Source: a virus. Taken from it: a stretch of DNA of 29,975 nucleotides. Below, one piece after another: positions 1-29,975 of the stretch. Numbering within the stretch: the stretch's first letter is position 1; each line of letters opens with the position of its first letter. The notes below the pieces were generated by a model. It saw nothing but the letters and a program-made list of their open reading frames with translations, was not told the DNA's origin and made no database searches. Both the position numbers and the translations under genes were made by a program. The DNA lies in IMG/VR virus record IMGVR_UViG_3300000405_000026, positions 1 to 29,975 of that record. One strand, given 5' to 3'.

Positions 1-1
1 T

Positions 2-292
2 AGCTTGGTTCAAGAAATGCGCAAGGGTCAAACGGTTTATGTGAATAGCGGCGGCCAAGCCAGCCTACGAATGAGCATGGACAGCTTGGGGCGTGTGTTC
101 GCTGAGGCCCGATGTGATGAGCTTGAAAAGACTATTCAACTGCTTAACCAAAAGATTACAGTGCAAGAAAAAAGGACGCGGACAATAGTTGATACGCACA
201 GCGGGGAAAGTTCGAAGGCTGTGCAATGGTGGGTTTATGTTGCCTTAGGAGTTCTTGCATTCTTGATTTTTAGATTCCTGCTTAATAAATAG
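2..292 (+). CDS. Small coiled-coil protein with C-terminal membrane anchor (possibly 5'-truncated)
   Basis: The reading frame is open to the window edge, so the true start may lie outside; internal candidates are a TTG at 5 and an ATG at 17. The visible product has a polar N-terminal half, a likely short coiled coil (around CDELEKTIQLLNQKI) and one strong C-terminal hydrophobic segment (WWVYVALGVLAFLIFRFLL) ending in NK. This is the layout of a tail-anchored membrane protein facing the cytoplasm. I do not recognise the family. A lysis-cassette or other phage membrane role is conceivable but unproven, since no endolysin is visible beside it. A hairpin terminator follows 17 bases after the stop, so this looks like the last gene of a plus-strand unit entering from outside the window. 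Confidence 0.6.
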   Translation, partial: SLVQEMRKGQTVYVNSGGQASLRMSMDSLGRVFAEARCDELEKTIQLLNQKITVQEKRTRTIVDTHSGESSKAVQWWVYVALGVLAFLIFRFLLNK

Positions 293-308
293 CAGATTTC
301 TAAGAACG

Positions 309-340
309 AAAAACCCCATCAAATTAATGATAGGGTTTTT
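309..340 (+). terminator. Rho-independent terminator, probably bidirectional
   Basis: An A-tract (309-313), an imperfect stem (AAAAACCC and ATCA pairing with TGAT and GGGTTTTT, one C/A mismatch), a 6-base AATTAA loop and a T-tract (336-340) follow the stop codon at 292. The A- and T-tracts on both sides allow function on either strand. It separates the plus-strand gene from the minus-strand small-gene cluster. Confidence 0.75.
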
Positions 341-373
341 CTCTGTTAAGGCGATACGGCCTTTTATTTATGA

Positions 374-406
374 TGCGGGTGCAGGATTCGAACCTGAGTG
401 CAAAAC
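374..406 (-). other. tRNA 3'-end-like fragment (T-arm plus acceptor strand); candidate att site or tRNA relic
   Basis: On the minus strand this reads as a T-arm with the invariant GGTTCGAATCC core followed by TGC and an acceptor-like ACCCGCA. Stem CAGG pairs with CCTG around the TTCGAAT loop. No matching 5' acceptor strand (TGCGGGT) or convincing D-arm lies about 70 bases upstream, so it is not a complete tRNA gene. A tRNA 3' end in a phage genome often marks an attachment site that rebuilds the host tRNA on integration; a decayed phage tRNA is the alternative. A 38-aa open frame (480-364) also covers it and could be chance. No integrase is visible nearby. Confidence 0.4.
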
Positions 407-501
407 GCTTTCCTTACGTACTCAACAATGCGATAAAAATAGTAAATTTTTAGGTTAAAGGTTTTCTTTTGCCAATTCATCAAGCAACGCCTTCGCTTGT
501 T

Positions 502-834
502 TTACTGCAACTTGTTTAGATAGCGAACGGCTGGCCGTTGATGGGGTGACATTTCTTTATAGGTTGGTAGTTTCTTACTGTCGTCTTGATCTACAAATTC
601 CAAAGCGTTCAATCTTTGCGCTATTCTAACCATTTGGCTTTTATATCCAATTGTCTTATAGAATTTCGAGCAAACAACTTCGTCACCACCATTCATTGAT
701 GATTTATGGCAAATAAAATACGTTTGCCTTTGTACGCACTTTTTTATAATTTCTTTTGCTCTTTTTGAACTTACTATTCTATCTTCTGATAAGAGACAAT
801 TCTTGCAAAAATCTTTAAATACTTTTAATCCCAT
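502..834 (-). CDS. Small Cys-rich phage protein (probable metal-binding)
   Basis: This 110-aa protein starts with an ATG at 834. Two cysteines near the N-terminus (C-K-N-C, residues 10-13) and two later ones (YFICH around 40 and VVCSKFY around 54) are spaced as expected for a small zinc- or iron-binding fold. The C-terminal part reads MVRIAQRLNALEFVDQDD. The arrangement CxxC, then FICHK, then a second Cys before a GYKSQMVRIAQRL stretch is a recurrent type in Bacteroidota phages as I remember them, without known function. It lies last in a cluster of three minus-strand genes that run away from the DnaB gene. I assign no specific activity. Confidence 0.7.
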   Translation of the reverse strand: MGLKVFKDFCKNCLLSEDRIVSSKRAKEIIKKCVQRQTYFICHKSSMNGGDEVVCSKFYKTIGYKSQMVRIAQRLNALEFVDQDDSKKLPTYKEMSPHQRPAVRYLNKLQ

Positions 835-849
835 GCTGTGTTTTTAGTG

Positions 850-1125
850 CTAAAATACCATTTTAAACTTAACCCTAAAACAGGCTAATAAAACGAACAA
901 CTCAGCTTTTCTGGTTAAGTCTAACTGAATATCATTAGAAACATTACCAATTATCGTCTTATGATACCAAGTGTATATTCCTTCTTTTGGATTATAGTAG
1001 AAATATCCGTTTACTGTTTTTATTTTGAAGTAGGTTCTAGCTTCATTCATTTTGTCGCCCTTGCTTTGGCTTTCTTCAAACCCTATTTCTAAAAGCTCCT
1101 TATTTGTTAGTTTTAGCTGGTTCAT
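850..1125 (-). CDS. Hypothetical small phage protein
   Basis: This 91-aa protein begins with MNQLKLTNKELLEIGFEE and has the core TYFKIKTVNGYFYYNPKEG, with many aromatics suggesting a compact beta-rich fold, and ends in a hydrophobic stretch (AELFVLLACFRVKF). No signal peptide or catalytic motif is visible. Its ATG follows an A-rich leader (AACACAAACAAAATG). About 40 bases upstream, just past the stop of the preceding gene, lies GATATTTGAGGACT, nearly the same promoter-like string as the one before the neighbouring gene, so it may have its own promoter. I recognise it only as a type of small protein common in Bacteroidota phages. Confidence 0.7.
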   Translation of the reverse strand: MNQLKLTNKELLEIGFEESQSKGDKMNEARTYFKIKTVNGYFYYNPKEGIYTWYHKTIIGNVSNDIQLDLTRKAELFVLLACFRVKFKMVF

Positions 1126-1168
1126 TTTGTTTGTGTTTTTTAGGTTAAAACTTTAGTCCTCAAATATC

Positions 1169-1498
1169 CTACCAAGACACCCCGCCGGCAAGTTCAATTT
1201 TCAATAAGGCCTGCAATGGTGGCAGTATTTTTTCTGCAAAGCGTTGACAGGCTTGTTCGCATTTTTTGCTATGAACAATATATGCCATACCCGTGTGCAT
1301 TTTTCGCCCGAAATAATCAATGTTTATAGCTGCAATAAACGAGCGAAAATCTTCTTTTCCAAAAGCGCGCCAAGCGTAAGATAAATTCCCATAGTCGGTA
1401 ACGGATGCAAACATGCCGTCATTTGTTAGAACTATTTGACCTAACCATATGCCATGCTCACCCCTTAACGTGTAGCTTTTTGATAATACTTGTTCCAT
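1169..1498 (-). CDS. Hypothetical phage protein, promoter-proximal in minus-strand cluster
   Basis: This 109-aa protein (MEQVLSKSYTLRGEHGIWLGQIVLTNDG...) has a beta-rich N-terminal half and a helical C-terminal half (SKKCEQACQRFAEKILPPLQALLKIE). No transmembrane segment or catalytic motif is seen. The start ATG at 1498 is preceded by the leader AAACCAAAACACAAA and by an exact TATATTTG box 34 bases upstream. It is the first gene of the minus-strand cluster and diverges from the DnaB helicase gene, a position suited to early expression. Function unknown. Confidence 0.7.
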   Translation of the reverse strand: MEQVLSKSYTLRGEHGIWLGQIVLTNDGMFASVTDYGNLSYAWRAFGKEDFRSFIAAINIDYFGRKMHTGMAYIVHSKKCEQACQRFAEKILPPLQALLKIELAGGVSW

Positions 1499-1531
1499 TT
1501 TGTGTTTTGGTTTAATGAATTATTCAGTCCT

Positions 1532-1563
1532 CAAATATACAACCCAATTCAATCCATATCAAT
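1532..1563 (-). promoter_or_regulatory. Bacteroidota-type promoter for the 1498-502 cluster
   Basis: On the minus strand TATATTTG (1539-1532) matches the Bacteroidota -7 consensus TAnnTTTG, with an ATTG about 20 bases further upstream at the expected -33 position. The string ATATTTGAGGACT recurs with one change before the next gene (1154-1168). Predicted transcription start is about 1525, giving a leader of roughly 25-30 bases. Confidence 0.6.
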
Positions 1564-1615
1564 TCTTTAACTTTCTTTAACTTTTGGCAACGCTTCAAAA
1601 CTGTATTTTTACCCC

Positions 1616-2995
1616 ATGAGAAAACCAAATGCCTTGCTTGAATTGGGAAACATGCCTCCAATGGCTGTGGAGTTAGAAGAGGGTGTTTTGGGCGCGTTAA
1701 TGCTTGAAAAAAGAGCAATCAGCATTGTGCGCGGGTTACTCACCCCTGAATCGTTTTATAAGCCAGCACACGCCATTATTTACGATGCTATTTGCCAGAT
1801 TTCCGATGAAGGCAACCCGATTGATATACTTACTGTCACGGAAAAACTAAGGGATTTAAAAAAGCTTGAAGATGTCGGTAAAGCTTATTACATCAGTTAT
1901 CTGACTAATCGCGTGGCTAGTTCTGCCAACATCGAATATCATTCACGGCTGATACTTCAAAAGCACATGGCGCGTGAAACTATCCGTATTACTTCTGAGG
2001 CCGTCCATGAGTGCTACACTGAGGATATTTTCCAGACCATTGAAAAAACCGTTGGCGCCCTTCACGGAATTATTGAATCAAACACCCGGTCTGGAGATAA
2101 GTCAACTGAGGACTATCTCAAAGAAATAAGGCAGCAACAAGAGCGCATTCACCAAGGTGTAATACCAGGCATTGAATCGTTCTTACCAACCTATAATAAG
2201 GTCTCAGGCGGCTATCAAAAGGGCGAACTAATCATTATAGCCGGACGGCCTGGCATGGGTAAGACCGCCAATATGATGAATGAGGTTTTTCACATGCTCA
2301 ATAATAACTTATCGGTCGTCATTCACTCGCTTGAAATGCCTGGAGCAAGCCTTGTTTCTATTCTATTGGCGCTGCATTTAAAGGTGACTGTCAACCAAAT
2401 TAATAAGGAAAAAATGCCACTTGAGCTATTGGAATCAGCCGCAAAGTGGTTACGAACAAAGAAGTTTAAGATTTTCGAGAACAAGAAATTGAACATTATT
2501 CGCATGAATAGCATGTTATGGAAGGCAACAAAAGGACTTGACGCGCTATTTGTGGATTACTTACAGTTAGGTGAATCGGGAAAAGACACACCATACGAGA
2601 ATGTCAGCGCGGTTTCGATGTCGCTCAAGCAAATGTCCAAGGAATTAGAAGTACCCGTAATTGCATTATGCCAACTTAATCGATCGGTTGAAACGCGGGG
2701 AGGTGATAAAAAACCGATAACTTCAGACCTTCGAGAATCAGGCCAAATAGAACAGGATGCCGATGTGATTGACTTCATGTATCGGCCCGAACATTACGGT
2801 ATTACTGAGGATGAAAATGGCAATTCTACATACAAAAAGGCATACAGATTGAACGCAAAAATGAGAAGCGGAGTACCCGGCCACGAAATTGAAATGGATT
2901 GGAGCGGTGAACTTCAAAGGCTAAATGAGGTCGGAATATTTACACCGCAAGCCGAACAAAGCACCTTTGAAATGGAAGGAAATGAGTATTTTTAA
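1616..2995 (+). CDS. dnaB: Replicative DNA helicase, DnaB family
   Basis: This 459-aa hexameric helicase would unwind phage DNA ahead of the polymerase. The N-terminal helical domain (about 13-150, with the typical AVELEEGVLGALML opening) is joined by a linker to a RecA-like domain (about 180-440). Walker A is GRPGMGKTA (210-218), motif H1a is HSLEM (237-241), Walker B is FVDYLQL (312-318), the H3 glutamine motif is CQLNRSVE (352-359), and DLRESGQIEQDAD (371-383) is the conserved H4 region. Length fits the family. It leads a plus-strand unit diverging from 1498. TTTG (1583) and TATTTTTA (1604) resemble a promoter but would put transcription almost at the ATG, so the message may be nearly leaderless or start further upstream. 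Confidence 0.95.
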   Translation: MRKPNALLELGNMPPMAVELEEGVLGALMLEKRAISIVRGLLTPESFYKPAHAIIYDAICQISDEGNPIDILTVTEKLRDLKKLEDVGKAYYISYLTNRVASSANIEYHSRLILQKHMARETIRITSEAVHECYTEDIFQTIEKTVGALHGIIESNTRSGDKSTEDYLKEIRQQQERIHQGVIPGIESFLPTYNKVSGGYQKGELIIIAGRPGMGKTANMMNEVFHMLNNNLSVVIHSLEMPGASLVSILLALHLKVTVNQINKEKMPLELLESAAKWLRTKKFKIFENKKLNIIRMNSMLWKATKGLDALFVDYLQLGESGKDTPYENVSAVSMSLKQMSKELEVPVIALCQLNRSVETRGGDKKPITSDLRESGQIEQDADVIDFMYRPEHYGITEDENGNSTYKKAYRLNAKMRSGVPGHEIEMDWSGELQRLNEVGIFTPQAEQSTFEMEGNEYF

Positions 2996-3010
2996 CCTAA
3001 CAATATTACA

Positions 3011-3304
3011 ATGAATATTCCGAAAACCTTTGATAATTTTAAGCAAAAAGAAATAGCAACAGGTGTTGAAACTACGTCTGAAACTTTGTATAAAGGTTAC
3101 GTAATTTTTTTAAGATCAAGAACCACTTCTGGTATGTCTGGGAGAATTATTAAAAAAAATGAAGCGGGTAAAAAAATAGTTCTGTGTCAAAAAAGCTATG
3201 CTTTTATATTGCCAATTAATTTTTTAAGGGAATTAAAAGCATATATTGACAGCCACGCCACTATCTTAACCAATAAATTTAATCTTAAATCAATAAAACG
3301 GTAA
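3011..3304 (+). CDS. Hypothetical protein downstream of DnaB
   Basis: This 97-aa, Lys-rich, soluble protein starts 15 bases after the helicase stop (MNIPKTFDNFKQKEIATG...). The middle (ETLYKGYVIFLRSRTTSGMSGRIIKKNEAGKKIVLCQKSYAFILPI) has alternating hydrophobics typical of a small beta sheet; the C-terminus is basic (KFNLKSIKR). No motif is recognised. It is AT-richer than the helicase gene, as are the next small genes, suggesting exchangeable accessory cargo within the same transcription unit. Confidence 0.6.
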   Translation: MNIPKTFDNFKQKEIATGVETTSETLYKGYVIFLRSRTTSGMSGRIIKKNEAGKKIVLCQKSYAFILPINFLRELKAYIDSHATILTNKFNLKSIKR

Positions 3305-3361
3305 CGGTTGGGCTATTCACCGTAAAGGGTAGCAAAACATAATTAAAAAACAATCATTAAA

Positions 3362-3646
3362 ATGGAATTAAAAGACTATTTGAAAGGAAAAGGTTTTGAA
3401 TATTTATTATCAGAACCATTTATGAACCCGCGTAATGCTGGAAGTTCACAGACATTTAAAGAACTTTTTGAAGGATACCTAAAAGCCAATGAACCGAAAA
3501 CATTTGAAAAAGCATGTGTGCCATTAATGAAATGGCTCTGCGAAAATCACCATCCGCATATAACTTGCATTGTTACTGGCACGTCAAGCGAGCTACTTGA
3601 AGGATTAATAAGTAATCCAAATGTCCATGATTTTTTGGTAGATTAG
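3362..3646 (+). CDS. Hypothetical phage protein
   Basis: This 94-aa protein (MELKDYLKGKGFEYLLSEP...) is helical in its first half and carries a C-terminal stretch HHPHITCIVTGTSSELLEGLI. That stretch, a histidine-rich turn followed by a V-T-G-T strand and a helix, is a recognisable type in Bacteroidota phages without assigned function. The start follows the A-rich leader ending CATTAAAATGG. It sits in the plus-strand small-gene string behind the helicase. Confidence 0.65.
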   Translation: MELKDYLKGKGFEYLLSEPFMNPRNAGSSQTFKELFEGYLKANEPKTFEKACVPLMKWLCENHHPHITCIVTGTSSELLEGLISNPNVHDFLVD

Positions 3647-3665
3647 CCAACAAACATAAAACAAA

Positions 3666-3872
3666 ATGGAAACAAGAGAACTACTGTACAATTTATATTT
3701 TCACTACCAAAATAAAGTGGTGAAATGCAGGAATGAAATATCAATCATTCGTAAGGCGAAAACCCTTTCAAATACAGATGATCGCAGACATCAATTAGAT
3801 GTAGAGGTTGCCTGCTATCATGATTTCATGCGGGATTTAACGAAAAAATTTAAACTGGATTTTTCAAAATGA
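3666..3872 (+). CDS. Small helical hypothetical protein
   Basis: This 68-aa protein is predicted to be almost entirely alpha-helical, with charged and hydrophobic residues alternating as in a helical hairpin (METRELLYNLYFHYQNKVVKCRNEI...). Its leader (3647-3665) is almost identical to the one before the gene at 4400. Its stop overlaps the next start as ATGA (3869-3872), so the two are translationally coupled. No function can be assigned. Confidence 0.65.
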   Translation: METRELLYNLYFHYQNKVVKCRNEISIIRKAKTLSNTDDRRHQLDVEVACYHDFMRDLTKKFKLDFSK

Positions 3873-4183
3873 GCCACACAAGAGTAAAAACAACATATAG
3901 TGTTGAAGGCGCACACGCAAGCACGGAAACAGTAGATTTGTATTGCCACCACAACCACAGTAGTGATTGCGTCACGTTTCACCATAAAGACGGTAAAATG
4001 CCTGTTATGGCTTTTGAATCATGGGTAACTGGTGACGACTTGTGGGATGCAATGGAAAGATTAATGTTTCCTTTTGAAGAGGGATGGGGCGGGGAACTAA
4101 GAGACAAAGTTGAATATTACTACGTTGCCCCTTGGCAAACGGAAGCAAAAAAACAATCACATCATAAAACACCACCCAAATGA
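3869..4183 (+). CDS. Hypothetical protein, His-rich
   Basis: This 104-aa protein is coupled to genes on both sides by ATGA overlaps (3869-3872 and 4180-4183). It has a histidine-rich segment (YCHHNHSSDCVTFHHKDG, about 29-46) with two cysteines, which could bind metal, followed by an aromatic acidic region (EEGWGGELRDKVEYYYVAPW). The His/Cys cluster is seen directly; metal binding is inference. The tight coupling argues that this string of tiny genes is really translated. Confidence 0.6.
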   Translation: MSHTRVKTTYSVEGAHASTETVDLYCHHNHSSDCVTFHHKDGKMPVMAFESWVTGDDLWDAMERLMFPFEEGWGGELRDKVEYYYVAPWQTEAKKQSHHKTPPK

Positions 4184-4344
4184 AGTATTTTGCAATCACA
4201 ATTGTACTTGTAGTATGGCTTTTAGCCACTGTGCTTTTATCAATTACAATTGTTGGAATAATCGTTTTCATGATTGAGGACGACAACAACGAAATCTACT
4301 GGTTTAATTTTGCCTTGAATTTAAGGGATGATTTATGCGAGTAA
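4180..4344 (+). CDS. 54-aa single-pass membrane protein
   Basis: A short gene begins in the ATGA overlap with the preceding stop. The product starts MKYFAITIVLVVWLLATVLL, and one long hydrophobic segment of about 25-28 residues continues to IIVFMI. It is followed by an acidic cluster (EDDNNE) and a short aromatic/charged tail ending DDLCE. It is most likely a small inner-membrane protein or holin-like peptide; an uncleaved signal anchor is the plain reading. Function unknown. The overlapping start and A-rich operon context are the main evidence that it is real. Confidence 0.6.
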   Translation: MKYFAITIVLVVWLLATVLLSITIVGIIVFMIEDDNNEIYWFNFALNLRDDLCE

Positions 4345-4399
4345 GATTTCAATCGATTAAAATGGAATGAGTATTTTTAACCAATAAACATAAAACAAA

Positions 4400-4651
4400 A
4401 TGGAAAAGCAAATTGAATATGCAACAATGTTATCTGGTAAGGTTGCTGAAATCTTTAATAAAGATAGCGAATTTCACATTGATCAAAAGGAATTAATGGA
4501 AGGGAATAATTTAACTCATTTTATTCATGCCTTGGCAAACATAATGCCCACCCATTTTTATAACAAAATCACGGGTGAAGATAAAAATAGTCTGGAATTT
4601 AATCACGTTGCAAATCAATTAGTGTTCCAGTATTCTAACAAAGTAGATTGA
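4400..4651 (+). CDS. Hypothetical protein at the end of the DnaB unit
   Basis: This 83-aa acidic soluble protein (MEKQIEYATMLSGKVAEIFNKDSEFHIDQKELMEGNN...) has several predicted helices and no recognised motif. The leader CCAATAAACATAAAACAAA matches the one before 3666 almost base for base. Upstream, 4366-4382 duplicates the last 17 bases around the DnaB stop. The gene ends 6 bases from the stop of the convergent portal-like gene, across the palindrome GATTGATCAATC (4646-4657), with no clear terminator between them. Confidence 0.6.
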   Translation: MEKQIEYATMLSGKVAEIFNKDSEFHIDQKELMEGNNLTHFIHALANIMPTHFYNKITGEDKNSLEFNHVANQLVFQYSNKVD

Positions 4652-4657
4652 TCAATC

Positions 4658-6472
4658 CTAAAAAACCGCCGGAGCCGGTAATTCAATTTCAGAGGGTGCG
4701 GGAATCGCAGCAGCGGCCAACCCTTCAATGATGGCTTTCTTTTCGGCGTCTGACAGGCTTAAAAACTTCTCATTTTCCATGATAGCCATATCGATGAAAT
4801 ACAGAATTGATTGGTGAATCACAACGTCAACCGGGCGAATGAGATTTCGGGCCAACATGACTACAATTTCTTCGGCTGTAACCCCAAGAAGTCGATCAAT
4901 TTTGATTACCGCATCGTACCTCATTGATAGTTCTGCGTCGTCTTTTGAAACCGAAACGAAGTAGTTGTGAATCATATCCCGAATGACAATAGAAGGCAAT
5001 TTCCGCTCTTTTGCGTTCCCAATTTGCTCCAAGTAATCCGATGGACTCAGAAGGTCGAAATCAGTCGGGGTAATAATTGTAGGCTTGTGCAATTCGTAGT
5101 TCGCGGAACCATAGCGCATGATTCCAATGCAGCTTATCAAGTAGTCAATAAGAAACCAAATTTGATCTGAAATAGGCTTGATAAACGCTTCAGTGTTCTT
5201 TGAATCCCTGTCCTTTTCGGTTGCGGTTATGTTGCCGCTACCGCGTGGTTCGGATTTCAAATGCAAAACGTCCTGTGCCCGTTCGATTGCTTTATCGATT
5301 TGCTCAGACAGGAACTTAGGTGTTTCAATTGGTGGCGAAACATAGGCCATCGCGTTTTGAGCGGTTACACCCGTGCTCCGTTCATCATCAATACCTGACG
5401 GCGTTCTATTGACAACCAGTTCTGACATAGGCCCAAAGATGCCATCGAAGCCTGTACCACGGCAATTGGTACACGTTTTCGTGGTTGGCCTATCTTCGCC
5501 ATTGAAAACCGTAATAAGACCTTTTTCACATGAGCCATCTGAGCCATGGTATGTACACTTTTCACGCACAACTACACGGGTCGGATAGACGTTTTTCTGC
5601 TTAATAATCAGCAAATTTGCGGAATCCAGCGCTGCATCATTCAAGTGTGGCACCGCCAAATTAAAAGTACTGTCGTAAAATAGTTTGTTCTGAATGATTT
5701 TCGGCGTTCCCATCATTCGCCGCGCTGGGGTGAATCCTATCAAATGCTCAAATTCCTGAGATATTGCAAAGGTGTGATCAACAAACTTACCAACTTGAAC
5801 CGCTTCGTAAACAAATTCCTTTCCGAAATAACGGTAAGTCCGACCTACTTTTTGCGGTTGCGATCCGTTGTAAAGCACATTGGTTTTTTCCAAAGTTTCA
5901 ACAATGTATTCATCGTTTTGAAACCAGACCAATTGCTTGACGTTGTAGATTACCGGATATGGATTCACATAACCTATAATTTCAAGCTCTTCATTGGTCA
6001 CATAAGTGGGCCATGTTCCGACAATTCCGTTCGCGTCAATCACTTTATCGCTGACCATCGCTTGACAAAAAATAAGAAAATTATCGTATGTATCGATGCC
6101 TTCTCGAATAAATCGCTCGAAATCTTTGGTAATATCTGAATCCTTTTCTTGGCGGAACTCAATAAAACCGTTCATCAAAGACCTTTGCACCGTGTTTGAA
6201 AACTTCACATACGTGTCCTTGGTTTTCGGTTGGTACGTGTCCTTTACATAGGCAAATTCATCATCGGTTTGCAGTGGTTTGTTGGCTGCGAATAGATGGG
6301 CAGGAAATTCACCATAGGCGTGTATGCGCGCTTGATCGTACTCTTTCACGAGCAAGGTGTAACCAATATAATATTCAGGCAATTTCCCTGAAGGTTTTGT
6401 TGGGTTTCCTTCGGCTTCATGAGCCATTTTTGAAAGCTCAGTACACTTAATGGTAAATTCTTCAGGTGTCAT
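4658..6472 (-). CDS. Portal-like protein with zinc-ribbon-type insertion
   Basis: This 604-aa protein best fits a phage portal, the dodecameric ring at the head vertex through which DNA passes. An N-terminal helical part (1-130) is followed by a beta-rich part (about 145-300). Then comes a four-cysteine module (C306, C315, C334, C337, the last pair as CTNCRGTG), resembling a DnaJ-type zinc ribbon. After it, PPIETPKFLSEQIDKAIERAQDVLHL (about 380-405) and a long helical segment (to about 450) resemble the portal stem/wing helices. The C-terminus is helical with an Ala/Pro tail. Length suits portals. It ends a packed minus-strand run and is far from the terminase genes, which is unusual. Another large structural protein is possible. 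Confidence 0.5.
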   Translation of the reverse strand: MTPEEFTIKCTELSKMAHEAEGNPTKPSGKLPEYYIGYTLLVKEYDQARIHAYGEFPAHLFAANKPLQTDDEFAYVKDTYQPKTKDTYVKFSNTVQRSLMNGFIEFRQEKDSDITKDFERFIREGIDTYDNFLIFCQAMVSDKVIDANGIVGTWPTYVTNEELEIIGYVNPYPVIYNVKQLVWFQNDEYIVETLEKTNVLYNGSQPQKVGRTYRYFGKEFVYEAVQVGKFVDHTFAISQEFEHLIGFTPARRMMGTPKIIQNKLFYDSTFNLAVPHLNDAALDSANLLIIKQKNVYPTRVVVREKCTYHGSDGSCEKGLITVFNGEDRPTTKTCTNCRGTGFDGIFGPMSELVVNRTPSGIDDERSTGVTAQNAMAYVSPPIETPKFLSEQIDKAIERAQDVLHLKSEPRGSGNITATEKDRDSKNTEAFIKPISDQIWFLIDYLISCIGIMRYGSANYELHKPTIITPTDFDLLSPSDYLEQIGNAKERKLPSIVIRDMIHNYFVSVSKDDAELSMRYDAVIKIDRLLGVTAEEIVVMLARNLIRPVDVVIHQSILYFIDMAIMENEKFLSLSDAEKKAIIEGLAAAAIPAPSEIELPAPAVF

Positions 6473-6543
6473 TGTTTTGGTCTTGGGTAGGGTTTAGGCT
6501 TTGGCTTAACTCCTGGTCTTGGTTTAGGTTTTCCGCAACACAT
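6469..6543 (-). CDS. 24-aa Pro/Lys-rich micro-protein
   Basis: A 25-codon frame fills the gap between the glycosyltransferase-methyltransferase gene (stop at 6548-6546) and the portal-like gene. It starts two bases after the first and its TGA overlaps the next ATG as ATGA (6469-6472). The peptide opens MCCGKPKPRPG and continues as Lys/Arg-Pro dipeptides (KPKPKPYPRPKQ), a stiff, strongly basic chain with an N-terminal Cys pair. Exact packing on both sides supports translation. Function unknown; it might bind nucleic acid or act only to couple translation into the portal-like gene. Confidence 0.5.
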   Translation of the reverse strand: MCCGKPKPRPGVKPKPKPYPRPKQ

Positions 6544-6545
6544 AT

Positions 6546-7730
6546 TTAAGAGATTTTACACATTATTTTTTTCGTTCCTTTCAGCTTTTCAATCGTTTTG
6601 CCTGTGATTTTTGCAATTCGTTCAGCAAAAGCCATGTCCTTTTCCCGCTGGCAGTCGTCAACAAAGATAATCGCTTCCTTTTTGAAAGACTCAATTATTT
6701 CGTCAGGCATTTTGTATCGGCCTCCGTCAACGCCATACGGCCCGTCTATCACTACAACATCTGAAAGTGCTATGTGCTGCTTGTCGTATCGGTTAAGCGA
6801 ATACCAGCCATGAATGGTCAGCGGCCTGAAATCGTTTAAGTCCGTCTTGAATTTTAGGTCGTGCTCGAATGAAACCAAATCACCCGAAAATTCATGCAGG
6901 TAGGGTGTTGATCGGCCACTGCCAAATTCAACAACAATACTTTTTGGTTCAATCACACTGGCAATTGCTTTGATATGGCCCCATTCAATCGAAGCATCGC
7001 CGAAATGATATTGGGGCTTTTTGTAAATATAATCTGTAACCCAACAGGCCGAACCAATTGAATTAATGATTTTGGTTTGTTCAGAATCATCCTTTGCGAC
7101 CGTTTTCCAAATAGCTGAATCTTGACTGCCTGGCTGTTCTTTGACAAATCCATGCGCGCGTTGCAGACAAATCAGCGGGATATTATGTTTATGTGCGTAA
7201 AAGCACAGGGAAGGGTCGGTTGCGTTTACAAAAGCAAACTGGTTTAATTGCGGCGCGTTTTTCACGCATGTAGCAATTGCGCCGGTGCCCAACATGTCAA
7301 CATAACCGGTCTCCCGCTTTTCGTGATAGCAGTAGAAAATTAACCTTCCATTGTCGTTGTAATAGCTTTCTATTGGATATTTCGCGTACCTACTACCATG
7401 CAACCCTACGATTGAATCCGGGTGCAAATAGGCCATATCTGCCATGTAGCCGATATACCCTTTATCTGCAATCAAATCGTCGTCAATCGTAATATAAACT
7501 CCCGATTTTTGCTTCTCAACATTGGCAAATTTACCAGCGGCCCCAGTATCCTCAGCTGGGATCAAGGCATTAATATTGAGCTTGATTTCATTTAGCCAAG
7601 CATAGGGCATCACGTCATTGAAGCAAATATTCACCACATCTGGCAAGGTATTTTGCTTTTCGATTGACTCGAGACAAGCCCTTAAAAAAGGCTCCCGCGC
7701 TTTGTGCGTGGCTATGTTCAGGCTTATCAT
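6546..7730 (-). CDS. Glycosyltransferase fused to a methyltransferase-like domain
   Basis: I place the start at 7730, where the ATG overlaps the upstream TGA as ATGA; a longer form from 7799 would overlap that gene by 73 bases. The 394-aa product begins with a GT-A-like domain (MISLNIATHKAREPFLRACLESI; acidic DDD at 83-85 as the metal-binding DxD-type motif; about 1-200). From about 245 follows a Rossmann-type domain with VVEFGSGRST (266-275), VVVIDGPYG (325-333) and IIFVDDC (354-360), as in class I SAM-dependent methyltransferases. It probably modifies a glycan or a protein-linked sugar. Its neighbours are another glycosyltransferase and virion genes, so the target may be the virion or the host surface. 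Acceptor and donor cannot be read from sequence. Confidence 0.75.
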   Translation of the reverse strand: MISLNIATHKAREPFLRACLESIEKQNTLPDVVNICFNDVMPYAWLNEIKLNINALIPAEDTGAAGKFANVEKQKSGVYITIDDDLIADKGYIGYMADMAYLHPDSIVGLHGSRYAKYPIESYYNDNGRLIFYCYHEKRETGYVDMLGTGAIATCVKNAPQLNQFAFVNATDPSLCFYAHKHNIPLICLQRAHGFVKEQPGSQDSAIWKTVAKDDSEQTKIINSIGSACWVTDYIYKKPQYHFGDASIEWGHIKAIASVIEPKSIVVEFGSGRSTPYLHEFSGDLVSFEHDLKFKTDLNDFRPLTIHGWYSLNRYDKQHIALSDVVVIDGPYGVDGGRYKMPDEIIESFKKEAIIFVDDCQREKDMAFAERIAKITGKTIEKLKGTKKIMCKIS

Positions 7731-8602
7731 CCGTTGACGTGTTTGGTTTTTGAAAGTGCGTGAATTTTCCCAATTTGCGGGAACTTCGTGCGGCGGCAAA
7801 TGTCGCTTATCAGCCTATCGTACCAATCTCGGTATCGGCCCCTAACGAGCGGTTGACTCTTTCCGCTTGCAGATCCAGCGCCGTACATTGATAAAATGCA
7901 GTACTTTTCTTGAATCTCCATCAAAGTGTCAGGGTAAAGCTTATGCCCAAAAAACACGACTGGCAGACCGCAATCAGGGTCATGGTTAATTTGCGCACAA
8001 CTCCCGGCAAACACCAATTCATCGGGAACAGTGCCGCCCCAATGGTTCATAAGGTCAGCCATAGGAAACTCAAAATTCTGCAAAAGCCGCTGGTAAAATT
8101 CATCAAGTTCTTTTCCCTTATTGAAAATAGCAAAACTGCTTTGGATGCTGGAGTACTTTTGATCTTCTGAAAGACTGAAATACTCCCAAATTTTTTCATT
8201 GGTTGCCCACCAGGCGTAGTTAATTTCGTCATTCACACCGCCTCTCCCAACCACTTCAGTTGCATAGAATTTATCGATTTCAAACAGCTTGGAAATATCC
8301 TTTATGCAAAGACCGTCAACATCGAAATAAATGTTTTGGTCATAGGGCAAATATTTGATAAGATTGATTTTGGCTTTGCCGGGGTCTATTTTGTTTTTGG
8401 TAAAGTAATCCTCTTTCTCAAGCTCAATAACCTTGTCGAACAGGCCCTTATATTGCTCGGTTAAATAACCCAAATGACCGTCTCCAATGATAGAAATCAA
8501 AACGTCAGGGTTGTAGTAGCGAATACTCAACGCCATTTGTCCAGCGAAAAATACGTATTCGCGTGAACCAAAAGCCAATAATATGACGCCCTTACTTTTC
8601 AA
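7727..8602 (-). CDS. GT-A-fold glycosyltransferase (GT8-like)
   Basis: This 291-aa protein (KGVILLAFGSREYVFFAGQMALSIRYY...) opens with the nucleotide-sugar-binding strand and helix of GT-A enzymes. It has DQNIYFDVDGLCIKDI (88-103), where D94-V-D96 is the DxD motif coordinating Mn and the sugar nucleotide. A later segment HWGGTVPDELVF (about 187-198) is like the acceptor-side loop of GT8/glycogenin-like enzymes. The start is a TTG at 8602, because an in-frame stop lies a few codons upstream and no ATG is available; it overlaps the preceding gene by 11 bases. It couples by ATGA to the following glycosyltransferase-methyltransferase gene. Substrate unknown. Confidence 0.75.
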   Translation of the reverse strand: MKSKGVILLAFGSREYVFFAGQMALSIRYYNPDVLISIIGDGHLGYLTEQYKGLFDKVIELEKEDYFTKNKIDPGKAKINLIKYLPYDQNIYFDVDGLCIKDISKLFEIDKFYATEVVGRGGVNDEINYAWWATNEKIWEYFSLSEDQKYSSIQSSFAIFNKGKELDEFYQRLLQNFEFPMADLMNHWGGTVPDELVFAGSCAQINHDPDCGLPVVFFGHKLYPDTLMEIQEKYCILSMYGAGSASGKSQPLVRGRYRDWYDRLISDICRRTKFPQIGKIHALSKTKHVNG

Positions 8603-8897
8603 CTGCTTCTTTTTTAGTGAGTGATTCAGGTGTCATTGATAAGAAAGTGTCGTGCTCACACCATACCATACGGAGTGATAAATATGGTAGATGCACCAAA
8701 AAAACACTACCACTTTGGAGGTAAACAACTGATCTTTCGGGATGATTTTCGTACGGTTCAATTCGATCAATCGATTCTACTAAAAACGATACCGGCTGTT
8801 TCCATTCTCTTAACTCGACAATTGCTTTGCCAAACGTTTCGATTTGTTCTTGAACAAGACCTTCATTCGAGTGAAAACATTCTACCTCTAAAATCAT
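8592..8897 (-). CDS. Hypothetical protein, first gene of the glycosylation cluster
   Basis: This 101-aa protein (MILEVECFHSNEGLVQEQIETFGKAIVELREW...) has a mixed alpha/beta pattern and no membrane segment or known motif. It lies just past the terminator of the preceding structural gene and overlaps the glycosyltransferase by 11 bases, so it probably heads a three- or four-gene unit with it. An opposite-strand frame covers the same bases, but packing and strand continuity favour this one. No promoter consensus is obvious upstream, so expression may depend on read-through of the terminator. Confidence 0.55.
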   Translation of the reverse strand: MILEVECFHSNEGLVQEQIETFGKAIVELREWKQPVSFLVESIDRIEPYENHPERSVVYLQSGSVFLVHLPYLSLRMVWCEHDTFLSMTPESLTKKEAVEK

Positions 8898-8908
8898 AAA
8901 CTTGAATT

Positions 8909-8934
8909 AAAAAAAGGCCCATATTTCAGGGCCT
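8909..8934 (-). terminator. Strong rho-independent terminator after the structural gene at 9463-8942
   Basis: Read on the minus strand, AGGCCC-TGAAATAT-GGGCCT forms a perfect 6-bp GC-rich stem with an 8-base loop and is followed at once by a T-tract of at least six. It begins 8 bases after the stop at 8942 and separates the tail block from the glycosylation/portal block. Confidence 0.85.
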
Positions 8935-8941
8935 CTTAGGG

Positions 8942-9463
8942 TTAAAAAATGTTTGCAGGTGCAGCAAAAATACTTGGGTCGTCAATATTTCTCCATGAAC
9001 CAAGCATAGAAAAATGCTGAGAATCTGTCCTATCATCTGCCACCAAACGGCTTCCAGAAACCGAAATTGAATCGGTTACGAAAGTCACGCGGTCTGCATC
9101 GCATTCGTACAACAATGCTCCAGCGATCGAAGTTCGACGCTTCAGTGAGTTGTAAAATGCAACATTCGCTTCAATTACATTTTGATCCATCAAGGTAAAT
9201 GTGCGGTCATAGGTAATTGTCGGGTCAACTTTGCAAGAAATGTAAGATGTTCGGGTTACTCCACTTGCTTCTGGAAGTCCGATTTTCACATCTTTGGCGC
9301 GTATTGCTTCACCAAGGTTGATCATTTCCTGAATTTCTACACCGTCCGAAGGATTTACGGGCAGGTAGTTCGGAAAAAACACAATGGCTGAAATACCGCC
9401 GCCGAAACTTTCCTCGCATAAGTTTTCACTATACGGATCAAGTGCTGTTTGGCAATAACTCAT
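8942..9463 (-). CDS. Virion structural protein, candidate major tail (tube) protein
   Basis: This 173-aa protein (MSYCQTALDPYSENLCEESFGGGISAIVFFPNYLPV...) is rich in strands: EIQEMINLGEAIRAKDVKIGLPE, then SYISCKVDPTITYDRTFTLMD, then RVTFVTDSISVSGSRLV. It has no enzyme motif. Size, beta-rich character, its place at the end of the tail block and the strong terminator behind it fit a highly made tail-tube or other repeated virion subunit. Against this, major tail proteins usually lie upstream of the tape measure gene, whereas this one is downstream. A minor tail or decoration protein is the alternative. The start follows an A-rich leader (CTCAAACAAAATG). Confidence 0.45.
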   Translation of the reverse strand: MSYCQTALDPYSENLCEESFGGGISAIVFFPNYLPVNPSDGVEIQEMINLGEAIRAKDVKIGLPEASGVTRTSYISCKVDPTITYDRTFTLMDQNVIEANVAFYNSLKRRTSIAGALLYECDADRVTFVTDSISVSGSRLVADDRTDSQHFSMLGSWRNIDDPSIFAAPANIF

Positions 9464-9483
9464 TTTGTTTGAGTATAAAAATT

Positions 9484-9504
9484 GTTGGCAAATCGGATGC
9501 CAGC
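9484..9504 (-). other. Hairpin in the leader of the 9463-8942 gene
   Basis: GTTGGCA (9484-9490) and TGCCAGC (9498-9504) pair over 7 bp (one wobble) around a 7-base loop. It lies in the 89-base gap between two tail genes, 21 bases upstream of the ATG at 9463. No T-tract follows on the minus strand within the usual distance. A processing site or message-stabilising hairpin is as likely as a terminator. Confidence 0.35.
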
Positions 9505-9552
9505 CGCCATATCGTGTGCGCTACGAATTTATGAAAAATTATTGAGAGAACA

Positions 9553-10281
9553 TTAAAATCTATACATGCGTATCCATGTCGGGTCTGCCCCTAAAAGAAC
9601 ACGAACCCATTTTGCTCCCTCATTCGTTGCAGTTGTTAAAGGGTCTCGAACAGTTGCGATGCCTGCCTCCATTGTAATCGCAGTAATTGTACCCGTAACA
9701 ACAAATTCAAAAGTGTAACCGATTTTTGCGGGTGATGGAAAAACAACCTCATGCGTTGCAATTGTGCCTGCGACTTCAAGATAAACAATTGACTGTCTCA
9801 CAACCGCCGCTGTTGTTGTGGCGCCCGTTACCGCTGCGACGTCAAGCACAATATTTTGCTCAAGGTCACGAGCGGAATAATCGAAAGCCTCTCCGTCCTC
9901 CCATAGCCGAAAATTAGCATCAAGCGTAGCGCCTCCAGCCCGTAACTCACCTTCAGCAGTCATTTCAACCGCGTTTGATGTTCCGTTTGCAGAAACACCA
10001 GCTGCACCAACTTTTAACCGTAAAACACCAGTGCTCCCATTATTTGAGTAGACGACTTTGTTTAGGTCTGGGGCACCGTCGAAACTGATAATGTCGTTTT
10101 CCCCTGCAACCGTTGCAAAGTTTATGTCTTGGCCTTGAAGCTTGAACAGGTTTTCTTTGCTTAGTTTCCGAAGAACGAACGCGCCAGCACCCACGGGCAC
10201 CGCAACCGCGTAAAACATGCCTTCATCCTTGGAAAAAGACTCGGTTAAATCTTGAATATCAACAAGTGTAAATTGGCTCAT
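9553..10281 (-). CDS. Tail fibre or tail-tip-associated structural protein
   Basis: This 242-aa, Ala/Val/Thr/Gly-rich protein has long runs of alternating residues (RLKVGAAGVSANGTSNAVEMTAEGELRAGG, in part). It has a beta-sandwich-like C-terminal half (AKIGYTFEFVVTGTITAITM ... WVRVLLGADPTWIRMYRF) typical of phage fibre and head-fibre tips. No enzyme motif is present. It is separated by 5 bases from the upstream baseplate-type gene and belongs to the tail operon. A role in host contact is inferred from composition and position only. Confidence 0.5.
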   Translation of the reverse strand: MSQFTLVDIQDLTESFSKDEGMFYAVAVPVGAGAFVLRKLSKENLFKLQGQDINFATVAGENDIISFDGAPDLNKVVYSNNGSTGVLRLKVGAAGVSANGTSNAVEMTAEGELRAGGATLDANFRLWEDGEAFDYSARDLEQNIVLDVAAVTGATTTAAVVRQSIVYLEVAGTIATHEVVFPSPAKIGYTFEFVVTGTITAITMEAGIATVRDPLTTATNEGAKWVRVLLGADPTWIRMYRF

Positions 10282-10286
10282 GGCTA

Positions 10287-11561
10287 TTATTTTACTTCAA
10301 TTACTGTGTCTGTTCCCGCCTTTATAGCGATGTTTGTTTTGCGTTCACCCAAAATTAACGGTGGTAAAAATACCTGACAATCGCCCCTATAAATGTGCTC
10401 GTTCAATTCTTCTTTATGAACAATGCTCAATTTCATTGGAGCAAGCCCGTAATCCTTATCTGCAAATTCAGGGGCTTCGGGTTCGTTAATCACAAAATAC
10501 TCTTCTGTTGGCTGTCCGTTCAGCTTAATTGCTACCGTATTTGATGCGGCCAGCCAATTTATAAAATCTCGTTTGTGAGCCGGTATCGCTTCGATGTAAA
10601 GCGAAAACACCCGCACCATGTTTGAATAATTCATGCGGTAACGGCCCTTTGAATCACGGGTTGCAAACTTGTCTATTTCTGGTTTTTGATCATTGACAAC
10701 AAATGCCTCAAAACGTCCATAAAGTTGCCCGTCATGAATATTAGAATTGTCGCATTGCCCTATGTAAATATGGCAAAAGTCAACAGGAATCACTTCAAAT
10801 GCCTCGCTGATAAATGGCGCTTCACAATCTCGGTAAAGCACCAATCTAAAACACCCTAAGTCCACCGCCTCATCAACCGCTTGATAATTCACATTGAAAA
10901 AAGGTGGTGCAAAATCAAAGCTTGGGGTTCCCGCTGCGATAGTGGTGCCGTGAACATCGGTTACAACAATGTCAGGTATTTCAATTCTGCTCAAAATTAC
11001 CTCACCAATGTGTGGTCTTGTACTCTCATTGGGAATCCAGTCTGATTGAAAAATCTTAATAGTTTCACCGGGCAACGCCCGAACATAAAAACTATGCAGA
11101 CCGGTTATCGCAGAAAATGAAATCAACTCTTCAAATCCAAGCACGTTTAAAACAGAACCAGCGATACCATTTGTTGAATTGACAAAAACTCTGATTTGCA
11201 ATAGGTAGTAATCACCAGCTACAATTGCAACATTGCTTTGTTCGATTGAGCTAGCGTTAAACTTCATTAAGGCGCCGTTAGCGTCAAATTCTACCCAAAA
11301 ACCAGGAAAGTCAGAAGGCCCGACAAGCCAATTAGCCTGTACAAATTCTGTCCCGTCAGTAAAAGCTGGATTCAAAATAGTATTTTCAACGCCCAAGCAA
11401 GGAGGTAAAATAAATTGAAAATTGATAATGTCGTTTGGAAATACCTTTTGGCTGAAAATCTCAGGGGGGCAACAACTTGGCAAAACAGGAATAGCAAATA
11501 CACCGTCGCCGTCCGTCGTAGTAGGTAAAAACTCAATCGGCTGCATTCTTACCGGTGTCAT
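10287..11561 (-). CDS. Tail/baseplate structural protein with carbohydrate-binding-like region
   Basis: The 424-aa product is beta-rich. It carries a segment starting NTILNPAFTDGTEFVQANWL (from about 60) and continuing with YYLLQIRVFVNS and HSFYVRALPGE, a pattern typical of jelly-roll carbohydrate-binding modules. The C-terminal half (about 230-400) contains several cysteines and a globular part ending with KLSIVHKEELNEHIYRG. The start overlaps the stop of the 672-aa gene as ATGA (11558-11561), a sign of coupled synthesis in stoichiometric amounts. It is probably part of the tail tip or a receptor-binding apparatus. Exact family not recognised. Confidence 0.55.
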   Translation of the reverse strand: MTPVRMQPIEFLPTTTDGDGVFAIPVLPSCCPPEIFSQKVFPNDIINFQFILPPCLGVENTILNPAFTDGTEFVQANWLVGPSDFPGFWVEFDANGALMKFNASSIEQSNVAIVAGDYYLLQIRVFVNSTNGIAGSVLNVLGFEELISFSAITGLHSFYVRALPGETIKIFQSDWIPNESTRPHIGEVILSRIEIPDIVVTDVHGTTIAAGTPSFDFAPPFFNVNYQAVDEAVDLGCFRLVLYRDCEAPFISEAFEVIPVDFCHIYIGQCDNSNIHDGQLYGRFEAFVVNDQKPEIDKFATRDSKGRYRMNYSNMVRVFSLYIEAIPAHKRDFINWLAASNTVAIKLNGQPTEEYFVINEPEAPEFADKDYGLAPMKLSIVHKEELNEHIYRGDCQVFLPPLILGERKTNIAIKAGTDTVIEVK

Positions 11562-13576
11562 ATATTCTGTTGCTTTCGATTGTAAAGTAACTCAATTTCT
11601 GTTTCTCCCGTTTCAAAGTTACGGCTTATTCTTTTTCCGTATGCAATTCGCGGGTCATTGTTTCCGGTGTCAAGATTGAATTGAACCACTGGATTGACGC
11701 GAACAGCTTCCCATTCACTTTCTTCAATGCCTAATTTTACAGCGGAGTATATGTTTACAAAAGCTGAATTAGGGTCGAAGGTTTGCCAGTCACCGCCTGA
11801 AGTTGGCGTTTCAATTGTTCCAAATCTGCCACCTTGAAAATTTAAGCCTAAGATTTGTGGTGATTCGTCAAAAATAACACCATTGCTTACGCTACCAAAA
11901 AATTTTGCTTCAACTTCAATTGTTTCTCCTACTACTAGAAATATACTTTTTTCGGCATACAAGGTAAATTTATAACCTAATTCAGGCGGGATTTGAAACG
12001 TTTGACTAACTGAAATAAGCTGAGTGAGCGGGTTGCCGTTAATTTCCTGCGTCAAGGCAATAAAAACAGGTTGTTCAAATGTTCCATCTCCAATAGCAAA
12101 ACGAAACTTATCAAGCCTTATAGAATAACGTAACACGTTTAAATTAAGCGCGGTTGTTTCACAAATAACAGACGCAAAAAAGCGGTAAATTCCAGAATAA
12201 GGGGCGGTATATTTGAATGTTGCAGGGTCGTAGGCATTGTCCTCATCAAAATTTGGTGGCGTTGAATCATCATCATAAGGCCACGGGGCTTCGTCGCGGA
12301 TAACCGTTGAAGACGGAAATTGTGGAACAAGACTTAAAAACGATTGGTTGGGTAAAGAAATGGTTTGTTCGGCTTGAAAATCGGTATCGAGTATGCCAGA
12401 ATTGAGAATTAAATCACCGTAAAGGCTGAATCTTTGCGCGACATTCGAGTTCAATAGTTGCTCGTTATACAGGAATCTATCAAGGTAATATAAGCCCCGG
12501 ACCGCTTGCGATGTTGCTAAATCATATTGAACAAATACCATGTCGTCGTCGTATTCATCGCTACCATTCATCACAATGTCCTGAATCACATTCGTATCAA
12601 TCACGTAGCTGCTCACCAAATCGAGTTCATTTGACCCGCCGTTTATGCCGCTGATGGTGTATGTTTCTTCTGAAAACCCAAAAAATTGGAAGTACGGCAA
12701 GCCAAAAGCTGTATCGTAATCCCGGATAAATTCTGTTGAACCAAGACGCACCGTCGAATACATTTGGTCAAAATCAAGCGATCGTTTAAGGTCAGCAACA
12801 TTCTGAATTTGAATCACGTTTTCCGACTGGAATAGATAGGCCGCTGTTTCAAGTCTCAAAATTGGATTTGTGAGCGGATCCGTTATTATCAAATAAAGGT
12901 TGTATTTTTTCCAAGCATTATCGAAGAGTCTTTGCAGGCTTGCCAAGGTGTTTTGCGGCGAAGATGGTGTTCGTAAATTTAAGCCGGTAGCAATTGCTAT
13001 CCGTTCATTTCCGGGCAATTCATCGTACCATGTTGATTCGAATCCAACCGTATTATCCGACAAATAAGCAATGACCATTGAAAAAACGTCTTTTAAATCA
13101 AAGGCTTTACGGGTGTCGGCTAGGTAAACGCCTGAATTGACATTGAAAACAGCCAATTCAATCGGTAAAATCTTCGGCATATCTTCGCCGGAAATCGTTT
13201 TTTCTGCGCCACAATAAACCTCAGATTTAAGGTTGTTGAATACGCGGCTTTGATAGGTTGCGTCGTTAATGTCGCAAAGAACCGTGAACTTGTTCAAATT
13301 CCACTCACAGTCAACCATGCGAATAATGCAATTACCGACAAGCTTGTTTTCATTAAATCGGTCGTCTCGAATTTGAAGGGTAACGAATGAGTTAAGATTT
13401 TCTTGGTATTTCGCCTCAAGAGCATCGCGGCCATTGCCAACAAAAGTCAATTGAATAGGGTAATCAAATCTTAAAATTCTCTTCTCGCTGTCTAAAAATA
13501 GCTCTTCGGTGAAGTCTTGAAACCCGTCCGGTTCGTCAATCAGGGCACCATCTATGTAGAAATTGAATCCCGGCAT
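11558..13576 (-). CDS. Large tail-tip / baseplate protein
   Basis: The 672-aa protein starts MPGFNFYIDGALIDEPDGFQ and is beta-rich throughout. The N-terminal 250 residues look like a baseplate-hub or distal-tail type fold, with LQIRDDRFNENKLVGNCIIRMVDCEW and a later KKYNLYLIITDPLTNPILRLE. Near residues 450-490 it has TFKYTAPYSGIYRFFASVICE, a C1q/TNF-like trimeric module of the kind used at fibre tips. It is the first gene after the tape measure block apart from the 97-aa protein, the usual place for tail-tip hub proteins in siphoviruses. Its start lies 24 bases after the structured element described for this leader. The hub assignment is by position and fold impression. Confidence 0.6.
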   Translation of the reverse strand: MPGFNFYIDGALIDEPDGFQDFTEELFLDSEKRILRFDYPIQLTFVGNGRDALEAKYQENLNSFVTLQIRDDRFNENKLVGNCIIRMVDCEWNLNKFTVLCDINDATYQSRVFNNLKSEVYCGAEKTISGEDMPKILPIELAVFNVNSGVYLADTRKAFDLKDVFSMVIAYLSDNTVGFESTWYDELPGNERIAIATGLNLRTPSSPQNTLASLQRLFDNAWKKYNLYLIITDPLTNPILRLETAAYLFQSENVIQIQNVADLKRSLDFDQMYSTVRLGSTEFIRDYDTAFGLPYFQFFGFSEETYTISGINGGSNELDLVSSYVIDTNVIQDIVMNGSDEYDDDMVFVQYDLATSQAVRGLYYLDRFLYNEQLLNSNVAQRFSLYGDLILNSGILDTDFQAEQTISLPNQSFLSLVPQFPSSTVIRDEAPWPYDDDSTPPNFDEDNAYDPATFKYTAPYSGIYRFFASVICETTALNLNVLRYSIRLDKFRFAIGDGTFEQPVFIALTQEINGNPLTQLISVSQTFQIPPELGYKFTLYAEKSIFLVVGETIEVEAKFFGSVSNGVIFDESPQILGLNFQGGRFGTIETPTSGGDWQTFDPNSAFVNIYSAVKLGIEESEWEAVRVNPVVQFNLDTGNNDPRIAYGKRISRNFETGETEIELLYNRKQQNI

Positions 13577-13591
13577 AGTGCGAAAGTAAAC

Positions 13592-13628
13592 AAAAAAGCC
13601 CTAAGATTGGTTAAAAAATGGGGGGCTT
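13592..13628 (-). terminator. Terminator-like hairpin just upstream of the tail-tip gene
   Basis: On the minus strand AAGCCC (13628-13623) pairs with GGGCTT (13601-13596), followed by a T6 run. The loop of 21 bases is long. It lies 16 bases before the ATG at 13576, so it would act as an attenuator rather than an operon end. The same bases take part in the pseudoknot-like element beside it, so the two folds exclude each other. Confidence 0.35.
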
Positions 13629-13770
13629 AGATGTCCAGTTATTCCCCGTCTTGGGACATTCCACGGTACTTGTATTTTATTACAAGTTTCCACCATTTCA
13701 GGTTTCTTGAGCCGTTTAAAAAAATGACGGGCTAGATGTTCTCGTGTCAGCCCCCCTAGAGAACCCACGG
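13613..13770 (-). repeat. Tandem pair of pseudoknot-like structured elements in the tail operon leader
   Basis: Two copies about 105 bases apart (13613-13666 and 13718-13770, plus coordinates) share TTAAAAAATG at one end, a central TAGATGT and CCACGG at the other end. In each copy two stems cross. In copy 1 GGGG (13620-13625) pairs with CCCC (13644-13647) and ATGTCC (13631-13636) with GGACAT (13654-13659). In copy 2 GGGCT (13729-13733) pairs with AGCCC (13749-13753) and GTTCTC (13738-13743) with GAGAAC (13759-13764). The arms differ between copies while staying complementary. A perfect 7-bp hairpin (13668-13687) lies between them. A 57-codon minus frame (13774-13601) also spans the region, but shared blocks fall in different codon positions in the two copies, favouring RNA or DNA structure over protein. 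Confidence 0.5.
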
Positions 13771-13783
13771 ACATTTAATGTTT

Positions 13784-14077
13784 TTATTCCCCTACTGGAA
13801 TCTCACCACTGGGAAACCTTGGCTTTAAAGTGTTGTTTATCTCTGCCAAACCTTCCATTTCAGCCAGTAGCGCATCAATAAAAGCTAAATTTGGGGCATC
13901 CTTTTCAATTTCAATTAGTGCTAATTTATGCAGTTGGTGCATTTTATTTGCAAAAATAGGCGTATTCGTTGCTGACTGAATGGCTTGCATAAAATCAAAA
14001 GCCGCATTCGTTATTTTAAAAAATGTCCGTAGTTTTTCGACTGTCTTATTCATGCCCAAATTTAAGGATTCAAGCAT
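13784..14077 (-). CDS. Hypothetical helical protein between tape measure and tail-tip genes
   Basis: This 97-aa, almost entirely helical protein (MLESLNLGMNKTVEKLRTFFKITNAAFDFMQAIQS...) has a long amphipathic stretch in the middle (MHQLHKLALIEIEKDAPNLAFIDALLAEMEGLAEINN). It starts 21 bases after the tape measure stop; a second ATG at 14053 is a possible alternative start. It may be a tail assembly factor by position, but no family is recognised. The 207-base gap behind it holds the structured element and is the longest non-coding stretch within the tail block. Confidence 0.55.
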   Translation of the reverse strand: MLESLNLGMNKTVEKLRTFFKITNAAFDFMQAIQSATNTPIFANKMHQLHKLALIEIEKDAPNLAFIDALLAEMEGLAEINNTLKPRFPSGEIPVGE

Positions 14078-14098
14078 AGACTAAAAACCCAATAAATG

Positions 14099-16735
14099 TT
14101 AATAGTTCGCCCGATAAGGATTCCTGCGTTTCCGTTTCATTGCTTCGGCGATTTCTTCGTTCGCATAAATCAAATGCTGTAATCGGTTTACAATGCGGTC
14201 GTCTTTCAATTCGGCCTTGACAACTCCCCGAATAGCCGTTGCCATGACTTCATTTTGTTCACGCTCTTGCAGTTTCTTTTGCGCTTTTAAGGCTGGTATA
14301 ACGTGTTCAACGGACAAGTAGCGGTCAAAGTCACCATTAACCAACGCAGTAGTCGCGCCTGGATATTTGGCGTTCTCAAAGGCAGGTATAATTGCCTCCC
14401 CTTCATGCGCGTAGATTGGAATTGTGTCTTTGCCTTTCGGATTGCCATTCAACCCCAAGAAGTCGGTGCCCTTGTAAAACGACGGCACACTTTGAGATTG
14501 TATTGCTGCAACGTTTGCGAACGCTTGAACACCTATTGCAGCAGATGCGATGAGGTTTGCGGGAAACAATAGTTGAGGGTTTGCCATGACGTTGTTGATT
14601 GCCACAAACGCGCTTAAAAGAGCTTGAAACGCTGCCAATGCTTTGGCGTTCTCTGCGTTTTCTGAACCTATAGCTACTGCAAAAGCTGTGGCGGCCATAA
14701 GTAAATCACCTATGGCTTGCTGCGTTTGCATCTCTAGTTGCAATTTGTAATCCGCGTATCGTTGGTCAGCCTCTTGTTTTGCTAAAATCGAATCCGCTTG
14801 CAGCAACAGTTCTTCATCGTAGAATTTCTCCCAAACTTCCAACGCTCCTTGAGTCACCTTTTCGGCGTCTGAAATTATTGTATCAAAAGGATCGTTCGCA
14901 AAATTAAAATCACCTTCTAATGTAGGGTCAACCCCTGTTTCTTCAAGGCCGTTGCGGATTCTTAGTTGAGCATTTATCTCGGTTTGTATCCTTAATTCCT
15001 GCTCAGAAAGCCCCTTTTCAATGGTTTTAATTTGATTAATAACACCGATTCGTTGGGCGTTTAGGGTGTAAATTTCACCCATGGAAGTAGCATTTAAAAT
15101 TTGCTCATCTAAGGCTTTTATCTGCTCTTTTAATTCGAACAAAATAGCTGACTGATTTTCACCAAGCAATGTTTGCTTTAGCTCATCATTCAAAAGCTTA
15201 AGCTCAGAAAGCATTGTACTCAAATCTGCATTACCGGCTTGTACTGAACGCGCAAAGGCATCTGCTTCAAATGCGGCTGCTTTAAATGCCAATTGACCTT
15301 GCACAGTAATATTGCCTAAAAGCAGAGTTATTTTTTCAAAAGATGTAAGTGTTGATGTATCCAGCACTGTAGAAAGGTTTTGCACGTCCTTAGCAAACAA
15401 CGAAATGCCTGAAGAAGTATTTAACATTTTGCCGATTGTCACCGTTAAATTATCATAAGCAGATGATAATTGTTGTATGCTTGAGGCTTGATAATCCGTG
15501 CTATCAGATTGTTGATCAATAACCTTGTTAAGTGCCGTGGTTAATTGCGCAACCGAAGCCTGCTCGAGCGAAACATCGCCTAAAGCCTCCTTGAGTTCAA
15601 GTGCTGATATGCCTAAATCATCCAAAATCTTTGTCGATTTTCGGCCCAATCCAACCACTATTGAGTTGACCAAGGCATCAACTGTTTGACCTGTTTCACC
15701 CGCTCGTTGTGCCGCAAAAGCCAAGAGTCCAGAAAGCTCACTTATTGGAACACCTAAATTCTTCGCGTTAACCGCTGCTTTCATAAGCTCAACATCTGAA
15801 ATAGCGCCCCTCGTTGCAGAGCGTAGTTCCAAAATTGATTTTCCGGTTCTGTTAAAAGCAATTGTGATACCCGCCGCTGCGTCAGCCGCTATTATCGCCT
15901 CTTTTCCAAACGCTATAATTCGTTGCACTGAAAACGCAGCCGCAACCAACGGAATCAATCGACCCATTGCGCCGCCTAATTTTTCAGTTTCTTTGGTCTG
16001 ATTTTTTGTTTCTTTTATCTGATTTTTTAAGTTCGCAACAACCGCTTTTTGTTGTGTCTGCTCACTTTTTAATGCCTTCACGGATTGCGTTTGGTCCTTT
16101 ATGGCTGCATTAAGCTGATCCATTTGGGCCTTTATTCGAAACCCGGCACCACTCCCCTTGTTCCCTAACTGTTCGTATCGCTGCTGAAGCGTAAGAAGTT
16201 CCTTTTTAAACTCATTAGTAATTTGCTCCTGTTCACGAAGGGTGTTTGATATTTGGGTTAATTTTGCTTCGGCTGTGATTAGTTTTTGTCCAGCTGTTTC
16301 ATAGGCCTTTCCAATATCTTCACCCGCTTTTTTACCCTGCGTCCCTGTATCAACTATCGCTCTACCAGTTTCTTTCGCTTTATCGGTTGTATCATCAAAC
16401 GCTTTTCCAGTATCAACGACAGCTTTTCCGGTATCAACAACCGCACGTCCTGCGCCGTCAATAGCTTTTTCTGTTTGTTTTGCTTTGTCAGTTGTTTTAT
16501 CTAAGGCAACACCAGCGCGATCAAAATCCCGACCCATTTTATTCGCGGAATCTGAAGCTTTGTCAATCGCTTTTTCAGTCTCTTTGGCGGCCTTTTGTAC
16601 CTCGTCAAATCCCTTTTTGCCGTCAATATTGATAACGGCTTTTCGATTTGTTTCTACAAGTAATGCGTTAACCTGCTTTAGCTTCGCATCAATATCATCA
16701 ATGTTTGCCCTTATTTCCAGAATTTCCACTGCCAT
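14099..16735 (-). CDS. Tail tape measure protein
   Basis: The 878-aa product sets tail length and is thought to be threaded inside the tube. The N-terminal 260 residues are helical coiled coil (MAVEILEIRANIDDIDAKLKQVNALLVETN...), including a run of 7-residue repeats at about 95-136 (TGKAVVD, TGKAFDD, TGRAIVD), encoded by 21-base near-repeats (16328-16453). A hydrophobic segment follows (GRLIPLVAAAFSVQRIIAFG, about 262-282), then a conserved central region (GKSILELRSATRGAIS ... QTVDALVNSIVVGLGRKS). A second hydrophobic region is near 690-770 (MAATAFAVAIGS and NLIASAAIGVQAFANVAAI). The start overlaps the frameshifted chaperone frame by 38 bases, as in lambda-like tail operons. It is the longest gene in the window, as expected for a siphovirus. 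Confidence 0.9.
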   Translation of the reverse strand: MAVEILEIRANIDDIDAKLKQVNALLVETNRKAVINIDGKKGFDEVQKAAKETEKAIDKASDSANKMGRDFDRAGVALDKTTDKAKQTEKAIDGAGRAVVDTGKAVVDTGKAFDDTTDKAKETGRAIVDTGTQGKKAGEDIGKAYETAGQKLITAEAKLTQISNTLREQEQITNEFKKELLTLQQRYEQLGNKGSGAGFRIKAQMDQLNAAIKDQTQSVKALKSEQTQQKAVVANLKNQIKETKNQTKETEKLGGAMGRLIPLVAAAFSVQRIIAFGKEAIIAADAAAGITIAFNRTGKSILELRSATRGAISDVELMKAAVNAKNLGVPISELSGLLAFAAQRAGETGQTVDALVNSIVVGLGRKSTKILDDLGISALELKEALGDVSLEQASVAQLTTALNKVIDQQSDSTDYQASSIQQLSSAYDNLTVTIGKMLNTSSGISLFAKDVQNLSTVLDTSTLTSFEKITLLLGNITVQGQLAFKAAAFEADAFARSVQAGNADLSTMLSELKLLNDELKQTLLGENQSAILFELKEQIKALDEQILNATSMGEIYTLNAQRIGVINQIKTIEKGLSEQELRIQTEINAQLRIRNGLEETGVDPTLEGDFNFANDPFDTIISDAEKVTQGALEVWEKFYDEELLLQADSILAKQEADQRYADYKLQLEMQTQQAIGDLLMAATAFAVAIGSENAENAKALAAFQALLSAFVAINNVMANPQLLFPANLIASAAIGVQAFANVAAIQSQSVPSFYKGTDFLGLNGNPKGKDTIPIYAHEGEAIIPAFENAKYPGATTALVNGDFDRYLSVEHVIPALKAQKKLQEREQNEVMATAIRGVVKAELKDDRIVNRLQHLIYANEEIAEAMKRKRRNPYRANY

Positions 16736-16982
16736 CGGTGCGCTTTTTAGGTTTGTTTTTCAGGCAGAAAACCTTGACCAATTCCACATAATGCGCCGTT
16801 GGCTTTTGCAGGGCATCAAGTCCACCGGTGACGAAGGTAATCATTTCGAGTTGGTCGCGCTCTGTTTTTGCTGCTCGTGATCGGATATTATTTTGATCCG
16901 TTCCATCTCTTTTCGCTGGTCGAATATCCATGCCTTTGAAAGCATGCTCAAGCTCTCTTCTGTACCAGTTAACCAGGGCCAC
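16698..16982 (-). CDS. Tail assembly chaperone C-terminal extension (reached by -1 frameshift)
   Basis: This frame has only a GTG at 16982 as its own start, but it is open upstream through the T9 tract at 17015-17007 without a stop. A ribosome slipping back one base there would make a 265-aa protein: the first 162 residues of the short form plus 103 from this frame (FEVTGHDKVVALVNWYRREL...). The extension is basic with a GSGNSGNKGKH end and runs 38 bases into the tape measure gene. In lambda the corresponding T domain binds the tape measure protein. Independent translation from the GTG is the alternative but has no visible start signal. Confidence 0.6.
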   Translation of the reverse strand: MALVNWYRRELEHAFKGMDIRPAKRDGTDQNNIRSRAAKTERDQLEMITFVTGGLDALQKPTAHYVELVKVFCLKNKPKKRTDGSGNSGNKGKH

Positions 16983-17494
16983 AACTTTATCATGACCGGT
17001 GACTTCAAAAAAAAAGAGTTTCCTTTGGCGGCTTCGGCGCGGAAAACCCCCATTTTTTGGTCAAAAGTTCTTTGATTAAAAGTGTCTGGAGATTCATCTT
17101 CACGGACAATGATTAATGCCGCAATGTTATAAAACGTTTCTTCAGGGGTTACATACTCTTCGCGGAATAGCAATTCACTGCACAGGTGGGCTATCTTAGA
17201 ATGAGCCTCTACACGCTTCTTTTGCTCGGATTGATTTGGAATATCAAGATTGAATTTCGCTATGTTTTCGGCTATGTTTCGCAGTGATTTTGGTGCAATT
17301 TTAGCCGCGTCAAATTCCAAAAATGTGAGCAATTTTACATTTCTGACAAGTGGTATTTGAGTTAAATCCTGCCATGAGTAGTATCTATTGCCGTCGGAAT
17401 CAACAAAAACGAAGTCCAAATCTTTTACGGATTGCGGCTTGTTTCTCTCTGAAATCAGTTGCTTTGCAGCGAGTTTGCGGATGAAATTAAGCAT
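16841..17494 (-). CDS. Tail assembly chaperone, short (zero-frame) form
   Basis: I take the ATG at 17494 as start; it overlaps the upstream stop by 8 bases, while a longer reading would need a TTG at 17503. The 217-aa protein begins MLNFIRKLAAKQLISERNKPQ and has the segment KLLTFLEFDAAKIAPKSLRNIAENI. Near residue 160 it runs through a T9 tract (NSFFLKSP) and ends in a polar tail (DHEQQKQSATNSK). It lies directly before the tape measure gene, where siphoviruses keep the pair of overlapping chaperone frames (G and GT in lambda). Assignment is by position, overlapping frames and slippery site, as sequence is rarely conserved in this family. These proteins coat the tape measure during tail assembly and are absent from mature virions. 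Confidence 0.65.
   Translation of the reverse strand: MLNFIRKLAAKQLISERNKPQSVKDLDFVFVDSDGNRYYSWQDLTQIPLVRNVKLLTFLEFDAAKIAPKSLRNIAENIAKFNLDIPNQSEQKKRVEAHSKIAHLCSELLFREEYVTPEETFYNIAALIIVREDESPDTFNQRTFDQKMGVFRAEAAKGNSFFLKSPVMIKLWPWLTGTEESLSMLSKAWIFDQRKEMERIKIISDHEQQKQSATNSK
17006..17015 (-). promoter_or_regulatory. Programmed -1 ribosomal frameshift site
   Basis: On the minus strand the zero frame reads AAC TCT TTT TTT TTG AAG. The heptamer T TTT TTT (and overlapping T TTT TTG) fits X XXY YYZ, letting both tRNAs re-pair after a one-base slip. The -1 frame continues 103 codons to 16698. Codon phase, overlap and position before the tape measure gene agree with tail-chaperone recoding. Confidence 0.65.
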
Positions 17495-17840
17495 TCCGAT
17501 CAATGGCTTTTACGATGTGATTTATCAACCAAATAGCCCCAGCACACACGACGCAGAAAACTATCCAATGCCGCCATGAATCACCTTGTAGCAATAGCCA
17601 ATAGTACACCGTACCCCAAAAACTAGACATACAAACATTGCAATATATCGTAGGTTTCAAGATGAATTTTTGCCATAAAGGGCGGTCAGTCCAATCATAA
17701 GATTCGCCCTTTGGTTGCCTGTGATTGTAAAAGCGTTCCTTGCTGTTTTCATCACCAAAGAACTCAAAGTACCCGTCAATGACCACGGACACACCAAAAA
17801 CGAACGCGATCAGCCCTAAAAGGGAAATTACTATTGTCAT
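17487..17840 (-). CDS. Membrane protein with CxxC motif (DUF1360-like)
   Basis: The 117-aa protein has an N-terminal hydrophobic segment (VISLLGLIAFVFGVSVVI) and a second hydrophobic region in the C-terminal third (WIVFCVVCAGAIWLINHIV). Between them KPTIYCNVCMSSFWGTVYYW carries a C-x-x-C pair followed by SSFWGT. That last pattern recalls the DUF1360 type of small membrane proteins in phages, but I offer it tentatively. The start overlaps the stop of the FISUMP gene as ATGA. It lies just before the chaperone gene, so it is probably co-translated with structural genes. Function unknown. Confidence 0.6.
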   Translation of the reverse strand: MTIVISLLGLIAFVFGVSVVIDGYFEFFGDENSKERFYNHRQPKGESYDWTDRPLWQKFILKPTIYCNVCMSSFWGTVYYWLLLQGDSWRHWIVFCVVCAGAIWLINHIVKAIDRNA

Positions 17841-18565
17841 ATTGGAAGACTTGAATCACCGTTTACGTATGCCCATGCACCCGTGGTTAATGCGGCCCAT
17901 GTAGCGTTATCTTGCCCTGTTGGAATGCTGTCACCGTTATTGTATTTCGTTGTTCTGAGCGATTGTTGTAGCCAATACTGCGAACCTATTTGCACCCACG
18001 TGTAAAGATTTCCATCGGCATCGGTGACGGTGGGTGTTGGGGGTAGGGAATCAGAAACACCGCGAATTGATCTGCCGTAACCTCTAGCTACAAAAAATGA
18101 GTTTGTAAAAAATTGAGCGGTATCAGCGGCTATACCCCATAAAACAGTATTTCCAACACTGTCTGAACTCAATAAATCAATTCCATATCCAAGATTGGTA
18201 AAAGCTCCATTAAACCCCCTTACACCTGATGGGAATGCTCTAAATTCAAAATCATCCGTTGCCCCTGCATTTGGAGTATCCCATCTTGGTTGCGCTGTTG
18301 GCGAAGTCCGGGTAGATTTCATTTTACCACCCGCAACCGCAGTGCCGCCTAAAAATGTCCTTAGTGACGTGTAGTCCGCATTAGTCGGCACCCGAAACCC
18401 ACTCGGAGCAACACCCCTTGCATCAGTTGCTGCGTACCAATTATAGAGCAATCCGTAACCAAGGGCAATTGAAGGCGGTGGAGTTGGCCCACCCCCCTGT
18501 GGCTTATTCCAAAACCTCTTTTTCACCCATGAACCGTGACATGACCTAATTTTATCGCATTTCAT
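17837..18565 (-). CDS. FISUMP-domain protein, circularly permuted
   Basis: The 242-aa protein carries Fibrobacter succinogenes major paralogous domain (FISUMP) motifs. GYGLLYNWYAATDARGVAPS, then GFRVPTNADYTSLRTFLGG, GGKMKSTR, PNAGATDDFEFRAFPSGVR and a GRSIRGVSD end occupy about 36-170. A Pro/Thr linker (about 171-178) leads to DADGNLYTWVQIGSQYWLQQ and a SLRTTKYNNGDSIPTG block ending AWAYVNGD. In the usual FISUMP order the DGN..Y..V.IG.Q.W block comes first and the YG.LYNWYA block second, so the two halves are swapped here. The domain is secreted or surface-exposed in Bacteroidota and in phages probably decorates the virion or binds the host. Both ends are coupled by ATGA overlaps. No signal peptide is seen, as expected for a virion protein. 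Confidence 0.75.
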   Translation of the reverse strand: MKCDKIRSCHGSWVKKRFWNKPQGGGPTPPPSIALGYGLLYNWYAATDARGVAPSGFRVPTNADYTSLRTFLGGTAVAGGKMKSTRTSPTAQPRWDTPNAGATDDFEFRAFPSGVRGFNGAFTNLGYGIDLLSSDSVGNTVLWGIAADTAQFFTNSFFVARGYGRSIRGVSDSLPPTPTVTDADGNLYTWVQIGSQYWLQQSLRTTKYNNGDSIPTGQDNATWAALTTGAWAYVNGDSSLPI

Positions 18566-18765
18566 ACAACCGAAAATATGTACAAGTTACCTGCAAAATT
18601 AAATGTGTATGTACCGATTAAAAGCAAGCCAAAAACGCCATTCGGAAATGTGCATTCCCAATTTGTCACAGTGTTATGAAGCAATAAATCCGATTCAAAT
18701 CCGTCAATTATAACAGGTTCACAGGAATCAAATTCACCTAAATCAATGGCTTCGCAAATCGGCAT
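18562..18765 (-). CDS. Small acidic hypothetical protein
   Basis: The 67-aa protein starts MPICEAIDLGEFDSCEPVII and ends in hydrophobic strands (GVFGLLLIGTYTFNFAGNLYIFSVV). The alternating pattern reads more like a beta sheet than a membrane helix. Its stop overlaps the FISUMP start as ATGA, so the two are coupled and may form one virion module. The family is not recognised. The 9-base gap upstream holds no obvious signal. Confidence 0.55.
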   Translation of the reverse strand: MPICEAIDLGEFDSCEPVIIDGFESDLLLHNTVTNWECTFPNGVFGLLLIGTYTFNFAGNLYIFSVV

Positions 18766-18774
18766 GGGTCAAAT

Positions 18775-19209
18775 TTAATCTTTTTCGTTAAAAATTCCCT
18801 GCAAATCCTCGATTGACTTTGTGATTTTCTCAGATTGATCGTTGTTGAACTGGATTTTGCTCTGTCTATTTTCAATCAACCGCCTCTTAATTTCAAACAG
18901 AATGGCGTTTTGCTGCTCGTGGTCGCTGTACAAAATCAAGTCCTGAACGATTTTATCAATCTCAAATTTGTGGGTCATAAGCGGGTTATTGCTCATGCCG
19001 TCAATCATTTCTTGGTTTTTCTTGGCTACCTTTTGGGTAATTCGATCGAAGATTTTTGCTTTGTCGTCAGGCATAACATGGTTTTGTTTGCCTATTTCGG
19101 TAAAGCAATTTGCTAAGATTTTTGCTTTGTCTTTGGTCATTTCTGGTGAGGTTGATTTTGCAATATTTCTATATAGCTCGTTAGGAAATTGATGTAATTC
19201 GTTTTTCAT
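18775..19209 (-). CDS. Hypothetical helical protein
   Basis: I chose the ATG at 19209 because the phage's usual leader (AACCTAAACCAACAGAA) stands directly before it; a start at 19230 would lie inside that leader. The 144-aa protein (MKNELHQFPNELYRNIAKST...) is almost all helix and charged (KAKILANCFTEIGKQN, KKNQEMIDGM, then KIVQDLILYSDHEQQNAILFEIK). It has no membrane segment. It follows the replication-type genes on the same strand and may belong with them, but nothing in it identifies a role. Confidence 0.6.
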   Translation of the reverse strand: MKNELHQFPNELYRNIAKSTSPEMTKDKAKILANCFTEIGKQNHVMPDDKAKIFDRITQKVAKKNQEMIDGMSNNPLMTHKFEIDKIVQDLILYSDHEQQNAILFEIKRRLIENRQSKIQFNNDQSEKITKSIEDLQGIFNEKD

Positions 19210-19272
19210 TTCTGTTGGTTTAGGTTTCAAATTTAAGGCTTTGATAGGTTGGTTTTAATGAATTAACAAAAT

Positions 19273-19707
19273 TTAGGAATCCTTCAAAGTATAAAATTGG
19301 GCTTCGCCATGCACCCTCTCAAACACCTCCAAAAGGCCCCGGTTCTTTTCGTGAACAATTTCTAGGGCCTCTGAATAGGGGTAAATTCGATTCTTAGGCC
19401 GAAATTTCAGCACTTGGGCAATTGTTAAGGTATTGTACTGGCAGCTGTCCACGACCCCTATAAAAACGGCCTTACAATCGTTTTCAGTTAATCCGTTTCT
19501 CACAAGGGCCTCGGTCAAAGTTTTAAAAAACGCTTTCTCCATTCGCGGAAAAGCCGTTTCAAGTTTTGCAATCATCACGCTGACAGTTGAATAACTTGCT
19601 TGTTCGGCGCCATCAACCAGGCATAATTCACCCTGAAAATTCCTAACCACTGGCTGAATTTCGGGCGCACATTTCGTTAAATTCTGATTCTGAGATAATT
19701 GGTTCAT
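19273..19707 (-). CDS. Hypothetical protein coupled to the replisome organizer
   Basis: The 144-aa protein contains VSVMIAKLETAFPRMEKAFFKTL, then SCQYNTLTIAQVLKFRPKNR and IYPYSEALEIVHEKNRG. That pattern accompanies DUF6291-type replication proteins in Bacteroidota phages as I recall it. No catalytic motif is visible; the fold looks mainly helical. Its start lies 65 bases inside the preceding gene, a long but uninterrupted overlap, so translation is probably coupled. It is likely a replication accessory protein, inferred from neighbourhood. Confidence 0.6.
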   Translation of the reverse strand: MNQLSQNQNLTKCAPEIQPVVRNFQGELCLVDGAEQASYSTVSVMIAKLETAFPRMEKAFFKTLTEALVRNGLTENDCKAVFIGVVDSCQYNTLTIAQVLKFRPKNRIYPYSEALEIVHEKNRGLLEVFERVHGEAQFYTLKDS

Positions 19708-20443
19708 TCTTTCTAAATTTTGAATTTGTGGATTTTAAATGTTCGGCAAAGACTATGAAAAACTGAACGCCGTCTTTGTTTTTAGCCCTGAGTTTGGTTA
19801 ATGACAAAAAGTTTTTAGCCCAAAATGAGTCAGCGCGAATGTGTTTTACGACCTCAAAAATGACTTCAAACGGGTGCCCATCGATTCGATTCAAATCATC
19901 AACGGTTTTTAACCAGTCGTTTTTTTGCTTTTCGGTTTTAGGGTGTAAATGCGAATCGAAAGATTTTAAGATTTCAGAAAAGCAATTTTGAACATCTGCT
20001 GTGAAAATTTTTATTTTCGCAGAAGTACTATCATCTTTTTTTTCTTTATCCCTTTCTCTTACTCTATCTCTTACACTAACACTTACTCTAACGGGTTTTT
20101 CTGGGTTATTAAAAAACCCACTGGGTTCTTTTGGGTTTTCAAATAAAGCGTTCGGTTTATTTGGGTTTGGTTCGCTTTCGGTCGCTTTTTTTGGTCTACC
20201 ACCTTTACTTCCATTGTAACTATTTGTCTTAGACTTGCTTTCCCATTTTTTCAAATCCCTTTTTAAGGTGGTTTTGATGGGTTCAAAAAGCAATTCAGTC
20301 AGCCGATCAGGTGGTTCTGGACTTAAATCATTGACATAGGAAAATAGCATTTTCATCAATTTCCCAGCCTCTTCATCCGTTAATTTGGACATAGTGAGAT
20401 GCCAATCGCAATAAGCGGTGAATGATTTTTTGCCTTCTGCCAT
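19643..20443 (-). CDS. DUF6291-like phage replisome organizer
   Basis: The 266-aa protein has an N-terminal domain (1-75, KKSFTAYCDWHLTMSKLTDEEAGKLMKMLF ... LFEPIKTTLKRDLKKWE, given in parts) matching the DUF6291 pattern. A long low-complexity linker (about 76-138) follows, with repeated N-P-x-x-P units (NPNKP, NPKEP, NPEKP) and alternating Val/Arg/Asp-Arg residues. The C-terminal helical domain (about 145-235) ends WAKNFLSLTKLRAKNKDG, like the C-terminal part of phage replisome organizers. Such proteins bind origin DNA and recruit the helicase. DnaB is encoded on the other strand at 1616. The linker is encoded by short tandem near-repeats, so its length may vary between relatives. Confidence 0.7.
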   Translation of the reverse strand: MAEGKKSFTAYCDWHLTMSKLTDEEAGKLMKMLFSYVNDLSPEPPDRLTELLFEPIKTTLKRDLKKWESKSKTNSYNGSKGGRPKKATESEPNPNKPNALFENPKEPSGFFNNPEKPVRVSVSVRDRVRERDKEKKDDSTSAKIKIFTADVQNCFSEILKSFDSHLHPKTEKQKNDWLKTVDDLNRIDGHPFEVIFEVVKHIRADSFWAKNFLSLTKLRAKNKDGVQFFIVFAEHLKSTNSKFRKNEPIISESEFNEMCARNSASG

Positions 20444-20476
20444 GTTTAATGCTTTAAAATAAATGAGATTGGAAAA

Positions 20477-20620
20477 TTACGCTTCGATCAGATGCAGTGA
20501 CCCGATTTTGCGAAACTTAACTTTGCCTTTTTTAATGCGTGAATAAACGGCTTGAACGCTGATATTTTGATCTTTAGCGTATTGCTTCACCGTTAATACT
20601 GAAATAGGGATTGATTCCAT
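20477..20620 (-). CDS. 47-aa HTH DNA-binding protein (excisionase/MerR-like)
   Basis: A short gene starts at 20620 and ends 33 bases before the replisome organizer. The product reads MESIPISVLTVKQYAKDQN, then ISVQAVYSRIKKGKVKFRK ending IGSLHLIEA. This is the winged-helix pattern of small HTH_17/excisionase-like proteins: first helix with V-K-Q-Y-A, second with V-Q-A-V-Y-S-R-I, then a basic wing. It is probably a regulator of the divergent promoters in front of it, or an architectural factor. The TAAGTTTG promoter box just upstream supports the start. Confidence 0.75.
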   Translation of the reverse strand: MESIPISVLTVKQYAKDQNISVQAVYSRIKKGKVKFRKIGSLHLIEA

Positions 20621-20636
20621 TGTAGATTTATTTGGG

Positions 20637-20644
20637 CAAACTTA
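20637..20644 (-). promoter_or_regulatory. Promoter box for the minus-strand replication/tail unit
   Basis: TAAGTTTG on the minus strand (20644-20637) matches the Bacteroidota -7 consensus TAnnTTTG; ATTG strings lie 16 and 22 bases further upstream at about the -33 region. It precedes the HTH gene start (20620) by 16 bases. Confidence 0.5.
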
Positions 20645-20726
20645 GGTAAAAACTTTAAACCAATCACAATTTTAAAATATTTAATCTTTTAACAGTTTTT
20701 GGCTTTTAGATTTGGAGCGCCCGACG

Positions 20727-20734
20727 TATATTTG
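20727..20734 (+). promoter_or_regulatory. Promoter box for the plus-strand recombination unit
   Basis: TATATTTG matches TAnnTTTG exactly, and the ATG at 20756 follows 21 bases later, giving a short leader. The -33 element is poor (TTTG only 12 bases upstream). With the minus-strand box at 20637 it forms a divergent promoter region; the bases between are very AT-rich (20660-20700) and could also hold operators for the neighbouring HTH protein. Confidence 0.5.
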
Positions 20735-20755
20735 CTTAAACGAAATACAACCGAA

Positions 20756-21121
20756 ATGATCACAGACAAATTAAAGGCGCTTGTAAAAGAAGAAGCTGAA
20801 AAGCTGAAAATTCACGCTACCCCAGAAGAACTGGAAAGGTTAGATTTTAAGAAACTATCCCCTTGGTTTGATAATCTTTGCCCTTACGGGCAAATGACAG
20901 GTAGTTGTTATTCACCCAGAGCCGAAGAATTACTTAATAAGTGCGCGCATGCATATTCAATAGGACTCAGCGAATTTGCCCAAGCGAACAGGAAAACATT
21001 TACAGAAGGCAGTAACCGAACGCACTATTCACCAATTGAATTTTACATAGGCTTGGTTCACGCAAACCCCGAAGCCCTTATCGACTTTCTAAAAGGCAAA
21101 TCACAAACCCTAAATCTTTAA
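20756..21121 (+). CDS. Hypothetical protein heading the recombination unit
   Basis: I place the start at the ATG at 20756 because the promoter box lies at 20727-20734; a longer frame from a TTG at 20699 would include the promoter. The 121-aa product (MITDKLKALVKEEAEKLKIHATPEELERLDF...) is helical with an aromatic/Cys patch (SPWFDNLCPYGQMTGSCYSPRA). It then reads GLSEFAQANRKTFTEGSN and FYIGLVHANPEALIDFLKG. No known motif. As the first gene of an early-type unit it may regulate or counter host functions, but this is speculation. Confidence 0.65.
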   Translation: MITDKLKALVKEEAEKLKIHATPEELERLDFKKLSPWFDNLCPYGQMTGSCYSPRAEELLNKCAHAYSIGLSEFAQANRKTFTEGSNRTHYSPIEFYIGLVHANPEALIDFLKGKSQTLNL

Positions 21122-21140
21122 CCCAAATAACACAAACCAA

Positions 21141-22169
21141 ATGAATGAAATCGTAAAAATTGACCACAAAGAATACGGTCTTGAAGAGAAAAAAGCCGCT
21201 CAGATTGCAGCACAGTTTCAACCGATGCTGGACAAAATGCAGGAACTTGAGATAGAATTTAACGCGGTCATTTGCTTGGATTCAGGGCCTGAAAAGGTCG
21301 CTGCTGCTAAAGAATGCCGATTGAAATACGTGAAAGTTCGCACCGGCACCGCTGAAATCCACAAACTGCAAAAAGCCTTTTATCTGGCAGGGGGGCGTTA
21401 TGTTGACGGCTGGAAAAACGCGCAAATCTTCGCATCACAGGGCAATGAGGACAAACTTTCCGAAATTGAACATGAGGCAGCTAGGATTGAAGCCGCCAAA
21501 ATTGAGACGTTACGAGCCGTAAGGTGGGCTGAATTGGCCCCATACATGGAATCGGAACCCGCGATGCTCGGAGTTATGCAGGATGAAGTTTTCGGGCACA
21601 TGCTTTCAGGGGCCAAAGCCGCGCATGAATCAAAACTTGCAGCGGAAAAAAAAGCCGAAGATGAAAGACTTAAAGCGGAACACAAGGAAGCTGAAGCCCG
21701 TGAAGTACAAAAACTGGAAAACATTCGATTGAGAGCAGAAGCCGATGCTTTTCAAAAGGCACGGGTTCAAGAGCGATATATCGCTGACAAAAAAGAAATT
21801 GAATATCAAAAAACCCGTGATTTGGAGCGTAAAAAGCAAGAGGCACTTTTACAAAAAGTGCGCGATGTAGCCAATGCCAAAATTCATGCCGAACGAGAAG
21901 CCCGTGAAAAAGCAGAAGCTGAAATCCAGGCGCAAAAACAAGCCGAAGCAAAGCGAGAAGCTGACCAAATAGCAAAGGAAAAGGCCGAAGCCGCAGCCAT
22001 TGCAAAGGCCGCAAAAGCTCCAGAACAGAAGCGGATTAAGCAATGGATTGAATCGTTTGAACTTCCTGAAATGACAGGCACGGTAAGCGATGAAAACCAG
22101 CCCATAATCAACGTAATTCAAGCAAAGTTTAACAGTTTTAAGGATTGGGCAACGGGGCAAGTTTTGTAA
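21141..22169 (+). CDS. Coiled-coil protein next to recombination genes (DUF1351-like role)
   Basis: The 342-aa protein has an N-terminal domain (1-140) beginning MNEIVKIDHKEYGLEEKKAA with a YVKVRTGTAEIHKLQKAF stretch. Then comes a long Ala/Glu/Lys coiled coil (about 145-295, e.g. KREADQIAKEKAEAAAIAKA), and a C-terminal part (about 298-342, RIKQWIESFELPEMTG). The layout resembles the DUF1351-type proteins that accompany phage annealing proteins and exonucleases; I use that as analogy, not a family assignment. It directly precedes the annealing/exonuclease pair. The coding strand is purine-rich, so the opposite strand has many long open frames that are not genes. Confidence 0.65.
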   Translation: MNEIVKIDHKEYGLEEKKAAQIAAQFQPMLDKMQELEIEFNAVICLDSGPEKVAAAKECRLKYVKVRTGTAEIHKLQKAFYLAGGRYVDGWKNAQIFASQGNEDKLSEIEHEAARIEAAKIETLRAVRWAELAPYMESEPAMLGVMQDEVFGHMLSGAKAAHESKLAAEKKAEDERLKAEHKEAEAREVQKLENIRLRAEADAFQKARVQERYIADKKEIEYQKTRDLERKKQEALLQKVRDVANAKIHAEREAREKAEAEIQAQKQAEAKREADQIAKEKAEAAAIAKAAKAPEQKRIKQWIESFELPEMTGTVSDENQPIINVIQAKFNSFKDWATGQVL

Positions 22170-22183
22170 ATTTATCCAAGGGG

Positions 22184-22202
22184 GCGCGCATCTTTAACGC
22201 GC
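22184..22202 (+). other. Short GC hairpin between genes
   Basis: GCGCG (22184-22188) pairs with CGCGC (22198-22202) around a 9-base loop, followed by ATTTATTTAAA. It lies between the stop at 22169 and the ATG at 22218. It could be a weak terminator or a processing site; the tract after it is not a clean T-run. Confidence 0.3.
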
Positions 22203-22217
22203 ATTTATTTAAACCAA

Positions 22218-22535
22218 ATGAGCACAGAAAACACCATTGACGAGCAATTGAAGGCCATACAAAAAAAGGCTTGCTTAATATCAAACATAGCGATCAGGTT
22301 GAATCCAAAAACAATCGCATGTATTTTTTGCAACTATGCCGGGCATGTAGACCAATTAACTTTACAGGTATCGGAATCAAAAACAATATACGACCGACTG
22401 ATTTACAATGAATCACTGTATTTATTTTCAGACAAATCCTATATAATGGATGATCAACTAATCCAATCAGAAAAAAAACTCGATGAAATGATTAAGTTTC
22501 TCAAATCACTACCATTAAAACAAAAAACCAAATGA
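22218..22535 (+). CDS. Hypothetical small protein coupled to the annealing-protein candidate
   Basis: The 105-aa protein (MSTENTIDEQLKAIQKKACLISNIAIRLNPKTIACIF...) has two short helices at the ends and a strand-rich middle (HVDQLTLQVSESKTIYDRLIYNESLYLF). Leader and first codons (AAACCAAATGAGCACAGAA) are identical to those of the next gene, so one leader may be a copy of the other. It ends in an ATGA overlap with the next gene. Function unknown. Confidence 0.6.
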   Translation: MSTENTIDEQLKAIQKKACLISNIAIRLNPKTIACIFCNYAGHVDQLTLQVSESKTIYDRLIYNESLYLFSDKSYIMDDQLIQSEKKLDEMIKFLKSLPLKQKTK

Positions 22536-23431
22536 GCACAGAATTAACGATTGAAACAATCACAGAAGTAAGCCAGTACGACGGCGACAGAGCAGCAGTA
22601 GACGTTCAAGTAAGCACAGCGAAGCAATACCCGCGAAACGTCCGAAAGTGCATAGAAAACGCTTTAACCATCGTCACAATGGACAAAGAAACAGCCGCCA
22701 CTTGTACCTATGCCGTACCAAGAGCAGGTAAAGCCATCACGGGGCCATCGATTCACCTTGCTAAAATACTTGCCCAAACATGGGGGAACATTCGCGCCGA
22801 AGCAAGGGTTGTTGAAGTAGATGGCAAGCGCGTTACATCGGAGGGAATCTGCTGGGATTTGGAAAACAACGTGGCAATAAAAGCCACCGTCAAAAAATCA
22901 ATTCTGACCAGATCAGGACGGATGAATGAAGATATGATAACCGTTACTGGCAACGCGTCAAATTCAATTGCCTTGCGAAATGCAATATTTTCGGTAATTC
23001 CAAAATCAGTCGTGACGAATGCTTATAACGCGGCACTGCAAACGATCACAGGAGACTTGAGCGATGAAACAAAGTTAATCGCAAAAAGGACAAAAGTGGT
23101 CAACGGGATGGTTGAAGCTTATGGAATAACTGAGGCCCAAGTTTTATCGGTAATCGGAAAAGCAACCGTTTCACACATAACAGCCGCCGACATCGCAGTG
23201 CTTATTGGAATTGGTCAGGCAATTAAAGATGGAGATACCACGGTTGATGAGTCGTTTAAGGGCAAAACCGCGAAAGTTGACCGAACCGAAGAACTCACAG
23301 AACTGTTTTTGAAATTTGGAGACAAGTTACCAGAAGAGGATCGCGAGGGTATTTCGCGCGTTATATCGAACAAAGAGTTGAATCTTTACTCCAAAGCAAT
23401 TACCCAGCTAAAATCCTTAAGCGATGTTTGA
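22532..23431 (+). CDS. Putative phage recombination protein (ssDNA-annealing candidate)
   Basis: The 299-aa protein has AVPRAGKAITGPSIHLAKILA, in part, around 60-85. It then reads VTSEGICWDLENNVAIKATVKK (part), ITVTGNASNSIALRNAIFSVIP (part) and a C-terminal helical stretch with IGIGQAIKDGDTTVDESF. The core is a repeated type in Bacteroidota phages next to YqaJ-type exonucleases. The next gene is such an exonuclease, with an 8-base overlap (23424-23431), matching the exonuclease-plus-annealing-protein layout of RecE/RecT and Exo/Bet. I therefore propose strand annealing during recombination-dependent replication, but see no motif that proves it. Confidence 0.55.
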   Translation: MSTELTIETITEVSQYDGDRAAVDVQVSTAKQYPRNVRKCIENALTIVTMDKETAATCTYAVPRAGKAITGPSIHLAKILAQTWGNIRAEARVVEVDGKRVTSEGICWDLENNVAIKATVKKSILTRSGRMNEDMITVTGNASNSIALRNAIFSVIPKSVVTNAYNAALQTITGDLSDETKLIAKRTKVVNGMVEAYGITEAQVLSVIGKATVSHITAADIAVLIGIGQAIKDGDTTVDESFKGKTAKVDRTEELTELFLKFGDKLPEEDREGISRVISNKELNLYSKAITQLKSLSDV

Positions 23432-24176
23432 AAACAATAATAGAGTAGGCCGATTCACCTCAAGCCAAATGAGCAAGTTAATGTCAAATGGTAAAAAAGC
23501 AGGTGAGCCGGGCGTGCTATTTGAAACCTACGTTGACCAAAAACGAAGGGAGCGAAAATTGGGCCGATCAATGGATTTAGGCAAAGGCAACCGATCAACC
23601 GCATGGGGTCAATTAATGGAAGCATGGGTTTTGTTTGATATGTTGGGATATAACTACGAGCACCACGGTAAAAACACCAGCGTCCACCCGGTTCATTCTT
23701 ATTGGGCCGGAACAACGGATTTACTTCAGGTCGCTGTAAAAGTAGGCGATGTTAAATCTTATGAACCTGACAACTTTACGAAATTGGCCGATGTGCTTCA
23801 TGAGCAAAGCGTTTCGCTATTCAAAAGTGAATACCCCGTTGAATACTGGCAATTGGTTTCAAACGCTTGCATTCACGGCGTAACGAGGGCCGAAAGCATT
23901 TTATTTATGCCCCATAAAAAGGATCTGGAAAAAATAAGGGATTGGATGAACGGGCCAAATGCACCAGAAGGGCCGGAACTACACCGATGCCGTTTTATCT
24001 TGGATTCTGACGACGAAGAATTGCCATACATTCCCGATAACTGCGAAGCTTACAAATCACTTGAAACCTTTGAATTTGAGGTGCCGCAAGAGGACATTGA
24101 AGCGCTTACCGCAAGGGTAATACTGGCAGAATATAGGCTTTTGAATCCTAAAACCCAAATAATGTTAAAAGGGTAA
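23424..24176 (+). CDS. YqaJ/lambda-type exonuclease (PD-(D/E)xK)
   Basis: The 250-aa protein begins with the substrate-binding stretch RFTSSQMSKLMSNG. It carries the PD-(D/E)xK active site of the lambda exonuclease/YqaJ family: E66 in WGQLMEAWV, D99 in AGTTDLLQVAV, and GDVKS with D109 and K111. A Gln-bearing helix (EYWQLVSNACIHG, Q143) follows, as in these enzymes. It would degrade one strand of double-stranded ends to load the annealing protein. It overlaps the upstream annealing-protein candidate by 8 bases. The missing PD of the family name is replaced by TTD, which is common. Confidence 0.8.
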   Translation: MFENNNRVGRFTSSQMSKLMSNGKKAGEPGVLFETYVDQKRRERKLGRSMDLGKGNRSTAWGQLMEAWVLFDMLGYNYEHHGKNTSVHPVHSYWAGTTDLLQVAVKVGDVKSYEPDNFTKLADVLHEQSVSLFKSEYPVEYWQLVSNACIHGVTRAESILFMPHKKDLEKIRDWMNGPNAPEGPELHRCRFILDSDDEELPYIPDNCEAYKSLETFEFEVPQEDIEALTARVILAEYRLLNPKTQIMLKG

Positions 24177-24216
24177 TTCGATCAATTCCATAACCGATAT
24201 TTGTAAAAAAGAAGAA

Positions 24217-25584
24217 ATGACAGAGTATGAAAAGTTTCTGGAAGCAAAGAAACACAGTATAGGCAACTTCGGTTTTGAGGCAAGTTTTATACCTGAAATC
24301 GCATTTGACTTTCAAAGAAAAATAATTGAGACAGCAGTACTTAAGGGCAGAATGGGTATATTTTGCGACACTGGATTAGGTAAAACACTCATTCAACTTT
24401 CGATAGCTGAAAACATCGTAAGGAAAACCAATAAAAAGGTACTCATATTGACCCCCCTGGCAGTTGCGTTTCAATTCATTTTAGAAGCTGAAAAAATTGG
24501 CGTCGGAGATGTTGAGTATTCAAAAGACGGAATCCACACAAAGAAAATAGTGATATGCAATTACGAGCGACTTCATTATTTTAAGCCTAAAGACTTCATT
24601 GGGGTAATATGTGATGAATCATCAATACTGAAAAATTTCGACGGTAAAATAAAGGGCCAAATAACGGCTTTTGTTAAAAAGCTGCCATATAGATTTTTAA
24701 GTACCGCGACCCCATCGCCAAACGATTTTATAGAGTTGGGCACAAGCTCTGAAGCTCTTGGATATATGGGGTACATGGATATGCTGGGCAAGTTCTTCAA
24801 GAACAATCAAAACAGCGTTGATAGCACCAATAGAAACATCGGTGAAAAGTTTTACCTAAAACCACATGCTGAAAAAGACTTTTTCGCATGGGTAAATCAG
24901 TGGTCAATAATGGTAAAAATGCCATCTGATATTGGGTTTTCTAATGACGGGTATAATCTTCCGGAATTGCTCATAAACAAACACACGGTAAGAAACACAT
25001 CTACTATTGCCGTGGACGGACAAATACAAATGTTTAATATAATTGCAAAAAACTTCCACGAAATCAGACACGAGCAAAAGCAAACCGTTACTGAACGAGC
25101 CGAAAAGGCGGTGCTTCTTGCAAAGGATAAGGTTTCTGTTTATTGGGTAAACCGAAATGATGAAAGCGATTTATTGGCAAAACTGGACAATGAAGCAGTA
25201 GAAATACGAGGGTCTATGTCCATTGACAAAAAAGAAGAGATCCTTATGAATTTCGCAAACGGAAACATTGAAAGGATAATCACTAAGGCTAAAATGACCG
25301 GGATGGGGCTAAACTGGCAGCACTGCAATCATTCTGTGTTTTTCCCAACATGGAGTTACGAACAATACTACCAGGCAATAAGAAGGTTTTGGAGATTTGG
25401 GCAAAAAAGAAGTGTGACTGTTGACCTTGTTGTTTCTGATGGCCAACAAAGGGTATTGGACACTATTCAGCAAAAAACCGAAAAAGCTAAAGAGCTTCAC
25501 GTTCAACTTACAAAAAATGTTAATTCCTCCTTTGAGCACAAACAAAAACAATTCTCACAAGCTATCTTAGCACCAAATTTTTAA
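24217..25584 (+). CDS. SNF2-type DNA-dependent ATPase/helicase
   Basis: The 455-aa protein is an SF2 helicase of the SNF2 type. Motif I is DTGLGKT (51-57), motif II is DESS (133-136) in place of DEAH, and motif III is STATPSPND (162-170). In the C-terminal lobe are GMGLNW and the SNF2-type motif VI QAIRRFWRFGQ (386-396). It starts 40 bases after the exonuclease stop, with GATATTTG (24196-24203, one mismatch to the -7 consensus) just before it. It stands 2 bases ahead of a methyltransferase gene with the same orientation. It may remodel DNA during replication or act with the methyltransferase; phage P1 DarB joins a helicase-like and a methyltransferase part in one protein. Confidence 0.85.
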   Translation: MTEYEKFLEAKKHSIGNFGFEASFIPEIAFDFQRKIIETAVLKGRMGIFCDTGLGKTLIQLSIAENIVRKTNKKVLILTPLAVAFQFILEAEKIGVGDVEYSKDGIHTKKIVICNYERLHYFKPKDFIGVICDESSILKNFDGKIKGQITAFVKKLPYRFLSTATPSPNDFIELGTSSEALGYMGYMDMLGKFFKNNQNSVDSTNRNIGEKFYLKPHAEKDFFAWVNQWSIMVKMPSDIGFSNDGYNLPELLINKHTVRNTSTIAVDGQIQMFNIIAKNFHEIRHEQKQTVTERAEKAVLLAKDKVSVYWVNRNDESDLLAKLDNEAVEIRGSMSIDKKEEILMNFANGNIERIITKAKMTGMGLNWQHCNHSVFFPTWSYEQYYQAIRRFWRFGQKRSVTVDLVVSDGQQRVLDTIQQKTEKAKELHVQLTKNVNSSFEHKQKQFSQAILAPNF

Positions 25585-25586
25585 CC

Positions 25587-26603
25587 ATGAATGTAAAAGA
25601 TCAAATACACGAAGAAAACTATTCAATTTATTGCGGTGACTCAGTAGAGGTTTTACCAGCGATTAAAGACGAAAGCATAGACCTCAGTGTATATTCACCA
25701 CCATTTTGCGGGTTGTATCAATATAGCTCCGACCACCGGGACATGAGTAACTGCGAAACGCGAGACCAGTTTTTGCAGCAGTACAATTTTTTAATCAAAG
25801 AAATATCAAGGGTCACAAAAAAAGGCCGCATTACGGCTGTACATTGCACCGACGTTTTTGACAACACATGCCGTTTATGGGATTTCCCGCACGAAATAAT
25901 CCGACTTCATGTTCAAAACGGGTTTGAGTACAGGAATCGAATAACCATATGGAAAGAGCCGCTTAAAGTACGAATGAGAACAATGGTTCAATCACTCATG
26001 CACAAATTCATCGTAGAAGATTCTACCAAATGTTTTACCGCGATGCCGGATTACATTTTGATTTTCACAAAAAAAGGAGAAAACGAAGTACCAGTAATCC
26101 ATTCAAGCGGATTAAATCGGTATTTCGGGGATATTCCGATTCTACCAAATATCCTAAAAGCGTGGAATAATGCAAATGGTTCGGCGCTAAATGAATCTCA
26201 GCTGTGGGAATATTTGAAAACCAAGTTTACCGACCACAAGGATCCAAAATCCAACAAACTGAGCCACTACATTTGGCAGCGATACGCGTCCTCTGTATGG
26301 GACGACATACGAATAGACAATGTCCTACCGTTTAGGGACGCGAAAGAAGAGGACGATGAGAAGCATGTGCACCCTTTGCAACTGGACGTAATTGATCGAA
26401 TTACTGAGCTTTACTCGAATCCCGGCGAAGTTGTCCTTACTCCATTTATGGGAGTTGGAAGCGAGGTTTACAGCCCTGTATCCCTAGGGCGAAAAGGAAT
26501 CGGAATTGAGCTAAAAGATAGCTATTTCAAACAGGCAAAAAAGAACCTGGAATTAGCCGAAAAACGATTTGAAAATCAAGTAACACAAAAAGAACTTTTT
26601 TAA
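25587..26603 (+). CDS. DNA amino-methyltransferase (N4-cytosine/N6-adenine, beta-class order)
   Basis: The 338-aa protein carries motif IV SPPF (37-40), the N4-cytosine variant of the DPPY/SPPF motif, near the N-terminus. The SAM-binding motif I is TPFMGVG (285-291), followed by GRKGIGIELKDSYFKQAKKNL near the C-terminus. This IV-before-I order is the beta class. The central region (about 120-260) is the target-recognition part. No restriction endonuclease is adjacent, so it is an orphan methyltransferase, most likely protecting phage DNA from host restriction. Recognition site cannot be inferred. It follows the helicase by 2 bases. Confidence 0.85.
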   Translation: MNVKDQIHEENYSIYCGDSVEVLPAIKDESIDLSVYSPPFCGLYQYSSDHRDMSNCETRDQFLQQYNFLIKEISRVTKKGRITAVHCTDVFDNTCRLWDFPHEIIRLHVQNGFEYRNRITIWKEPLKVRMRTMVQSLMHKFIVEDSTKCFTAMPDYILIFTKKGENEVPVIHSSGLNRYFGDIPILPNILKAWNNANGSALNESQLWEYLKTKFTDHKDPKSNKLSHYIWQRYASSVWDDIRIDNVLPFRDAKEEDDEKHVHPLQLDVIDRITELYSNPGEVVLTPFMGVGSEVYSPVSLGRKGIGIELKDSYFKQAKKNLELAEKRFENQVTQKELF

Positions 26604-26604
26604 T

Positions 26605-26835
26605 ATGAAACTCATCCTAAATCCCGAACTCATCGAAATGGCTAAATCTTACCTTCAGAATGAGGACATAATAAGCCTTGCCGAACGATGCGAAATAGCC
26701 GTTGCAGCGATGAACAGCATCGTAAAAGGCAAGAAAAAAACAACCCCTGAAATAGTTGATGCCATACAGAAAACGATCTGCGTTAAGCACAAGCAAGCGG
26801 GTAAAGTTCTGAAACCTTACTGTGAGAAAGCATGA
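26605..26835 (+). CDS. Small helix-turn-helix-like protein
   Basis: The 76-aa protein reads AERCEIAVAAMNSIVKGKKK followed by TTPEIVDAIQKTI. This is a helix-turn-helix pattern as in short XRE-like proteins, where the second helix VAAMNSIVKG would touch DNA. The N-terminus (MKLILNPELIEMAKSYLQNE) is helical and the tail basic. It starts one base after the methyltransferase stop and overlaps the next gene by ATGA. A regulatory role is inferred, not demonstrated. Confidence 0.6.
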   Translation: MKLILNPELIEMAKSYLQNEDIISLAERCEIAVAAMNSIVKGKKKTTPEIVDAIQKTICVKHKQAGKVLKPYCEKA

Positions 26836-27227
26836 GCGATAACACAACCACCGACCGCCACAAGAGCACGGACGCGCAAAAGCTATTCTGGAAGTGCAGC
26901 CGCATAGAAGGTGTAAACCTGAACACAAAGGCAAGAGATACGGAGCATTGCGCCCAAAGAGCCGCTTTTGCGATGGTTTGCCTTCATAATAAGGCCGTGA
27001 CCTTCAACACAGACATTGGCCTTGTTATCGGCATAAACCCAACGTGCCTGTACCACTACAAGAAGAATCACGAGCACAACATGAAACAAAAAAGCGAGTT
27101 TTCTGAGAAATACATTCGGTTTTATGGGCTGTTCACATCGGTTTGGGAAGCGGGTAATCTGAAGAGAATTTACCGAAAAAACAGGGTCGAAAGGATTTAC
27201 GCACGGGCGGTATTGGGGTATATTTGA
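26832..27227 (+). CDS. Putative DNA-binding protein with HTH
   Basis: The 131-aa protein has a segment AVTFNTDIGLVIGINPTCLYHYKKNHEHN (about 57-85, in part). It matches the pattern of a helix-turn-helix of the DnaA-C/phage type (D-I-G-x-x-I-G-x-N-x-T-x-L-Y-H-Y-x-K-x-H). Cysteines at CSRIEG, EHCAQ and VCLH are scattered and not clearly a metal site. The C-terminus is basic (LKRIYRKNRVERIYARAVLG). It follows the small HTH-like protein through an ATGA overlap. The target is unknown. Confidence 0.55.
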   Translation: MSDNTTTDRHKSTDAQKLFWKCSRIEGVNLNTKARDTEHCAQRAAFAMVCLHNKAVTFNTDIGLVIGINPTCLYHYKKNHEHNMKQKSEFSEKYIRFYGLFTSVWEAGNLKRIYRKNRVERIYARAVLGYI

Positions 27228-27244
27228 GGGCAAACGAACCTACC

Positions 27245-27577
27245 ATGAAAGAAAAAAATCCATTGATTGAGCAGTGTAATATCTTCGGAGGGGTTGATCT
27301 GGTAGACCCGGAACAGGATAAAATCAATAGCAAAAGGAATGTAGAGCTAAACAAATCAGGTGGGCACAAAACGAATCCGCTGCTCAAATTGTACGGAACC
27401 AAAGAAGGTGAGAAGTGCAAGGGATGCAAGTTCTTGTATAAGCGCCAATTTTCAAATACATACTACAAATGCGAGAAGCGGGGAGAGGCCAAGGCTTCGG
27501 TTAAAAACGATCACCGGGTTAATTGGCCCGCGTGTGGATTGTTTCAAAAATCACTAATTAAAAACAAAGAATTATGA
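27245..27577 (+). CDS. Zinc-binding small phage protein
   Basis: I use the ATG at 27245; a TTG at 27224 would add seven residues and overlap the previous stop. The 110-aa protein has GEKCKGCKFLYKRQFSNTYY (in part), then KCEKRG, then DHRVNWPACGLFQ. Its C-x-x-C, C and C residues are spaced as in a small zinc ribbon found in many Bacteroidota phages. No catalytic residues are seen. It couples to the next gene by ATGA (27574-27577). Likely nucleic-acid or protein binding. Confidence 0.6.
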   Translation: MKEKNPLIEQCNIFGGVDLVDPEQDKINSKRNVELNKSGGHKTNPLLKLYGTKEGEKCKGCKFLYKRQFSNTYYKCEKRGEAKASVKNDHRVNWPACGLFQKSLIKNKEL

Positions 27578-27786
27578 GTGTATCAATTATGGAGTGCCTG
27601 CAAAATGCTAAATACAATTTAGACAATGCAATCAAAATACCAGCACTTATGCCAATGGTGAAGGAGCAACTAAACAATGCCGTTGAGCTTTTAGATAAGG
27701 GCTACGATATTTGGGACGAGGTAGAACCGCTTTTGGAAAAGTATGGCAGTGTTGAAAATGTTCCTGAAAAGGAAAAAAATGACTAG
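27574..27786 (+). CDS. Small acidic helical protein
   Basis: The 70-aa protein (MSVSIMECLQNAKYNLDNAIKIPALMPMVKEQ...) is helical and acidic and ends KEKND. Its start overlaps the preceding gene (ATGA) and its end overlaps the nuclease start by 8 bases. The chain NAKYNLDNA ... MVKEQLNNAVELLDKGYD suggests a two- or three-helix bundle. No function is recognised. Confidence 0.55.
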   Translation: MSVSIMECLQNAKYNLDNAIKIPALMPMVKEQLNNAVELLDKGYDIWDEVEPLLEKYGSVENVPEKEKND

Positions 27787-28132
27787 AGAACACGCTCTAC
27801 AATCCGCCTGCGTCAATTGGTTCAGGCTTCAATATCCCAAGTACAGGTACTTGCTTTTCGCTATCCCAAACGGTGGCCTAAGAAACAATATAGTGGCAAA
27901 GCAAATAAAAAGAGAGGGCGGAATGAAAGGAGTGCATGATTTATTTTTCATGTACAATAACGGGGACTTTTCGGGCATGTGGCTTGAAATAAAAACACCT
28001 GAGGGCCGAATGAGCAAAGAGCAAATCAGGTTTAAAGAAAATGCGACTAGTCAGGGGTATCACACGGCCCAGCCAAAAAGCGTCGAGCAGTTTATGAAAG
28101 AGATTAACAACTACCTAAAAGTGAAATTTTAA
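27779..28132 (+). CDS. VRR-NUC domain nuclease
   Basis: The start at 27779 (ATG overlapping the upstream gene by 8 bases) fits the domain; a start at 27743 would only add 12 residues inside the neighbour. The 117-aa protein opens TREHALQSACVNWFRLQYP and contains LLFAIPNGGLRN, KREGGMKGVHDLFFM and MWLEIKTPEGRMSKEQ. These are the PD-(D/E)xK-type VRR-NUC motifs with the acidic D of VHD and the E-I-K pair. The length suits a stand-alone VRR-NUC, a Holliday-junction or flap nuclease in phages. It fits the recombination role of the unit and may resolve concatemers before packaging. Confidence 0.85.
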   Translation: MTREHALQSACVNWFRLQYPKYRYLLFAIPNGGLRNNIVAKQIKREGGMKGVHDLFFMYNNGDFSGMWLEIKTPEGRMSKEQIRFKENATSQGYHTAQPKSVEQFMKEINNYLKVKF

Positions 28133-28151
28133 CCCAAAAAACAACAGTAAA

Positions 28152-28382
28152 ATGGAAAATGTAAAAATGAAATTTAAAGACGCTCCAACAGGCGCAAGGT
28201 TTAAGTATTCACCAACTGGTAAAATATGGGTTAAGTTAAATTCTTACCCAAAAGGTCAGTTTGATGATGGGAATGGTTTAATATGTTCTTGGAATGGAAA
28301 CGTAGAAGGTGATCAGTCACATTGCTCTTTTGTAGATGAAGAAAATGGAATTGATTTTAATACGGAGGTTGAGCTTCTTTAG
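28152..28382 (+). CDS. Small beta-rich phage protein
   Basis: The 76-aa protein (MENVKMKFKDAPTGARFKYSPTGKIWVKLNSYPKG...) is beta-rich, with FKYSPTGKIWVKL and GLICSWNGNVEGDQSHCSF. This type of short phage protein, with the pattern I-W-V-K-L then G-L-I-x-x-W-N-G-N, recurs in Bacteroidota phages as I remember them, with no known function. The A-rich leader (AAACAACAGTAAAATGG) stands before it, and a terminator follows at 28409, so it is the last gene of the recombination unit. Confidence 0.65.
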   Translation: MENVKMKFKDAPTGARFKYSPTGKIWVKLNSYPKGQFDDGNGLICSWNGNVEGDQSHCSFVDEENGIDFNTEVELL

Positions 28383-28408
28383 CCCGATAAAAATAACTAG
28401 AGAGCACT

Positions 28409-28437
28409 AATGTGCAAAATTTGCACATTGCTTTTTT
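28409..28437 (+). terminator. Terminator after the recombination unit
   Basis: A near-perfect palindrome (28409-28429: AATGTGCAA and TTGCACATT around AAT) forms a 9-bp stem with a 3-base loop and is followed after GC by T6 (28432-28437). It lies 27 bases after the stop at 28382. A frame starting with the ATG at 28410 lies within this palindrome and is not a real start. The symmetry could also serve as an operator. Confidence 0.7.
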
Positions 28438-28505
28438 CTTCGTTCGACGGTCAGAAATGGACAGTAGTTCCTAATCCTTTAAAACGCAGACAAAGAAAAC
28501 TTCTG

Positions 28506-28513
28506 TATATTTG
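28506..28513 (+). promoter_or_regulatory. Promoter box for the terminase unit
   Basis: TATATTTG is an exact TAnnTTTG match, the ATG at 28539 follows 26 bases later, and a terminator stands 70 bases upstream. No clear -33 TTTG is present, so a phage-encoded factor may be needed. The packaging genes therefore probably form a unit separate from recombination. Confidence 0.5.
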
Positions 28514-28538
28514 TTTCTGGATTTTTAAAAGCCGCGAA

Positions 28539-28700
28539 ATGCCAGAAATACCCGAAGGAAAGGAACAGCCCCATCAGTGTGATTTGGCGGCTAATGAATA
28601 CTTTGTCGATCAAAATGGTAAATTGTTCCAAAACGAAACAGCCACTTTGGACGTATATGGTAGTGAAATTAAAATATCGTTTAAGGTAAAAAAGACCTAG
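28539..28700 (+). CDS. Small hypothetical protein leading the terminase unit
   Basis: The start at the ATG 28539 is chosen because the promoter box is at 28506-28513; a longer frame from 28410 would run through the promoter and terminator. The 53-aa protein (MPEIPEGKEQPHQCDLAANE...) ends in two short strands (TATLDVYGSEIKISFKVKKT) and carries one cysteine. No family is recognised. It ends one base before the terminase small subunit start and is probably co-translated. Confidence 0.5.
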   Translation: MPEIPEGKEQPHQCDLAANEYFVDQNGKLFQNETATLDVYGSEIKISFKVKKT

Positions 28701-28701
28701 T

Positions 28702-29115
28702 ATGCCGAAAACTTACCCCAAAGAAGACTTTGAAAAAGTGATTGAGAACGTGTCTAACGGCATGGCTCTTAGGCTTGCGTGTGAAGGGATTATAACAAGA
28801 CAAGGGTTCTTGCAAGGGATTGAAAAACACGCCTTGGTTGACCGATACGCGCGAGCAATGACCAATAGGGCCGATGTAATTTTCGAAGAAATACTTTCTA
28901 TTTCAGACGACGGATCAAACGACACCTACGAAGATGCAGACGGAAATGTAACCCTGAATTACGACCACATTCAAAGGTCAAGGCTTCGTGTTGATAGTCG
29001 AAAGTGGATGCTTTCCAAGATGTTGCCTAAAAAATACGGTGACAAATTAGACTTAACATCTGACGACAAACAGATTTTTGCCCCGGTTCTGGTAATAAAA
29101 CCCCCACAGGATTAG
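28702..29115 (+). CDS. terS: Terminase small subunit
   Basis: The 137-aa protein has an N-terminal helical DNA-binding part (PKEDFEKVIENVSNGMALRLACE ... GIITRQGFLQGIEKH, in parts), resembling the winged-helix or HTH domain of small terminases. It then has an acidic stretch (ISDDGSNDTYEDADG) and the motif RLRVDSRKWMLSKMLPKKYG (about 97-116, in part), typical of TerS C-terminal oligomerisation regions. It recognises the packaging site. It is followed at once by the large subunit, whose GTG overlaps this stop (TAGTG at 29113-29117). Length matches small terminases. Confidence 0.85.
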   Translation: MPKTYPKEDFEKVIENVSNGMALRLACEGIITRQGFLQGIEKHALVDRYARAMTNRADVIFEEILSISDDGSNDTYEDADGNVTLNYDHIQRSRLRVDSRKWMLSKMLPKKYGDKLDLTSDDKQIFAPVLVIKPPQD

Positions 29116-29975
29116 TGTCCTATGAACTATCGCAAAAGCAATCAAACGCGTGGGCAAAATTAGAAGATTCCCACACGAACGAGGTTTTATACGGTGGCGC
29201 CGCTGGGGGCGGTAAATCGGTCTTAGGCTGCATCTGGCAGGTTTACCGAAGAACCAAATACCCCGGAACGCGTGGATTAATTGGTCGGTCAAAGCTATCA
29301 AACCTAAAGGAATCAACCCTTGTAACCCTGTTTGATGTGCTCTCTAAGATGCAGTACAAGGCCGGAATTGATTTCAAGTATAACGCTCAAGACCATTTCA
29401 TTCTGTTCGTGAACGGCTCAAAAATCATTCTTAAAGACCTATTTGCATACCCTTCCGATCCTGATTTTCAGTCATTGGGATCAACGGAATACACCGACGT
29501 ATTTATCGATGAGGCAACGGAAATAAGCCTGAAAGCCTACGACATAGTAAGGTCACGAATAAGGTACAAGCTCAATCAAAACGGGCTTATTCCAAAGATT
29601 TACATTACTGGAAACCCACAGCCTGGTTGGGTAAAAAATCGTTTTGTTTCCAATGAACAGGGTCGTATAAGCCTAAAAGCAAATCAATCATTCATCGCGG
29701 CCAACGTCTTCGATAATCCTGACCCGGAATTTGTAAGGCTTTACGAGAAGCAGTTAAATGATTTGGATAGCGACTACGACCGCGCCCGGCTATTATACGG
29801 CGACTGGGATGCACAGCGAGAAGTAACCAACCCATTCGCCACCCAATACGACGAGAAAATCCATGTTTCCAAGACAGTGCACAACGTAAATCGGCAGCTG
29901 ATAATCTCAATTGACTTCAACATCGACCCCTTTTCAGCCAATGTATACAACCTTTGGAATGACGGCATACCACAC
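29115..29975 (+). CDS. terL: Terminase large subunit (5' part, cut by the window end)
   Basis: The frame starts at a GTG at 29115 sharing a base with the TerS stop, and runs to the window end (287 codons) without a stop. Walker A is GGAAGGGKSV (27-36), preceded by TNEVLYGG. Walker B is TDVFIDEATE (127-136) with D132 and E133 as catalytic pair. GNPQPGW is the coupling motif region. The RNase H-like nuclease domain begins at IISIDFNIDP, with D267 as the first metal ligand. This is the packaging motor ATPase and headful/site nuclease. Later nuclease motifs lie outside the window. There is no upstream ATG in this frame close to the TerS stop. Confidence 0.95.
   Translation, partial: MSYELSQKQSNAWAKLEDSHTNEVLYGGAAGGGKSVLGCIWQVYRRTKYPGTRGLIGRSKLSNLKESTLVTLFDVLSKMQYKAGIDFKYNAQDHFILFVNGSKIILKDLFAYPSDPDFQSLGSTEYTDVFIDEATEISLKAYDIVRSRIRYKLNQNGLIPKIYITGNPQPGWVKNRFVSNEQGRISLKANQSFIAANVFDNPDPEFVRLYEKQLNDLDSDYDRARLLYGDWDAQREVTNPFATQYDEKIHVSKTVHNVNRQLIISIDFNIDPFSANVYNLWNDGIPH

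Follow-up and report, generated by a model that had tools for sequence, protein, structure and literature searches.

What is the doubled, non-coding element in the longest intergenic space of a phage's minus-strand gene block? The record that carries it, IMG/VR virus record IMGVR_UViG_3300000405_000026, is 29,975 bases long and was analysed as a whole (hereafter, the window). The gap of 207 nt sits among minus-strand genes including those of the tail, and the minus strand is thus taken as the transcribed one. Protein kinships suggest that the source is most likely a tailed phage of Bacteroidota, since its portal is distant kin of that of Polaribacter phage P12002L/S, the core of its tape measure protein is related to those of Porphyromonas and Prevotella prophages, and the best-matching relative, at 68% identity in the tape-measure core, is a contig (L095) from a Flavobacteriales MAG. 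In minus-strand order, the gap holds a short inverted repeat (ACAT-TAA-ATGT), the first copy of the element (c2), an AT-rich spacer, a 7-bp hairpin, the second copy (c1), TTAGGGCTTTTTT and the start codon of the 672-aa gene, 35 nt downstream of c1 (Table 1).

Table 1. Coordinates of the element, of the gap containing it and of the adjacent genes; helix arms are given as read on the minus strand
Feature	Position	Strand	Remarks
Tail-region gene, 672 aa	11558..13576	minus	downstream of the element
Non-coding gap, 207 nt	13577..13783	minus	contains both copies
Terminator-like hairpin	13592..13628	minus	AAGCCC (13628-13623) / GGGCTT (13601-13596); 21-nt loop; T6 13597-13592
57-codon ORF	13601-13774	minus	non-coding codon usage
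Copy c1	13611..13666	minus	56 nt; 13666-13611 as read
c1 S1	13659-13654 / 13636-13631	minus	ATGTCC / GGACAT
c1 S2	13647-13644 / within 13625-13620	minus	GGGG / CCCC, the latter being four of six C
c1 T6 run	13618-13613	minus
Perfect 7-bp hairpin	13668..13687	minus	ACTTGTA-ATAAAA-TACAAGT, read from sequence; one base 5' of CCGTGG of c1
Copy c2	13716..13770	minus	55 nt; 13770-13716 as read
c2 S1	13764-13759 / 13743-13738	minus	GTTCTC / GAGAAC
c2 S2	13753-13749 / 13733-13729	minus	GGGCT / AGCCC
c2 T7 run	13724-13718	minus	ATCT is a linker in c2
Short inverted repeat	13771..13781	minus	ACAT-TAA-ATGT, directly 5' of CCGTGG of c2; may be chance
97-aa gene	13784..14077	minus	just upstream of the element
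Tape measure protein gene, 878 aa	14099..16735	minus	upstream neighbour of the 97-aa gene and the element

The original prediction, made from the letters alone, described two copies about 105 bases apart with common flanks, two crossing helices of similar geometry in each, and a run of six or seven T behind each on the minus strand. All of these features were recovered. The copies are 104-105 bases apart and about 58% identical; c2 reads CCGTGG, GTTCTC, TAGGG, GGGCT, GACAC, GAGAAC, ATCT, AGCCC, GTCA and seven T, and c1 reads CCGTGG, A, ATGTCC, CAAGAC, GGGG, AATAACT, GGACAT, CTAAG, CCCCCC, A and six T. They have CCGTGG, ACATCTA and the T run in common, and in both the six-base arms of helix S1 cross those of helix S2, which joins a G-rich to a C-rich arm. 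The U tract starts about 1-4 nt after the GC-rich 3' arm of S2 in either copy. GC content reaches 56% and 61% in the copies, while the spacer has 33% and the remaining gaps 34.5%, and such GC islands are a typical sign of structured RNA within AT-rich genomes. Further pairings are conceivable. GGGCTT of TTAGGGCTTTTTT is able to pair with AAGCCC of c1, giving a terminator-like hairpin of -6.7 kcal/mol whose 5' arm overlaps the C run of c1. A closing helix, GUGG/YCAU, is possible around each copy and was seen in the nested fold of c1; it is made of conserved bases and proves nothing. Directly after c1 there is also a copy of TTTTTAACC, of which the window has 7 occurrences where 1.3 would be expected (positions 8940, 13609, 2989, 4374 and 25578 among them); three copies stand at gene ends (stop TAA, then CC), and we regard it as a shared gene-end or upstream motif.

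The similarity of c1 and c2 was not matched by any of 2000 dinucleotide-shuffled copy pairs. Either pseudoknot considered singly is only slightly out of the ordinary, with p of about 0.018 and 0.007 in shuffles that keep the shared flanks, and 54-mers with S1 of at least six and S2 of at least four pairs occupy 4-5% of window positions. Concordant crossing helices in matching places are far rarer, their frequency among shuffled pairs lying between 5.6e-6, where the shared flanks were kept, and 1.2e-5, with position tolerances that were chosen after the data had been seen; corrected for this, the value is by our own estimate perhaps 1e-3. We also scanned 264 records (2.66 Mb) with a descriptor (S1>=6, S2>=4 with 3 GC, loops of 2-9, T5+ within 5 nt), the loop limits of which likewise come from c1 and c2. 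Ten sites were found, namely c1, c2 and eight others, and c1 and c2 formed the only tandem pair, also when S1>=5 was allowed. The predicted simultaneous change of both strands of the arms holds only once a 2-nt gap is placed. In the MAFFT alignment, the 5' arms of S1 are in exact register (columns 8-13), whereas those on the 3' side are shifted by 2 nt (31-36 versus 29-34), the helix having slipped relative to the conserved ACATCTA. After re-gapping by 2 nt, both partners are changed in 4 of the 6 S1 pairs and in one or more S2 pairs. Folding energies do not favour the pseudoknots, which are roughly iso-energetic with nested alternatives, and in their nested minimum-energy folds the copies gain no stability over shuffled sequences (z +1.16 and -0.10). 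The notable point is that a predicted pseudoknot recurs at matching positions in both copies although the letters of its stems differ, a conservation seen in two sequences of one genome with a 2-nt register shift. We consider the pseudoknot structure to be probably real.

No riboswitch or ribozyme had been recognised in the element at the outset, in agreement with Rfam 15, which gave no match at the gathering score over the whole window and none even at E<=10 over positions 13560-13800. DNA similarity searches in phages and plasmids returned nothing or chance matches. Degenerate DNA patterns of the conserved part were searched for in IMG/VR, and the element was absent among the matches inspected, which lacked an upstream CCGTGG as well as a corresponding pair of crossing helices rich in GC. 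Single-protein searches of IMG/VR with four window proteins, in which near-identical records may not show, yielded no relatives. A covariance-model search of phage and Bacteroidota genomes, suggested with the original prediction as a check, was run with a model built from the two sequences and carrying S1 only. It detected no homologue elsewhere in 55 sources comprising the window and related phage loci, and none in about 800 Bacteroidota genomes (399 + 395), in scans where the S1-only model and stricter filters may miss weak relatives. The best outside match (E 0.004 among the 395 genomes) is at chance level and lacks the crossing helices. The element is an orphan for now, with two copies on one metagenomic contig.

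Comparison with related loci places the element in a variable junction. Relatives of the 672-aa protein are found in two genomes (G590 and G534) and two IMG/VR loci (L260 and L261). In G534 (L255/L258) and L260 the tape-measure gene runs into the 672-aa homologue with a short overlap or abutment, and in L261 an unrelated 113-aa gene (3673-4014) fills the space between the two genes with no gap. Since the junction is closed in the former, occupied by the 113-aa gene in L261 and by the 97-aa gene plus the element here, it appears to be an insertion spot for small accessory genes. The 97-aa protein has a homologue of 47% identity in L095, encoded right after the terminase gene terL and without the element; this different location suggests that the 97-aa gene is a mobile accessory gene. 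The element is not a constant companion of either the 97-aa or the 672-aa gene. Judged by this synteny, the 97-aa gene and the element look like a moron-like cassette, absent as it is from the same junction in relatives. A scan for one promoter type, TTG-N17-23-TAnnTTTG, gave no match immediately before 14077 (minus strand) that could serve the 97-aa gene; the nearest match, 14931-14899, is within the tape-measure gene.

Other features of the window were recorded as well. On the minus strand, the sequence at 20637-20669 agrees well with the Bacteroidota promoter (TTG-N-TAAGTTTG) and precedes the gene that opens the minus-strand block. Beside the portal gene, 6546-8602 encodes two proteins with weak resemblance to glycosyltransferases (families 2 and 8); the protein of 7727-8602 is related to one encoded close to the tail genes of G534 (L258 12421-13296). 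The block of the tape-measure gene also encodes a Fib_succ_major domain protein (17837-18565), which is unusual for a phage structural region.

The original prediction allowed for a duplicated RNA or DNA element. An RNA-level role is favoured from the sequence over a DNA-level one, because the arm letters differ yet the pairing is kept, and because the T runs are on the transcribed strand. A DNA-level recombination site was considered and rejected, as the arms differ between the copies and nothing spoke for it. Our tentative reading, to which we give somewhat less than even credence, is that c2 and c1 are tandem weak terminators or attenuators, pseudoknotted and placed after the 97-aa gene within the moron-like cassette. 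The element would be the 3' part of a cassette that came to lie between the tape-measure gene and the tail gene following it by insertion, and its small pseudoknotted RNAs would be co-transcribed with the tail operon. During transcription of each copy, S1 would fold first; the C-rich strand of S2 would then exit the polymerase just before the U6-7 tract and pair with the loop of S1, creating a weak pause or termination site. Two such copies in series, together with the terminator-like hairpin after c1, could lessen read-through from the 97-aa gene into the tail genes, insulating the latter or tuning their expression, perhaps through some putative factor, and the resulting transcripts would keep a knotted 3' end. 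Partial termination or pausing is the simplest mechanism, since a GC-rich 3' arm of S2 followed by U6-7 occurs twice after an accessory gene. Our caution has its reasons. Taken alone as a terminator stem, S2 has 4-5 bp and is weak (-5.7 and -7.1 kcal/mol), far weaker than the ordinary intrinsic terminator of this phage (8897-8942, minus strand; 9-bp hairpin, T7, -14.8 kcal/mol), which lies mid-block after the gene at 8942-9463, and the terminator scan flagged neither c1 nor c2. The spacing of 4 nt between S2 and the T run in c2 is above the usual, the energies of the pseudoknots about equal those of nested folds, the two copies come from one genome, and the promoter scan gave the 97-aa gene no promoter of its own.

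An unlikely alternative is a cis-acting leader, riboswitch-like or protein-binding, for translation or transcription of the 672-aa gene, the 5' region of which the element occupies. Its conserved and presumably unpaired CCGTGG and ATCTA would befit ligand or protein sites, and alternative helices overlap at 13628-13620, where the C run of c1 would have two alternative partners, that of S2 and that of the AAGCCC/GGGCTT-T6 hairpin, as in a possible two-state switch. However, S2 formed on the last four C overlaps that hairpin by one base, so that the states are barely exclusive; no such leader precedes the 672-aa gene in relatives, and the leader would belong to no Rfam family matched at E<=10. 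We find it similarly improbable that the element is a functionless remnant of a decayed insertion or gene, that is, two diverged ends of a mobile element or gene with pairing partly due to chance. Its absence from all relatives examined, the variability of the junction, the still open 57-codon frame and the modest p values of the lone pseudoknots would all suit decay, but decay does not readily explain why pairing is matched in both copies despite about 42% divergence, why GC islands stand out and T runs are kept, or why similar DNA was not found in the phages or plasmids searched.

Less probable still is a trans-acting phage non-coding RNA, for instance a decoy of a host RNA-binding toxin. 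There is precedent in pseudo-ToxI of phage PhiTE, a phage-encoded set of tandem pseudoknot repeats that mimic type III antitoxins (PMC3475682), and tandem pseudoknots with a terminator-like hairpin downstream have a similar layout in the antitoxins (PMC5086642). Against this, the unit here is about 105 nt with 50-nt spacers rather than about 36 nt and head-to-tail, the stems differ between the copies, and no ToxN/CptN/TenpN-like toxin was detected with Pfam and PADLOC among the neighbours scanned, the downstream gene encoding the 672-aa tail-region protein.

Very improbable, finally, is a translated 57-aa gene whose repeat mirrors protein structure: its ATG lies 9 nt past the preceding stop and its 57 open codons fit the gap, but it has no protein family and no meaningful tblastn match, and its codon score of -0.162 per codon is far under the coding level (57-codon windows of real genes, mean +0.125, 5th percentile 0.005; out-of-frame windows -0.061), and a protein-coding reading of the gap was rejected on this ground. 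Conservation following codon positions, named at the outset as an observation that would speak against a structured element, was not seen: the copies measure 56 and 55 nt, and since this net difference of 1 nt lies inside their body, the frame is not common to the repeat and no duplicated coding frame has been maintained. The element is real, non-coding and tandemly duplicated, with a likely pseudoknot fold outside known families. Duplication and structure, as originally proposed, are well supported by the shuffles, the descriptor, the non-coding frame and the GC islands; the roles proposed there are candidates.

A wider proposal, which we regard as possible but doubtful, is that the copies represent small regulatory RNAs of a new class, encoded by phages of Bacteroidota and arranged in tandem in their structural-gene operons. 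The members would be H-type pseudoknots of about 55 nt in which CCGUGG and AUCUA are conserved and unpaired and a U tract follows at the 3' end; they might end transcription as pseudoknot-type terminators, or attenuate it by sensing a ligand or a protein. If the element folds and acts as suggested, the phage would have a control element with a pseudoknot in place of a simple hairpin ahead of the U tract, doubled in an operon for virion structure. To our knowledge, little has been described of structured RNAs from the late operons of such phages, and the element, if confirmed, would be a seed for finding an RNA family.

Among known systems, type III antitoxin RNAs (ToxI, CptI and TenpI) and the PhiTE pseudo-ToxI are, like the present element, tandem H-type pseudoknots (PMC5086642, PMC3475682). 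Unlike their near-identical repeats of about 36 nt, there are here two copies at about 105 nt with about 58% identity, and the length of the unit, the conservation of the stems and the lack of a toxin exclude membership. The put RNAs of phage HK022 are sequence-similar structured RNAs of about 70 nt, two per genome, which act in cis on the polymerase; they consist of two stem-loops and lie in early operons, with no pseudoknot reported there (PMC9378689). Whereas put stem-loops are separate, the predicted helices of each copy cross and are followed by a T run, which sets the element apart from that group. Morons are described as horizontally acquired and independently transcribed (PMC6469090). 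The present cassette resembles those of temperate phages in placing an extra gene between conserved genes, and differs in that no promoter was seen before the 97-aa gene and in that its terminators would be pseudoknotted and doubled. The element has in common with intrinsic (Rho-independent) terminators and attenuators that a U tract comes after a GC-rich 3' arm where a gene of an operon ends, and it departs from them in having its arms in crossing helices, weak stems and tandem copies.
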